A DNA stretch of 64,000 bases from an uncultured Sphingomonas sp. (GCF_913774285.1 NZ_CAJYHX010000034.1:23160-87159), one strand, 5' to 3'; positions 1 through 64,000 are shown, counted from the stretch's first letter. A program made the numbers and translations. Notes: generated by a model not told the origin, from the letters alone.

Positions 1-1402
1 GCTCGAGGTCGAGGATCAGGTCGCCGAACAGCCCGTTGGTCCAGGCGAACCAGGCGCGGGTGAACTTGGCGGGATCGTCCTTGTTGAAGCTTTCGTGCAT
101 GAAGCCGGTGCCGCCATGGGTGGTCTTCAGCCAGGTGAGGCACTGGGCGATCACGGCATCGTCGTCGCTGTTCAGCGCATGGGTGATGATCGACATCGGC
201 CAGATCATGTCGAGCCCGATATGCGGCCCGCCGATGCCCTTCGCCGCCTTGCCCTCGAAATAGTATGGGTTGCGATCGCTCCAGGCGAGCGCGGCGGTAC
301 GGCGGAACAAGGGATCGTCGCGGCGCGCGGCGTCGATCATCGCCAGGCCCGACAGGCTGGGGACATTGGCATCGTCCATGAAGATCCAGTTGCCGAAGCC
401 GTCGATCTCATAGGCCCAGACCTTGCCGCCCTTGCCGTCCGGCACCAGCGCATGATCGTGCAGCGCCTTCTCGACCTCGTCGGCGAGCGCCTCGGCATCC
501 TTCGCCGCGGCCTCGTCGCCGCGCGTCTCGCGGTGGAGTTGGGCCACCTTGCGCAGCGCCGAGACCGCGAAGAGGTTGGACGGGATCAGGAACGGATAGA
601 CGCAGGCATCGTCCGAGGGGCGGAACATCGAGTGGATCAGCCCGATCTTGCGCGTCGGCGCACCGTATCCGCCCATCGGCACGCTGTCGGTCGGCGCGAC
701 CGCTTGGCGCTGGAAGTGGTACGGCCCCGGCCCCTCCTTGCGCTGCTGCACGCGGAAGGTGGCGACCGCCAGCTTGGCGCCCTGCGACCAGAGATCGTCG
801 AACGGCGTCTTGTCGCGCGTGTGGGTCCAATAGGCATGGGCGATCCGCATCGTGTAGCAGAGTGAATCGATTTCCCATTTCCGCTCGGCGACGCCCGGCT
901 TCATGTCGGTGACGTCGACCTGCGACCATTCGAGCGACGACTTGGCCTTGGGATCCTTCTCGAACGCATTGGCATAGGGATCGACCAGGATGCAGCGCGC
1001 CTGGCGCTGGATCAGCCCGACGAACAGCCGGCGCAGCGCAGGATCCTGCCCCGCGAGATGGACATAGGTCTGCGCCTGGGCCGAGCTGTCGCGCAGCCAC
1101 ATCGCGTTGATGTCGCCGGTGATGATGAAGGTATCCGGTCGACCGTCGAGCGTGCCGATCTCCACCGTGGTGTCGAGCGTGTTGGGGTAGCAATTCTCGA
1201 ACAGCCAGGCGAGTTCGGGATCGGCGATACGCGCCTTCACCCGCGCGATCTCCGCCTCCACCGCCTTGCTGACGAAGCGGCGCTTGGCCAGCGGCGGGCG
1301 CTTGCTGACGAACCCGGCGGCAGCGCGCGCGGCCCCCGGCAGCGCGGCGGCGGCACCCAGTGCCGCGGCACCGGCCATCAGCGAACGTCGATCGAACTGC
1401 AT
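1..1402 (-). CDS. GH125-family exo-alpha-1,6-mannosidase-like protein, Tat-like signal (MQFDRRSLMAGAAALG), C-terminus cut by window start
   Basis: Reverse-strand reading from ATG at 1402 (MQFDRRSLMAG...WLFENCYPNTLDTTVE...DINAMWLRDSSAQ...) stays open to base 1; absent from ORF track because it is incomplete. WLRDSSAQ-type motif typical of GH125. Confidence 0.85.
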   Translation of the reverse strand, partial: MQFDRRSLMAGAAALGAAAALPGAARAAAGFVSKRPPLAKRRFVSKAVEAEIARVKARIADPELAWLFENCYPNTLDTTVEIGTLDGRPDTFIITGDINAMWLRDSSAQAQTYVHLAGQDPALRRLFVGLIQRQARCILVDPYANAFEKDPKAKSSLEWSQVDVTDMKPGVAERKWEIDSLCYTMRIAHAYWTHTRDKTPFDDLWSQGAKLAVATFRVQQRKEGPGPYHFQRQAVAPTDSVPMGGYGAPTRKIGLIHSMFRPSDDACVYPFLIPSNLFAVSALRKVAQLHRETRGDEAAAKDAEALADEVEKALHDHALVPDGKGGKVWAYEIDGFGNWIFMDDANVPSLSGLAMIDAARRDDPLFRRTAALAWSDRNPYYFEGKAAKGIGGPHIGLDMIWPMSIITHALNSDDDAVIAQCLTWLKTTHGGTGFMHESFNKDDPAKFTRAWFAWTNGLFGDLILDLE

Positions 1403-1419
1403 GCTAGTCTCCCCCGCGC

Positions 1420-3756
1420 TCACTTGGGCGCGCTCATCGAGAAGGGCGCATCGGCCTTGCGCGCACCCCAGTTCTTGTTGGGCGTCGGCCCCATCACGAA
1501 GCGCAGCGTACCGCCCGCCTGCAGCGCCTCGCGCGACAGCCAGGGCTTGGTGTACGCACGGCCGTTCAGCGTGGCGGACTGGATGTAGACATTCTCGGCG
1601 CTGTTGTTGGTCGCCTCGATCGTCAGCACCTTGCCGCCCGGCATGGTGAGCTTCACGCTCCGGAACAGCGGGCTGCCGACCGCATATTGGCCGACCGTCG
1701 GCGTCACCGGATAGAAGCCGAGTGCCGAGAAGACATACCAGGCCGAGGTCTGGCCGTTATCCTCGTCGCCCGGATAGCCGTCCGGGGTCGCGGCATAGAG
1801 CTTGCGCATCACGTCGCGGACATGGGCCTGCGTCTTCCACGGCGCGCCGGCCCAGTCGTAGAGGTAGATCATGTGCTGGATCGGCTGGTTGCCATGGGCG
1901 TACTGGCCCATGTCGACGATCTGCATCTCGCGGATCTCGTGGATCACCTGGCCATAATAGCTGTCGTCGAAGATCGGCGCGGTGGCGAAGACCGAGTCCA
2001 GCCGGTCGACAAACTTGGCGTCGCCGCCCATCAGGTCGATCAGGCCCTGCACGTCCTGCATCACCGACCAGCTGTAATGCAGCGCATTGCCCTCGGTGAA
2101 GGCATCGCCCCATTTGTACGGATTGAACGGCGTCGCCCACGAGCCGTCCTTGTTGCGGCCGCGCATCCAGCCGCTCTCGGGATCGTAGAGCTTGCGGAAG
2201 TTCTGCGCGCGCTCGGCATAGAGGCGGGCATCGTCCTTCTTGCCCAGCGCCGCGGCTAGGCGCGACAGCGAGAAGTCGGCAGTGGCATATTCGAGCGTGC
2301 GCGCGGCATTCTCGTTGATGCCGACATCATAGGGCACGTAGCCGAGCTGGTTGTAATATTCGACGCCCTCGCGCCCGACCGCGCCGACGACATTGCCGTT
2401 CTTGTCCTTCGGCCGGCCTTGGCTGGTCGTCGCGTTCTTGACCATCGCCTCGTAGAGGGGTTCGATGTCGAAGCCGCGCACGCCGTTCAGATAGGCATCG
2501 GCGATCAGGTTCGCCGAGTTGGAGCCGATCATCACGTCGCGATAGCCCGGGCTCGCCCATTCGGGCAGCCAGCCGCCTTCCTTGTAGGTGTTGACCAGCC
2601 CCTGCATGATCTCGGCATCGCGCTCGCGATACATCAGCGCGAACCAGGGGAAGACCGCGCGCCACGTGTCCCAGAAGCCGTTGTCGGTATACATCGGGCC
2701 GGGATGCACCTGCCCGTCATAGGGGCTGTAGTGGACCTGCTTCCCCTGCCCATCGATCTCGTAGAACATGCGCGGGAACTGCAGCATGCGGTAGAGCGCC
2801 GAGTAGAAGGTGCGGCGATTGTCGAGATTGGGATCGGTCACGCGGACGCGGCCGAGCTCCTTCTCCCACGCCGCCTTGGCCTTGGCCTTGGTCTGCTCGA
2901 AGCCGTCGCCGCCGATCTCGCTGACGAGGTTGCGCTCGGCCTGTTCGGGGCTGATGAAGGACGAGGCGACCTTCACATGCACCTGCTCGCCTGCGCGCGT
3001 CGAGAAGCTCACCACCGCGCCGACATGGTTGCCCTCGCGCTGCGCGTCGGCGGTCAGCTGCCAATTGTCGTCCCAGCTGCGGGTGACCGCGAAGTCATGG
3101 TCGAACTCGGCGACGAAATAGTTGCGGAAATTGCCCGGCACACCGCCATGGTTGTTGCGCACCCAGCCGCTGATCCGCCGCCGCGCACGGTCGATCGTCA
3201 CGCTCGATCCGCCGGCAAAGGCGTCGAGCACGATGTGCGCGTCATCGGCCTTGGGGAAGGTGAAGCGGAACTGCGCCGCCCGCGCGGTGGGTGCGACCTC
3301 CGCGGTCACGTCGTAATCAGCGAGGTAGACGCGGTAGCTGTACGGGTGGCTCTCCTCCGCCTTGTGGCTGTACCAGGAGGCGCGCTCGGCCTCGCGGATC
3401 CGCACCGGGCCGGTCTCCGCCATCAGCGAGAAGGCGGCATAGTCGTTCATCCACGGGCTGGGCTGGTGAGTCTGCTTGATGCCGTTGATCTTGTTGTCGT
3501 GGTACATATAGCCCCAGCCGCTGCCGGGCTTGCCGGTGACCGGCGTCCAGAAGTTCATGCCCCAGGGCACGGCGACCGCGGGATAGGTGTTGCCGTAGGA
3601 TAGCTCGTAGGTGGAGTCGGTGCCCATCAAGGGGTTCACCAGATCGACCAGCGCCTCGCTGCGATCGGACTGCTGCGCGACGGCAGGCAGCGTGGCGACG
3701 CCGGCGAGGAGCGCGAAGGCGGCGGCGCGGAGCGGCTTGGCGGAGAAAAGGGGCAC
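1420..3756 (-). CDS. GH92-family alpha-mannosidase, secreted
   Basis: ORF 1420..4113; likely GTG start at 3756 (VPLFSAKPLRAAAFALLAGVATLPAVAQQ signal peptide). Contains VNPLMGTDS, GGSSVTID, NGFWDTWRAVFPWF and PGDEDNGQTSAWYVFSALGFYPV motifs of GH92. Confidence 0.92.
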   Translation of the reverse strand: MPLFSAKPLRAAAFALLAGVATLPAVAQQSDRSEALVDLVNPLMGTDSTYELSYGNTYPAVAVPWGMNFWTPVTGKPGSGWGYMYHDNKINGIKQTHQPSPWMNDYAAFSLMAETGPVRIREAERASWYSHKAEESHPYSYRVYLADYDVTAEVAPTARAAQFRFTFPKADDAHIVLDAFAGGSSVTIDRARRRISGWVRNNHGGVPGNFRNYFVAEFDHDFAVTRSWDDNWQLTADAQREGNHVGAVVSFSTRAGEQVHVKVASSFISPEQAERNLVSEIGGDGFEQTKAKAKAAWEKELGRVRVTDPNLDNRRTFYSALYRMLQFPRMFYEIDGQGKQVHYSPYDGQVHPGPMYTDNGFWDTWRAVFPWFALMYRERDAEIMQGLVNTYKEGGWLPEWASPGYRDVMIGSNSANLIADAYLNGVRGFDIEPLYEAMVKNATTSQGRPKDKNGNVVGAVGREGVEYYNQLGYVPYDVGINENAARTLEYATADFSLSRLAAALGKKDDARLYAERAQNFRKLYDPESGWMRGRNKDGSWATPFNPYKWGDAFTEGNALHYSWSVMQDVQGLIDLMGGDAKFVDRLDSVFATAPIFDDSYYGQVIHEIREMQIVDMGQYAHGNQPIQHMIYLYDWAGAPWKTQAHVRDVMRKLYAATPDGYPGDEDNGQTSAWYVFSALGFYPVTPTVGQYAVGSPLFRSVKLTMPGGKVLTIEATNNSAENVYIQSATLNGRAYTKPWLSREALQAGGTLRFVMGPTPNKNWGARKADAPFSMSAPK

Positions 3757-3782
3757 GAGGGTTCCTTTGGCTGGGCGCGGCG

Positions 3783-4841
3783 TCAATGGGTGCGGGTGCG
3801 GCGGAGCGGTTCGGGCGCCACGCCGTCGTTGGTGAGCGTGACCGGCTGGATGGTGCCGTCCGGGTTGAAGGTCATGCGATCGATGGCGAGTTCGCGATGC
3901 TCGCCCTGCTGGTCGGTGAGCGGGCGGCGATGATAGGCGATGTACCAGCGATCGGTGCCGGGCACGTTGACCACCGAATGGTGCCCCGCCCCCCGCGCGA
4001 TCTTCGGATCCTCCTGGAGGATGGTGCCGCGCGGGGTGAACGGGCCCGTCGGGCTCGGTCCGGTCGCATAGGCGACGCGGTAGTCCGAACCCGTCCATTC
4101 GCCTTCGGACCACATCAGATAATAGACCCCCTTGCGCTGGATGACGAAGGAGCCCTCAACATAGCCCGGGGGCGTGATCTCCTTCCAGGTCGAACCGTCG
4201 GGATAGGGCAGCACGCGGCGCAGGTCCTTGCTCAGCCGCACCACATTGCAGTGCCGCCAGCCGCCATAATAGAGATAGACCTGCCCGTCGGTATCGCGGA
4301 ACACGAACGGGTCGATCGGCTGCGCGCCATTGTGGAAGCCGCCGATCAGCGGCTTGCCGAGCGCGTCGCGGAACGGCCCGCCGGGCTTGTCGCTGACCGC
4401 GAGGCCGATGCCGCCCAGTTCCTTGTCGCTCTGGATGTCGTTGGCGGAGAAGAACATGTAGTAGCGCCCCTGCGCCTCGATCACCGAGGGCGCCCAGATC
4501 GCATAGGCCGCCCAGGAAATCCGGGTCACGTCGAGGACGTGGGGGTGCTTGGTCCAGTGGACGAGATCAGGCGAGGAGAAGGCGTTGAAGAAGGTCTGAT
4601 AGGCGTAGGAGGGCCGCACCGTCTTGCGCTTGCGTGCCTCTTCCTGCGCGGGGGTGAAGCGCCGGCTGCGGTCGGGCACGCCGTCATCGGCGGAATAGGT
4701 GGGGTAGATCCAGTATTGGCCGTCGAACACCCGGATCTCGGGATCGGCATACCAGCCGCGCACGATCGGGTTGGACGCGGCGGCGGCGAGCGGCGCCATC
4801 AGGGCGAGAAGGGCGAGCGCCCGGCGGAGCTTCGATCGCAT
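3783..4841 (-). CDS. GH43-family glycoside hydrolase, secreted
   Basis: 352 aa with signal peptide (MRSKLRRALALLALMAPLAAAASNP) and five-bladed-propeller GH43 pattern (GWYADPEIRVFDGQYWIYPT..., WAPSVIEAQGRYYMFFSAN, EGSFVIQRKGVYYLMWSEG). Confidence 0.88.
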   Translation of the reverse strand: MRSKLRRALALLALMAPLAAAASNPIVRGWYADPEIRVFDGQYWIYPTYSADDGVPDRSRRFTPAQEEARKRKTVRPSYAYQTFFNAFSSPDLVHWTKHPHVLDVTRISWAAYAIWAPSVIEAQGRYYMFFSANDIQSDKELGGIGLAVSDKPGGPFRDALGKPLIGGFHNGAQPIDPFVFRDTDGQVYLYYGGWRHCNVVRLSKDLRRVLPYPDGSTWKEITPPGYVEGSFVIQRKGVYYLMWSEGEWTGSDYRVAYATGPSPTGPFTPRGTILQEDPKIARGAGHHSVVNVPGTDRWYIAYHRRPLTDQQGEHRELAIDRMTFNPDGTIQPVTLTNDGVAPEPLRRTRTH

Positions 4842-4880
4842 GAGCCTCTCCTTGGCCGATCCGCAGCATGAAAAACGGAT

Positions 4881-4916
4881 AAAAAAGGTGGCGGGGCGGC
4901 AAGTTGCCGCCCCGCC
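4881..4916 (-). terminator. Rho-independent terminator of the TonB receptor transcript
   Basis: Perfect inverted repeat ggcggggcggcaa-g-ttgccgccccgcc followed on the minus strand by a T-run (plus-strand aaaaaa 4881-4886), just downstream of the receptor stop at 4931. Confidence 0.8.
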
Positions 4917-4930
4917 AGAGGGGGGTTTGA

Positions 4931-7930
4931 TCAGAACTTGTAGGCGAGGCCCAGATAGGCGCGGCGGCCGGTATATTGGTTGCTGATGAACCGCGCGTCG
5001 GTGTCGTTGCCGAGATGCGCGCGCTCCTCCGACTTGGTGAGGTTGATCACCGAGGCGGTCAGCTGCAGATTCTCCAGGAAATTGTACGAGGCGTTGAGGT
5101 CGACCTGCTCATACGGGTCCGAATAGACATTCAGGCCCGACTGGATGCCGCCGACCCGCGTGCCGCGACGATTATACGAAGCGCGCAGTAGCAGCTTGCT
5201 GTTCTCATAGAAGATCGAGCCGTTGATCTGCGTTTTCGAGCTGCCGACAAGCGGCGAATCGCCCACCTTCTTGCCGTCCAGGGTGATCTCGGCGACCGAG
5301 GTGTCGTTATAGGTGAAGTTCACCTGCGCACCGAGCCCGAAGGGCAGCGTATGCTGTGCATAGAGCTCGATGCCCTGCGACACGGCGTTCGATCCGTTCG
5401 CCTGGGTCGAATATTGCTGCACGGTCACGGTGTTGCCGGCGACGGTGCTCTGCACGTCGAGCACCAGCGGCACGATGAAGTCCGACACGTCCTTGCGGAA
5501 CAGCGTGCCGCCCAGCACCGATCCGCGGTGGAAATACCATTCCACGCCGACGTCATACTGCCAGGCCTTGAACGGCTTCAGGTTGAAGTTGCCGCCGCTG
5601 CCGAACCAGCCGGGCAGTGCGCCGAACTGCTTGCGGTCGTAGACAAACGCGTCCGAGTTGAAGGTCAGCGAGCGGGCGCCGGCAAGATCGCCATAGCCCG
5701 GACGCGCGATCACCTTCGATGCCGCACCGCGGATCAGCAGGTTGGGCGTCACGTCCCACGAGATGTTGAAGCTCGGCAGGAAGTCCGTGTAGCTCTTGGA
5801 CTCGTCGTTTGGGCTGAACACCTTCACTTCGCGCTGGGACTGCGGCAGCACCAGGCAGTTGCCGTCCGGGCCGACCGGCGGGGGCGTGAACGGGTTGCCG
5901 TTGGTGTTCTGGCAGTAATCATTCTCGTAATAGATCACGTCGGTCGAGACGCCCGACTGCTTGGTGCTCACCACGCGCAGGCCGAGATTGCCGCGGACGT
6001 TGTTCATCTTGAAGTTCGCCTGGGCATAGCCCGCCCAGATCCGCTCCTTGATGTCGTAGCGGTTCTCGGGCTCGGGCACGCGGACCGGGCCGTTATAGGT
6101 CTTGTTCAGATAGGCGAGATAGTTGTCCATGTTGAACGCCGGGAAGACGCTCGTCGAGAAGCCGCCGGCGATATTGCCGATCGGCTGGCTCTGGAAGAAG
6201 GCGGGCTGGGTCACCGCGGCGCCCGCGGTATCCTGATAGCGCAGCGTGCCCGCCGCATCCGAATACCATTCGAAGCGCCCGGTTTGCCGCTCAACCTTGC
6301 CCTCGCGCCACTTCGCGCCGATCTGGATCGAGTCGATGAAGCTGTCGAAGCGGCGGGTCAGGTCGATCTGCGCATATTTCTGCTCGATCGCGCTGTTGGT
6401 GTAGCCCGAGCCGGTCGAGCCGAGATCGACCTGCGAGATGCCCTTCATCAGGTTCTGCTGCACGTCGGGCGAGAACTGCATCGCCACCGACTGGTCGGTG
6501 AAGCTCCACTGGCTCAGCATGTTGCCGTTGACGCGATTGGCGAGGCCGTCGCCGAGCACCAGCCGCGGCTTGGCCTGGGCGTAGAACTGGAAGGAGGGGC
6601 CGCCGGTCGCGCGGGTCTTGCCGCCGGCAAACGACACGGTCAGGCGATCGCGGGTGAAATCGCCGTGCAGGTCATAGGTGTTGGAAACGGTCTTCTGGCG
6701 CGCATAATAGCTCTGCATCGCCGGGGTTTCCATGGTGCACGGCGTGTTGCCGGTGCGGCAGGCGGTGCCGTCCGGCGGCACCTGGAAGGTCGCCGAGGTG
6801 AGGATCGTCCCGCTCTTGTCGAACTTGCCGCCGGTGAAGAAGTCGCCATAGCCCCATTCGGGAATCTTGATGAGGTTGGAGACGTTGTCGCCGTTGAGCT
6901 GGAAGCGGAAATAATTGGCGGTGAGGTTGAAGCCCTCGAACGGCTGCCACTGCGCGGTCGCCTGGATGCCAAGACGCTTGCGCTTTTCGATCAGCACGGT
7001 CTCGTCGACCGACTGCGGCGCCCAATAGCCGTTGTAATGCGTGCCACCCTGAGTGGTCACGCCGTCGTTCCAGTAGGAGATGGCGTCGTCATTGGCGAAG
7101 GTCTTGCCGTTGACGTCGGTCGCCTGCTTCGGGTTCTTCTCGTCCGTCCACCAGTGCCAGCTCTCGGTGGCGGCGCTGAGCGTGCGGTTGGTGCGCTCCT
7201 GATAGGTGGCGCCGAGCAGCAGGCCGAAGGTCTTGGCCTCATTGTGCCAGGAGAGCAGGCCCGAGACGCTGGGCTCGACCTTCTTGGTGACGTCCGAATA
7301 GGTGCCTTCGACCTGGACGTTGCCCGACCAGGGCTTGAGGTCGAACGGGCGCCGCGTGTGGTTGATGATCACGCCGCCGACGCCGCCTTCGTCGAGCCGG
7401 GCTTCGGACGACTTGAACACCTCGACGCTGCCGATCAGGTTCGCGGGCAGCAGCAGATAGTTGAAGCTGCGCGAGGGATCGCCGGAATCGGCCGAGGCAA
7501 TAAAGTTGCCGTTGAGCTCGGTCAGCGTCAGGTCGGAGCTGAGGCCGCGGATGCTCACCCGACTGCCTTCGCCGCCGTCGCGCTCGATCACCACGCCGGG
7601 CACGCGCTGGAGCGCGTCCGCCACATTCTTGTCGGGGAACTTGCCCACGTCCTCGGCGGTGATCACGTCGACGAACGCATTGGCGTCGCGCTTCCGCGCC
7701 AGGCTGGTCTCGATCGAGGCGCGGTAGCCGGTGACGACGATGTCGCCTTCGCTGTCCCCGGGCGCGGCGTTCTGCGGCGCGGAGGTGTTGCCGGCTTGCG
7801 GCTGCGTCGTCGCGGCCTGGGCGAAGGCCAGCCCCGGCAGCGCGGCACACAGGCTGGTGCCGAGCATCAGCTGGGCCAGCAACCGCTGACGCGCGAACGT
7901 CGACGTACGGAACAGATTACCGTGAGACAC
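4931..7930 (-). CDS. TonB-dependent receptor (carbohydrate-type)
   Basis: ORF 4931..8053; likely GTG start 7930. Signal peptide, GDIVVTGYRASIETSLARKRDANAFVDVITAEDVGKFPDKNVADALQRVPGV plug motif, C-terminal beta-barrel ending in aromatic YKF. Confidence 0.9.
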   Translation of the reverse strand: MSHGNLFRTSTFARQRLLAQLMLGTSLCAALPGLAFAQAATTQPQAGNTSAPQNAAPGDSEGDIVVTGYRASIETSLARKRDANAFVDVITAEDVGKFPDKNVADALQRVPGVVIERDGGEGSRVSIRGLSSDLTLTELNGNFIASADSGDPSRSFNYLLLPANLIGSVEVFKSSEARLDEGGVGGVIINHTRRPFDLKPWSGNVQVEGTYSDVTKKVEPSVSGLLSWHNEAKTFGLLLGATYQERTNRTLSAATESWHWWTDEKNPKQATDVNGKTFANDDAISYWNDGVTTQGGTHYNGYWAPQSVDETVLIEKRKRLGIQATAQWQPFEGFNLTANYFRFQLNGDNVSNLIKIPEWGYGDFFTGGKFDKSGTILTSATFQVPPDGTACRTGNTPCTMETPAMQSYYARQKTVSNTYDLHGDFTRDRLTVSFAGGKTRATGGPSFQFYAQAKPRLVLGDGLANRVNGNMLSQWSFTDQSVAMQFSPDVQQNLMKGISQVDLGSTGSGYTNSAIEQKYAQIDLTRRFDSFIDSIQIGAKWREGKVERQTGRFEWYSDAAGTLRYQDTAGAAVTQPAFFQSQPIGNIAGGFSTSVFPAFNMDNYLAYLNKTYNGPVRVPEPENRYDIKERIWAGYAQANFKMNNVRGNLGLRVVSTKQSGVSTDVIYYENDYCQNTNGNPFTPPPVGPDGNCLVLPQSQREVKVFSPNDESKSYTDFLPSFNISWDVTPNLLIRGAASKVIARPGYGDLAGARSLTFNSDAFVYDRKQFGALPGWFGSGGNFNLKPFKAWQYDVGVEWYFHRGSVLGGTLFRKDVSDFIVPLVLDVQSTVAGNTVTVQQYSTQANGSNAVSQGIELYAQHTLPFGLGAQVNFTYNDTSVAEITLDGKKVGDSPLVGSSKTQINGSIFYENSKLLLRASYNRRGTRVGGIQSGLNVYSDPYEQVDLNASYNFLENLQLTASVINLTKSEERAHLGNDTDARFISNQYTGRRAYLGLAYKF

Positions 7931-8229
7931 GATCCTTCTCCCTCTCTCACCCGAGCGCCCCCAGGCCCCTCGATGGTTCTTTGTGACCGCGATGTCAGAT
8001 GCGAGCCCGCGGTTGTTGCGGAGAGGTTTCGCAATAGAAAAACAAATTGTCAATTAAATGGAGGCAGTGACTGTGGCATTTCAGCAACGATCGCCAACAA
8101 ACTGATTTCGTTAGGTAAACGTTGTCAGGCCTGCACTGGCGCATTGTGCCGGGACAGCGTGGAATCGCAAAAATGCTGCGCTACACGGTGACGAGCCTTG
8201 ACCTTGCGAATTCGTTGCGCGCGCGTGGG

Positions 8230-8916
8230 TCAGCCGCCCACCAGCCGGTACCCTACACCCGGCTCATTGACGATCAGCTGCGGTCGACCGGGATCCTGCT
8301 CCAGCTTCTGCCGGAGATTGCGCACCACGATGCGCAAATAGTCGAGCTGCTGGACATGGGCCGGGCCCCAGACGTCGCGGAGCAGCTGGCCATGGGCGAT
8401 CACGCGGTCGGGATGGGCCGCCAGCAGCGCCAGCACGCCATATTCCTTGGGGGCCAGATGCACCGCCTCCCCATCCTTGCGCACGCGGCGGTGGAGCAAG
8501 TCGATCTCCACGCTGCCCACCACCAGCTGCTCGCGTTCGGCCGATCCAGCGATGCGGTGGCGCAGCGCGGTGCGGAGGCGGGCGAGCAGTTCCTCGGTAT
8601 CGAACGGCTTGGTGCAGTAATCGTCGGCGCCGAGATCGAGCGCCGCGACCTTCTCGCTCGTCTCGGTGCGGGCCGAGACGACGATCACCGCCGCGCCGCC
8701 CGCCTTGGCCTGCTGGATCAGTTCGATGCCGTCGCGGTCGGGCAGGCCGAGGTCGAGCAGCACCGCGTCGGGCTTGTCGATGCCGAAGGCGGCGATCGCC
8801 TCGCGCGCCGTCGCGGCCTCGATCACCTGGTGATCTGCGCGGGTAAGCGCCCCGCGCAGCAGCCGCCGGATATGGCTGTCGTCCTCGACGATCAGGACCT
8901 TGGTTGCACTCGCCAT
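8230..8916 (-). CDS. kdpE: Two-component response regulator KdpE
   Basis: Receiver (VLIVEDDSHIRRLLRGAL, LLDLGLPDRDG) plus OmpR-type winged helix (LRIVVRNLRQKLEQDP...NEPGVGYRLV); adjacent to kdpC. Confidence 0.92.
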   Translation of the reverse strand: MASATKVLIVEDDSHIRRLLRGALTRADHQVIEAATAREAIAAFGIDKPDAVLLDLGLPDRDGIELIQQAKAGGAAVIVVSARTETSEKVAALDLGADDYCTKPFDTEELLARLRTALRHRIAGSAEREQLVVGSVEIDLLHRRVRKDGEAVHLAPKEYGVLALLAAHPDRVIAHGQLLRDVWGPAHVQQLDYLRIVVRNLRQKLEQDPGRPQLIVNEPGVGYRLVGG

Positions 8917-8924
8917 GGCTCGGC

Positions 8925-9497
8925 TTAGCGAGCGCCGCCCTGCCGGTCGAGCGCGAGATTGAGCGCGAGGACGTTGATCCGCGGTGCGCCGATCAGCCCG
9001 AGCAGCGGCTCCTGCACGTTCGCCTCCACCAGCTGCGCTACGCGATCCGGCGCGATGCCCCGCGCCTTGGCGACGCGCGCGACCTGGAAGCGCGCCGCTT
9101 CCGGGCTGATCTCGGGATCGAGGCCCGAACCCGAAGCCTGGAGCAGATCGGCCGGGGCATCGGCACCGAGACGCTTCTGGTCGGCGGTCACCCGGTCGAC
9201 CAGCTTCTTCGAGGCCGGCCCCAGGTTGGAGCCGCTCGAGGCCAGCGGGTCATAGCCATTGCCCGCCGCCGACGGGCGGCCCTGGAAATAGCGGGGCCCA
9301 GCGAAGCTCTGGCCGATCAGCATCGAGCCGCGCAGCTTGCCCGCATCGTCGCGCACCAGCGAGCCATTGGCCTGGGCCGGGAAGAGCAGTTGCCCGGCGC
9401 CGGTCACCACCAGCGGATAGACGACCCCCAGCAACGCGGCGAAGATCAGCGTGAACAGGAGCGTGGGCCGGAGGCCGGAAACGAGATCGGAACGCAT
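8925..9497 (-). CDS. kdpC: Potassium-transporting ATPase subunit KdpC
   Basis: MRSDLVSGLRPTLLFTLIFAALLGVVYPLVVTGAGQLLFPAQANGSL... typical of KdpC; ORF track start 9548 trimmed to ATG at 9497. Confidence 0.95.
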   Translation of the reverse strand: MRSDLVSGLRPTLLFTLIFAALLGVVYPLVVTGAGQLLFPAQANGSLVRDDAGKLRGSMLIGQSFAGPRYFQGRPSAAGNGYDPLASSGSNLGPASKKLVDRVTADQKRLGADAPADLLQASGSGLDPEISPEAARFQVARVAKARGIAPDRVAQLVEANVQEPLLGLIGAPRINVLALNLALDRQGGAR

Positions 9498-9510
9498 GGC
9501 GATATCCTCC

Positions 9511-10338
9511 TCAGAAGCGGGTGGAGACGCCCAGATAGACCTGGGCATCGGGGGTGGCCTGGTTCAGGCCGAAATTGGCGCCGAGATCGAGCTGCAGCGT
9601 CGGGCGCAGCAGATAGGTCGCGGCGATGTCGGCGGAGGTCTGGGTGACGTAACCGGCAGGATCGAAATTCCGGGCCACCCAGAACTCGCCGATCAGCGTG
9701 AACGTCGACGTAACCGCCTTGCCGAGATTGGCGGTGCCGACCAGCTGGGCATGATGGCCATGGCCGTCGCTGTCGGCGAGCACGTCGCCTTCGGGACCGA
9801 AGGTGAGCGTAAAGCTCTTGGGCAGTGCGATATTGACCGGCACGATCACCCCGCCCTCGGTCTGGCCATTGCCGATGCCCGTCTTCGCGGTGGGGATCTT
9901 CACGAAGGGCAGCAGCGCGATCTGCACCTGGCCCGCCGGATCGGTGAGCCGCTGCTTCAGCCGCAGCGTGAGGTCACCGACGCCGTGGAGCGTCTGCGTG
10001 CCTTGCGCGGTGCGGGTGCGGACGGTTTCATAGGGCGCGATGCTCGCCTCGACGTCGGTCGAGCCGGTCAGGCCATATTTGAGCGTCGGGTTGGTGTAGA
10101 GGATCGTGTCGACGCGCGTATCGCCGGCATCGGTGCGGGTCCAGTTGCCGAGATCGGTCTCGAGTTGCACCATGCCCTGCGGCACGGTGCAGGCGAAGTT
10201 CGACTTGGTCGGGCGGTCGGTGCACAGCGCGGGCGCTGACGGTGCGGCGGCCGCCGGGGCAGCAGGCACGCTGTCCTGCGCGAAGGCCGGAACGGCAACG
10301 ACGGTGAGCGACGCGAACGAAAGAAAACTACGGAACAT
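9511..10338 (-). CDS. Outer-membrane beta-barrel protein (transporter / phenol MetA-pathway-like family) within the kdp operon
   Basis: Signal peptide MFRSFLSFASLTVVAVPAFAQD; GVGDLTLRLKQRL...LPFVKIPTAKTGIGNGQTEGGVIVPV pattern; terminal aromatic F (STRF). Confidence 0.75.
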   Translation of the reverse strand: MFRSFLSFASLTVVAVPAFAQDSVPAAPAAAAPSAPALCTDRPTKSNFACTVPQGMVQLETDLGNWTRTDAGDTRVDTILYTNPTLKYGLTGSTDVEASIAPYETVRTRTAQGTQTLHGVGDLTLRLKQRLTDPAGQVQIALLPFVKIPTAKTGIGNGQTEGGVIVPVNIALPKSFTLTFGPEGDVLADSDGHGHHAQLVGTANLGKAVTSTFTLIGEFWVARNFDPAGYVTQTSADIAATYLLRPTLQLDLGANFGLNQATPDAQVYLGVSTRF

Positions 10339-10352
10339 TGGGGTTCAAATCC

Positions 10353-12371
10353 TCAGGCGAGGTGAAGGCCGGCAACGGCCAGATCGATGAGCTTGATGCC
10401 GATGAACGGCGCGACCAGGCCGCCCAGGCCGTAGATGGCAAGGTTGCGGGCGAGCAGCTGGCCAGCCCCCATCGGCTTATAGGTCACGCCCTTGAGCGCG
10501 AGCGGCACCAGGAACGGGATGATGATCGCGTTGAAGATCACCGCCGACAGGATCGCGCTGGTCGGGCTCGACAGGCCCATCACATTGAGCACGCCGAGGC
10601 CGGGATAGAGCGCGACGAACATCGCCGGGATGATCGCGAAATACTTCGCGACGTCGTTGGCAATCGAGAAGGTGGTGAGCGCCCCGCGGGTCATCAGCAG
10701 CTGCTTGCCGAGGCCGACCACCTCGATCAGCTTGGTCGGATCGCTGTCGAGATCGACCATGTTGCCCGCCTCGCGCGCCGCCTGGGTGCCGGTGTTCATC
10801 GCCACGCCGACATCGGCCTGGGCGAGCGCCGGCGCGTCGTTGGTACCGTCGCCGCACATCGCGACGAGCTTGCCGCCCTGCTGTTCCTGGCGGATCAGCG
10901 CGAGCTTGTCCTCGGGCGTCGCTTCCGCAAGGAAGTCGTCCACGCCCGCCTCGGCAGCGATGGCAGCGGCGGTGAGCGGGTTGTCGCCGGTGATCATCAC
11001 CGTGCGGATGCCCATCCGGCGCAGCTCGGCGAACCGCTCGCGCACCCCGGCCTTGACCACGTCCTTCAGCGCCACCGCGCCGAGCAGGCGGCCGTTGCGG
11101 ACCACCGCCAGCGGGGTCATGCCGCCGCGCGCAATGCCGTCGGTGATGCGCTTGAGCTCGGCGGCACCGGCAGCATCCGGATCCATCTTGAGGATGGAGT
11201 CGACCGCGCCCTTCAGGATAACCGTATCACCCTGGCGGACGCCCGAGCTGCGGGTCTGCGCGGTGAAGGGGATCACTTCGGCATCGGCATCGAGCTTTGC
11301 GTCAAACGCGAACTTCTCGCGGCCCAGCGTCACGATCGAGCGGCCCTCGGGCGTCTCGTCGGCGAGGCTGGCGGTAAGCGCAGCTTCGGCCAGCGTGCGT
11401 TCTTCCACCCCGGTCAGCGGGTGGAAGGCGCTCGCCTGGCGGTCGCCGATGGTGATGGTGCCGGTCTTGTCGAGCAGCAGCACGTCGACGTCACCCGCCG
11501 CCTCCACCGCGCGGCCGGACTTGGCGAGCACGTTGAAGCGCACCAGCCGGTCCATGCCCGCGATGCCGATTGCGGAGAGCAGCGCCGCGATGGTCGTCGG
11601 GATCAGCGTGATCAGCAGCGCCGCCAGCACCGCCACCGGGATCGCACCGCCGGCATAGGTGGCGAAGGCCGGGATCGTGCCCACCGCGATCAGGAAGATG
11701 ATCGTCAGGCCGACGAGCAGGATCGTCAGCGCGATCTCGTTCGGGGTCTTCTGGCGCTCGGCGCCTTCGACCAGCGCGATCATGCGATCGAGGAAGCCCT
11801 TGCCGGGATCTTGCGTCACGCGAAGGATGATCTTGTCCGAGATGACGCGCGTGCCGGCGGTGACCGCCGAACGGTCGCCGCCCGCCTCGCGGATCACCGG
11901 CGCGCTTTCACCGGTGATCGCGGCCTCGTTGACCGAGGCGACGCCCTCGATGACTTCGCCATCGGCCGGGATCAGGTCGCCGGTCTCGACCAGCACGAGG
12001 TCGTCGCGCTCGAGCAGATGCGCCTCGACCTTGCGCCAGGTCTCGCCGACGCCGGTGAGCTTCTTTGCCTCCAGCTCGGACTTGGTCGCGCGCAGCGACG
12101 CTGCCTGGGCGCGGCCCCGGCCCTCGGCGAGTGCTTCGGCGAAGGTGCCGAACAGCACGGTGAGCCACAGCCAGACGATCAGCTGGACCTGGAACCCCAC
12201 CGGCAGCGGCTCGCCGCCGAGCGCGAGCAGCACGGTGAGCAGCAGTGCCGCGACGGCCGTGGTGAACAGGATGGGGTTGCGGATCAGCTCGCGCGGATCG
12301 AGCTTGCGGAACGCGTCCCCGATGGCCGGGCCGATCAGCTCGGCCGCGAAGATGGACTTGGGTGCAGACAT
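10353..12371 (-). CDS. kdpB: Potassium-transporting P-type ATPase subunit KdpB
   Basis: [13 protein letters not shown] phosphorylation motif, [41 protein letters not shown] hinge motif. Confidence 0.97.
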
Positions 12372-12383
12372 TGCTTGTCGTCC

Positions 12384-14087
12384 TCAGAAGAGCTGGCCGC
12401 GGAGCAGCGTGACGTGATCGGCGATCGGCCCCAGCGCCAGGCTCGGCAGGAAGGTGAGCCCGCCCAGGATCAGGATGATGCCGACGAGCAGCCCCACCCA
12501 CAGCGGTCCGGTGGTCGGGAAGGCGCCGACGCCGCCGGCGACCTGCTTCTTGGCGGCGAGGCTGCCGGCGATCGCCAGCACCGGCACGATCACGAAGAAG
12601 CGGCCGAGCCACATCGCGATGCCGAGCATGGCGTTGTAGAAAGGCGTGTTCGCCGAGAGACCCGCAAAGGCCGAGCCGTTGTTGCCGGTCGCGGAGGTGA
12701 AGGCGTAGAGGATCTCCGAGAAGCCGTGCGGGCCGTTATTGGCGATGCCCGCAAGCCCGGCCGGCAGCACCGAGGCCAGCGCAGCGCCGCCCAGGATGCA
12801 CAGCGGCAGCACGGCCACCGCGAGCACCGCCAGCTTCACTTCGCGCGCCTCGATCTTCTTGCCGACATATTCGGGCGTGCGCCCCACCATCAGCCCGGCG
12901 ACGAACACCGAGAGGATGGCGAACAGCAGGAAGCCGTAGATGCCGGCACCGACGCCGCCGACAACGATCTCGCCAAGCTGGATGTTGAACAGCGGAATCA
13001 GGCCACCCAGCGCGGTGAAGCTGTCATGCATCGCATTGACCGCGCCGCACGAAGCCGCTGTGGTGACGACCGCGAACAGCGCGCTGCCGACCACGCCGAA
13101 GCGGGTTTCCTTGCCCTCCAGATTGCCGCCGGCGACATGGAGCGCGTGGAGCGCCGGGTTTCCGGCGGATTCCGCCGCATAGGTCACCGCGATGCCGCCG
13201 AGGAACAGCACCGCCATCGCGGCGAGGATCGCCCAGCCCTGGCGGGTGTCGCCCACCGCCTTGCCGAAGGTCCAGGTAAGGCCGACGCCGACGAGGAAGA
13301 TCGACAGCATCTGCACCAGGTTGGTCAGCGCGGTCGGGTTCTCGAACGGATGCGCCGAGTTGGCGTTGAAGAAGCCGCCCCCATTGGTGCCGAGCATCTT
13401 GATCGCCTCCTGGCTGGCGACGGGGCCGAGCACGATCGTCTGGCGCGCGCCTTCCAGCGTGGTCGCGTCGACGCTGCTCGCCAGCGTCTGCGGCACGCCG
13501 CTGGCCACGAGGAACAGCGCATAGACAAGGCAGATCGGCAGCAGCAGGTAGAGGACGACGCGGGTGAAGTCGGCCCAGAAATTGCCGATGCCGCGCGACT
13601 CCTTCCGCGCGAAACCGCGGAAAAGCGCGAAGGCGATGGCGATGCCGGTCGCAGCGGACGTGAAGTTGTGAACCGCCAGCCCCAGCGCCTGCGACAGGTT
13701 GGAAAGCGTCGATTCGCCCGCATAGCCCTGCCAGTTGGTGTTGGTGGCAAAGCTGATCGCGGTGTTGAACGCGCCGTCGGCGCCCATGCCGGCGAGCCCG
13801 CGCGGGTTCCACGGCAGCACCGCCTGCAGGCGCAGCACCGCATAGGTGAGCACCGCGAGCGCAAGGTTGAACAGGATCAGGTGCAGCGCATAGGCGCGCC
13901 AGCCCTGCTCGGCGTTCGGATCGATGCCGCTGATGCGGTAGATGCCGCGCTCGACGGGGCCGAGGACGCGGTGGAGCGGGGTGCGGCGGCCTTCGTACAG
14001 CGCGAAGAGCCACAGCCCCATCGGCTTGGCGGCGGCAGCGAGGATGGCGACGAACAGGGCAATGAAGCCCCAGCCTTGAACTGTCAT
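12384..14087 (-). CDS. kdpA: Potassium-transporting ATPase subunit KdpA
   Basis: 567 aa polytopic protein with [26 protein letters not shown] selectivity-filter-like motif of KdpA. Confidence 0.97.
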
Positions 14088-14097
14088 GCGGCTCTCC

Positions 14098-14187
14098 TCA
14101 GAAACGCTCGGGCCGCAGCAGCACCGCGACTAGGTAGAGGAGGAGCGCGACTGCGGTCGCGCCGGCGAGCATCAGGTGCAGGCCCAT
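14098..14187 (-). CDS. kdpF: KdpF, 29-aa membrane peptide
   Basis: Manual reverse-strand translation: [29 protein letters not shown]; ends 10 nt before kdpA start; characteristic L(R/Y)PE(R/K)F C-terminus. Below the ORF-track length cutoff. Confidence 0.88.
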
Positions 14188-14190
14188 CGC

Positions 14191-14274
14191 TCAGGCCTTC
14201 ACGCACAGCTGGACGAAGGCCAGCGTAAGCAGGAAAAGCCCGCCGAGCGCGGCGAGCCAGAGAATGTCGGACAT
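14191..14274 (-). CDS. 27-aa single-TM small protein upstream of kdpF
   Basis: Manual translation: MSDILWLAALGGLFLLTLAFVQLCVKA*; stop lies 3 nt before the kdpF ATG; hydrophobic helix. Confidence 0.6.
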   Translation of the reverse strand: MSDILWLAALGGLFLLTLAFVQLCVKA

Positions 14275-14498
14275 GGGGTTGGCCCTTGTTGCGTGCCGCC
14301 GGGTGGCGGCCTTGGGCGCGATCTAGGTCTGGTGAGCGTTAAGCTTCGACGGCGAATGCCGGGCGGCGGCATTAAGAATCCATATAGTCGGGCGGCGGGG
14401 CGTGGCGTTCGGCTGCGGGTTCGGCGTATCGAGGGCTTCTCGGCATTGAACAGGGTAATCGCTGATGGATTGCGGGTCGGCGCCTGCCACACACCACC

Positions 14499-14593
14499 GT
14501 CATTCCCGCGAAGGCGGGAATCCATTGCCCTGTGCGCTGGGGGCAGGAACCGCCGCATCAGCGCGAATGGATCCCCGCCTTCGCGGGGATGAC
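14499..14593. repeat. REP-type nested palindrome, copy 1
   Basis: gtcattcccgcgaaggcgggaatccat ... atggatccccgccttcgcggggatgac: two hairpin arms in inverted orientation; second copy at 32776-32869. Confidence 0.85.
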
Positions 14594-14658
14594 GGCTTGG
14601 AGGCTAGTGCCCGCACTCCAAGCCACTGGGAAAACGCAACCCGCGAGAGGCTCGCCCA

Positions 14659-17277
14659 TTGAACGATCGCCCCAACCCCGATGCGCTGCTGCGCGAAGCC
14701 CGGCGCGAGGCGCGCGGGCGGCTGAAGATCTTCCTCGGTGCGGCCCCCGGCGTGGGCAAGACCTTCGAGATGCTGCGCGGGGGCGCCGAGCGGCTGCGCG
14801 CCGGCAAGGACGTCGTTGTAGGTGTTGTCGAGACGCATGGCCGCGCCGAGACCGAGGCGCTGGTCGCCCCCTTCGAGGTGCTCCCCCGCAAGGCGGTGGA
14901 GCATCAGAGCCACCGGTTGGAGGAGATGGATCTCGACGCGATCCTGGCGCGCCGGCCCACGCTGGTGCTGGTCGACGAGCTCGCCCACACCAATGCGCCC
15001 GGCTGCCGCCACCCGAAGCGCTGGCAGGACGTGGAGGAGCTGCGCGACGCCGGCATCCATGTCTACACCACGCTCAACGTCCAGCATGTCGAAAGCCTCA
15101 ACGACGTGGTGGCGAGCGTCACTCGTGTGCGGGTGCGCGAGACGGTGCCCGACGCGATCTTCGACGATGCCGAGATCGAGCTGGTGGACCTGCCGCCGGA
15201 CGAGCTGATCGACCGGCTGAAGGAGGGCAAGGTCTATGTGCCCGCCGAGGCCAGCCGCGCGCTCGCCCATTTCTTCTCCAAGGCGAACCTTTCCGCGCTC
15301 CGGGAGATGGCGCTGCGCCGCGCCGCGCTCAGCGTCGACCGGGCGATGCTCGACCATCTCGATGCGCTGGCGGTGCCCGGCACCTTCGCGGCCGGCGAGC
15401 GCGTGCTGGTGGCGGTGAGCGAACTGCCGGGCGGCGACGGACTGGTGCGCGCGGGCAAGCGGCTTTCCGACGCGCTGAAGGCACCTTGGCAGGTGGTGTT
15501 CATCGAGACCCCGCGCGCCGAACGCTTCCGCCCGGAGCAACGCCACCGCGTCGCCGAAACGCTGCAACTGGCGAGCAGCCTCGGCGCCACCGTCGCCACC
15601 GTGCCCGCCGCCACCGTGATCGACGGGCTGCGCACCCACCTTGCGGGCATGCGCGCGACCCAGCTGGTGATCGGCCGCTCGCGCCGCAGCTGGTGGTTCG
15701 AGCTGCGCCACGGCTCGGTCGTCGAATCGATGCTGCGCGCCAGCCAGGGCGTCGCGGTCCACGTCCTGCCCTCGACCGAGGAACGGGCCCGCGAGCGCCG
15801 CGCCCCCGCCCTGCCCGCGCTCGGCCGCTGGCAGGAGCATCTGGTCGGAGGGCTGTCCGTCGCGCTGACCGTGCTGCTGGGAAAGGTCAGCCTGCCGCTG
15901 ATCGGCGCGGGCGGCACCGATCTCCTGTTCCTGCTGCCAGTGATCCTGATCGCCTTCCGCTACGGCTTCGGGCCCGGCGTCTCCGCAGCCGCAATGGCGG
16001 GGCTCGCCTACAATTTCTTCTTCCTGCCGCCGCTCTACACCTTCACGATCGGCGACCCGCAAAGCGTGCTGACCTTCTTCGTGCTGGAAGCGATCGCGCT
16101 GTTCACCGCCAACCTCACTGCCCGCTTGCGCGCGCGCGCGACACTCGGCACGCGCAGCGCGCAGGAAAATGCCGCCGTCGCCGCTTTCGGCCAGGCGCTG
16201 GCCCGCGCGTCCGACACCGAGACGACCAGCCGCGTCGTCTGCGAGGAGATCGCGCGGCTGCTCGACGTGTCGGTGCTGCTGCTGGTCCGCCGCGACGGTG
16301 CGCTGACCCGCATCGCCAGCTGTCCGGAAGACGCCCCGCCGATGGGCGCGGTCGACCATGCCGCCGCCGAATGGGCGTGGAGCAGCGGCGAGGCGGGCGG
16401 GGTCGGCACCGGCACGCTGATCGCCGCCGACTGGCAGTTCCACCCCCTGCGCACCAGCCTGGGCGTGCTCGCGGTGATCGGCCTCGCCGCGCCCGACGGC
16501 CGCGAGCCGATCACCGCGGATCGTGCGCTATTGCTCTCTACCCTGCTCGGCCAGGCGGCGCTGGCGCATGAGCGGCTGCGGCTGGAGCAGGACGTGCGCG
16601 AAGTCTCCGTGCTGCGCGAGCGCGACAGGCTGCGCGCCGCCCTGCTCTCCTCGATCGGCCATGACCTGCGCACGCCGCTCACCTCGGTGGCGGCGGCGGT
16701 GGACGCGCTCGCCCATGCCCACCCGCACGAGCCCGCCACCGCCATCGCGCGGGCCGAGGTCGCCAGGCTGCGCCGCTTCCTCGACAATCTGATCGACATG
16801 GTGCGGATCGATGCCGGCGCCGTGGCACTGAACCTGGAGCCGATCGACCTCACCGACGCCGCTGCCGCCGCGGTGCACGACCTGCGCGACGTGCTGGCCG
16901 GCCGCGAGCTGGTGCTGCGCGTGCCGCCGGACCTGCCGCTGGTCCGCGCCGATCCCCGGCTGCTCCACCATATCCTGCTCAACCTGCTCTCCAATGCCGC
17001 CGTGCATGGCGGCGAGGGCCCGATCGAGATCCTCGGCGAGCGCCGCCCGGATGCGGTGCGGCTAGCGGTGCGCGACCATGGTCCCGGCCTGCCCCCCGGC
17101 GAGGAAGCGACGATCTTCGAGACCTTCGCGCGCGGGACCGGCAGCGACCGTGCCGGCGGTAGCGGGCTGGGGCTCGCCATCGCCAAGGGCTTTGCCGGGG
17201 CGATGGCAGCCCCCATCCGCGCCATGGACGCCGAGGGCGGCGGGGCGCTGTTCGCGGTCGACCTCCAGCCGGTCTGA
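14659..17277 (+). CDS. kdpD: Sensor histidine kinase KdpD
   Basis: N-terminal KdpD domain (GAAPGVGKTFEML, VLVDELAHTNAPGCRHPKRWQDVEEL), DUF4118-like TM region, GAF region, HisKA/HATPase (SSIGHDLRTPLTS, NLLSNAAVHG, GSGLGLAIAKGF). Confidence 0.96.
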   Translation: MNDRPNPDALLREARREARGRLKIFLGAAPGVGKTFEMLRGGAERLRAGKDVVVGVVETHGRAETEALVAPFEVLPRKAVEHQSHRLEEMDLDAILARRPTLVLVDELAHTNAPGCRHPKRWQDVEELRDAGIHVYTTLNVQHVESLNDVVASVTRVRVRETVPDAIFDDAEIELVDLPPDELIDRLKEGKVYVPAEASRALAHFFSKANLSALREMALRRAALSVDRAMLDHLDALAVPGTFAAGERVLVAVSELPGGDGLVRAGKRLSDALKAPWQVVFIETPRAERFRPEQRHRVAETLQLASSLGATVATVPAATVIDGLRTHLAGMRATQLVIGRSRRSWWFELRHGSVVESMLRASQGVAVHVLPSTEERARERRAPALPALGRWQEHLVGGLSVALTVLLGKVSLPLIGAGGTDLLFLLPVILIAFRYGFGPGVSAAAMAGLAYNFFFLPPLYTFTIGDPQSVLTFFVLEAIALFTANLTARLRARATLGTRSAQENAAVAAFGQALARASDTETTSRVVCEEIARLLDVSVLLLVRRDGALTRIASCPEDAPPMGAVDHAAAEWAWSSGEAGGVGTGTLIAADWQFHPLRTSLGVLAVIGLAAPDGREPITADRALLLSTLLGQAALAHERLRLEQDVREVSVLRERDRLRAALLSSIGHDLRTPLTSVAAAVDALAHAHPHEPATAIARAEVARLRRFLDNLIDMVRIDAGAVALNLEPIDLTDAAAAAVHDLRDVLAGRELVLRVPPDLPLVRADPRLLHHILLNLLSNAAVHGGEGPIEILGERRPDAVRLAVRDHGPGLPPGEEATIFETFARGTGSDRAGGSGLGLAIAKGFAGAMAAPIRAMDAEGGGALFAVDLQPV

Positions 17278-17364
17278 CGCGCGCTTGCGCAAGGATTGAA
17301 CGAAAACATCCAAATCCGACGCCGTGCCTCCGGATCGGACTTGCCATGCCGCGCTGCAGCCAAC

Positions 17365-18066
17365 ATGGTGGCAACACGGTTTTACATCGAAACGCAGGGC
17401 GTGGGGGCAAGCGAGATCGACCTGGCGACGCGGTTCGCCCAACTCTTCGCGTGCAGCGAAGCGGTCGCGACCGAGCTGGCCGCGGCGGCGATGCTCCGTC
17501 GCTGCCCGCAAGGTGCCACCGTCGTCCACCAAGGCGAGATACTGGGCCGCGTGCTGGTGCTACTCGAAGGCCATGTCCGCGCCGCGATGGTGACGCTGGA
17601 CGGCCGCGTGCTCCAGATCGCCGAACACCATCCCGGCGACATTTTCGGCGGCGTCGACCCCGGCCGCGAGCAGGCGAGCGACTGCACCGCCACCATGCCG
17701 ACCGTGATCGCCAGCTTCGCCACGGCCGACTTCTACGCGTTCGCCGAACGCCATGCGTGTGTCGGCATCGTGCTGGCCCGGACGATGGTGCGCCAGTTCG
17801 GCGCGCTGAGCCAGCTCGTCTCGGCGCGGCTGACGCTTTCCGCCAATGGCCGCGTCCATGCCGAGCTGTTGCGGCTGGCGCGCGCGCAGGACGGGCGCTG
17901 GATCCGCCCGCTGCCGGTGCTGTCCGACCTCGCCCTGCGTGTGCAGACCGCGCGCGAAACCGTCTCCCGCGCCGTATCCGCGCTCGAGCGGCGCGGCATC
18001 GTCCAGCGGCACGAGGACGGGCTGGAGATCGTCGCCCCCGCCCGGCTCGAAGCGCTTATCGTCTGA
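17365..18066 (+). CDS. Crp/Fnr-family transcriptional regulator
   Basis: cNMP-binding-like fold (GATVVHQGEILGRVLVLLEGHVRAAM) and C-terminal HTH (SDLALRVQTARETVSRAVSALERRGIVQRHEDGLEIV). ORF may start at TTG 17296. Confidence 0.85.
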   Translation: MVATRFYIETQGVGASEIDLATRFAQLFACSEAVATELAAAAMLRRCPQGATVVHQGEILGRVLVLLEGHVRAAMVTLDGRVLQIAEHHPGDIFGGVDPGREQASDCTATMPTVIASFATADFYAFAERHACVGIVLARTMVRQFGALSQLVSARLTLSANGRVHAELLRLARAQDGRWIRPLPVLSDLALRVQTARETVSRAVSALERRGIVQRHEDGLEIVAPARLEALIV

Positions 18067-19687
18067 ACCGCGGCTTGAGCGCGTAGACCGTCGTCGGCGC
18101 CTGGCCGACCAGCGCCATCTCACCGACCAGCTCCGCCCGCCCCGCATCGGCCTCGCACGCGGCGAGGCTGGCCGCGAAGGCTTCGCTGGCGAAGGTGGCG
18201 CCAGCGGTCGTCACCCCCAGCATCCGCTCGGCGAGGTCGAAGGCGCCGCCCAGCAGCACGGGCGCGCCGGTCACCGGATCGTCGATCGAGATGGCGAGGC
18301 CGATGTGCAGCGCCTGGCGGAACGGCCCGCTCGCCCCCAGCGTCGCCGACAGCCGCACCGCCGCACCGTACGCCTGGCTGGTGCCCTCGAACGCGATCAG
18401 CAGCCGCCGCGAGGTCCAGCGGATGGCGAGCGTAGGCGTGTGGCACAGCGCCTGGCGCAGCGCCGGCAGGCGCCCGGCGACGTCGCGGTCGAGCGCCATG
18501 AAATCCTCGCCCTCGCCGCCGAGCAGGTCGACCGCGAGCACCGAGATCACCTGCGGCGCGGTACGATCGGCCCCCTGCGGACCCGAGGGGGCGCGCAGCG
18601 GCAGCAGATGCTGGCGCCGCCCCGCCTTGCGCCACAATCCACCAGCGTGCGCGCTCTGGCCGACTTCGTCGACCGAGGCGGGGCCGAGCAGCAGTTGCAC
18701 CGCCTCGGACTGGAGCAGCCCGGCATGCATCGCCGCGCGCCCCATCGCGACGAGATCGGCGAGCCGGACCGAGGGCATGAACGCCGCCGGGCTCGCCTCG
18801 CCCATTTCCTGGACGCTGGCGGCCTCGGCCAGCGCCGCCTCGAAGCGCGTCACCCAGCCTTCGCCATGCGGCCGCACCGAGCGATCGACGAACGCCGCGA
18901 CGTCGCCGGGCAGCACCACGTGCAGCTCGGCACCGCGCGCGATCAGCCGCTCGGCGATCAGCAGGTCGGCGCCGGCGGCGAGCGCGCCATAGCCGAAGCC
19001 CACCCGCTCCTGCGCCAGCAGCGCATCGATCGATTCGGAAAGCGCCGCCACGTCCTCGGGCAGGCGCATATGGCCGGCAAAATGGAGGCTGCGCGGCGGG
19101 CGATAGGCATCGAGCCATGCCGCCGGTGCGCCCTGCTCGGCGAGAATCACGCCGAACTGGCGCAGCGTCGAGGCATGGTCTTCCCAGGCGAGCGGCGCCG
19201 CGCCGATCGCGCGGGCGAGCGCGGTCTCGGCGGCGTCGCGGTCGCCGGCGAGCAGCAGCGCCTCGGCCTCGGTCGCGCCGAGCCAATAGGGGGTTTCGTC
19301 GGGAACGCCTGCCTGGAGCAGGTCCTGCACGTCGGCGGCCAGCGCCTGGCTGCCCGCCACGTCCCCGGCGATCAGTGCGAGCGTCGCCGCGTTGATCAGG
19401 GGATAGGGGGCCGGGGCCAACTGCGCCGCCGCGCTATAGGCGGCGGCGGCTTCGCGGGCATGCTGCCGCCGGGCCTCGCCGGCGAGCAGCAGTGCCTCGT
19501 CCTTGAGGAGCCTGCCGCGCAGGCTGAGCACGGCGGGATCGTCCGCGACGCGGTCATAACCCGCGTCGCGAAACATCCGCCAGGCGAGATCGAGCGCACC
19601 GGCACGCGCCTGGGCCGTTATCGCTAGCACACTCGACGTCATCCTACCCGGCATACTCCCCAGTCTTCGAAGCGAAGATTCGTTCAA
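18056..19687 (-). CDS. TPR-repeat protein with SLOG-like Rossmann segment and degenerate class III cyclase-like C-terminus
   Basis: N-terminal helical repeats; LHFAGHM...GFGYGALAAGADLLIAERLIARGAELHVVLPGD resembles SLOG/LOG motifs; C-terminal VLAVDLLGG...LHIGLAIS...GGAFDLAERML...GATFASEAFAA...VGEMAL resembles a nucleotidyl cyclase homology domain. TTG start overlaps the upstream gene; ATG starts at 19654/19642 possible. Confidence 0.65.
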   Translation of the reverse strand: MNESSLRRLGSMPGRMTSSVLAITAQARAGALDLAWRMFRDAGYDRVADDPAVLSLRGRLLKDEALLLAGEARRQHAREAAAAYSAAAQLAPAPYPLINAATLALIAGDVAGSQALAADVQDLLQAGVPDETPYWLGATEAEALLLAGDRDAAETALARAIGAAPLAWEDHASTLRQFGVILAEQGAPAAWLDAYRPPRSLHFAGHMRLPEDVAALSESIDALLAQERVGFGYGALAAGADLLIAERLIARGAELHVVLPGDVAAFVDRSVRPHGEGWVTRFEAALAEAASVQEMGEASPAAFMPSVRLADLVAMGRAAMHAGLLQSEAVQLLLGPASVDEVGQSAHAGGLWRKAGRRQHLLPLRAPSGPQGADRTAPQVISVLAVDLLGGEGEDFMALDRDVAGRLPALRQALCHTPTLAIRWTSRRLLIAFEGTSQAYGAAVRLSATLGASGPFRQALHIGLAISIDDPVTGAPVLLGGAFDLAERMLGVTTAGATFASEAFAASLAACEADAGRAELVGEMALVGQAPTTVYALKPRFRR

Positions 19688-20304
19688 TCCCCTTCATCGG
19701 GTTCCGGCGGCGTCGGCGGGGTCGGCGGCCTACGACCACCTTGGTTTTCCACGTCCGGATCGATAATCGTGGGCATGCGCAAATCCCCTTGGATAAAGTC
19801 TACGTATAAGTTCAGCCCTTCGCACGTCTTACGATGCTGGGGATTGGTTACACTTTCAACAAAGAACCCGACAGCAGCAATCCTACCATCATCATCCAGC
19901 AGCGGAAACGCGCGGCGATACTTACCATCGGGATATTCATTCTTGGTACTAACATATAGACTATTAGGCGTATATTCCCAAAAATCACCGATCAGCTTAA
20001 AAATGACGCAGCACGGCTCTCGCACTACGATATCCAGCGGCGTAGGCGGCGGCGTCGTCAACCCGGCGAGGCCAACTTTGATGTTCGGCGGCGCTACGAC
20101 GAAGTCGCGGACAATCTTGGTAAAGTCGTCTCCGGGCGAAACCTCCTTGCCGTTACCGAACTCATCGACAGCCTCAAATCCCTGAATATGAAACTTCAGA
20201 GATCCAAGCGGATATCCACCCTCACTGCTAGCAAAAATCTGATACCGCTTTACCAGCCGGATGTACGACGGCGGGTATATGGACAGAGGATATTGACCAA
20301 TCAT
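19684..20304 (-). CDS. Hypothetical protein of unknown family, proline-rich C-terminal tail
   Basis: 206-aa ORF overlapping the neighbour on each side by 4 nt (ATGA at 20301-20304; TTGA at 19684-19687); no family recognised; locally low GC. Confidence 0.7.
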   Translation of the reverse strand: MIGQYPLSIYPPSYIRLVKRYQIFASSEGGYPLGSLKFHIQGFEAVDEFGNGKEVSPGDDFTKIVRDFVVAPPNIKVGLAGLTTPPPTPLDIVVREPCCVIFKLIGDFWEYTPNSLYVSTKNEYPDGKYRRAFPLLDDDGRIAAVGFFVESVTNPQHRKTCEGLNLYVDFIQGDLRMPTIIDPDVENQGGRRPPTPPTPPEPDEGD

Positions 20305-21887
20305 TTATCTCGCCTTTGCATGTAGACCAGGTCGGCCTCCATATCCTTCAACCTAGTAGCGAGTTCTTGATTTTCGGTATCTAACCCCGTCATTCTACGG
20401 AGGTCGGCGATTGCCGCCTCCATGCGCCGCCGCGCCATTGCAGAATCGCCATGGAGATCTTCGGTGTTCGCAAGAGCGCGTTCGGCCCAGATCAACATGC
20501 GCTGGTTGCGCGCATTCTGCGGATCTTGGACCAGCAAGCGCTGGAGCAACGCAACCTGCTGACGCCGCAATTCGAGTGCCTCAGGGACTTTGTGACGGTC
20601 GACATACGCGTCTGCTAGCCACCCCTGCCGGTTCGCAACGTCCCGCCAACGCTGTTCCGATTTGGGTTCGCGCCGCGCTAACGCCTCTACAGCGTTAAGA
20701 GCTTCCGTGCATAGCGCGACCACGTTATTGGCCGCATGCTGGTCCATCTTAAGAGAGCACAGATTTCCGGCGGAATAGGCGACTTCCTCAGCGCTGTGCG
20801 GATTCGCGGGACCAAGCGCCATCAGCCGGCGCGCTAATGCTGCGTAAGCCTCAAAATGTGGCTCGGCAGCAGCGAGTTCCCTAGCTTTGAAGTGCAGGTT
20901 TCCCAGATAGAACTCGCTTTGCGCATGCGCGAACACGATGTCGTACTGGTTCGGCTCCCGCTCGATCAGCGCGTGGGTGATGCGGTTGGCCTGGAGGAAG
21001 GCGGCGCGGGCGCGGGCGGTTTCCTTTGCCTCCATCGCGTCCTCGCCCATCGTCATGATCGCGCGGGCGCGGCGGGCGAGGACGTCGGGGGGCAGCGTCG
21101 CCAGATCCTGCTCGCCATAATAGCGCAGCGCACGCGCATTGGCTTCCCGAAGCACGTCGAGCCGGCCGACCTCTTTCAGCCGGCCCCGCAGGTCGGTCAG
21201 CATGAATTCCACCAGCCCCTCCGCCTGGGCACGCCGAGCCTCCGCCTCCCCGCGGGCCCGCACGGCCAGGATCGTCAATCCGGCCATGGCTAGCAGCAAA
21301 AGAATCGCGAGCGCCGTGACGGCCGTCACGCGCCGCACCCGCGCCTGCGCGTCGCGCTGCACCAGCGCGTCGAGCGGCACCCCCACCGCGCCCGCGACCA
21401 GCTTGAGCAGCGCCAGCCGCTTGCCGTCCTTGCCCTCGCGGAAATCGGCGGCGAGCGGCTCGGTCTCCGCGCCGTCGGCGGTGCGCCGCAGCGGCAGCGG
21501 CAGCGCCTCGCCGGGCTCGCCCTGGAACAGCGCGGCGAGCACCGGGCGATCGGGATGGAGTTCGCGGAACAGCGCGATTTCGCGCGCCACCCATTGCGAG
21601 GCGGCACCCGCAGGCGTGCAGACGACGATCAGGCAGGCGGACTCGGCCAGCGCCGCGCGCACCTCGGCGCTGAGGTCGCTGGCGGCGGAGAGTTCGTCGA
21701 GATCGCGGAAGATCCGCCCCAGCCGCCGCGGCACCGGCCCGAAGGCCGCCTCGCGCCCGACCAGCTTGGCGGGGATGCGATAGCGCTCCAGCGCGCGGTG
21801 CAGCCAGCGCGCGCGGCCGCGATCGGCATGGTTGTAGCTGATGAACGCGCCGTACCGCGCGCTCGCGCCCGATTCTGTCGTTGTCAC
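20301..21887 (-). CDS. TIR-domain protein with TM helix and TPR-like C-terminal region
   Basis: AFISYNHADRGRARWLHRALERYRIP..., IFRDLDEL, CLIVVCTPAGAASQWVAREIALF (TIR pattern incl. W-x-x-x-E), TM VTAVTALAILLLLAMAGLTILAV, then helical repeats. Confidence 0.85.
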   Translation of the reverse strand: MTTTESGASARYGAFISYNHADRGRARWLHRALERYRIPAKLVGREAAFGPVPRRLGRIFRDLDELSAASDLSAEVRAALAESACLIVVCTPAGAASQWVAREIALFRELHPDRPVLAALFQGEPGEALPLPLRRTADGAETEPLAADFREGKDGKRLALLKLVAGAVGVPLDALVQRDAQARVRRVTAVTALAILLLLAMAGLTILAVRARGEAEARRAQAEGLVEFMLTDLRGRLKEVGRLDVLREANARALRYYGEQDLATLPPDVLARRARAIMTMGEDAMEAKETARARAAFLQANRITHALIEREPNQYDIVFAHAQSEFYLGNLHFKARELAAAEPHFEAYAALARRLMALGPANPHSAEEVAYSAGNLCSLKMDQHAANNVVALCTEALNAVEALARREPKSEQRWRDVANRQGWLADAYVDRHKVPEALELRRQQVALLQRLLVQDPQNARNQRMLIWAERALANTEDLHGDSAMARRRMEAAIADLRRMTGLDTENQELATRLKDMEADLVYMQRRDK

Positions 21888-22006
21888 GCGGTCCCTTCCC
21901 CGACCGCGACTATCTCAGAGCGCCGGGATAGCGGCAACCCTTTCGAGACACCCCTGCCCCTCCGCCGGGGTTGCGGGCGGGCGTGGCGAGGCATAGCTGG
22001 GGACCC

Positions 22007-23413
22007 ATGACCGACTCCGTCCTTGCGATCGCCGATGCGCAGCTCGATTCCAGCGTGGAGCGCCTCGTCGCGCTGATGCGCGTGCCCTCCATCTCCACCG
22101 ATCCGGCCTATGCCGCCGACTGCCGCCGCGCCGCCGAACAGCTCGCCGCCGAGCTGGCGGAGCTCGGCTTCGAGGCACGTGTTGCGGATACGCCGGGGCA
22201 TCCGATGGTGGTCGCGCACCATGACGGCGACGGGCCGCACGTGCTGTTCTACGGCCATTACGACGTCCAGCCGGTCGACCCGATCGAACTCTGGACGCGC
22301 GACCCGTTCGATCCGTGGATCGACACCCGCGAAGACGGCTCCAAGACGATCGTCGGTCGCGGCGCCTCGGACGACAAGGGCCAGCTGCGCACCTTCGTCG
22401 AGGCGTGTCGGGCGTGGAAGGCAGCGGAAGGCCGCCTGCCCTGCCGCGTGACCATCCTGTTCGAGGGCGAGGAAGAATCGGGCTCGACCAGCCTCGAACC
22501 CTTCCTCCACGCCCATGCCGAGGAGCTGAAGGCCGACTTCGCGCTCATTTGCGACACGCTGATGTGGGACCGCGACACCCCCGGCATCACCATCGGCCTG
22601 CGCGGCATGGCGGCGGGTCAGGTGACGGTGCGCGGGCCCTCGCGCGACCTCCACTCGGGCCTGTACGGCGGCGCGGCGCGCAACCCGCTCCAGCTGCTCG
22701 CCGGCATCCTGGGCGAGATGAAGGATGCCGATGGTCGGGTGACGCTCGACGGCTTCTATGACGGCGTGCCCGATACGGAGCCGGCGGTGCTGGAGAGCTG
22801 GAACAAGCTCGGCTTCGATGCCGGCGAATTCCTCGGCGAGATCGGCTTGCGCGTGCCCGCGGGCGAGACGGGCAAGACCGTGCTCGAACAGGTCTGGTCG
22901 CGCCCGACCGCCGAGATCAACGGCATGTGGGGCGGCTATACCGGCGAAGGCTTCAAGACGGTGATCCCGGCCGAAGCGCACGCCAAGGTGAGCTTCCGCC
23001 TGGTCGGCACCCAGGATCCGGACCAGGTGTGGGACGCCTTCCAGACCCACGTCCGCACTCGCCTGCCCGAGGATTGCTCGGCCACGTTCGAGAGCCGCGG
23101 CCCCGGCAGCTTCGCGATCAGCCTGGCGAGCGACAGCGGGCCGCTGGCAGCGACCCAGGGCGCGCTGGATGCCGAATGGGGCAAGTCGGCGCTGCTCGGC
23201 TGCGGCGGCTCGATCCCGGTGGTGAACTCGATCCGCTCGATCCTGGGCATGGACAGCGTGATGGTCGGCTTCGCGCTGCCCGACGACAATATCCACTCAC
23301 CCAACGAGAAGTACGAGCTGAAGAGCTTCCACAAGGGCATCCGCTCCTGGGTGCGCATCCTGGGGGCCCTGGGCGAGACGGCCGCAGCCGAACGTGCGAC
23401 GGTGGCCGCCTGA
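22007..23413 (+). CDS. M20-family dipeptidase / metallopeptidase
   Basis: VLFYGHYDVQPVDP, GRGASDDKGQLRTFVEA, ILFEGEEESGSTSL metal-site motifs; start trimmed to ATG 22007. Confidence 0.92.
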   Translation: MTDSVLAIADAQLDSSVERLVALMRVPSISTDPAYAADCRRAAEQLAAELAELGFEARVADTPGHPMVVAHHDGDGPHVLFYGHYDVQPVDPIELWTRDPFDPWIDTREDGSKTIVGRGASDDKGQLRTFVEACRAWKAAEGRLPCRVTILFEGEEESGSTSLEPFLHAHAEELKADFALICDTLMWDRDTPGITIGLRGMAAGQVTVRGPSRDLHSGLYGGAARNPLQLLAGILGEMKDADGRVTLDGFYDGVPDTEPAVLESWNKLGFDAGEFLGEIGLRVPAGETGKTVLEQVWSRPTAEINGMWGGYTGEGFKTVIPAEAHAKVSFRLVGTQDPDQVWDAFQTHVRTRLPEDCSATFESRGPGSFAISLASDSGPLAATQGALDAEWGKSALLGCGGSIPVVNSIRSILGMDSVMVGFALPDDNIHSPNEKYELKSFHKGIRSWVRILGALGETAAAERATVAA

Positions 23414-23454
23414 GAAGCATTGACGCCGGCGAACGGAAGCGGGATAGCAGCGCA

Positions 23455-24117
23455 ATGGTTCCCCTTTCGTTCGCCGGCCACGACTTTCGCGCGCTGCCCG
23501 AGGGCGCGCTCTACTGGCCGGCGCGGCGGGCGCTGCTCGTCGCGGACCTGCATTTCGAAAAGGCGAGCTGGTTCGCGCTCGGCGGGCAGATGCTGCCGCC
23601 CTATGACACGCTGGCGACGCTCTCGGCGCTGACGACGCTGGTGGAGCGCGTCGCGCCGATCGAGCTCTGGTGCCTCGGCGACAGCTTCCACGACGTCGAG
23701 GGCTGCGAGCGGCTGCCGGCGCAGGCCCGTGCGATGCTCACCGCGCTGACCGGCGGGCTCGCATGGCACTGGATCACCGGCAACCATGACTCGGTGCTGG
23801 TCGATCACTGCGGCGGGGTGGTGCACGAGGAAGCAGAGGTCGACGGCCTGGTGCTGCGCCATGAAGCCGAAGCGGGCGAGCCGCGACCGGAGCTGTCCGG
23901 CCACTTCCATCCCAAGCTGCGGCTGACGGTGCGCGGGCGCCATGTCGCCCGGCGCTGCTTCGTGGCGACGGGTACCAAGCTGATCCTGCCGGCGTTCGGC
24001 GCCCTCACCGGCGGGCTGGACGCCGGACATCCGGAGATTGTCCGCGCGGTAGGGCCCGGCGCCGAGGCGCTGGTGGCGACGGAGCGCAAGCTGCTGCGCT
24101 TTCCGCTGGCAGCCTGA
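23455..24117 (+). CDS. pdeM: PdeM-like metallophosphoesterase (ligase-associated DNA damage response endonuclease)
   Basis: LLVADLHFEKASWFALGGQMLPPYDT, WCLGDSFHD, WITGNHD, LSGHFHPK metallophosphoesterase motifs in PdeM arrangement. Confidence 0.85.
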   Translation: MVPLSFAGHDFRALPEGALYWPARRALLVADLHFEKASWFALGGQMLPPYDTLATLSALTTLVERVAPIELWCLGDSFHDVEGCERLPAQARAMLTALTGGLAWHWITGNHDSVLVDHCGGVVHEEAEVDGLVLRHEAEAGEPRPELSGHFHPKLRLTVRGRHVARRCFVATGTKLILPAFGALTGGLDAGHPEIVRAVGPGAEALVATERKLLRFPLAA

Positions 24118-24141
24118 GCCCCGTCCCTGTCTGGCGAGCGA

Positions 24142-25998
24142 TCAGAAGCTCGCCCATTCCGACGCGTCGACCGTGCTGCTGCGTACTTCGGCGACCGACT
24201 TGACCCGCGGCGCGACAGGTGCCGCGGCGCGGCGAACAGCTGGGGCGGACGAGACCGCACGCTGGCCGCCGGTGTTGAAGCGCAACGCCTGCGCCTTGAG
24301 CGCCCCGACCTCCGAATTGAGGTTGCGGGCAGCCGCGGAGGTTTCCTCCACCATCGCCGCGTTCTGCTGGGTCATCTGGTCGATACTGCCGATGGCGGTG
24401 GCCACCTGGGTGACGGTCGAGGATTGTGCCTGGTTGTCGGTGGCCATCGTCTCGAGCAGCCCATGCACTTCGTTCACGTCGCCGACGATCGCGCCGAGCG
24501 CCGCATCGACACGGCGGACCATCTCTGCCGCTGCCGTCACATCGGCCTGGGTGGCAGTGAGCTGATCGCGGGCGCGGCCGGCTTCCTCTTCCGCCCGCAT
24601 TGCCAGTGCCGAGACGAGATCGGCAACGACGGCGAAACCACGCCCCGCCTCGCCCGCACGCCCCGCCTCGACGGCCGCGTTCATCGCGAGCACGCGGGTC
24701 TGGAAGGCGATCTTGTCGAGCCCCTCGATCACAGTGTCGATGCCCTTGGCGCTTTCGGAAACCCGCGTCATCGCCTGCATCGCCTCGTCGGCGACGCTGC
24801 GGCCGGAATCGACCACGCCGATGGCGCCGTTCGCCCGCTCCACCGTCTGCACGGCAGCGGTCGCGGTGTTCTTGATGCGCTGGTTCATCTCGGTCACCGC
24901 AGCCGAAGTCTCTTCGAGGCTGGCGGCAGCGCCTTCGGTGCGACGGGCGAGGTCCTCGCTGGCCTGGGCGATCTCGGCCGAGCCGGTGGAAATCGTCTCC
25001 GCGCTTTCCATCACCGAGGCAATCAGGTCGCGGAGCGCGGCGATGGCGGCGTTGAAGTTGTCGCGGACGACCGCGTATTCAGGCGCGAACGGCGTGTCGA
25101 TCGAAGCGGTGAGGTCGCCTTCCGCCAGCCGCTTGAGGCGCTCCTCGAGCGTCTCGACGACGAGCTGCTGCGCCGCATCGTTGACAGCCTTCGCCTTGGC
25201 GCTCGCGTCCTGCTCGATCGCCGCCTGCTTGAACACCAGCACGGACTTGGCCATCGCGCCGACCTCGTCGCCGCGATCGGTGCCCGGCACCTCGGCCGCG
25301 TGATTGCCGCCGGCCAGCGCCCGCATCGCCTCCTGCAGACGCGCGAGCGGACCCACGATCTGCGCCTTCGACGTCCAGAAGGCGGCGCCCATCGTCACGA
25401 GAATGGCAGCAACGGCGGACAGCAGCAGCATGGCGCGCAGCGACAAGGAAGTGTCGGTCAGGTCGCTCGAAATTTTCTGGGCGTCCAGTACCCGGCGATC
25501 ATTGATGGCCATGAACGTGCCGATCATCTGCGCCGCGGTGTCGTCGGCGCTCGCGAGCGCACGGCGTGCGGCCTCGTCGTCGTTCCGCAGGCCTAGGGCG
25601 ATAGCCTTCTGAAGCTGCGCATGAAGGTCATCAAGCCGCGCCCGCATCGGCGTCAGGGCGGCGGCTTGGGCGGTTTCCTTCTTCGCCACCTCGTCGAGGA
25701 AGGTGGAGGCCTTGGTGTAGGACGTCTTCTCGTCATCGGCAGCCGCACGGGCGGCGGCGGACCCTCCATCATAGGACATGGTCTTGTAGCCATCATACAT
25801 CATCGCGGTCGCGAGCCGCGAGGCGCGGACGAGCTTAACCGTGTCCGGCAGCTGGTTGTCGACGATGTCGCTGTAGCTCGTGTCGGCTGTCACGAGATTG
25901 CGGCCGCCTACCCAGGCGACCCCCAGCGTCACCACGGCAAGCGCCGCCAGGAGCAGCAGGATCTTGAACTGAATCTTCAAATTCGAAAAGGCGATCAC
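24142..25998 (-). CDS. Methyl-accepting chemotaxis protein
   Basis: Two TM segments, HAMP-like region, and signalling domain with IAFQTRVLAMNAAVEAGRAGEAGRGFAVVADLVSALA hairpin. Confidence 0.93.
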   Translation of the reverse strand: MIAFSNLKIQFKILLLLAALAVVTLGVAWVGGRNLVTADTSYSDIVDNQLPDTVKLVRASRLATAMMYDGYKTMSYDGGSAAARAAADDEKTSYTKASTFLDEVAKKETAQAAALTPMRARLDDLHAQLQKAIALGLRNDDEAARRALASADDTAAQMIGTFMAINDRRVLDAQKISSDLTDTSLSLRAMLLLSAVAAILVTMGAAFWTSKAQIVGPLARLQEAMRALAGGNHAAEVPGTDRGDEVGAMAKSVLVFKQAAIEQDASAKAKAVNDAAQQLVVETLEERLKRLAEGDLTASIDTPFAPEYAVVRDNFNAAIAALRDLIASVMESAETISTGSAEIAQASEDLARRTEGAAASLEETSAAVTEMNQRIKNTATAAVQTVERANGAIGVVDSGRSVADEAMQAMTRVSESAKGIDTVIEGLDKIAFQTRVLAMNAAVEAGRAGEAGRGFAVVADLVSALAMRAEEEAGRARDQLTATQADVTAAAEMVRRVDAALGAIVGDVNEVHGLLETMATDNQAQSSTVTQVATAIGSIDQMTQQNAAMVEETSAAARNLNSEVGALKAQALRFNTGGQRAVSSAPAVRRAAAPVAPRVKSVAEVRSSTVDASEWASF

Positions 25999-26216
25999 GG
26001 CGAAACCTCAGCGCTGAGCAGTTGCTCATGTCCATCCATCCCCCGCCGGCTTTATAGAACCGGCTTGCGGAGAACGCGGAGATTTCCCGTCGAATTACAA
26101 GAATTTGCGCGGCAGCCCCTCGCACTTGGCGGACGGGCCGAAGGAGGATGGAAGGCTTCGGGGCTGCCGCCGAACCAACATTGTCGCGCTATGTGATCGT
26201 GTTGCGTGCGATCCGA

Positions 26217-26939
26217 TCACGAGCACTTCACGTCGCCCGAGCCGACCTTGCTCACCTCGCACTTCGCCCCGCCGTGGAGCTCGACATCGCCCGAGCCGAG
26301 GATCGACACCGATGCCTGCCCCGCCACGTTAGCACGCACGCTGCCCGAACCGGCGATCGAGATGTCGGCGCTGCTCGCGGTGAACTGCTGCCCCTTGAGA
26401 TCGCCCGAACCCGCGACCGAGACATCCATCTTGTCCGAACGCCCTGCCAAGGTGATGTTGCCCGAGCCGGCAATCGACAGCGACGCCTCTCTTGCCGTTA
26501 CCGATGCAAGGTTCAGGTCGCCCGAACCCGCGACCACGCCGTCGAACTTGCCCTCTGCGCGATCGACCAGCATCGTGCCCGAACCCGCCACCGTGGCCTC
26601 GGCCAGTCGCGGCAGGACGACGTGGATCTTGGCCGAGCCGCCCTTGTCCCAGAACATGCCGGCCTTGCCCTTGCGGCCGATATTGAGCGTCTGGCCGTCC
26701 AGGCGGATGTCGAGCTGGTCGAGCACGGCCGGATCCCCCTCCGCCGTCACCGAGAACGCCGCTCCGGTGCGCACGTCGACATCATCCGACCCCTTGAGCG
26801 CGACGCCGGTGAAATCGCGTGCGGCGAAGCTGCGGCTGGTGCCGGTGCCGCTTGCCTCCACCTTTGCACCCTTGCCTTCCCAGCTGGTGTGGCACGCCGT
26901 GGCGAGCGGCAGCAGGGCGAGGACGAGCAACGGACGCAT
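26217..26939 (-). CDS. Head GIN domain-containing (DUF2807-like) putative lipoprotein/secreted protein
   Basis: Start MRPLLVLALLPLATAC with ggaggt RBS upstream; repetitive GSGDLN/GSGNI beta-helix pattern. Confidence 0.82.
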   Translation of the reverse strand: MRPLLVLALLPLATACHTSWEGKGAKVEASGTGTSRSFAARDFTGVALKGSDDVDVRTGAAFSVTAEGDPAVLDQLDIRLDGQTLNIGRKGKAGMFWDKGGSAKIHVVLPRLAEATVAGSGTMLVDRAEGKFDGVVAGSGDLNLASVTAREASLSIAGSGNITLAGRSDKMDVSVAGSGDLKGQQFTASSADISIAGSGSVRANVAGQASVSILGSGDVELHGGAKCEVSKVGSGDVKCS

Positions 26940-27055
26940 GTGGAACCTCCCGGATCGTGTGTTGCAGCTATAGTACACAATCCGGGCCTAACGAAAAGGG
27001 GGCGCGAGCCCGTGGCCCCGCCCCCTTTCGATCCGACCCTATGGGTCCCTTGCCT

Positions 27056-27589
27056 TCAGGCGGGAACCTTGTCCTTGTTGTGGATCGCTGCGGCCTTGCG
27101 CAGGATATCCAGGATCTTTTCCAGTGCCGCCGGCTCGTCGATCTCTTCCATCGCCGCCAGTTCGCGGGCGAGGCGGCTTGCCGCGCCTTCGAAGATCTGG
27201 CGCTCGGAATAGCTCTGCTCGGGCTGGTCGTCGGCACGGAACAGGTCGCGGACCACTTCGGCGATCGACACGAGGTCGCCCGAGTTGATCTTGGCTTCAT
27301 ATTCCTGGGCGCGGCGCGACCACATGGTGCGCTTGACCTTGGGCTTGCCCTTCAGCGTGTCGAGCGCTTCGCGAAGCGTCTTGTCGCTGGAAAGCTTGCG
27401 CATGCCCACGCTCTCGGCCTTGTTGGTCGGCACGCGGAGCGTCATTTTCTCTTTTTCGAAACGCAGGACGTAAAGCTCGAGCTGCATTCCAGCAATTTCC
27501 TGCTTCTGCAGCTCGATCACACGGCCCACGCCGTGCTTGGGGTAAACGACATAATCGCCGACATCGAAGGACAGCGCCTTGGCAGCCAT
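27056..27589 (-). CDS. carD: CarD-family transcriptional regulator
   Basis: FDVGDYVVYPKHGVGRVIELQKQEIAGM...LELYVLRFEKEKMTLRVPTNKA typical of CarD/CdnL. Confidence 0.93.
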   Translation of the reverse strand: MAAKALSFDVGDYVVYPKHGVGRVIELQKQEIAGMQLELYVLRFEKEKMTLRVPTNKAESVGMRKLSSDKTLREALDTLKGKPKVKRTMWSRRAQEYEAKINSGDLVSIAEVVRDLFRADDQPEQSYSERQIFEGAASRLARELAAMEEIDEPAALEKILDILRKAAAIHNKDKVPA

Positions 27590-27846
27590 GTGCGAGGAAC
27601 CTTTCGTGAATTACCGGCCCCGGTTGGATTGCGGATCCCGCCCAAGCGCGCGGGGCGCGGCGGACGAGGGAACACGGGGCATACGCTAGCGTCTCCGGGC
27701 GAAGGCGAGTCCTTGCCTTCGTCGGGCGCTATTTAACACGCTCGTAATAAAATTACCAGTGAAAGGTCACGCGAAAGGCGCATAAATCCCTGCGCCCTGC
27801 ACCATTTCGGGGCCATGGCCGGCGGGGCGGGCGCCGCCCCGGCGCC

Positions 27847-28185
27847 TCAGTCGCCCGAGCCGGGGTTCGGCGAGAAATATTTGTCGAACTTGTCGGTCTC
27901 GGCCTTCATCGCGTCGGCATCGGCGGGCGCTTCGCCCTTGGTTGTGATGTTGGGCCACTGCTCCGAATAGGTGCGGTTGAGCTCCAGCCACTTCTCGAGG
28001 CCGTTCTCGGTGTCGGGCAGGATCGCCTCGGCCGGGCATTCCGGTTCGCAGACGCCGCAATCGATGCATTCGTTCGGGTTGATGACGAGCATGTTCTCGC
28101 CTTCGTAGAAACAGTCGACCGGACAGACCTCGACACAGTCCATGTACTTGCACCGGATGCATGCGTCGGTGACGACATAGGTCAT
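27847..28185 (-). CDS. fdxA: Ferredoxin FdxA (7Fe-8S type)
   Basis: [55 protein letters not shown]. Confidence 0.96.
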
Positions 28186-28252
28186 TGGGGAAACGGTCCT
28201 TGGTTGCGAACGATCAATGCGGGGGCCCTGCTATGCGCGTGCGGCGCGCACG

Positions 28253-28564
28253 TCAATCATCGGACGGAGGCTGAACGTCCCGATCGGTCACGAGATCCTC
28301 ATAGCACAGCCGCGCCTCGCCCGGCGGGCCGCGCCGGATGGGCAGCGCCTCGACGCGCAGCACGCGCACCTTGCCCTGGATCGGGAAGGCGAGAATCGAT
28401 CCCACCCGCACCGAGGCGGCGGAGCGCTCCACCCGACGGCCGTCGATCCGCAGCAGCCCTTTCTCGCACAAGGCCTGCGCCGCGCTGCGGGTCTTCACGA
28501 TCCGCGCATACCAGAGGAAGCGATCGAGGCGCATCGCGGGCCCATGCCCCGAAGCCTCAGCCAT
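28253..28564 (-). CDS. S4-domain RNA-binding protein (Hsp15-like)
   Basis: MRLDRFLWYARIVKTRSAAQALCEKGLLRIDGRRVERSAASVRVGS; start overlaps the helicase stop. Confidence 0.88.
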   Translation of the reverse strand: MAEASGHGPAMRLDRFLWYARIVKTRSAAQALCEKGLLRIDGRRVERSAASVRVGSILAFPIQGKVRVLRVEALPIRRGPPGEARLCYEDLVTDRDVQPPSDD

Positions 28565-31034
28565 TGCGGAGCGCTGCCAGCGCCGCGAAGGCATTGCCGG
28601 GCACCGCCACCGGCTTGGGCTTGGCGAGCGGGGTGAGGCCCTGCCAGATCCAGCGCTGCGGCGCATCGGCATCGCCGCGCGCGGTGCGGAAGCCGAGCTG
28701 CGCCATCAGCCGCGCGATCGTCTCCGGCTTGAGTCCGATCGAGGTGGCGAGCGCCGGATCGGGGGCGAAGGGCTTGCGCCCCTGCCGCGCCTCATGCGCC
28801 GCGCGCGCGATGCGCTCGACCAGGTCCACGCGGACGGCCTGCGCGCCGAACGGGCGGAAGCCGTGGACGAGATCCGCACCCTTGGCATCGCGGGCCAGCA
28901 CCACGGCGGCGTCGGGCGGCCCCTGCTCCAGCCCCAGCAGCGCGCGGCGCCGGGCGGCGGCACGCGGCTTGAGCAGCGACGGTGCGAACACGTCGAGCGT
29001 GCCGATCGTCAAGCCGATCTTGCGGAGGCGGTGACGCGCGGGGCCGTCCAGCGCTTCCAGCATCGCGCCCGCCGCCCGCCGCGGCAGCAAGCCGCCCTGT
29101 TCGAGCAGCGCGTTGGCGAGCGCACGCAACGGCGCCCCCGCCGCTTCCTCGCGGGTGATCGCGTCGAGCTTGGCGAGCACCGGCAGATCGGCCGCGACCC
29201 GCTCGGCGAACCAGCGCTCCAGCCGCGCCTGCACGGCCACCTTGGCCTGCGGATCGAGTACGTCGAGCGCGCGATCGAGCTGCACGCGCGGGCGCACCAG
29301 GTTCGCGCCGGGCTTCAGCAAGGCGACATCGTGCCCGCGCCAGTGGATCGCGGTGCCGAGCTGCGCCAGTTCCGCATCTGGCGCCTCGGCGAGCGCCGCG
29401 CCGCGACGACGATATTCGCCTGCCAGCCGCTTCTCGGCGGCGGCGAGCAGCATCCGTTTGTCGCCCGCGCGCGCTTCGGCGGCGACGGTGAAGCGGAAGC
29501 CCTGCAGCGTGCCGAGCGGATGCTCTTCGACGCTCACCTCGCCCTCGGGGCCGATCGTCACCGGCAGGTTGGAGGCGTCCGCACCGATCTGGCGGAGCAG
29601 CACCGTGGTACGCTTGTCGACGAAGCGCTGGGTGAGGCTGGCGTGGAGCGCGTCGGACAGCTTTTCCTCGATCGCGCGGGTGCGCTCGGCCCAGTGGGCG
29701 GGCTGCTCCAGCCAGTCGGCGCGGTGGGCGATATAGGCCCAGCTGCGTGCGGCGGCGATGCGCCCGGCAAGCGTCTCGACATCGCCGCCCATATTGTCGA
29801 GCCGCTGGATCTCGTCGGCGAACCATTGGTGCGGCACATGCCCGCGCCCCTCGGAGAGATGCCCGAACAGTCGCCCTACGAAGCGAGCATGCGGATCGAC
29901 GCCGAGCTTGCGGAAATCGGGCAGCCCGCACGCCGCCCAGAGCCGCGCGACCATCCTGGGATGCCGGACGCGATCGCGTACCCAGCTTTCCTCGGCCAGC
30001 CGCTTGAGCACGGCGAGATCGGTCGCCTGCGGCGCGGCGCGCAGCACCTCGGCCTCGGGCTTGCGCTCGAGGCTGCCGATCAGCGCATCGATGCTGTCGA
30101 AGTCGGGCTCGCCCTCGCGCCAGTAGAGATGCTCGAGCCTGGGCACCTGGTGCCCCTCGATCGCCAGCACCTCCTCGGGGGTGAAGGCGCTTGGACCCTC
30201 CGCATGGAGCGCGCCGAAGGTGCCGTCCTTCTGGTGGCGACCGGCGCGGCCAGCGATCTGCGCCATCTCGGCGATGGTCAGCCGGCGCTGGCGGCGCCCG
30301 TCGAACTTGTGGAGCGAGGCGAAAGCGACATGGTGCACGTCCATGTTCAGCCCCATGCCGATCGCATCGGTGGCGACGAGATAATCGACCTCGCCCGCCT
30401 GAAACATCGCCACCTGGGCGTTGCGGGTACGCGGGGACAACGCCCCCATCACCACCGCCGCGCCGCCGCGCAAGCGCCGCAGCGCCTCGGCCACGGCATA
30501 GACTTCCTCGGCCGAGAAGGCGACGATCGCCGAGCGGCGCGGCAGGCGGGAAAGCTTCTTGGCACCCGCATAGCTGAGCGTCGAGAAGCGCGGCCGCCCG
30601 ACGATCTCCGCCTCGGGCACCAGCGCCTTGAGCATCGGCCGCAGGCTGTCGGAGCCGAGGAGCATCGTCTCCTCGCGGCCGCGGGCGCGCAGCAGGCGAT
30701 CGGTGAAGACATGGCCGCGCTCCGGATCGGCGCCGAGCTGCGCCTCGTCGAGCGCCACGAACGCGGTCTCGCGCTCCAGCGGCATGCTCTCCGCCGTGCA
30801 GCAGAACCAGCGCGCCTTGGGCGGCAGGATCTTCTCCTCGCCGGTGATCAGCGCGACTTCGGTGGGGCCCTTCATCCGGACGACGCGGTCATACACCTCG
30901 CGCGCCAGCAACCGCAGCGGGAAGCCGATCATGCCGCTGGCATGGCCGCACATCCGCTCGACGGCGAGGTGGGTCTTGCCGGTATTGGTGGGCCCCAGCA
31001 CTGCCGTGACGGGCGAACGGGAGAACTGGCTCAT
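28557..31034 (-). CDS. Suv3-like ATP-dependent helicase
   Basis: LGPTNTGKTHLAVERMCGHASGMIGFPLRLLAREVYDR, FVALDEAQLGADPERGHVFTDRLL, VATDAIGMGLNMDV, QIAGRAGRH. Confidence 0.88.
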   Translation of the reverse strand: MSQFSRSPVTAVLGPTNTGKTHLAVERMCGHASGMIGFPLRLLAREVYDRVVRMKGPTEVALITGEEKILPPKARWFCCTAESMPLERETAFVALDEAQLGADPERGHVFTDRLLRARGREETMLLGSDSLRPMLKALVPEAEIVGRPRFSTLSYAGAKKLSRLPRRSAIVAFSAEEVYAVAEALRRLRGGAAVVMGALSPRTRNAQVAMFQAGEVDYLVATDAIGMGLNMDVHHVAFASLHKFDGRRQRRLTIAEMAQIAGRAGRHQKDGTFGALHAEGPSAFTPEEVLAIEGHQVPRLEHLYWREGEPDFDSIDALIGSLERKPEAEVLRAAPQATDLAVLKRLAEESWVRDRVRHPRMVARLWAACGLPDFRKLGVDPHARFVGRLFGHLSEGRGHVPHQWFADEIQRLDNMGGDVETLAGRIAAARSWAYIAHRADWLEQPAHWAERTRAIEEKLSDALHASLTQRFVDKRTTVLLRQIGADASNLPVTIGPEGEVSVEEHPLGTLQGFRFTVAAEARAGDKRMLLAAAEKRLAGEYRRRGAALAEAPDAELAQLGTAIHWRGHDVALLKPGANLVRPRVQLDRALDVLDPQAKVAVQARLERWFAERVAADLPVLAKLDAITREEAAGAPLRALANALLEQGGLLPRRAAGAMLEALDGPARHRLRKIGLTIGTLDVFAPSLLKPRAAARRRALLGLEQGPPDAAVVLARDAKGADLVHGFRPFGAQAVRVDLVERIARAAHEARQGRKPFAPDPALATSIGLKPETIARLMAQLGFRTARGDADAPQRWIWQGLTPLAKPKPVAVPGNAFAALAALRNG

Positions 31035-31180
31035 GTCGACACCCAAGATCGGCGCCCGCGCGGCATTAGGCAACTCCTTGGCCGCGCTTTTCCACGACTT
31101 CGTGGCGGTTGCGCCCGATTCGGCCGTTTCATCGCAGCCGTTGCACGGGTGAACGCGTGCGGTGTCACCGGGTGGCAAAC

Positions 31181-31195
31181 TTAATTTGACTTTAA
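31181..31195. promoter_or_regulatory. Putative CtrA binding site (TTAA-N7-TTAA)
   Basis: ttaa-tttgact-ttaa, exact match to the full CtrA consensus, between divergent helicase (start 31034) and M23 peptidase (start ~31271). Confidence 0.55.
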
Positions 31196-31270
31196 GACCG
31201 TGATTCCAGAGTGATTCGATGGACGCGCTGCTTCTTGCCGCGCGCAATCGGGTCTTAGGGGCAGCACGGC

Positions 31271-32749
31271 TTGTTCTTTCGCGACGATCATGGCTCGGGC
31301 CTGGCCGGTGGCGGCGGTGGCCTGGCGCGCGCGATCCCGGCCGTCGTTCCCACGCGGATCGGCAAGCGGCTGGCGACGCTCGACCTCGTCCCCGATCTTG
31401 GCGCCGATATCGGCTCGCCGACCTGGTTTCGCGGTGCCGCGACCTGCGCCGCGCTGTGCGCCGCCACCTGGATGCTGTCGCCGGGCTTCGACCGGCCGAT
31501 TACGGGCATCGTCCCCGCCCCGCTGACCGGCGAGGCCGAACAGGCCCAGCAGGCGCAGGCGATCGCGCCGCTGGCCAAGGGATCGCGCACCGGCGTCCAT
31601 GTTGCCGCGACCGGCCTGGTCAAGCCGCTCACGGATACGCCGGAACGCCCGATCATCGAGCATGAGGCACGGCTCGCCAGCGGCACCATGCTGCGCGGCG
31701 TGCTGCAGCGCTCGGGCGTGGGCGAAGCGGATGCGGGGATCGTCGCGAACCTGGTGTCGGGCGCGATGCCGCTCGGCCAGATCCAGCGCAACACGGTGCT
31801 GGAAATGACGCTGGGCCGCCGCGTCGACAAGTCGCAGCCGCGCCCGCTCGAGAAGCTCGCCTTCCGCGCGGCCTTCGATCGCCGGATCGAAGTGGTCCGC
31901 ACCGGCGCCGCGCTGGCGATCAAGTCCATCCCGATCGCGATCGACCATACGCCGCTGCGCGTGCAGGGGCTGATCGGATCGAGCCTTTACCGCTCCGCCC
32001 GCGCCGCCGGCGCACCCGCCAAGGCGGTGGAGACCTTCCTGCGCACGCTGGCCAGCCGAGTGTCGGTGTCGAAGCTGGGCTCGTCGTGCAAGTTCGACCT
32101 GATCCTCGGCCAGGCGCGCGCCGCCACCGGCGAGGTCCAGTATGGCCAGCTGATGTATGCCGGCGTCACCGGCTGCGCGAACGGTGTCCAGCTCGCTCCC
32201 TGGGAGAACGACGGCAAGACCGAATGGTTCGACGCCAGCGGCACCGGCAGCAAGACCGGCATGATGACCATGCCGGTCAACGGCCGTTTCTCGTCGGCGT
32301 TCGGCATGCGGATGCACCCGATCCTGGGCTTCACCCGGATGCACAAGGGCATCGACATCGCCGCACCCTATGGCTCGCCGGTTTTCGCCGCAGTCGACGG
32401 GGTAGTCCGCGTCGCGGGCGGCGCCTCGGGCTATGGCAATCTCGTGCGGATCGACCATGGCGGCGGCTTTGCCACCGGCTATGCGCATCTGAGCAAGGTG
32501 ATGGTCCGTCCGGGTCAGTCGGTGCGCAAGGGCCAGCAGATCGGCCGCAGCGGCAATTCGGGCCTGTCGACTGGCCCGCACCTGCATTTCGAGACGACAC
32601 GCAACGGCCAGGCAGTCAACCCGCGCGCGGTGTCGTTTACATCGGTTCGGCGGCTGACCGGCGGGGCGCTGGGTGCGTTCCGGGCAAAGTTGCACGGCCT
32701 GATGGCGGTCCCCGTAGGCCACGGCGTCCAGAGGGACGCGGCAGAGTAA
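31271..32749 (+). CDS. M23-family peptidoglycan DD-metallopeptidase
   Basis: GMRMHPILGFTRMHKGIDIAAPYGSPVFAAVDGVV and GRSGNSGLSTGPHLHFET motifs. In-frame TAG at 31256 limits the start to TTG 31271 or later; exact start uncertain. Confidence 0.9.
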   Translation: MFFRDDHGSGLAGGGGGLARAIPAVVPTRIGKRLATLDLVPDLGADIGSPTWFRGAATCAALCAATWMLSPGFDRPITGIVPAPLTGEAEQAQQAQAIAPLAKGSRTGVHVAATGLVKPLTDTPERPIIEHEARLASGTMLRGVLQRSGVGEADAGIVANLVSGAMPLGQIQRNTVLEMTLGRRVDKSQPRPLEKLAFRAAFDRRIEVVRTGAALAIKSIPIAIDHTPLRVQGLIGSSLYRSARAAGAPAKAVETFLRTLASRVSVSKLGSSCKFDLILGQARAATGEVQYGQLMYAGVTGCANGVQLAPWENDGKTEWFDASGTGSKTGMMTMPVNGRFSSAFGMRMHPILGFTRMHKGIDIAAPYGSPVFAAVDGVVRVAGGASGYGNLVRIDHGGGFATGYAHLSKVMVRPGQSVRKGQQIGRSGNSGLSTGPHLHFETTRNGQAVNPRAVSFTSVRRLTGGALGAFRAKLHGLMAVPVGHGVQRDAAE

Positions 32750-32775
32750 GCTACTTCGTGGGCAACAAACCCCGC

Positions 32776-32869
32776 GTCATTCCCGCGGAGGCGGGGATCC
32801 ATTCGCCGTGCTGCCAAAGCAAGAGCCGCACCGACTCAGCCAATGGATTCCCGCCTTCGCGGGAATGAC
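32776..32869. repeat. REP-type nested palindrome, copy 2
   Basis: gtcattcccgcggaggcggggatccat ... atggattcccgccttcgcgggaatgac; matches copy 1 at 14499-14593; located between convergent genes. Confidence 0.85.
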
Positions 32870-32892
32870 GATGGTTGGGGGAAAGGGGTGCC

Positions 32893-34566
32893 TTACCGCC
32901 CCTGCGAGCGCCAACGGCGGATCGTCCGCTCCAGCATCGCCTCTTCGCCGCCGACCTCGCGCCACAGCTCGGAGAAGAGCGGGTCGTCCGAGGCCGGACG
33001 CTTGGCAGGGTCGAGGTCGTCGAACAGCAGCCGCACCGGCGTCGCCACGCCCTCGCCCACCGCGATGCATTCCCGATTTCGCAACGCCGGGATTGCGTCG
33101 AGGAAGCCGCGCGCGCCTTCCGGCATCGCCGCGCGGACGAACGCCTGGTCGCGCTCGTTGTTGAGCCGCATCGACAGGATGGTGCCGCACTGGGAGAGCA
33201 CGCCTTCGGCGAGGTCCGACGGCCGCTGCGTGATCAGGCCCAGCGACACGCCGTATTTGCGCCCTTCCTTGGCGATGCGGCTAAGAATCCGCCCCACCGA
33301 TGAGCCATCGGCATTGCGCTCGTTGGGGACATAGCGGTGCGCCTCCTCGCAGACGAGCAACACCGGCCGCTTGGCCTCGCCGCGCGACCAGATCGCATAA
33401 TCGAACACCATCCGGCTGAGCACCGCGACCACCACGCTCGTGATCTCGTTGGGCACTCCCGACACGTCGATGATCGAGATCGGCTTGCCTTCGCCGGGCA
33501 GGCGGAAAATGCGCGACAGGAACGCCGCCATCGTATCCGCCACCAGCATGCCCGAGAACATGAAGGCATAGCGCGGATCGCCTTTCACCTCGTCGATCTT
33601 GCTCTTGAGGCGGAGATAGGGCGCCGTGTCGGTCGCCTTGTCCATCTTGCCCATTTCAAGCGTGAGCGCGTTGGTAAGGTCGGAGAGCAGATAGGGCACC
33701 GGCGCGTCGACGGTGAGCTTGCCGATCTCCTGCCCGATCCGGTTCTTCGAGCGCGCGGCGAGCAGGCACTTGGCGAGAATGTCGGCGTCCACCTGCCGAT
33801 CGCTACCCGCGCTGGTGAGGAACACCTCGCAATGTTCCTCGAAGTTCATCAGCCAATAGGGGAGCTGCAGGTTCGACACGTCGAACAGCGCGCCATTGTG
33901 CTGGAAGGCACTGCCATATTCGCCGTGCGGATCAATCATCACGACATGGCCCTGCGGTGCCAGCTCGCAGATCCGGTGGAGGATCAGCGCCGCCGACGTC
34001 GACTTGCCGGTGCCGGTGGAACCGAGCAGCGCGAAATGCTTGCCGAGCATCGCGTCGACATAGAGGGCGGCGCGGATGTCCCTGGTCGGGTAGACGGTGC
34101 CGATCTCGATATGCGGGCGCTCGTCGGCGGCGTAGATCTGGCGCAGGTCGGCGGTGGTGACCGGGAAAACCTCGGCGCCCGGCGTCGGATAGCGAGTGAC
34201 GCCGCGGCGGAAGCGGTAGAGCTTGCCGGTAAGCTTCTCCTCGTCGCCTTCGCCGAGGAAATCGATCGCGGCGGAAACCCGCGCGCCCGAGGGATCAAGC
34301 CGCGCGGTCCGGATGCTGGCGATCAACCAGGCACTGCCGACCCGGATCTTGACCTGGCCGCCCACCTGCCCGGCATTGGCGAGCGCAGCATCGCCGCTGC
34401 CGGCGAGCATATCGAGTTCGGCGAGGTCGAGCAGCACCTGGCTCGACGATCCGGCGATCTCGAACACCGCACCGATCGCGCGGGCGGCACCGGGCACGCG
34501 CGCTCCCGGAAGACCGCCACCGGTCGCTTCACTCTCGAACTCGCCGACGCGAAACTGGCCTTCCAT
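32893..34566 (-). CDS. HerA-like ATPase (DUF87/HerA central domain)
   Basis: FALLGSTGTGKSTSAALILHRI Walker A, HVVMIDPHGEYGSAF, VLLVCEEAHRYVP Walker B, RIAKEGRKYGVSLGLITQRPSDL. Confidence 0.88.
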   Translation of the reverse strand: MEGQFRVGEFESEATGGGLPGARVPGAARAIGAVFEIAGSSSQVLLDLAELDMLAGSGDAALANAGQVGGQVKIRVGSAWLIASIRTARLDPSGARVSAAIDFLGEGDEEKLTGKLYRFRRGVTRYPTPGAEVFPVTTADLRQIYAADERPHIEIGTVYPTRDIRAALYVDAMLGKHFALLGSTGTGKSTSAALILHRICELAPQGHVVMIDPHGEYGSAFQHNGALFDVSNLQLPYWLMNFEEHCEVFLTSAGSDRQVDADILAKCLLAARSKNRIGQEIGKLTVDAPVPYLLSDLTNALTLEMGKMDKATDTAPYLRLKSKIDEVKGDPRYAFMFSGMLVADTMAAFLSRIFRLPGEGKPISIIDVSGVPNEITSVVVAVLSRMVFDYAIWSRGEAKRPVLLVCEEAHRYVPNERNADGSSVGRILSRIAKEGRKYGVSLGLITQRPSDLAEGVLSQCGTILSMRLNNERDQAFVRAAMPEGARGFLDAIPALRNRECIAVGEGVATPVRLLFDDLDPAKRPASDDPLFSELWREVGGEEAMLERTIRRWRSQGR

Positions 34567-34630
34567 CGTGCATCCCCCAAAAAGGCGGGAGCAGCATGCG
34601 CAGGCTGGGGTAAATTTTAGGTGTGCGCCC

Positions 34631-35395
34631 TCAGAAGCGGCGCCAGAGCGCGCCCGCGCCCCAACCGAACAGGAAGGAGACGCCCACCGCTACCAAGCCA
34701 TAGGCAATGGCATTACGGTCCGCGCTGGTCGCGACGAAGCGCTCGAACCCCGATTTGCGGATCTCGATCGGCCGCACCGCCGCCGCCAACACGCGGCCGT
34801 CCCGGATCAGGAAAGTTTCGGCGGTGAAGCGCCCCACCGGCACGCGCGCCGGGATGGTCAGCCGCGCGCGGTAGAGCACGCCGCCGGTAATCTCGACCGC
34901 GCCCGGCGCCTCGTAAAACAGCCCGTTGCGGCGCTTCAGCTCGACGAAACCGCGGTCGAAGCGCTCCTGGATCTGCGGTGCCGCGCCCGAGGCGGGGGAG
35001 AGCTGCAGGCTGTCCAGCCCCAGCTCGTAGATCGCCCGCGTGCGCTCGTCGACCAATTGGCGAATCGGCCGCGACGAGGCCATCGCATAGAAGCTCGGCG
35101 CCGAGCGGTAGCGCATCTGCGCGGCGTTCACCCAGATCCCCGCGATCTTCGACTTTTCGCGGACGACCACCGATTCGGTCGGCCCCTTGATCACCACGAC
35201 GATGTCGGCCGGCCGCTCGCCCTCGCCCGGCGCGCGACCACCAGGATAGAGGATCGCGCCAAACAGCAGCAGTTCGGCGCCGGTGAAGCTGTAGGCGATC
35301 TCGATGTCGCGCTGGGAGACGTCGGGCACCAGTTCGGGCTTGGCCTGCCCCATCAGCAGAGGTGCGAGCAGCGCCAGCGCCCCCGCCCGCCTCAC
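34631..35395 (-). CDS. TIGR02186-family membrane protein
   Basis: Signal-like N-terminus, single C-terminal TM; GTG start (35395) overlaps the stop of the TauE/SafE gene (GTGA). Confidence 0.75.
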   Translation of the reverse strand: MRRAGALALLAPLLMGQAKPELVPDVSQRDIEIAYSFTGAELLLFGAILYPGGRAPGEGERPADIVVVIKGPTESVVVREKSKIAGIWVNAAQMRYRSAPSFYAMASSRPIRQLVDERTRAIYELGLDSLQLSPASGAAPQIQERFDRGFVELKRRNGLFYEAPGAVEITGGVLYRARLTIPARVPVGRFTAETFLIRDGRVLAAAVRPIEIRKSGFERFVATSADRNAIAYGLVAVGVSFLFGWGAGALWRRF

Positions 35396-36306
35396 GCTGC
35401 AGCCACCGAATAGATCTCGTCCGGCCGCCAGGCGAGGCCGGCCAGCATCCGCGCCGCAACCAGCAGCACGATCACCGCGAGCAGCAGCCGCAGATATTCG
35501 GGCCTGGCCTTGGCGGCAAAGCGCGCGCCGAGCTGCGCGCCGATCACCGAGCCCAGCAGCAGCAGGATCGCGAGCACGATATCGACCGCCTTGGTCGTCG
35601 TCGCATGGACCATCGTCGCCACCGCGGTGGTGAACAGCGTCTGGAACAGCGAGGTGCCGACCACCGTCTGCGTGCCCATGCCGAGGATGTAGAGCATCGC
35701 CGGCACCAGGATGAAGCCGCCGCCCACGCCCAGCAGCATCGTCAGCACGCCGGTAAACATGCCGAGCAGCAGCGGCGCCAGGGGCGAAATGTAGAGACCC
35801 GAGGCATAGAAGCGCCAGCGGAAGGGCAGCGCCGCGACCAGCGGGTGATGCCGCCGCTTGCGGGCCCTGGGCGGGCGGGCGCCGCGCGAGACCCGGATCG
35901 CGCCGACCGACTCCTTGGCCATCAGCCCCCCGATCGAGCCGAGCAGGACGACGTAGAGAATGCCGATCACCACGTCGATCTGGCCGCTCGCCTGGAGCAG
36001 CTTGAACAGCCATGCCCCGATCAGGCTGCCCAGGATGCCGCCGGTGACCAGCACCGCCCCCATCTGCACGTCGACACCGTTGCGGCGGAGATGCGCGAAC
36101 ACGCCGGAGACGCTGGCGCCGGTCACCTGGCTCGCCGCCGAGGCCGCGGCGACGGTGGGCGGGATGCCGTAGAAGATCAGCAGCGGCGTGGTGAGGAACC
36201 CGCCGCCTACCCCGAACATGCCCGAGAGCAGCCCCACGCCCAGCCCCAACGCCACGATCACGAGCGCGTTGACCGAAAGGTTGGCGATGGGAAGGTACAG
36301 ATCCAT
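35392..36306 (-). CDS. Sulfite exporter TauE/SafE family protein
   Basis: 304 aa polytopic; GLLSGMFGVGGGFLTTPLLIFYGIPP and GVLTMLLGVGGGFILVPAMLYILGM duplicated motifs. Confidence 0.9.
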   Translation of the reverse strand: MDLYLPIANLSVNALVIVALGLGVGLLSGMFGVGGGFLTTPLLIFYGIPPTVAAASAASQVTGASVSGVFAHLRRNGVDVQMGAVLVTGGILGSLIGAWLFKLLQASGQIDVVIGILYVVLLGSIGGLMAKESVGAIRVSRGARPPRARKRRHHPLVAALPFRWRFYASGLYISPLAPLLLGMFTGVLTMLLGVGGGFILVPAMLYILGMGTQTVVGTSLFQTLFTTAVATMVHATTTKAVDIVLAILLLLGSVIGAQLGARFAAKARPEYLRLLLAVIVLLVAARMLAGLAWRPDEIYSVAAA

Positions 36307-36377
36307 GCAGCCCTAGGCCTAGCCGGTTTGTGCGGCTTTGCGAAAGGGAGAAGGTGGGGATCTGGGCGGCGCTCGGC

Positions 36378-37406
36378 TCAGAAATCGCTGCCGAGGGTGA
36401 GCGCAACGCCCGAGCCCGGCCGGGCATTGCCGGCAATCCGCTGCCGCCAGTCGAGCGCGATGCGCGCCTGCAACGCACCGATCGGCACGCTCGTGACCAG
36501 CGTCGGACCGATATCGAGCCGCTGCACCCCGCGCTGCGCAGCACCCCAGGTGCCGATACCCACCCCAAGCGCCGCGGCCCGCGTTTGAGCGACGGTCCGG
36601 GTCAGCCGCAGCGCACCATCGGCATAAGGTTCCAGTCGCGCGCGGAGGATCGCGCCCGCCTGGCCATAGGCTTCCAGCCGAAACCGCGTGTCGTCGCGGG
36701 TCACGCCGGCGGCCGCGCCGAGCCCCGGCCCGCCAGGGATGCCGTCCACGCCGAATCGCTCTTCAACGGAGATCCGCAGCGGGAGACGGGCGGGCTGCCA
36801 CTCGAACCCCAGCGCGAGTTCCGCCCCCTTCCCGCGCAGCGGCCCGGCGATACGGCCGATCGCCGCCAGCCTGCCCCGCCGGTCGAGCGTACGCACCACC
36901 CGCACACCATATTGGCTGCCGCCGAGCTGCCCTGCCGCCGGCGCCGCGCCAATGCCTTGGCCGGGCCGAAGCACGAACCAGGCGCTGCCGCTCCACCGCG
37001 ACGGCATGGACCGGGCGAGCGGGCCTGCCCAGGTCCCCGGGAAAGCCTGTGCGGCCTCCGCCGGCGCCGACACCGTACCGGCACCTTCGGATCCGAGCGG
37101 CGTCGGCGACGCCGCATGGGGATCGAGGGTCGATCGCGGCGCTTGGCGCCCCAGGATCCCCGTGCCGGCGAACCCCACCGATGCCCGTGGCGGGGACCGG
37201 CGCTTCGGCAGCCCAAGATCAGGCGCGCGGGCGGCTGTCCGTTGCACGAGACGGGGCGCCAGTAGCGTGCTGCCAGATATCGGATGGGTCACCGCAGAAG
37301 CGGTGTTTGTCGCCGGCGGCCACAACAGCACGCATCGCACCCCGATCCAGCCCAGCCCGACGAAACCGACGAACCGCAGCGGTCTGCCGCGGCCCGCCCG
37401 GTTCAT
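36378..37406 (-). CDS. Outer-membrane beta-barrel-like protein resembling the NfrA C-terminal region
   Basis: 342 aa, beta-rich C-terminal half (QYGVRVVRTLDRRGRLAAIGRIAGPL...SGVALTLGSDF, terminal F); ATG overlaps the stop of the NfrB-like gene. Family call by context and weak motif. Confidence 0.55.
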   Translation of the reverse strand: MNRAGRGRPLRFVGFVGLGWIGVRCVLLWPPATNTASAVTHPISGSTLLAPRLVQRTAARAPDLGLPKRRSPPRASVGFAGTGILGRQAPRSTLDPHAASPTPLGSEGAGTVSAPAEAAQAFPGTWAGPLARSMPSRWSGSAWFVLRPGQGIGAAPAAGQLGGSQYGVRVVRTLDRRGRLAAIGRIAGPLRGKGAELALGFEWQPARLPLRISVEERFGVDGIPGGPGLGAAAGVTRDDTRFRLEAYGQAGAILRARLEPYADGALRLTRTVAQTRAAALGVGIGTWGAAQRGVQRLDIGPTLVTSVPIGALQARIALDWRQRIAGNARPGSGVALTLGSDF

Positions 37407-38794
37407 GCAACGACCGATTGCGGATCGAATGCCCCGCTAGGGAACTGGTGCGCCGTCTTGTCCCAGCGCAGCGGGCCGCCTGCGAGCAGACCGACATAGA
37501 TCCACAGCGCCCGCCGCGCGGCGAGCAGCCCGATAATGTTGCCGACCACCATCCGGGGCACGGCCCAGCACCCCTCACGCCACCCATGAAGATGCGTGAC
37601 CAGCGCGGTGCGCATCACCAGCCGCCAGCCGAGCAGCAGCAGGTTGAGCGCCACCAGCCGCTCGAGCACGCGATCCTGGACCGGCGCCGGGCTACCCGTC
37701 AGCGCATGGCACGCCACCGAGAGCCCCCAGCAGACCAGCGCGGCATAGGCGATGGCGAGTACCGGCATCGCCAGCGTCACCCGCCGATCGCGCATCCGCA
37801 TCCAGTGATCGCCGAGGTCCCAGGGGCGTGCCCAGCCCGTGCGATCCCATCCGGCCAGCGCGATACCCGCCATCCAGCGCGCCTTTTGCCGTACCGCCGC
37901 CGATATCGTAGCCGGAAAATAGGCGCGAACGGCCACCGGCGGCCCACCCGGGCGTTCGGGCACGCGGACGAAGGCGCAGCGCGTGCCCAGCGCCCGCAGG
38001 CTGAGGCCGAGTTCGTAATCCTCTGTGAGGCTCGTCGCATCGAAGGGCATCCCGCGCACCTCGGCGATCCGGCGCAGCACGTCGCAGCGGATGGCGCAGC
38101 CTACCCCGGCGAGCGGTAGGCCGGCCCCCAGCATCTGCCGCACCAGCAGCGTCGCGCCGTGCGACTGGGCGAACTCGTCGAGATAGTGCCCGGAGACGAG
38201 CCGCGACCCCGGCTGGCAGAGCGGCGTGACAGGCAGCTGAACGGCGCCGTGCGTGCCAATCCAGCCGGCATAGACGGCGAGTTCCTGCGGGTGCACCACA
38301 TCTTCCGCGTCGTGCAGCACCACCGCCGTAAAGTCATTCCCCTCAGCAGCCTCGTCGCGCTCCAGCGCGGCCCATAGCGCATTGAGGCAATCCGCCTTGG
38401 TCGTCGGGCCGGGACGCGCCCCTATCACCAGTCGTACGCGCGAGGAGTCCGCCTCCAGGGAGAGCACCGCCGCGATGGTTGCCGGATCGTTGGGATAGGT
38501 GCCCACATAGATGCGGTACGGGCCGTCACCCCATCGGCAGATCATCGACCGCAACATGGGCGCGATCACCGCCGATTCGTCCCAGGCCGGCACGAAGACA
38601 GCGAAGCGTTGTTCCGCTAGCGTGCCCGGCCTTCCGCCAGTCAGCTGCCGCCTTCCCGTACGTCCTGCGATACTAGCAAAAAGAAAAAGTGCATCGATGA
38701 TGCAATCGTCCACACCACCGATGGCAAGAAATATCGCCGCGAATAAGGTAAGTTCGCGCGTGGCAGCATCAAGGATACTCAGTGCCATCAGCAT
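37403..38794 (-). CDS. NfrB-like membrane glycosyltransferase (family 2)
   Basis: FAVFVPAWDESAVIAPML, VLHDAEDVVHPQELAVY, TSLTEDYELGLSLRALG, RQKARWMAGIAL; TM helices at both ends. Confidence 0.82.
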   Translation of the reverse strand: MLMALSILDAATRELTLFAAIFLAIGGVDDCIIDALFLFASIAGRTGRRQLTGGRPGTLAEQRFAVFVPAWDESAVIAPMLRSMICRWGDGPYRIYVGTYPNDPATIAAVLSLEADSSRVRLVIGARPGPTTKADCLNALWAALERDEAAEGNDFTAVVLHDAEDVVHPQELAVYAGWIGTHGAVQLPVTPLCQPGSRLVSGHYLDEFAQSHGATLLVRQMLGAGLPLAGVGCAIRCDVLRRIAEVRGMPFDATSLTEDYELGLSLRALGTRCAFVRVPERPGGPPVAVRAYFPATISAAVRQKARWMAGIALAGWDRTGWARPWDLGDHWMRMRDRRVTLAMPVLAIAYAALVCWGLSVACHALTGSPAPVQDRVLERLVALNLLLLGWRLVMRTALVTHLHGWREGCWAVPRMVVGNIIGLLAARRALWIYVGLLAGGPLRWDKTAHQFPSGAFDPQSVVA

Positions 38795-39025
38795 TCCCCC
38801 CCGGGCGATGCATCCGAATCGGACGTCAGCATGTTTGCGAGGAAATGCAGCCAGAGCAACCCGAACGTTTCAGGAACCGGCAAAGGAATGGCGCAAACCC
38901 TTCTTCGGCAATCGAATTTGCCCAAAGAACGGCACCAATTCGGTTGTATCTCTTCTGGGAACCTAAAGGCGCGCGCGACGTTCTGCTGGCGCAACAGATC
39001 CCTTGGATAACCCGCAACCTGAAAC

Positions 39026-39062
39026 CGGCCGCATCGACAGAATCGATGCGGCCGTTTTTTTT
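39026..39062 (+). terminator. Rho-independent terminator (plus-strand orientation)
   Basis: CGGCCGCATCGA-cagaa-TCGATGCGGCCG (12-bp perfect stem) followed by 8 T. Confidence 0.85.
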
Positions 39063-39063
39063 G

Positions 39064-39585
39064 TTACCAGTAGAAGCCCGGCACCACCCGAATTACGGTG
39101 CCCCGCCGCGTATCGACGAGCAGGACGTCGTTATAGTGGCGCACCCAGCTCTGGTAGAGACCCGGGCGCGGCAGGTGGTAGCGCCAGGGATCGCCGATCA
39201 CGTAGCGCTGCCCATAATAAACCGGGCCGATCCGTGCGCCGGGCTGGAACCGATAATAGCGGAACGGCGCCCGCCATTCGCCGCGCGCATAGAGGCCGCG
39301 GTTGCGGTCGCGCCAAGCGCGCCAGTCATTCTCGGCCCAGCGGCGGTCGCGATCGCGCAGGTCCTCGCGATATTCGCGGTGCGCCTCGCGCAGGTCGCGA
39401 CGTTCCTCGTGGATGCGGCGCGGATCGCCCGACCATTGCGCACGGCGCAGGTCGCGCTCGGCGTCGCGAATGTCGCGGCGGTCCTCGCGCAGCTCGGCGC
39501 GCGACTGCGCCATCGCGCTCGCTGGCACCAGCAGCGCGGGCGCCGCGATCGCCGTCAGCAGGGCGATGGGAACGAGCTTCGTCAT
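39064..39585 (-). CDS. RcnB-family (Ni/Co homeostasis-like) periplasmic protein
   Basis: Signal peptide then Arg/Asp-rich coiled region (RAELREDRRDIRDAERDLRRAQ...), C-terminal PGLYQSWVRHYNDVLLVDTRRGTVIRVVPGFYW. Confidence 0.82.
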   Translation of the reverse strand: MTKLVPIALLTAIAAPALLVPASAMAQSRAELREDRRDIRDAERDLRRAQWSGDPRRIHEERRDLREAHREYREDLRDRDRRWAENDWRAWRDRNRGLYARGEWRAPFRYYRFQPGARIGPVYYGQRYVIGDPWRYHLPRPGLYQSWVRHYNDVLLVDTRRGTVIRVVPGFYW

Positions 39586-39697
39586 ATGCTTCTCCATCCT
39601 GATCGAACCCGCCGGCCCGAAGGCCGGCTTGTCAGGATCTATGAACAAGCATCGCTGAACGTTGCGCGAACGGTCCGGTCAGCCGCGGGAAAGAAAC

Positions 39698-40174
39698 CTA
39701 CGGGCCGGTATTGCCGCCGCCGCCGGCGCCAGCCCCCGGCGCGCCGACCGTGCCGATATTGCCAAACAGATCGGAGAAGAAGCTGCGGCGACGCCCCAGA
39801 GTCGGCGTCGTCTTGCCATAGGGGTCGATCGCGGCGGCAAGCTCGACGCCGGTCTGGTCGATGGCGGTGACGTTGCCGGCTTGGTCGAAGCGGATGCGCA
39901 GCGTCGTCTGGCTCTTCACCTTCGGATTGCGGAAGGCGAAGTTGCTGCTGTCGCGCGAGACGTAGAACCACTCGCCTTCGTTGAACTGGCTGGTGAAGCT
40001 GGGGTGGCCCAGAGTCTGCATCACCGAGTCGCGCGTATCGATGCCCGGCTGCACCGAGGCGACCAGGTCGTGATCGACGACATAGCCCTGATGCGTCCGC
40101 ACCGGCGTACAGGCGGTGGTGCCGAGCACGACCAACAACGCGGCGGTGCCGAGCGTGCGAACGGGAAGCGACAT
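39698..40174 (-). CDS. bamE: Outer membrane protein assembly factor BamE
   Basis: Lipobox-like TACTPV, QPGIDTRDSVMQTLGHPSFTSQFNEGEWFYVSRD (SmpA/OmlA domain). Confidence 0.88.
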   Translation of the reverse strand: MSLPVRTLGTAALLVVLGTTACTPVRTHQGYVVDHDLVASVQPGIDTRDSVMQTLGHPSFTSQFNEGEWFYVSRDSSNFAFRNPKVKSQTTLRIRFDQAGNVTAIDQTGVELAAAIDPYGKTTPTLGRRRSFFSDLFGNIGTVGAPGAGAGGGGNTGP

Positions 40175-40290
40175 CAGGATCTCCAGGCAAACACGAGCGG
40201 CCCCCGGATTGCATCGCGGGCCGAAGGCCTCAATATGCGGCAAAATGCGGCCAAACAAGGTCGCACCCAAGGAAGGCACGAACAACGGCG

Positions 40291-40803
40291 ATGCGAATGC
40301 TCCAGCGGCTCTTCGGCAAGCCCGATCGCGGCACGGCCCCGCAACTCTATGCGGGCGTCGTCGCGCGCGGCCGCGCGCCACACTGGTACACCCACGGCGC
40401 GGTGCCGGACACGGTCGACGGCCGCTTTGACATGATCGCGGCGGTGCTGTGCATGGTGCTGCTCCGGCTGGAGGAAGAGCCGGCCGGCATCCCCACCAGC
40501 ACCGCAGTGGCGGAATGCTTCATCGACGACATGGACGGCCAGCTGCGCGAGATAGGCATCGGCGACATCATCGTCGGCAAGCATGTCGGCCGGATGATGG
40601 GCATGCTCGGGGGCCGGCTTGGCGCCTATCGCAGCGGGCTGGCGGAGGGCGACCTCGGCCCCGCGCTGGTCCGCAACCTTTATCGCGGCGAGGCCCCAGC
40701 ACCCGCTGCCCTCACCCATGTCGGGGCGCGGCTGCGCGCCTTTCGCGATGCGCTGGCGGCACTGCCGCTGGCGCGTGTAATCGCAGGAGAGCTTCCCGAA
40801 TGA
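40291..40803 (+). CDS. Ubiquinol-cytochrome c chaperone family protein
   Basis: LYAGVVARGRAPHWYTHGAVPDTVDGRFDMIAAVLCMVLLRLEE...FIDDMDGQLREIGIGDIIVGKHVGRMMGMLGGR. Confidence 0.9.
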   Translation: MRMLQRLFGKPDRGTAPQLYAGVVARGRAPHWYTHGAVPDTVDGRFDMIAAVLCMVLLRLEEEPAGIPTSTAVAECFIDDMDGQLREIGIGDIIVGKHVGRMMGMLGGRLGAYRSGLAEGDLGPALVRNLYRGEAPAPAALTHVGARLRAFRDALAALPLARVIAGELPE

Positions 40804-41327
40804 CCGACCCAGAATTTTCTCGCCCCCATCGCCTCGACCAGATCGGCGCCGGCGAAAGCGACGTTCAGATTGCCGCCGACGAGGCCGAGCGCGCCGCGCT
40901 CAGCACCCGCTTCGGGCTCAAGGCGATCGAGAAGCTGGAGGCCGTCTATCATCTGCGCCGCGATGCGCAGGGCGTGGTCGCGCGCGGGCACCTCTCGGCG
41001 CGGCTGACGCAAGCCTGCGTCGTAACCGGCGATCCGCTGCCCGCCAAGGTGGAGCAGGATTTCGCGATCCGCTTCGTGCCCGAGCCGACCACGACCGGCG
41101 AGGACGAAGTGGAGCTGACCGAGGACGAGTGCGACACCGTCTTCTATTCGGGCGGCACGATCGACCTGGGCGAAGCCGCGGCGGAGACGATGGCGCTCGA
41201 ACTCGACCCCTATCCGCGCAGCCCCCGCGCCGCCGACGTGCTGCGCGAAGCCGGGGTGAAGAGCGAGGAAGAAGCCGGGCCGACCAAGGCGCTGGCGGGC
41301 CTCAAGGATCTGCTCGCGAAGAAATGA
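40800..41327 (+). CDS. DUF177 (YceD-like) domain-containing protein
   Basis: ATGA overlap with the upstream gene; LSARLTQACVVTGDPLPAKVEQDFAIRFVPE and ELDPYPRSP motif. Confidence 0.88.
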   Translation: MTDPEFSRPHRLDQIGAGESDVQIAADEAERAALSTRFGLKAIEKLEAVYHLRRDAQGVVARGHLSARLTQACVVTGDPLPAKVEQDFAIRFVPEPTTTGEDEVELTEDECDTVFYSGGTIDLGEAAAETMALELDPYPRSPRAADVLREAGVKSEEEAGPTKALAGLKDLLAKK

Positions 41328-41781
41328 GCCGGTGCGGGCGGGTGGCGAACAGCCCGCCCGCCACCAGCAGCCCGGTCGCCAGCACCACCAGCGACCCCGC
41401 GGCGAACGACTCGCCGCGGACGACGAAATGGCCGATCGGCGTGCGCCAGTCGCGCAGCCCTGCCCAATAGGAAAGCACCAGCAGGCCGCGCAGGACGAAC
41501 AACAAGGCGAGCAGTGCCAGGATCAAGCGATGCACGGTCGTGCGCGCGGGCATCCGGCACGCGACAGCAAAGCCTAGCAGCACGACAGCAATCCCCAGCG
41601 TGCCAGCCAGCGCCGGCCAGCTTCCCGCCATCCGCGACGCGACGGTCGATCGCGGTGCGCCGAGCCACGCCATCCAGGCAGGACCACCTGCATAGGCGAG
41701 GACATGGGCTGCGGCCCCTGCAACCAGCCCTGCGCTCGCAAGCCGAAAAGGCAGGCGCGCGGAAGCCTCCGTATTGTTCAT
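41302..41781 (-). CDS. Hypothetical multi-TM membrane protein
   Basis: 160-163 aa with four hydrophobic segments; 3' end overlaps the DUF177 gene convergently by 26 bp. Confidence 0.65.
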   Translation of the reverse strand: MNNTEASARLPFRLASAGLVAGAAAHVLAYAGGPAWMAWLGAPRSTVASRMAGSWPALAGTLGIAVVLLGFAVACRMPARTTVHRLILALLALLFVLRGLLVLSYWAGLRDWRTPIGHFVVRGESFAAGSLVVLATGLLVAGGLFATRPHRLISSRADP

Positions 41782-41819
41782 GTAATACACACTAGCCGCT
41801 CGCGGTGGCTTCGCAAGCC

Positions 41820-42464
41820 TTAGCGGCCGATCCCCTGCGCCAGAAGCTGCGCGACCACGTCGGCAATCGCCTCAGGCGGCGTGCCTTCGTCCCACACGCT
41901 GTAGCGCAGGCCGAGAAACACGTTCATCCCCATGATCGCCCAGGCGTGGATCTCGCCGACATCATCACGCACCTCGCCGCGCTCGGCGGCGGCGCGGAGG
42001 CGGGCGGCGATGCGATCGGCGGTGCTCGCATAATGGTGGCGGAAGCTGGCGGGGTCGACGAACTCGGCCTCGTCGACGATCCGGTAGATTTCCTTATGCT
42101 CGCGCGCGAAGCGGATGAAGGCGAGCAGCGCCGCGCGTTCGGCATCGATCTGATCGCGCGCGCCGCGCAGCGCCGGGCCGACATGCTCGCGCACCTGATC
42201 GCTCATGTCGCGAACGAGCGCGCGGAACACCGCGTCCTTCGAGTCGAAATAGGTGTAGAAGCTGCCCAGCGCGACGCCCGCACGCCGCGTGATCCCGCTG
42301 ATCGAGCCTTCGTGGAAGCCCTTCTCCCCGAATTCCGCCGCGGCGGCGTCGAGGATTGCGCGCAGCGTCCGGCGGCCGCGCTCGGTGCGCGGCACCTTGG
42401 CGTCGCTCGCCGCTTCGCCGCCTTCCGGCATGGAAGTGGCTGAAATGCCACGTTCGCCTGCCAT
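41820..42464 (-). CDS. TetR/AcrR-family transcriptional regulator
   Basis: RRTLRAILDAAAAEFGEKGFHEGSISGITRRAGVALGSFYTYFDSKDAVFRAL; ATG 42464 preceded by ggaggcggagc. Confidence 0.92.
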   Translation of the reverse strand: MAGERGISATSMPEGGEAASDAKVPRTERGRRTLRAILDAAAAEFGEKGFHEGSISGITRRAGVALGSFYTYFDSKDAVFRALVRDMSDQVREHVGPALRGARDQIDAERAALLAFIRFAREHKEIYRIVDEAEFVDPASFRHHYASTADRIAARLRAAAERGEVRDDVGEIHAWAIMGMNVFLGLRYSVWDEGTPPEAIADVVAQLLAQGIGR

Positions 42465-42491
42465 GCTCCGCCTCCCCTTCACATCCCAAGT

Positions 42492-42512
42492 TGAAACCCG
42501 GTTCAGGTTTCA
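42492..42512. promoter_or_regulatory. Putative TetR operator palindrome
   Basis: TGAAACC-cggttca-GGTTTCA: perfect 7-bp arms with overlapping internal TGAA..TTCA repeat, between divergent tetR and TonB receptor. Confidence 0.6.
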
Positions 42513-42577
42513 GTATAGCGTCCCGCAACGGCTTACAACCCGCGTTCAAAGATGGGTTGCACCAGGGGAGGATTACC

Positions 42578-44911
42578 ATGTCACGGCACGATTCCGTTCG
42601 TATTGTCCTGCTCGCGAGCGCCGCGCTGCTCGCCGCCACGCCCGCCTTCGCCCAGGACAGCGAAGCTGCCGGCCAGACCGCAGAGGCCGCGCAGCAACAG
42701 CAGGACGGCGAGATCATCGTCACCGCCCGCCGCCGCGCGGAGAGCCTGATCGACGTGCCGATCGCCGTCACCGCGATCAGCGGCGCGCAGCTCAATGCCC
42801 AGGGTGCGCTCGACATCACCGACATCGCCCAATCCGCTCCGAACGTATCGCTCGAGGTGTCGCGCGGCACCAACAACACGCTGTCCGCCTTCATCCGCGG
42901 CGTCGGCCAGCAGGATCCAGTCGCTGGGTTCGAGGCGGGCGTTGGGCTCTATCTCGACGACGTGTACCTCAACCGGCCGCAGGCGGCGGTGCTCGACATC
43001 TATGACGTCGAGCGGATCGAGGTGCTGCGCGGGCCACAGGGCACGCTCTATGGCCGCAACACGATCGGCGGTGCGGTGAAATACGTCACCAAGCGGATCG
43101 GCGCCGACCCGACGCTGCAGCTGCGCGGCAGCTATGGCTCGTACAATCAGGCCGATCTGGTGGTGAGCGCCAGCGCGCCGATCGGCGACACCGGGCTCAA
43201 GATCGGTGCAGCCGGCGCGCGGCTGAGCCGTGGCGGCTTCGGCACCAACCTGACCACCGGCCAGGACAATTACAACAAGGACCTGTGGGCCGCGCGCGGC
43301 ACGGTGGAATATGAGCCTAGCAGCAGCGCCTTCTTCCGCGTCTCGGGCGACTATACGCATGACAAGAGCAACAGCCGTGGCGGCCACCGGCTGATCCCGG
43401 GCATCGTCAGCGGCACGCCGGTGCTGGCCGACGTGTTCGATTCGCAAGGCGGCCTCGTCACCCCGCGGCAGGACGTGAAGGCCTGGGGCGTGACCGGCCT
43501 CGCCGAGCTGCGCCCCGCGACGTGGCTGACCTTCCGCTCGATCACCGCCTATCGCAAGGACGACAGCGCCACGCCGATCGACTTCGACGCGCTGCCGGCG
43601 GTGCAGGTCGACGTGCCCGCCTTCTACAACAACAAGCAGTTCAGCCAGGAAGCGCAGCTGCTGGTGGATACCGGCGGGCTCTCGGGCCTGCTCGGCGTCT
43701 ATTATCTCGATGCCAAGGCCCGCACCGTGTTCGACGTACGCCTGCCCGGCGGGGTGACTGCACTGACCTTCGGCGACGTGAAGACCGATACCGTCGCGGT
43801 GTTCGGCGACTTCACCTACGACCTCACGCCGATGTTCAGCATCTCGGCGGGCGGGCGCTACACCTGGGACCAGCGCCAGTCGCGCGTGCTGCGCCAGACC
43901 TATCTGGGCGGCGGCTCGCCCTATTTCGGCGGCGCGGGCGTGCTGGCCGCCACGACCTCGGACTTCCGCGGCAGCGCCGACTTCAAGAAGTTCACGCCCC
44001 GCGCCTCGATCAGCTTCAAGCCGAGCAAGGACCATACGCTCTACGCAAGCTGGTCGAAGGGCTTCAAGGGCGGCGGCTTCGATCCGCGCGGACAGACCAG
44101 CGCGTGCCGCACGCCGAGCGGCGCCACGTGCACACCGGCGCAGGTCTATGACTTCATGTCGTTCGACCCCGAGACGGTCAGCAGTTACGAGCTCGGCTAC
44201 AAGGCATCGCTGTTCGATCGCCGGCTGAGCTTCGCGCTCGCCGCCTTCCATGCCGATTACACCGACGTGCAGGTGCCGGGCTCGATCGGCACCACGATCA
44301 ACGGCCAGCAGACCTTCATCGGCATCACCACCAATGCCGGCAAGGCGCGGATGCGCGGCGTGGAGTTCGAGGGCAATCTGATCGCCGCGCGCGATCTGGT
44401 GACCCCGGGCGGAACGCTGAACCTCAACTGGTCGGTCGGCTATCTCGATGCCCGCTACAAGCGCTTCATCGATTCGCGCGGGATCGACGTCGCCAGCCGC
44501 CGCCGCATCCAGAACACGCCGGATTGGACGGCAAGCGGCACGATCGGCTATTCGGTGCCGGTTGGCAGCGACGGCCAGGTCGCGGCGAGCTTCACCGCCT
44601 CGTACCGCAGCGCTTCGCAGCAGTTCGAGCTGCGCACGCCGATGCTCGATCAGTCGGGCTTCACGCTGTTCGACGCGAACCTGAACTGGGACATCGACAA
44701 GCGGTTCTCGATCGGGGTGCATGGCCGCAACCTGTTCGACAAGCGCTACATCGTCTCCGGCTACAACTTTCTCGCGCAGAACTCCGACACGGGCGATTTC
44801 CTGCGCACACCGGCCGGCGCCTATGTGCCGACGCTGGGGACCGAAGGCGTGCTGACCGGCTATTACGGCAACCCGCGCCAGGTGTTCGTGACCGGGACGG
44901 TGAAGTTCTGA
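42578..44911 (+). CDS. TonB-dependent receptor
   Basis: Signal peptide, DGEIIVTARRRAESLIDVPIAVTAISGAQLNAQGALDITDIAQSAPNV plug, GPQGTLYGRNTIGGAVKYVT, C-terminal barrel ending VTGTVKF. Confidence 0.93.
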   Translation: MSRHDSVRIVLLASAALLAATPAFAQDSEAAGQTAEAAQQQQDGEIIVTARRRAESLIDVPIAVTAISGAQLNAQGALDITDIAQSAPNVSLEVSRGTNNTLSAFIRGVGQQDPVAGFEAGVGLYLDDVYLNRPQAAVLDIYDVERIEVLRGPQGTLYGRNTIGGAVKYVTKRIGADPTLQLRGSYGSYNQADLVVSASAPIGDTGLKIGAAGARLSRGGFGTNLTTGQDNYNKDLWAARGTVEYEPSSSAFFRVSGDYTHDKSNSRGGHRLIPGIVSGTPVLADVFDSQGGLVTPRQDVKAWGVTGLAELRPATWLTFRSITAYRKDDSATPIDFDALPAVQVDVPAFYNNKQFSQEAQLLVDTGGLSGLLGVYYLDAKARTVFDVRLPGGVTALTFGDVKTDTVAVFGDFTYDLTPMFSISAGGRYTWDQRQSRVLRQTYLGGGSPYFGGAGVLAATTSDFRGSADFKKFTPRASISFKPSKDHTLYASWSKGFKGGGFDPRGQTSACRTPSGATCTPAQVYDFMSFDPETVSSYELGYKASLFDRRLSFALAAFHADYTDVQVPGSIGTTINGQQTFIGITTNAGKARMRGVEFEGNLIAARDLVTPGGTLNLNWSVGYLDARYKRFIDSRGIDVASRRRIQNTPDWTASGTIGYSVPVGSDGQVAASFTASYRSASQQFELRTPMLDQSGFTLFDANLNWDIDKRFSIGVHGRNLFDKRYIVSGYNFLAQNSDTGDFLRTPAGAYVPTLGTEGVLTGYYGNPRQVFVTGTVKF

Positions 44912-44920
44912 GGCTCCCTG

Positions 44921-44945
44921 CCCCTTCCCCCGCGACGGGAAGGGG
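44921..44945. repeat. Inverted-repeat hairpin between TonB receptor and MFS genes
   Basis: ccccttccc-ccgcgac-gggaagggg, perfect 9-bp arms, no downstream T-run. Confidence 0.5.
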
Positions 44946-44959
44946 CGCTACCTGACTCG

Positions 44960-46237
44960 ATGAAAACCGGCCGAGGAGTGACCGTGCAGCCCAGCCCAAC
45001 CCGCCCCGCTGCCCCACGCGGCCTCGTCCTCGCGATGCTGCTGCTGGTCTATATCTTCAACTTCCTCGACCGGCAGATCCTCTCGATCCTCGCCCAGCCG
45101 GTAAAGGCGGACCTGGGGCTCGATGACGGGCAGCTCGGCATGCTGGGCGGCTTTGCCTTCGCACTGCTCTATTCCACCCTCGCCATCCCGCTGGCGATGC
45201 TCGCCGACCGCACCAGCCGCAGCTGGGTGATCGCCATCTCGCTCGGCGTGTGGAGCGCCTTCACCGCGCTGTGCGGCACGGCGCAGCATTTCACGAGCAT
45301 GTTCCTGTACCGGCTCGGCGTCGGCGTGGGCGAAGCGGGCGGCGTGGCGCCCAGCTATGCGCTGATCGCCGATGCCTATCCGGCCGAGCGCCGGTCGCGC
45401 GCGCTGTCGATCTATTCGCTCGGCATCCCGCTCGGCTCGGCGGGCGGGGCTCTGCTCGGCGGCTATATCGCGCAGAAGGTGGAGTGGCGGACCGCCTTTC
45501 TCGTCGTGGGGCTGCTCGGGCTGGCGATCACGGTGCCGTTCAAGCTGCTCGTCCGCGATCCCCCCCGCGCCGCGCCAGCCAAGGGCCAGGTACCGCTCTC
45601 CCGCGTGTTCGGCATCCTCGCCGCCAAGCCGAGCTTCTGGCTGCTCGCCTTCGGCGCGGCGGCGGGATCGATGTGCGGCTATGGCGTCGCCTTCTGGCTG
45701 CCGAGCCTGATCCTGCGCAGCTTCCGGCTCGACCTCGCCCAGGTCGGCCAGTTCTTCGGCGCACTTGCACTCACCGGCGGCGTGGCGGGCATCCTGCTCG
45801 GCGGCTGGCTGGGCGATCGGCTGGGCCGCCGCCACCGGAAGTGGTACGCGCTGGCGCCGGCCATCTGCTACGTCCTCGGCCTGCCGCTGTTCGTCGCCGG
45901 CGTGCTTGCGCACAGCTGGCAGGCAGCGTTCCTGCTGTTCCTCGTGCCGCAGGCGCTGGTCTATGTCTGGCTCGGGCCCGTGCTCACTGCCGTCCAGCAC
46001 CTGGTGCCGCCGCAGATGCGTGCCACCGCCTCGGCCTCGTTCCTGCTGATCAACAACCTGATCGGGCTCGGCATCGGCAGCTGGGTGATCGGCCTCCTCT
46101 CCAAGCAGCTGACCCCTGCGTACGGCGCCGCCGACGGTCTGCGCTACGCGATCGCGGCGGGGCTCGGCCTCTATCTCGTCGCCGGCCTGCTCATGGCGCT
46201 GGCGAGCCGGCGGCTGGCGGCGGACTGGGTCGAATAG
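44960..46237 (+). CDS. MFS transporter, spinster-like
   Basis: LLVYIFNFLDRQILSILAQPVKADLGLDDGQLGMLGGFAFALLYS, RLGVGVGEAGGVAPSYALIADAYP. Confidence 0.9.
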   Translation: MKTGRGVTVQPSPTRPAAPRGLVLAMLLLVYIFNFLDRQILSILAQPVKADLGLDDGQLGMLGGFAFALLYSTLAIPLAMLADRTSRSWVIAISLGVWSAFTALCGTAQHFTSMFLYRLGVGVGEAGGVAPSYALIADAYPAERRSRALSIYSLGIPLGSAGGALLGGYIAQKVEWRTAFLVVGLLGLAITVPFKLLVRDPPRAAPAKGQVPLSRVFGILAAKPSFWLLAFGAAAGSMCGYGVAFWLPSLILRSFRLDLAQVGQFFGALALTGGVAGILLGGWLGDRLGRRHRKWYALAPAICYVLGLPLFVAGVLAHSWQAAFLLFLVPQALVYVWLGPVLTAVQHLVPPQMRATASASFLLINNLIGLGIGSWVIGLLSKQLTPAYGAADGLRYAIAAGLGLYLVAGLLMALASRRLAADWVE

Positions 46238-46281
46238 CGGCGTGATTCCCGCTGCCGCATAGTTACTTCTATAATAACCAC

Positions 46282-46518
46282 ATGAGCTATACCCCGACCG
46301 ACCTCGTCAAAGCCGAGAAGAATGTGGTGCTCGCCGAGCGTCACATTGCCGCCCAGCAGGAAGTCCTCGCCATGATGCGTGCCGCCGGCACCGACACCAG
46401 CGGCGCCGAGGAGCTGCTCGCCAAGTTCGAAGCCGATCTCGGCCGCGCCGAACGCATCCGCGACTGGATCGCCAGCGGCCTCGGCGAGCGTGGCCGGGAA
46501 CAGCGCGCGGCGGCCTGA
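46282..46518 (+). CDS. Hypothetical 78-aa helical protein
   Basis: Short ORF with coherent amphipathic composition (YTPTDLVKAEKNVVLAERHIAAQQEVLAMM...), in a gap between annotated genes. Confidence 0.55.
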   Translation: MSYTPTDLVKAEKNVVLAERHIAAQQEVLAMMRAAGTDTSGAEELLAKFEADLGRAERIRDWIASGLGERGREQRAAA

Positions 46519-48087
46519 TTACCGCTCGCGCGTCGCCGCGAGCTTCACCTTGTTGTAGCGCTCGGCAATGTACCCGACTTCCCAGGCCGACTTGGCGAGG
46601 AAGACGGGATTGCCGTCGCGATCCTTGGCGAGCGCACCGCGGTTGAGGTCGAGAAACTCCTTGAGCGCCGCGGCGTCGTCCGACGAAATCCACCGTGCGG
46701 TATCGTAGGGCGAAGGCTCGAGCACCGCGCCGACCTTGTACTCCGCATCGAGCCGGCTGAGCAGCACGTCGAGCTGCAGCTGGCCGACCACGCCGATGAT
46801 CCAGTTCGATCCGATCTCCGGATAGAAGACCTGAATCACGCCCTCTTCGGACAGATCGTCCAGCGCCTTACGGAGCTGCTTGGTCTTGGTCGGGTCCTTG
46901 AGCGCCACGCGACGCAGGATTTCCGGCGCGAAGTTGGGTAGCCCGGTGAAGCGCACCCCCGCCCGCTCGGACAGCGTGTCGCCCACCCGTAGCGTGCCGT
47001 GGTTGGGGATGCCGATGATGTCGCCCGGAAACGCCTCGTCGGCCAGTTCGCGCTCGCGGGCGAAGAACAGGATCGGCGAGTGGATCGCGATCGGCTTGCC
47101 ATGCCCGGTCGGCGTCAGCTTCATGCCACGCTTGAAGGTGCCCGAAACCAGCCGCATGAACGCGATGCGATCGCGGTGGTTGGGGTCCATGTTCGCCTGG
47201 ACCTTGAACACGAAGCCGGTCACCTCGTCGCGGGTCGGCTCCACCGGTGCCGGCTCGGCGGGCAGCGCGTGCGGCGGGGGCGCGAATTCGGCGATCGCGG
47301 CGATCAGCGAATCCACGCCAAACTCCTTCAGCGCCGAGCCGAAATAGACTGGCGTCATGTCGCCGTTGCGGTACGCCTCGCCGTCGAATTCGGCATAGCC
47401 CGCCAAGGCGAGCTCCACGTCCTCGCGCAGCTTGGCGAGATTGTCGGCCGAGAGGATCGCGTCGAGCTGCGGATCGTCGAGCCCGGTCGTCTGGATCACC
47501 TTGCCGTGAAACTCGCGGGCATCGCCCTCGGGGAGCAGCAGGCGCTTGGTGGCAAGGTCGTAAATGCCCTCGAAGGTCCCGCCCATCCCAACCGGCCAGG
47601 TCATCGGCACTACGTCGAGCTGGAGCAGTTCGGCGACCTCGTCCAGCGTGGCGAACACCTCGCGACCTTCGCGGTCGACCTTGTTGACGAAGGTGATGAT
47701 CGGCACGTTGCGCAGGCGACAGACCTCGAACAGCTTGCGCGTCTGGCTTTCGATGCCCTTGGCGACGTCGATCACCATCACCGCGGAGTCGACCGCGGTG
47801 AGCGTGCGATAGGTGTCTTCCGAGAAGTCCTCGTGGCCCGGCGTGTCGAGCAGGTTGAAGGTGATCCCGTCGCGCTCGAAGGTCATCACGGAGCTGGTGA
47901 CCGAGATGCCGCGCTGCTGCTCGATCTTCATCCAGTCCGACCGCGCACGGCGAGCGGCACCGCGCGCCTTCACTTCGCCGGCAAGATGGATCGCGCCGCC
48001 GAACAGCAGCAGCTTTTCGGTGAGCGTGGTCTTGCCCGCGTCCGGGTGCGAGATGATGGCGAACGTGCGACGATCGGAGGGGGACAT
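46519..48087 (-). CDS. prfC: Peptide chain release factor 3
   Basis: RRTFAIISHPDAGKTTLTEKLLLFGGAIHLAGEVKARGAARRARSDWMKIEQQRGISVTSSVM, LLDTPGHEDFSEDTYRTL, NKVDREGR. Confidence 0.96.
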   Translation of the reverse strand: MSPSDRRTFAIISHPDAGKTTLTEKLLLFGGAIHLAGEVKARGAARRARSDWMKIEQQRGISVTSSVMTFERDGITFNLLDTPGHEDFSEDTYRTLTAVDSAVMVIDVAKGIESQTRKLFEVCRLRNVPIITFVNKVDREGREVFATLDEVAELLQLDVVPMTWPVGMGGTFEGIYDLATKRLLLPEGDAREFHGKVIQTTGLDDPQLDAILSADNLAKLREDVELALAGYAEFDGEAYRNGDMTPVYFGSALKEFGVDSLIAAIAEFAPPPHALPAEPAPVEPTRDEVTGFVFKVQANMDPNHRDRIAFMRLVSGTFKRGMKLTPTGHGKPIAIHSPILFFARERELADEAFPGDIIGIPNHGTLRVGDTLSERAGVRFTGLPNFAPEILRRVALKDPTKTKQLRKALDDLSEEGVIQVFYPEIGSNWIIGVVGQLQLDVLLSRLDAEYKVGAVLEPSPYDTARWISSDDAAALKEFLDLNRGALAKDRDGNPVFLAKSAWEVGYIAERYNKVKLAATRER

Positions 48088-48177
48088 GCGGGTACTTCGA
48101 ACGGGAGGGAGAATCGCGACGCCTTAGTCGGTGACGCGCTTTTTATCCAGCGGTGCGTGCGCGCCCCCAACCGTCTC

Positions 48178-49041
48178 TCAGTCGATCAGCGTGACGTCCA
48201 TCGCGAAGCGCCGAGTCTCACCGGGTTCCAGCCGCTGGATGCCCGGCTTGTCCCAGATTTCGCCATTGAAGCCCGCCGGATCGGCGATGCCCCACCAGGG
48301 TTCGACGCAGATGAAGCGCGCGCCGGGCTTGGTCCAGATGCCGAGCAGCCCGGTATCGGGGAAGCGGACGCGAAGCTGCGGCCCGTCCTCTGCGCCGAAC
48401 AGCAGTCCGCGGCTGGCGAGTTGGTCCCAGATCAGCGCGTCGGCGGTGAAGAGGTCGTCGGACAGCGATAGCTTCTGCCCCTCCACCGGGCTCGGCCGCC
48501 GATCGGCCGCGATGCCGCCTTCGCCGATGTAGCGCAGCGACGAGAACTCCGGCTCGTCGAACAAGATGCGGTGGTCGGCTCGCGGACGGTCATAGGGCAG
48601 CGGCCAGGCGAAGGCGGGGTGGAAGCCGAAGCTGGCGGGCATGTCGCGCGTGTCGCGGTTGGTGACCGCGATCTCGATCCACAGCGTGGCGTCTTCCAGC
48701 CGGTAGGTCGCATCGAGGGTAAAGGCGAAGGGGTAGACCGCGCGGGTCCCGGCATCGTCTTCCAGCCGGAAGGTTACCCGATCCGGGCCCTGCTCGACCA
48801 ACGCGAAATCACGCCGCCGCGCGAAGCCGTGCTGCGGCAGGCTATAGTCCTTGCCGTCCAGCCGATAGCGATCGCCGACCAGCCGCCCGACGATCGGGAA
48901 GAGCAGCGGCGCGTGACCCGACCAGAAGGCGGGATCGCCGTCGGTCATCAGCTCGCGCCCGGCGGGATCGCGCAGCGACGAGAGCTCGGCCCCGTGCGGG
49001 TTGATCGCGGCGGTCAGCCGCGCGCTGGCGATCTCGATCAT
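48178..49041 (-). CDS. Aldose 1-epimerase family protein
   Basis: LFPIVGRLVGDRYRLDGKDYSLPQHGFARRRDF...ASFGFHPAFAWPLP. Confidence 0.85.
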   Translation of the reverse strand: MIEIASARLTAAINPHGAELSSLRDPAGRELMTDGDPAFWSGHAPLLFPIVGRLVGDRYRLDGKDYSLPQHGFARRRDFALVEQGPDRVTFRLEDDAGTRAVYPFAFTLDATYRLEDATLWIEIAVTNRDTRDMPASFGFHPAFAWPLPYDRPRADHRILFDEPEFSSLRYIGEGGIAADRRPSPVEGQKLSLSDDLFTADALIWDQLASRGLLFGAEDGPQLRVRFPDTGLLGIWTKPGARFICVEPWWGIADPAGFNGEIWDKPGIQRLEPGETRRFAMDVTLID

Positions 49042-49098
49042 GGCGTCTCCCCTGGCAGCACGTCCGCCCTACAGGCGCGCCGCCGCCAGGGGAAGCCG

Positions 49099-51477
49099 TC
49101 AGAAGCCCCAGCTCAGCCGCACCGCGCCGCCCAGGTCGCTCGGCATCGCCGCGATGTTGCCCGGTTGGCGGCGGAGGAACAGGTTGCTGCTCACATCGCC
49201 GTCGGCAAAACGCCAGTGATAGCGGAGCTCGTAGTCGATCTCGCGGCCGACGGGCGCGAGGTTGATCCGCTCGCTGCTCCAGCTGGTGACGCTCAGCGTG
49301 CCATAATCCCATCCCTGCGGCAGGGTGAGGCCGATGCCGCCGCGCGCCACCCGCAGCGGCTGGGCGATGCGCAGGCCGATCGAGTCGCTGCCGAACAGCC
49401 CGTCCTTGCCGATGTCCGCCGCCCATGCATTGGTGCGGATCAGGCCCGAACCCTGGATGCCTTCGCGCAGCCGGACGTTGGTCCAGCCCTGGCGGAGCGA
49501 GCCGCCGAGGCTCAGCCCCAGGCCGAGATCCCAGCGCACGCCCAGATCGGCGAACAGGCTGCTTGCCCGCGCCGAACCGAGGCCGGCGCTGAATCGCGCG
49601 CCGAGCACGGTATTGTTTTCCGATAGGCGAGTGACGCCAAGGCTCGCATTGAGCCCGCCGAAGCGCCGGTCGACGGCGATGGTGCTGCGGTCATAGCCGA
49701 AGCGCAGCCAGCGCGCCTGCAGGGCGGCCGCGTCGCCGGCACGCTGGCTGAGCACGTCGCCGACTTCGCTGGCGACAGTCAGCCCCCAGGGGCCAATCGC
49801 CTGGCGCACGGCCGCCGATCCGCCGACATCGGTATCGAAGCCGGCATTGCTGAGCGGATCGCGCGCGATCAGGAATGCAGGATCGTCGCGACCTGCCAGC
49901 TGGGCGGTGAGCACGTTGCCGGTCTGCGAAGCGCCGAAGGCGAACTGCGCCTTGGCGCCCAGCCGGCCGCTCACCGTCGTTGCCAGCATCCGCGCCACGC
50001 CCGCATCGCGGCTGGTGATGCCGAACCGCTCGATCCGCACCGAATCGACCGTGGGGACCAGCGACACGGCGACGCGCATCTGGTCGCCGCCGACCGAAAA
50101 GCTGCGATCGCGCGTGGCCATCAGCGCCGGCAGGTTTCGCGACAGGCTCTGGCGCTGGAAGCTGTTGGTGATCGTCGTCGCATAGGCGCGGCCGAACGAA
50201 TCGAGCGCCGCCATGCCCAGCGCGCCCTGGCTGGCATCGCCCATCGGCCCGCTGAGCGTGCCGTTGATCGTCGGTGCGATCACCGCGCTCGTCCCCGCCA
50301 CCGACATGGTGCCGACCGGCTGGAAGGCGCGAGTGAGATCGAGCACGCCGCGCCCGTAGATCGGGTCGACGCCGGCGTCCCCCATGTCGCGCGCGGTCGC
50401 GTAGAGCAGGTCGACGATCTGCTTGCCGGTGAGGTTGGGGAAGGCCTGGGCGAGCAGCGCGATCGCGCCGGTGATCTGCGGCGCCGAAAACGACGTGCCC
50501 GACCAGATATAGGCGGTGTTGTTCGCATCCGGCGCACGCACGCCCTCGCCCACGGCCGCAAGATACACGCTGGCGGCGGACCCGGCGCGGTTCGAGAAGC
50601 TGGAGATGACGTCGCTGGAATTGACCGAGCCGGCGATGATCACCAGCCCGCGCGAAATCGCCGCATTGGTCGCCGCGCTGGTGAAGGCGTCCGGATTCGC
50701 GGCGCCGTCGTTGCCGGCGGCGATCACCACGATCACCCCCGCCGCAGTGGCGCGATCGATCGCCGAGGCGAGTGCCGACGAAGCCGAATCACCCCCTAGC
50801 GAGATGTTGACGACGCGCGCGCCCGCCTGCCGAGCGCGATCGAGTCCCTGGGCGATGGCGGTGTCGGAGAATTTGCAGGTGCTGGTATCGGTCCCGTTGC
50901 AGGTGCCCGGCTGGTCCGCGCGCTCGACGACGAGCTGCGAATTGAATGCCACGCCCTGCGTGCCAGTGTCGTTGCGCCGTCCGGCGATCGTGAAGGCCAC
51001 CGCGGTGCCGTGGCCACCGACGTCGTCTACCGTCCCGTTGCCGCCGGGATCGCTCGAGCTGGCGAGGATGCGGCAGGTACCGATGCCAAGCCCGCCCGAA
51101 CAATCGCCGAACTCGGCGCTCTGCACGTCGATGCCCGAATCGATCACACCCACCTTGATGCCGCTGCCGGTCGCGCCGTTCTTGTAGGCGATCAGCGCGT
51201 TCATCGAGAGGGCACCCACCGTGGTGCGATATTCGGTCGTGTCGTAATTGGTGGTGGGCGTCGGCGTGGGCGTCGGGGTCGGGGTCGGGGTCGGCACGGG
51301 GGTAGGCGTCGGTGTCGGGGTCGGCGTTGGCGTTGGCACGGGTATCTGCGCGGGCGCCGGTGCGGGCGCCGGCGTGCTCGCGATACCACCACCGCCGCCA
51401 CCGCTGCACGCGCCCAGCGCCACGAGGCCGCCGAGCGCCGCCGTGTGCATCCATCCAACGCGCAATGCCACTCGCAT
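49099..51477 (-). CDS. Autotransporter S8-family serine peptidase
   Basis: KVGVIDSGIDVQSAEFGD, GHGTAVAFTIAG, WSGTSFSAPQITGAIALLAQAFP catalytic motifs; lipobox-like LGACSGGGG; C-terminal barrel ending VRLSWGF. Confidence 0.9.
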   Translation of the reverse strand: MRVALRVGWMHTAALGGLVALGACSGGGGGGIASTPAPAPAPAQIPVPTPTPTPTPTPTPVPTPTPTPTPTPTPTTNYDTTEYRTTVGALSMNALIAYKNGATGSGIKVGVIDSGIDVQSAEFGDCSGGLGIGTCRILASSSDPGGNGTVDDVGGHGTAVAFTIAGRRNDTGTQGVAFNSQLVVERADQPGTCNGTDTSTCKFSDTAIAQGLDRARQAGARVVNISLGGDSASSALASAIDRATAAGVIVVIAAGNDGAANPDAFTSAATNAAISRGLVIIAGSVNSSDVISSFSNRAGSAASVYLAAVGEGVRAPDANNTAYIWSGTSFSAPQITGAIALLAQAFPNLTGKQIVDLLYATARDMGDAGVDPIYGRGVLDLTRAFQPVGTMSVAGTSAVIAPTINGTLSGPMGDASQGALGMAALDSFGRAYATTITNSFQRQSLSRNLPALMATRDRSFSVGGDQMRVAVSLVPTVDSVRIERFGITSRDAGVARMLATTVSGRLGAKAQFAFGASQTGNVLTAQLAGRDDPAFLIARDPLSNAGFDTDVGGSAAVRQAIGPWGLTVASEVGDVLSQRAGDAAALQARWLRFGYDRSTIAVDRRFGGLNASLGVTRLSENNTVLGARFSAGLGSARASSLFADLGVRWDLGLGLSLGGSLRQGWTNVRLREGIQGSGLIRTNAWAADIGKDGLFGSDSIGLRIAQPLRVARGGIGLTLPQGWDYGTLSVTSWSSERINLAPVGREIDYELRYHWRFADGDVSSNLFLRRQPGNIAAMPSDLGGAVRLSWGF
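51250..51355. repeat. Low-complexity tandem repeat encoding a Pro-Thr linker
   Basis: gtcggcgtgggcgtcggggtcggggtcgg... hexamer-like iteration encoding (PT)n in the S8 autotransporter. Confidence 0.85.
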
Positions 51478-51621
51478 ACCGAAAACCCTCGTGTCAGGAG
51501 GGTCCTCACCTACGCGTGGAGTGGTTTTTTTTGGGTTTACCCGGGTGCCGGGGGAGTCCCGATGCCGGTGCGCGCGCTCGGCGCTTGCGGCGGCGGGGGG
51601 CACCTCCTACACGCCCCGGCG

Positions 51622-52284
51622 ATGCTCGCCTCGCTCTCGCACGTCCGCAACTGGATCTTCGATCTGGACAACACGCTCTATCCCGCGAGCGCCAACCTGT
51701 TCGCGATGATCGATGCGCGGATCGGCGAATATGTCCAGCGCCTGCTCCATTGTTCGGCGGAAGAGGCGCACAAGGTGCAGAAGGCCTATTTCCACGCGCA
51801 CGGCGCCACGCTGTACGGGCTGATCGAAGAGCATGGCACCGATCCGCACGACTATCTCGATTACGTCCACGATGTGGACATGAGCGTGCTCGAGCAAAAT
51901 GAGGCGCTGATCGAGGCACTGGCGAAGCTTCCCGGCCGCAAGCTGATCTTCACCAATGGCGATGCGCCCTATGCGCAGAAGGTCCTCGACAAGCTGGGGC
52001 TGGGCGAGACCTTCGAGGCGATCCACGACATCCACGCCACCAGCTATCGCCCCAAGCCCGAGCCCTCGGCCTATCGCGGCCTGTGCGAGGCGTACGACCT
52101 GAACCCGCGCGAATCGCTGTTCGTCGAGGACATGGCGCGCAACCTGGGGCCGGCGAAGGCGATCGGCATGACCACCGTCTGGATCAACAATGGCTCGGAA
52201 CAGGCGCCGGACGCAGACCGCAGCTTTATCGACTACACCATCACCGATCTCGGAGCCTGGCTCCACAGCATCTTGGAGAGCTGA
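51622..52284 (+). CDS. HAD-family pyrimidine 5'-nucleotidase
   Basis: [32 protein letters not shown]..., [48 protein letters not shown]. Confidence 0.9.
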
Positions 52285-52285
52285 C

Positions 52286-53104
<819 letters not shown>

Positions 53105-53254
53105 TTGTTACGGCGGCCGTTACACATCGCGGCGGGAATGCGGAATGCCGACACCATTTCGCCCCAATCCCGCCGCGTCCCCTACGGCGTATAACGACCG
53201 CCGGCACGGAGCTCGAATCCCCGGCTTCGCCCTGTCCTGAGTGTTCCGCGCGCC

Positions 53255-54070
53255 ATGTCGTCCACCTCTTCCGCCTCGCCCGTGCGCCGGTTGCGCGTCT
53301 CGCTGCGCGGACGCACCGCCGCGATTCTGCTGGCGCTGGCGATCGAGCTGCTGATTGCGCTGATGCTGCTGTGGATGGCGCCGCGGGTCACGCCCAAGGA
53401 AAAGCCGAAGACGGTGGTATTCGGGATCGAGGCCTCGGAAGGCGAGCAGGCGCCGGCCGAGAAGGACGCTGCCAAGGCCCCCGAAAAGGCCCGCAAGCGC
53501 GCCGGTGAGGAAGCAGAGGCGGAGCGGCCGGCGCCGCCCACTTCGGCACTGCCCCCGCCCCCCGTCGTGCCATCCGTATCCAGCGGCCCGCCGAGCTTCA
53601 TCGTGATGAGCCGGCGCGACTATGCGGCGAGCGATATCGCCAAAGCACCCGCCGCGCCGGCAGGCGACCAGGGCAACACCCAGACCGCCGACGCCGGCGG
53701 CGGTAGCGGCGCCGACGATACCCCCCGCGCCGGCACAGGCCCACATGGCGAGACGCTCTACGCCGCCGACTGGTATCGCCGCCCCACCAATGCGCAGCTC
53801 TCCCCCTACCTTCCGCAGCGCGCGCTGGGTCGCGAAGGTTGGGGCGAAGTCGCCTGCCGGACGATCGAGCGCTACCAGGTGACCGATTGCCAGGAACTCG
53901 GCGAATTCCCGCGCGGCTCGGGCTATGCCGGCGCCGTGCGCCAGGCGGCGTTCCAGTTTCGGGTGAAGGCGCCGCGGGTGAACAGCCGGTTGCTGGTCGG
54001 CAGCTGGGTGCGGATCCGCATCACCTATTCGCAGCGCGGCGGCGGCGGCGACGGCGGCGACGCCGACTGA
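53255..54070 (+). CDS. Single-TM TonB-like / energy-transducer-like hypothetical protein
   Basis: N-terminal TM (TAAILLALAIELLIALMLLWMAP), Pro/Ala/Lys-rich spacer, folded C-terminal domain. Confidence 0.6.
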   Translation: MSSTSSASPVRRLRVSLRGRTAAILLALAIELLIALMLLWMAPRVTPKEKPKTVVFGIEASEGEQAPAEKDAAKAPEKARKRAGEEAEAERPAPPTSALPPPPVVPSVSSGPPSFIVMSRRDYAASDIAKAPAAPAGDQGNTQTADAGGGSGADDTPRAGTGPHGETLYAADWYRRPTNAQLSPYLPQRALGREGWGEVACRTIERYQVTDCQELGEFPRGSGYAGAVRQAAFQFRVKAPRVNSRLLVGSWVRIRITYSQRGGGGDGGDAD

Positions 54071-54216
54071 TCACGGGCCCTTGCTGGACACACGCATCCC
54101 AGATCCAAGATTGTATGGAACATCGTATGGGTTTTGTTTGTCGTTGATATGTGCCAGAGCGTCGCGGCGATAGCCCGCGCGATCGACGCGGACGCGGCGC
54201 AGATCAGGTGGTAGCG

Positions 54217-54387
54217 ATGATTTGGGTTCCGATTCTCCTGGGCACGTTCAAGCTCGCTGTGTTCGGCACGGGCATGTTCTTCGCCATCAAGTGGCACTAC
54301 GATCAGGGCAAGAAGAAGAAGGAAGAGGATGCGCGCCGCGCCGCGGAACGCACCGCCGCGGAAGTTGCCCGGGCCGAGGCCGAATAG
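54217..54387 (+). CDS. 56-aa small membrane protein
   Basis: MIWVPILLGTFKLAVFGTGMFFAIKWHYDQGKKKKEEDARRAAERTAAEVARAEAE: TM helix plus charged coil. Confidence 0.6.
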   Translation: MIWVPILLGTFKLAVFGTGMFFAIKWHYDQGKKKKEEDARRAAERTAAEVARAEAE

Positions 54388-54396
54388 GCGACCGGA

Positions 54397-54750
54397 TCAG
54401 CGCGCCGCAGACTCGTCGGCCGCGAGACGCGTCAGCCAGGCCTGGGCCTGCTTGGGCTCGCCGACCGCCGAGGGCCCCACCGGGCCCCGCGCGGCGAGAA
54501 ATTCCTGCTGGAGCGCGAAGGGCGGCAGCCCCAGTCGGTCGCGCGCGGCGTCGATTTCCTCGCCCAACTCGGCCAAGTGGTCGAGGGTGGGGCGGATGGC
54601 GGCGCGGGCGTGGCGGTCCTTCTGGTGGTCGAACAGCCCCCATTTGCCCGCCGCGGTGCGCTCCAGCGCTTCGATCAGCGCGGCGCGATATTCCGCCTCG
54701 AGTTCGATGCGCCGATTGTCGAGCCGTTCGAGGCGATCCGCTTTTGCCAT
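54397..54750 (-). CDS. Hypothetical 117-aa protein
   Basis: MAKADRLERLDNRRIELEAEYRAALIEALERTAAGKWGLFDHQKDRHARAAIRPTLDHLAELGEEID...; plausible soluble helical protein. Confidence 0.65.
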   Translation of the reverse strand: MAKADRLERLDNRRIELEAEYRAALIEALERTAAGKWGLFDHQKDRHARAAIRPTLDHLAELGEEIDAARDRLGLPPFALQQEFLAARGPVGPSAVGEPKQAQAWLTRLAADESAAR

Positions 54751-54789
54751 GCGGAGGCTGTATCGGGGACTGGCAGGCGGAACAACCTC

Positions 54790-54897
54790 TAGCCCCTCCC
54801 CTTTAGGGGAGGGGTTGGGGTGGGGCCCTGTCTCACAGAGACCGACAGACCTTCTGGAATGCCTCCCCCCCAACTCCTTCTCCCAGGAGGAGGGGCT
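54790..54897. repeat. Intergenic pyrimidine/purine palindromic repeat element
   Basis: agcccctcccctttaggggaggggttggggtggggccc ... cctcccccccaactccttctcccaggaggaggggc: hairpin plus degenerate inverted second part. Confidence 0.55.
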
Positions 54898-54905
54898 AAT
54901 TCAGT

Positions 54906-55939
54906 TCAGCCCCCGAACGCCTCGTTCACGTCCGCAGCCGTCCGGAACCGGAACGCCATGCTGTGCCGATAGATCTCCCCCACCTCTACCCGGGCGCTCG
55001 GGAAGCTCGGCTGGTTGGGACTGTCAGGAAACTTCTGCGGCTCCAGGCAAAGACCGCCGCGCTTCGGATACACGCCGCCGCCGGTGCCGGGGGCGCCATC
55101 GGCGAGGTAGTTGCCCGAGTAGAACTGCACCCCCGGCTCGGTGGAATGCACCTCCAGCACGCGACCCGACTCGGGATCGAACAGCGTCGCGATCCGGCGC
55201 TCAAATCCGGCCGGGCCATCCAGCACGAAGTTGTGATCGTAGCCCTGCCCCAGCGCGAGCTGCGCATCCGACGCATCGATGTCGCGACCGATCGGCTTCG
55301 GGCCGCGAAAGTCGAACGCGCCCCCGTCCACCGGCGCCAGTTCTCCCGTCGGAATCAGCGCATCGTTCACCGGGGTGATCGCGCTCGCGGGAAGCTGCAG
55401 CAGATGGTCGAGCACCGTCTCCCCGCTGCCCTCGCCTGCCAGGTTGAAGTACGCGTGCTGCGTCAGGTTGACCACTGTCGCCCGGTCCGACGTGGCGGTG
55501 AAGCGCACCGCCAGCCCGCCTTCCTCCAGCACATATTCGACGCGCGCGACGAGATCGCCCGGAAAGCCGTTCCAGCCATGCGGCGTTTCCAGCCGGAAGG
55601 TGACCGCGCTGTCGCTGCGCGCCTCCACCGTCCAGAATTGCTGGTCGAATCCGTCGGGCCCCGAATGCAGGCTGTTCCCATTCTCGTTGGTTGTCAGCTG
55701 GAAGGTCTCGCCGTCCAGCGTGAAGCGGCCACCGGCGATGCGATTGGCGTATCGCCCCGCCACCGCGCCATAATAGCGCGGCGGCTGGCGGAGATAGTCT
55801 TCGAGGTCGGCATAGCCGAGCACGACATTGTCCGACCGGCCCGCCCGATCGGGCACCTCCAGCCGGTGGAGCGTCGCGCCTAGGGTGAGGAACTGCGCGC
55901 GAAACGCCCCGCGCGCAATCTCGACGACCTCGATCCCGC

Positions 55940-55943
<4 letters not shown>
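54906..55943 (-). CDS. Aldose 1-epimerase (galactose mutarotase-like)
   Basis: LGATLHRLEVPDRAGRSDNVVLGYADLEDYL...YYGAVAGRYANRIAGGRFTLDGE...VNLTQHAYFNLAG; ATGA overlap with GH3 gene. Confidence 0.92.
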
Positions 55944-58393
<2,450 letters not shown>

Positions 58394-58476
58394 GTCTCTC
58401 TCCCCTAACGGTGTTGGGGAGGCGATACCGCAGGACCGGCGCACAAGTCCATGCGCCGGGTCAACTTTGCGCGCGG

Positions 58477-59370
58477 CTAGATGCCCTGCGCCTGCAATGC
58501 CATCGCGATCGGTCCCAAGGGCCCGGCCTGATCGCCGAGCGCGGGAGAGACGATGTACGGCGCGGGTGGCACGGTCAGATAGCCCGCGATGCTCTCGCGC
58601 AGCAGCGGGTCGATCCGGGCGAGCAGGTGCGGCTGGCGCTGCATCACCCCGCCGCCGATCGCGATGCGTTGCGGCCCGGCGGTCGCAACCATCGTGTGAC
58701 ACAACAGCGCAATCGCAGAGGCGACGCGGTCCCACACCGCATGGTCCGCACCGACGCTGTCGAGAGGCTGGTCGCCCAGCGCCGCGCGGATGCCGGTGCC
58801 CGAAGCGAGGCCCTCGATGCAATCGTCATGAAAGGGGCAGCCGCTCGGCGCGGTGTCGCTGGGCAGGCGCGGCACGCGGATATGGCCCATCTCGCAATGG
58901 CCGATGCCGCGCGTCGGCTTGCCGTTGATCACCAGCCCGACGCCCACGCCGGTGCCCACGGTGACATAGGCGAAGTCGCTGAGCCCCTGCCCCGCGCCCC
59001 AGCGCATCTCGGCAAGCGCCGCGCCGTTGACGTCGGTATCGAACGCCATCGGTACCGCGAAGGGCGCGGCGAGACGGCGGGCGACGTCGGTGTCGCTCCA
59101 GCCGGGCTTGGAGGTGGTGAGGATATGGCCGAACTGCGCATTGGCGGGGTCGAGACAAACCGGGCCGAAGCTGGCGATGCCGAGCGCGGCGAATCCATGC
59201 GCCTCCCACCAGCCGCCCAGCACTGCCTCAAGGGCGGCGAGCGTCTTCCCCGGCGCCTCGGTCGGCACGGTTTCCTGCGCAAGGATCCGATCGGGTCCGT
59301 GCGCGAGAGTAAGGATGCACTTGGTGCCGCCGAGCTCGATCCCGGCAACGGGAAGCGTTGCGGTCGACAT
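58477..59370 (-). CDS. ROK-family sugar kinase (fructokinase/mannokinase-like)
   Basis: VAGIELGGTKCILTLA, ALGIASFGPVCLDP, AYVTVGTGVGVGLVINGKPTRGIGHCEMGHIRVPR, GCPFHDDCIEGLASG. Confidence 0.92.
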   Translation of the reverse strand: MSTATLPVAGIELGGTKCILTLAHGPDRILAQETVPTEAPGKTLAALEAVLGGWWEAHGFAALGIASFGPVCLDPANAQFGHILTTSKPGWSDTDVARRLAAPFAVPMAFDTDVNGAALAEMRWGAGQGLSDFAYVTVGTGVGVGLVINGKPTRGIGHCEMGHIRVPRLPSDTAPSGCPFHDDCIEGLASGTGIRAALGDQPLDSVGADHAVWDRVASAIALLCHTMVATAGPQRIAIGGGVMQRQPHLLARIDPLLRESIAGYLTVPPAPYIVSPALGDQAGPLGPIAMALQAQGI

Positions 59371-59520
59371 CAGCGACGGAGGCCCCGCGCTGGCTGGTTT
59401 CCCATGCGATCGATCGCCACCGATATTCCTCCCCAACGGGCCGGCAGCACGCCGGTCTGTTCCTGAACCATTGCGCCACGCGCGGCACTTCCTCTGCCCC
59501 GCGGCGGCGCCGGGCACAAG

Positions 59521-59545
59521 ATTAAAGTTATTCAGTTGATTTAAT
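59521..59545. promoter_or_regulatory. AT-rich inverted repeat, possible ROK (NagC/Mlc-like) operator
   Basis: ATTAAA-gttattcagttga-TTTAAT: perfect 6-bp arms between the ROK regulator stop and the ROK kinase start. Confidence 0.4.
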
Positions 59546-59551
59546 GAAGGG

Positions 59552-60766
59552 TCAAGCCGTGGCGGCTGCGCTGTCAGCGGTGTCTTTCCACAGCGCGCTG
59601 CTCTTGGGCAGCAAGAAATAGCTGAACGGCAGGATCGCCGCGCCGACCGCGGGAGCGTCGGCGGAGAGTTGAGCGCGGGCGATCGGCGCCAGCGCGGGCG
59701 CATCGCCGCCCTGCTCGGCGAGCAGCGCGTTCGCGCGTTCGGCCAGCCGGTCGACGTGGCGGCGCGGCAGACGGCCGCCGATCAGCACCGTCTCCGGATT
59801 GATCAGGCAGTTCACCGCCAGCAGCGGGCCGACCAGCAGTCGTGCGGCCTCCTCGATCCAGGCATCGACCACCGCCTCGAGCTTCGGATCGCCCCCGTCG
59901 CAGGTCAGCATGTCCTGCACGGAATAGCCCGCCGCCTCGAGCGGCGCGGCGAGGCCCGAGAGCGAGACATGCGCCTGGATCTGTCGCACCACGCCGTCCT
60001 GATCGCGGTGGGTAAGGAAGCCGAGCTCGCCGCTGCGGCCCGTCGCCCCGCGGAAATAATTGCTGTCGATCACCAGCCCGCCGCCCAGCGCCGAGGAAAT
60101 CAGGATGTAGAAGAAGCTCGAATGCTGGAGGCCCAGCCCCAGCTGCAGCTCGCCCATCGCGGCGGCGGCGGCGTCGTTCTCGACGAATACCGGCACGTCC
60201 AGCGGCCAGGCGAGCAGTTCGGCGAGATCAGTCTGTTCCCAGCGGCGATAGGCGTCGGGCTTGCCGGGCAGCTCGATCAGGCCGAGATCGTCGGGCGTCG
60301 CCACGCCCAGGCCTACGATCCGGGCGGGATCGACCCCGGCCGAGGCGATCAGCACTTCCACCTCGGCGTGGTAGAATTCGGCAACCTGCTCGGGCAGCGC
60401 GAAGTCAATCTCGCGCGAGGCGCGGGCGACCGTCTCGCCGAGAAAGTCGACCAGCACCAGCGTGACGTGGTCGCGATCGATGTTGAGGCCGAGCGAATAG
60501 CAGGCCTGGGGATTGATGATCAGGTTCGTCGGCGGCTGGCCGCGCCCGCCGAAGCGCCGCCCGGCCTCCTGGATCAGCCCATCGGCGAGCAGCCGCTTGG
60601 TGATGTTGGCGATCGCCGCCGCGGTGAGGCCGGTGATCCGGGCCAGATCGACCCTGGTAAGCGAGCCATTGGCGCGAATGGCATGCAGCGTCACGCGCTG
60701 GTTATGGTCCGCGGCGCGTTCCAGATTGGTCCCGGAAAGGCGGATTGGAGGGCAACCGCTACTCAT
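59552..60766 (-). CDS. ROK-family transcriptional repressor (NagC/XylR-like)
   Basis: N-terminal wHTH (LHAIRANGSLTRVDLARITGLTAAAIANITKRLLADGLIQEAG) plus ROK domain (SLGLNIDRDHVTLVLVDFLGETVAR). Confidence 0.92.
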   Translation of the reverse strand: MSSGCPPIRLSGTNLERAADHNQRVTLHAIRANGSLTRVDLARITGLTAAAIANITKRLLADGLIQEAGRRFGGRGQPPTNLIINPQACYSLGLNIDRDHVTLVLVDFLGETVARASREIDFALPEQVAEFYHAEVEVLIASAGVDPARIVGLGVATPDDLGLIELPGKPDAYRRWEQTDLAELLAWPLDVPVFVENDAAAAAMGELQLGLGLQHSSFFYILISSALGGGLVIDSNYFRGATGRSGELGFLTHRDQDGVVRQIQAHVSLSGLAAPLEAAGYSVQDMLTCDGGDPKLEAVVDAWIEEAARLLVGPLLAVNCLINPETVLIGGRLPRRHVDRLAERANALLAEQGGDAPALAPIARAQLSADAPAVGAAILPFSYFLLPKSSALWKDTADSAAATA

Positions 60767-60903
60767 CTTGATTGCGATAACAGTCGATTTGGGCCCAGGG
60801 TGCAAGCATGGAACCGTTCTCGCCGGTTGAATTGCGAAATTTGGTGAATAAAAACATGTCGCCGACTTGGCCTGCCTGGTGCAGTTTTGGGGGAAGAAAT
60901 CCG

Positions 60904-63900
60904 ATGCGCAGTTTCACCCGTGCGATGCTGGCTGGCGCCGCGCTGCTCGCCATCTCCGTCGTCCAGGCAGCCGAGCCGGACAATGCCGGGCCCTATAACG
61001 CCAGCTTCCTCGCCGGCGGCATCGGAATCGACCGGCCGCTGAGCGGCGCCGACGCGCTGCTCCGCTCGGGCGCGCCGTTGACGCTTTCGGCCTGGGTGAA
61101 ACCCGATGTCGTGCCGCAGGGCGTGGTGACGCTGATCGCGTTCGGCGATCCGGCCGGGGACTGCCGCTGCCTGGGGCTGCGCAACGGTGCACTGCACTTC
61201 TTCGGCAGCGGGACGGCGGTGAACAGCACGCCGAAGCTCGCCGCCGGACGCTGGAGCCATGTCGCCGCAGTGATCGAAGGCGGGCGGGTACGCCTCTATC
61301 TCGACGGCAAGCAGGTCGGCGAAGGCGCGCTCAACGGCTCGGCGGTGGCTTCGCGGATCGCGCTTGCGCCGGTCACACAGGGCCAGCCGCACTTCGGTGG
61401 CGCGCTGGTCCAGGCACAGCTGCGCGGCGTCGCGCTCGGCGCTACCGAAGTGCAAGGCGAGGCCGCCGCCCCGCCCGCCTTCGAGCTGGTCCAGATGTGG
61501 CAGGTCGGCGTTGGCTGGAACCTGCAGAAGACCGCCAATATCGGCATGACGCGCCAGCAGGATCCCTGGACGCTGCCGCAGAGCGATACGGCCTACTCGC
61601 CCCCGGCCGCCAAGCCGGTGCCGGCGCTGCCGAGCCTCGCCCCCACGGGCCCCTTGCGCTGGCAGATCAACGACTGGCAGCTCGCCGCCGCCCCCGGCGT
61701 GCCTGCGGATGGTGCGACGCTGTCGAAGCCCGGCAAGCCCGAAGGCACCTGGTATGCCGCCACGGTGCCCGGCACGGTGCTGACCACGCTCGTCGATCGC
61801 GGTGTCTATCCCGATCCCTATTACGGGCTGAACAACCTCAAGATTCCCGAGAGCCTCGCCCGGCAGGATTATTGGTACCGCACCAGCTTCACCGTGCCCG
61901 CCGAAGCCGCCGGCAAGCGGCTCACGCTCGTGTTCGGCGGCATCAACTATGCCTCGGAAGTGTGGGTCAACGGGCAGCGCCAGGGAGAGACGCGCGGCGC
62001 GTTCATCCGCGGCCAGTTCGAGATCACGCCCGCCGCCGGCGAGAACGTCATCGCCGTGCGCGTCTCCCCGCCGCCGCATCCCGGCATCCCGCACGAACAG
62101 TCGATCAAGGCTGGCGTCGGCGAGAATGGCGGCCAGCTCGCGATCGACGGCCCGACCTTCGTCGCGACCGAGGGCTGGGACTGGATACCGAGCGTCCGCG
62201 ATCGCAATACCGGGCTGTGGCAGGGGGTGACGCTGGCTGCGACGGGCCCGGCGGTGATGGGCGATCCGCAGGTCGTGACGACACTGCCCAAGCCCGACAA
62301 CTCGGTCGCCGATGTCGAGATCGCGGTGCCGGTCACCAATAACGGCCAAGCGCCGGTGACGACGACGGTGCGCGCGGTGTTCGACGATGTGGTCGTCGAA
62401 AAGCCGGTGACGGTCGCGCCGGGCCAGACGATCCGCGCTGTCCTGTCGCCGTCCGAGTTCCCGCAGCTGTCGGTCAAGAATCCGCGTCTCTGGTGGCCCA
62501 ACGGCTATGGCGACCCGGCGCTGCACAACCTCGCCATTACGGCGGCGGTCGACGGCGCGCTGTCGGATAGCAAGGCGCTTCGCTTCGGCATGCGGCAGGT
62601 GACCTATGACCTGTCTCTGTTCGACGATGACGGCGATCTGGAGCGGGTGACGCTGGACCTCAACCGCGCGCGCGGTGGACCCAAGGTGATCGACACCAGC
62701 CACAAGGGCATTCGCAAGACCGCCAATGGCTGGGCGATGAGCTTCACGCCGGGCGGCGACCAGTCGGCGGCGGTCGCCAAGGTCACCGACGATCCTCGCC
62801 TCGCCCCCTATCTGACCTTGCGGGTCAACGGCGTGCGGATCGCGGCGCGCGGCGGCAATATCGGCATGGACGACTATAGGAAGCGCGTCGACCGCGCGCA
62901 TCTGGAGCCGTTCTTCCGCCTGCACCGCGACGCGCATCTCAACATCATCCGCAACTGGGTGGGCCAGAATACGGAAGAGAGCTTCTTCGACCTGGCCGAC
63001 GAGTACGGCCTGATGGTCCTGTCCGACTTCTGGGAGTCGACCCAGGATTACAATATGGAGGCCGAGGACCCGCAGCTGTTCCTCGCCAACGCCACCGACG
63101 TGGTGCGCCGGTTCCGCAACCATCCCTCGATCGTCGCCTGGTTCGGGCGTAACGAGGGGGTTCCGCAACCGATCCTCAACACCGGGCTCGACACGCTGCT
63201 GCGCGCCGAAGACGGGACGCGGCTCTACATGCCCTCGTCCAATGCGGTGAACCTGCAAGGCTCGGGGCCCTATAATTGGCGGCCGCCGGTCGAGTATTTC
63301 ACGGGCGCTGCCAAGGGCTTTTCGGTCGAGGTCGGCACGCCCTCGTTGCCGACGCTGGAATCGTGGAAGCGGACCATCCCGGCCGAGGCGGATCGCTGGC
63401 CGATCGGCGATGTCTGGGCCTATCATGACTGGCACCAGACCGGGAACGGCGCGGTCAAGAGCTTCACCGATGCGCTCGAAAAACGTTTCGGCGCGCCCAC
63501 GGGCCTCGAGGATTTCGAGCGCAAGGCGCAGATGATGGAGTATGAGTCTTACCGCGCCATCTTCGAGGGGATGAATGCGGGTCTCTGGACCGAGAATTCG
63601 GGGCGGATGCTGTGGATGACCCAGCCCGCCTGGCCCTCCTCGGCGTGGCAGATCTTCTCGTCCGACTATGACACGCACGCCGCCTTTTACGGCGTGAAGA
63701 AGGCTGCCGAGCCGATCCATGTCCAGATGAACCTGCCCGACCACCGCGTCGTGCTCGTCAATAACACCCGTGATGCGCTGAAGGGCGTGCAGGTGCGCGC
63801 GCGTGTCGTCGGGCTCGATGGCCGCAGCGAGGGCGAGCAGGAGGCCAAGGTCGTCGCCAATGCCGAGGGCGTGACGCCGGCCCTCAACCTCGACCTCGCC

Positions 63901-64000
63901 TCCGCCATGAAGCGCGGGGCCGTGCTCGTCCGGCTGGAGGCGACCGATGCCGGTGGGCAGGTCCTGTCGACCAACAGCTATTGGCAGGCGGCGGACGATG
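60904..64000 (+). CDS. GH2-family secreted glycoside hydrolase (beta-mannosidase/exo-beta-glucosaminidase-like) with N-terminal LamG-like domain; truncated at window end
   Basis: Manual translation from ATG 60904: MRSFTRAMLAGAALLAISVVQAAEP...LTLSAWVKPDVV (LamG-like)...VPGTVLTTLVDRGVYPDPYYGLNNLKIPE...HLNIIRNWVGQNTEESFFDLADEYGLMVLSDFWES...RNHPSIVAWFGRNEG. Open to base 64000. Confidence 0.9.
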   Translation, partial: MRSFTRAMLAGAALLAISVVQAAEPDNAGPYNASFLAGGIGIDRPLSGADALLRSGAPLTLSAWVKPDVVPQGVVTLIAFGDPAGDCRCLGLRNGALHFFGSGTAVNSTPKLAAGRWSHVAAVIEGGRVRLYLDGKQVGEGALNGSAVASRIALAPVTQGQPHFGGALVQAQLRGVALGATEVQGEAAAPPAFELVQMWQVGVGWNLQKTANIGMTRQQDPWTLPQSDTAYSPPAAKPVPALPSLAPTGPLRWQINDWQLAAAPGVPADGATLSKPGKPEGTWYAATVPGTVLTTLVDRGVYPDPYYGLNNLKIPESLARQDYWYRTSFTVPAEAAGKRLTLVFGGINYASEVWVNGQRQGETRGAFIRGQFEITPAAGENVIAVRVSPPPHPGIPHEQSIKAGVGENGGQLAIDGPTFVATEGWDWIPSVRDRNTGLWQGVTLAATGPAVMGDPQVVTTLPKPDNSVADVEIAVPVTNNGQAPVTTTVRAVFDDVVVEKPVTVAPGQTIRAVLSPSEFPQLSVKNPRLWWPNGYGDPALHNLAITAAVDGALSDSKALRFGMRQVTYDLSLFDDDGDLERVTLDLNRARGGPKVIDTSHKGIRKTANGWAMSFTPGGDQSAAVAKVTDDPRLAPYLTLRVNGVRIAARGGNIGMDDYRKRVDRAHLEPFFRLHRDAHLNIIRNWVGQNTEESFFDLADEYGLMVLSDFWESTQDYNMEAEDPQLFLANATDVVRRFRNHPSIVAWFGRNEGVPQPILNTGLDTLLRAEDGTRLYMPSSNAVNLQGSGPYNWRPPVEYFTGAAKGFSVEVGTPSLPTLESWKRTIPAEADRWPIGDVWAYHDWHQTGNGAVKSFTDALEKRFGAPTGLEDFERKAQMMEYESYRAIFEGMNAGLWTENSGRMLWMTQPAWPSSAWQIFSSDYDTHAAFYGVKKAAEPIHVQMNLPDHRVVLVNNTRDALKGVQVRARVVGLDGRSEGEQEAKVVANAEGVTPALNLDLASAMKRGAVLVRLEATDAGGQVLSTNSYWQAADD

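What the first reader, a model, noticed from the sequence alone, without database searches (positions are those of the whole stretch)
18056..21887. Three-gene overlapping operon: TIR-TM-TPR protein, orphan protein, and TPR/SLOG-like/cyclase-like protein
Seen in sequence: genes 21887->20301, 20304->19684 and 19687->18056 overlap by 4 nt at both junctions (ATGA, TTGA), implying translational coupling. The first encodes a TIR domain with W-x-x-x-E (SQWVAREI), a TM helix and TPR-like repeats; the third has a SLOG-like segment (GALAAGADLLIAERLIARGAELHVVLP). Established: in Thoeris and related systems TIR domains consume NAD or make nucleotide signals and SLOG domains bind nucleotide-derived signals. 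Inference: a membrane-anchored TIR signaller coupled to a SLOG-like receptor through an unknown middle protein would be a new system architecture. Caveat: TIR-TPR proteins are also found in non-defence contexts.
Basis: partly seen in the sequence, partly recalled or inferred. Interest (0 to 1): 0.72.

Follow-up and report, generated by a model that had tools for sequence, protein, structure and literature searches.

The report
TIR cassette with swappable sensor segment
In Sphingomonas and its relatives a small gene cassette couples a membrane-anchored TIR (immune-type) enzyme to a fast-changing partner protein, a signal-receiver protein and usually a transcription regulator, and only the sensing parts are swapped between strains, as expected if cells keep exchanging what the system recognises.

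Summary
The three genes are real and form a conserved cassette. The middle gene is not an orphan (Pfam PF20301 'predicted novel nucleotide synthetase'). The third is a TPR-S sensor protein (PF20308) with a Rossmann-like domain and a class III cyclase fold that has lost its catalytic set. Neighbourhoods of 31 other genomes found with the middle protein show the order TIR-middle-TPR-S in 27. The second 'TTGA overlap' is doubtful: the conserved P3 start is ATG 19642. A SLOG fold was not confirmed. The new observation is a block (about 19645-20890: TPR half of P1 plus all of P2) where sister strains fall from about 90% to 68-74% DNA identity. Synonymous divergence there is near saturation, GC3 is low, and the P2 tree conflicts with the flanks. 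Across 31 loci the P1 TPR half co-varies with P2 (r=0.70), not with its own TIR (r=0.21). Best reading: a TIR signalling system, probably defence, whose recognition module (P1 TPR + P2) is shuffled by recombination. Function is inferred; the flanks are ordinary chromosomal genes, not defence islands.

The parts
20301..21887 (-). P1: TIR-TM-TPR protein, 528 aa, GTG start
   Evidence: PF13676 2e-11, PF08937 1.4e-6; start shared with relatives
21393..21845 (-). TIR domain of P1 (about aa 15-165), W99xxxE103 invariant
   Evidence: mean pairwise identity over 34 loci 0.58
21261..21326 (-). single transmembrane helix of P1 (about aa 188-209)
   Evidence: hydrophobicity and position conserved in homologues
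20304..20912 (-). TPR-like C-terminal half of P1 (about aa 326-528), hypervariable
   Evidence: mean pairwise identity 0.29; dS 1.0-3.1 among sister strains
19684..20304 (-). P2: middle protein, PF20301 'pNTSase1', 206 aa
   Evidence: Pfam 5.1e-13; mean pairwise identity 0.21
19744..19761 (-). near-invariant C-terminal motif D-P-x-x-x-N of P2 (aa 182-187)
   Evidence: alignment A1 and 39 of 42 middle proteins
19645..20890 (.). hypervariable, low-GC, recombining block (P1 TPR half + all of P2); edges approximate
18056..19642 (-).
   Evidence: PF20308 9.5e-10; start conservation; model pLDDT 87.8
19103..19621 (-). TPR-S helical domain of P3 (about aa 23-195, counted from the TTG)
18599..19093 (-). 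Rossmann-like alpha/beta domain of P3 (about aa 199-363) with GALAAGADLLIAE motif; SLOG identity unproven
   Evidence: secondary structure; motif conserved
18074..18553 (-). class III cyclase fold of P3 (about aa 379-538), catalytic set lost
   Evidence: Foldseek to Rv1900c cyclase TMt up to 0.82; residues
17296..18066 (+). Crp/Fnr-type regulator, convergent, overlapping the 3' end of P3 by 11 nt (ORF start approximate)
   Evidence: PF00027 2.3e-10, PF13545 4.3e-10; same position in many loci

Best explanation
A TIR-based danger-signalling cassette made of two modules. Module 1 is recognition plus enzyme: the TPR half of P1 together with P2 forms the recognition unit, and when it binds or loses its target (probably a phage-derived or phage-altered component) the N-terminal TIR of P1 is activated at the membrane and cleaves NAD+. 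Module 2 is reception: P3, by its TPR-S and Rossmann-like domains, senses the TIR product or the activated P1. It relays this, with its catalytically dead cyclase domain acting as a nucleotide-binding or dimerising switch, to the response; the convergent Crp/Fnr protein probably sets the transcriptional output or the expression of the cassette. The recognition unit is replaced between strains by homologous recombination while the enzyme and receiver are inherited vertically. Shown here: anatomy, co-occurrence, modularity, hypervariability, recombination, TPR-P2 co-variation, loss of cyclase residues. Inferred: NAD+ cleavage, target, signal, role of P3 and Crp, and defence as the purpose.
For: Order TIR-middle-TPR-S in 27 of 31 other genomes found with the middle protein; TIR directly upstream in 30 of 31; Crp-type gene next to P3 in 21 of 31. 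Seven distant loci found independently with P3: TIR 7/7, middle gene 6/7, Crp 7/7. Two-module structure: TIR + middle gene(s) alone in L097, L099, L103; TPR-S + Crp alone in L102. Invariant W/E of the TIR. Identity falls from about 0.90 to 0.68-0.74 in the block, with sharp edges at P1 aa ~330 and at P3's ATG. dS 0.09-0.52 in the TIR-TM half against 1.0-3.1 in the TPR half and 0.5-2.9 in P2; GC3 0.85-0.89 against 0.56-0.69. Lower GC3 of the TPR half in 27 of 33 loci outside the clade. AU test: P2 rejects the P1 N-half and P3 trees (5e-7, 5e-10), and they reject the P2 tree (1e-3, 2e-4). P1 TPR half co-varies with P2 r=0.70 (0.68 after removing TIR) but with its own TIR only r=0.21. C-terminal TPR sensors recognising phage proteins are known for STAND immune proteins (PMC10907252).
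Against: No activity was tested. The 92 flanking proteins sampled are metabolic or housekeeping in the families listed, without integrases or clear defence genes, and the site between kdpD and an M20 peptidase gene is kept across the sister Sphingomonas, so it does not behave like a typical defence-island system. dN/dS is low everywhere (at most about 0.36), so the block shows exchange of old alleles, not rapid adaptive change. No obvious killing effector besides TIR. Crp suggests regulation rather than suicide. The P2 model is of low confidence (pLDDT 65.6).
Confidence: 0.45

Rival explanations
1. Non-defence regulatory system: the cassette senses an envelope, metabolic or self-component and answers through the Crp/Fnr regulator; the variable segment follows a variable self surface component, not phage.
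For: Crp-type gene in most cassettes; one chromosomal copy, ordinary flanks, no defence genes; stable site in sister Sphingomonas; purifying selection.
Against: Patchy presence (32 of 301 family genomes); TIR and TPR-S families are those of predicted conflict systems; exchange of ancient alleles is typical of recognition of hostile or variable targets.
Confidence: 0.22
2. Thoeris-like abortive infection: P1 makes a cyclic ADP-ribose isomer which binds the SLOG-like pocket of P3, and P3 is the effector.
For: P1 matches the ThsB_TIR family above its cut-off; P3 has a Rossmann-like domain.
Against: No SIR2, TM-macro or other known ThsA effector domain in P3; no SLOG family match; P1 has a TM helix and TPR half, unlike the stand-alone TIR of ThsB; no PADLOC Thoeris match.
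Confidence: 0.15
3. P2 is a nucleotide synthetase, as its Pfam name says, making the signal that P3 senses, with TIR as the effector.
For: Pfam PF20301 name and match 5.1e-13; adjacent sensor protein.
Against: Only D and P (and nearly N) of one C-terminal motif are conserved, too few for a metal-dependent nucleotide-joining active site; mean identity 0.21 against 0.58 for TIR; the model is beta-rich with only non-significant, Ig-like Foldseek matches; it co-varies most with the P1 TPR half.
Confidence: 0.1
4. P2 is a cognate inhibitor (antitoxin-like) of P1: it holds the TIR silent through the TPR half, and loss of P2 during infection releases it; matched pairs drift and are exchanged together.
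For: P2 overlaps P1 by 4 nt; strong TPR-P2 co-variation; minimal TIR + P2 pairs exist.
Against: In the sister strains the P2 and TPR-half trees are not the same (P2 rejects the TPR-half tree), so exchange is not strictly pairwise; L042 has TIR and TPR-S without P2.
Confidence: 0.12

Closest known systems
Predicted TIR / TPR-S / pNTSase conflict systems (Burroughs and Aravind 2020, J Bacteriol e00365-20; recalled from memory, paper not held)
   Same: P2 and P3 match the Pfam families PF20301 and PF20308, which I believe were defined from that survey; TIR as NAD+-using component; TPR-S proposed as sensor of NAD+-derived signals.
   Different: I could not check whether this gene order, the Crp partner, the dead cyclase or the recombining block is described there; the nucleotide-synthetase role of P2 is not supported by what I see.
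Thoeris (ThsB TIR + ThsA)
   Same: TIR protein related to ThsB by profile plus a second protein with a nucleotide-binding-type domain.
   Different: No SIR2-SLOG or TM-macro ThsA (PMC11204291); P1 is membrane anchored with a TPR half; extra P2 and Crp genes.
STAND/Avs-type immune proteins and DGR-diversified conflict sensors (PMC10907252)
   Same: Conserved N-terminal effector, variable C-terminal TPR or other sensor; sensor diversified while signalling parts stay.
   Different: No NTPase; diversity arises here by allele exchange with saturated dS and purifying selection, not targeted mutagenesis; the sensor is split over two genes.
Class III nucleotidyl cyclases with Crp (cAMP-Crp logic)
   Same: P3 C-terminal fold and a Crp/Fnr neighbour.
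   Different: Catalytic set lost in cassette copies; an intact relative (L044) lies outside the standard cassette.

Membership tests
TIR NADase / signalling TIR | TIR fold with conserved catalytic Glu | tested here: met
   PF13676 2e-11; E103 invariant in 20 homologues
TIR NADase / signalling TIR | NAD+ cleavage | not testable with these tools
   needs an enzyme assay
Thoeris | ThsA effector (SIR2-SLOG or TM-macro) next to the TIR gene | tested here: not met
   no such domain in P2 or P3
Thoeris | ThsB-type TIR | tested here: met
   PF08937 29.1 bits, cut-off 21.2
TPR-S sensor proteins (PF20308) | match above curated cut-off | tested here: met
   39.4 bits, cut-off 27.6; 21 of 22 homologues match at E up to 0.5
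pNTSase1 (PF20301) | match above curated cut-off | tested here: met
   49.7 bits, cut-off 25
pNTSase1 (PF20301) | conserved catalytic residues of a nucleotide synthetase | tested here: inconclusive
   only D-P and nearly N conserved among 34-42 members, which speaks against; what the family authors proposed as active site is unknown to me
SLOG superfamily | SLOG fold or family match | tested here: inconclusive
   Rossmann-like topology in the model, no Pfam SLOG match; the domain could not be fold-searched alone
Class III nucleotidyl cyclase | cyclase homology fold | tested here: met
   Foldseek E 7.6e-7, TMt up to 0.82
Class III nucleotidyl cyclase | two metal Asp, Asn and Arg of the active site | tested here: not met
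   cassette copies lack the full set; only L044 keeps it; PF00211 matches 1 of 22
Crp/Fnr regulators | cNMP-binding domain plus Crp HTH | tested here: met
   PF00027 and PF13545
Crp/Fnr regulators | cAMP-binding Arg-Ser pair | tested here: inconclusive
   position not conserved across cassette copies
Defence-island system | neighbouring defence or mobile genes | tested here: not met
   92 flanking proteins: metabolic families; no defence family in more than one of them

The most novel reading that the evidence does not exclude
A bacterial TIR immune receptor split over two genes, whose recognition part (P1 TPR half + beta-rich P2) circulates as exchangeable alleles among strains while the enzyme and receiver stay fixed, and which reports to the cell through a dead cyclase and a Crp-type regulator, i.e. 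an inducible, transcription-linked TIR response and not only suicide.
Probability: 0.3. Interest if true: 0.78.

Novelty: new variant of a known kind. Interest (0 to 1): 0.6.

Why it matters
If true, it gives a natural, small and testable example of how a bacterial TIR system changes its specificity: the exchanged segment marks exactly which 1.2 kb to swap between strains and predicts that the TPR half and the middle protein touch each other. It also questions the 'nucleotide synthetase' label of a Pfam family and links TIR/TPR-S signalling with a Crp-type regulator.

Tried and rejected
PADLOC: only a weak SAVED-TIR match for P1, none for P2 or P3. NCBIfam: nothing above cut-off. Foldseek of P2: nothing significant; best but meaningless hits are Ig-fold proteins. 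P2 profile against PDB sequences: nothing. P3 in plasmids: one distant Novosphingobium hit. Class-level and phylum-level searches: almost nothing outside the order. tRNA integration site: tRNA genes in only 3 of the 32 loci scanned, no pattern. Paper searches for the family names found no description of the cassette; the key 2020 paper is not held. Defence-island idea rejected by the flank scan. DGR-type mutagenesis as source of variation rejected because synonymous sites are near saturation and dN/dS is low.

Full report
What was checked. The ORFs 21887-20301 (P1), 20304-19684 (P2) and 19687-18056 (P3) exist. P1 and P2 overlap by ATGA. The P2/P3 TTGA overlap relies on a TTG; among seven sister loci only ATG 19642 is conserved, and the divergence profile breaks at that codon, so P3 probably begins there.

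Domains. P1 has a TIR domain (PF13676 2e-11; ThsB_TIR 1.4e-6) with W99 and E103 invariant in 20 homologues, one TM helix and a TPR-like half (weak PDB TPR matches). P2 is PF20301 'pNTSase1' (5.1e-13) and P3 carries PF20308 TPR-S (9.5e-10). The AlphaFold2 model of P3 (pLDDT 87.8) shows a helical repeat domain, a Rossmann-like domain and a C-terminal alpha+beta domain. The last matches class III cyclases (Foldseek E 7.6e-7, TMt up to 0.82), but the catalytic Asp-Asp-Asn-Arg set is complete only in L044, a relative outside the standard cassette. SLOG identity of the middle domain stays unproven. P2's model is beta-rich and of low confidence, with no significant structural match.

Conservation of the cassette. 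A profile of middle proteins hits 32 of 301 genomes of the same family and almost none elsewhere in the class. In the 31 other genomes the TIR gene lies directly upstream in 30; 27 have TIR-middle-TPR-S in order; 21 have a Crp/Fnr gene next to P3, 20 of them convergent. Seven distant loci fetched through P3 show TIR 7/7, Crp 7/7 and a middle gene 6/7. Three loci (L097, L099, L103) have TIR with one or two middle genes and no P3 or Crp; L102 has P3 and Crp without the others. This points to two modules. Flanks differ between genera and are ordinary genes.

The variable block. Against sister Sphingomonas the locus is about 88-93% identical, but a block of about 1.2 kb, from P1 residue ~330 to the P3 start, is only 68-74% identical, with sharp edges and lower GC. 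dS is 0.09-0.52 in the TIR-TM half and 0.18-0.61 in P3, but 1.0-3.1 in the TPR half and 0.5-2.9 in P2; dN/dS is low throughout. The P2 tree and the flank trees reject each other by the AU test. So the block has been exchanged by recombination and its alleles are old. Over 34 divergent loci the mean identities are TIR 0.58, TM region 0.54, TPR-S 0.49, Crp 0.40, Rossmann 0.39, P1 TPR half 0.29, P3 C-terminus 0.22, middle protein 0.21. In 27 of 33 loci outside the clade the TPR half has lower GC3 than the TIR half. Distance matrices of 31 loci correlate strongly between the P1 TPR half and P2 (r 0.70; 0.68 after removing the TIR signal) but weakly between the P1 TPR half and its own TIR (r 0.21). 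This fits a recognition unit made of the P1 TPR half and P2, inherited apart from the enzyme. Limits: identity-based distances, a family sample of uneven relatedness, and within the sister clade the P2 and TPR-half trees are not identical.

Mechanism and rivals. The best reading is a TIR danger-signalling system with an exchangeable recognition unit, P3 as receiver and Crp as likely transcriptional arm. Defence as the purpose is inferred from the families, patchiness and the allele exchange; the ordinary flanks and the Crp gene keep a regulatory role open. The synthetase label of P2 is doubtful because only a C-terminal D-P-x-x-x-N motif is conserved.

Known or new. The families are known; Pfam names trace, as far as I recall, to Burroughs and Aravind 2020, which I could not read. 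No held paper found describes the cassette with Crp, the dead cyclase or the exchanged block.

Noticed in passing
L040:2777-3589 (-): This middle protein alone starts with a Tat/lipoprotein-like signal (DRRGVLIGSGLALAVAACSS), hinting that P2 may act outside the cytoplasm in some cassettes.
   Followed up: partly
L044:7098-9353 (+) and 10363-12189 (-): A TPR-S protein with an intact class III cyclase domain lies opposite a TIR-TPR gene, without a middle gene or adjacent Crp; possibly the ancestral, active form of P3.
   Followed up: partly
L042:6639-9960: Cassette with TIR and TPR-S genes overlapping directly and no middle gene.
   Followed up: no
L097:6104-7422: Two different middle proteins in tandem behind one TIR-TPR gene, no TPR-S or Crp.
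   Followed up: partly
window 19744-19761 and middle proteins of about 39 of 42 loci: Almost every middle protein, however divergent, ends in I-D-P-x-x-x-N followed by a Gly/Pro-rich tail; the meaning of this tail is unknown.
   Followed up: partly
window 18201-18500: The cyclase-like end of P3 is also more divergent than the rest of P3 in some sister strains (identity 0.69-0.84).
   Followed up: no
L046:9349-11003: In this strain the divergent region reaches into the start of P3 and the P2-P3 spacing differs, suggesting a different breakpoint.
   Followed up: no
window 10353-17277: Kdp potassium-transport genes (kdpB, kdpA-like, kdpD) adjoin the cassette; KdpD also neighbours the cassette in the more distant L037.
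   Followed up: partly
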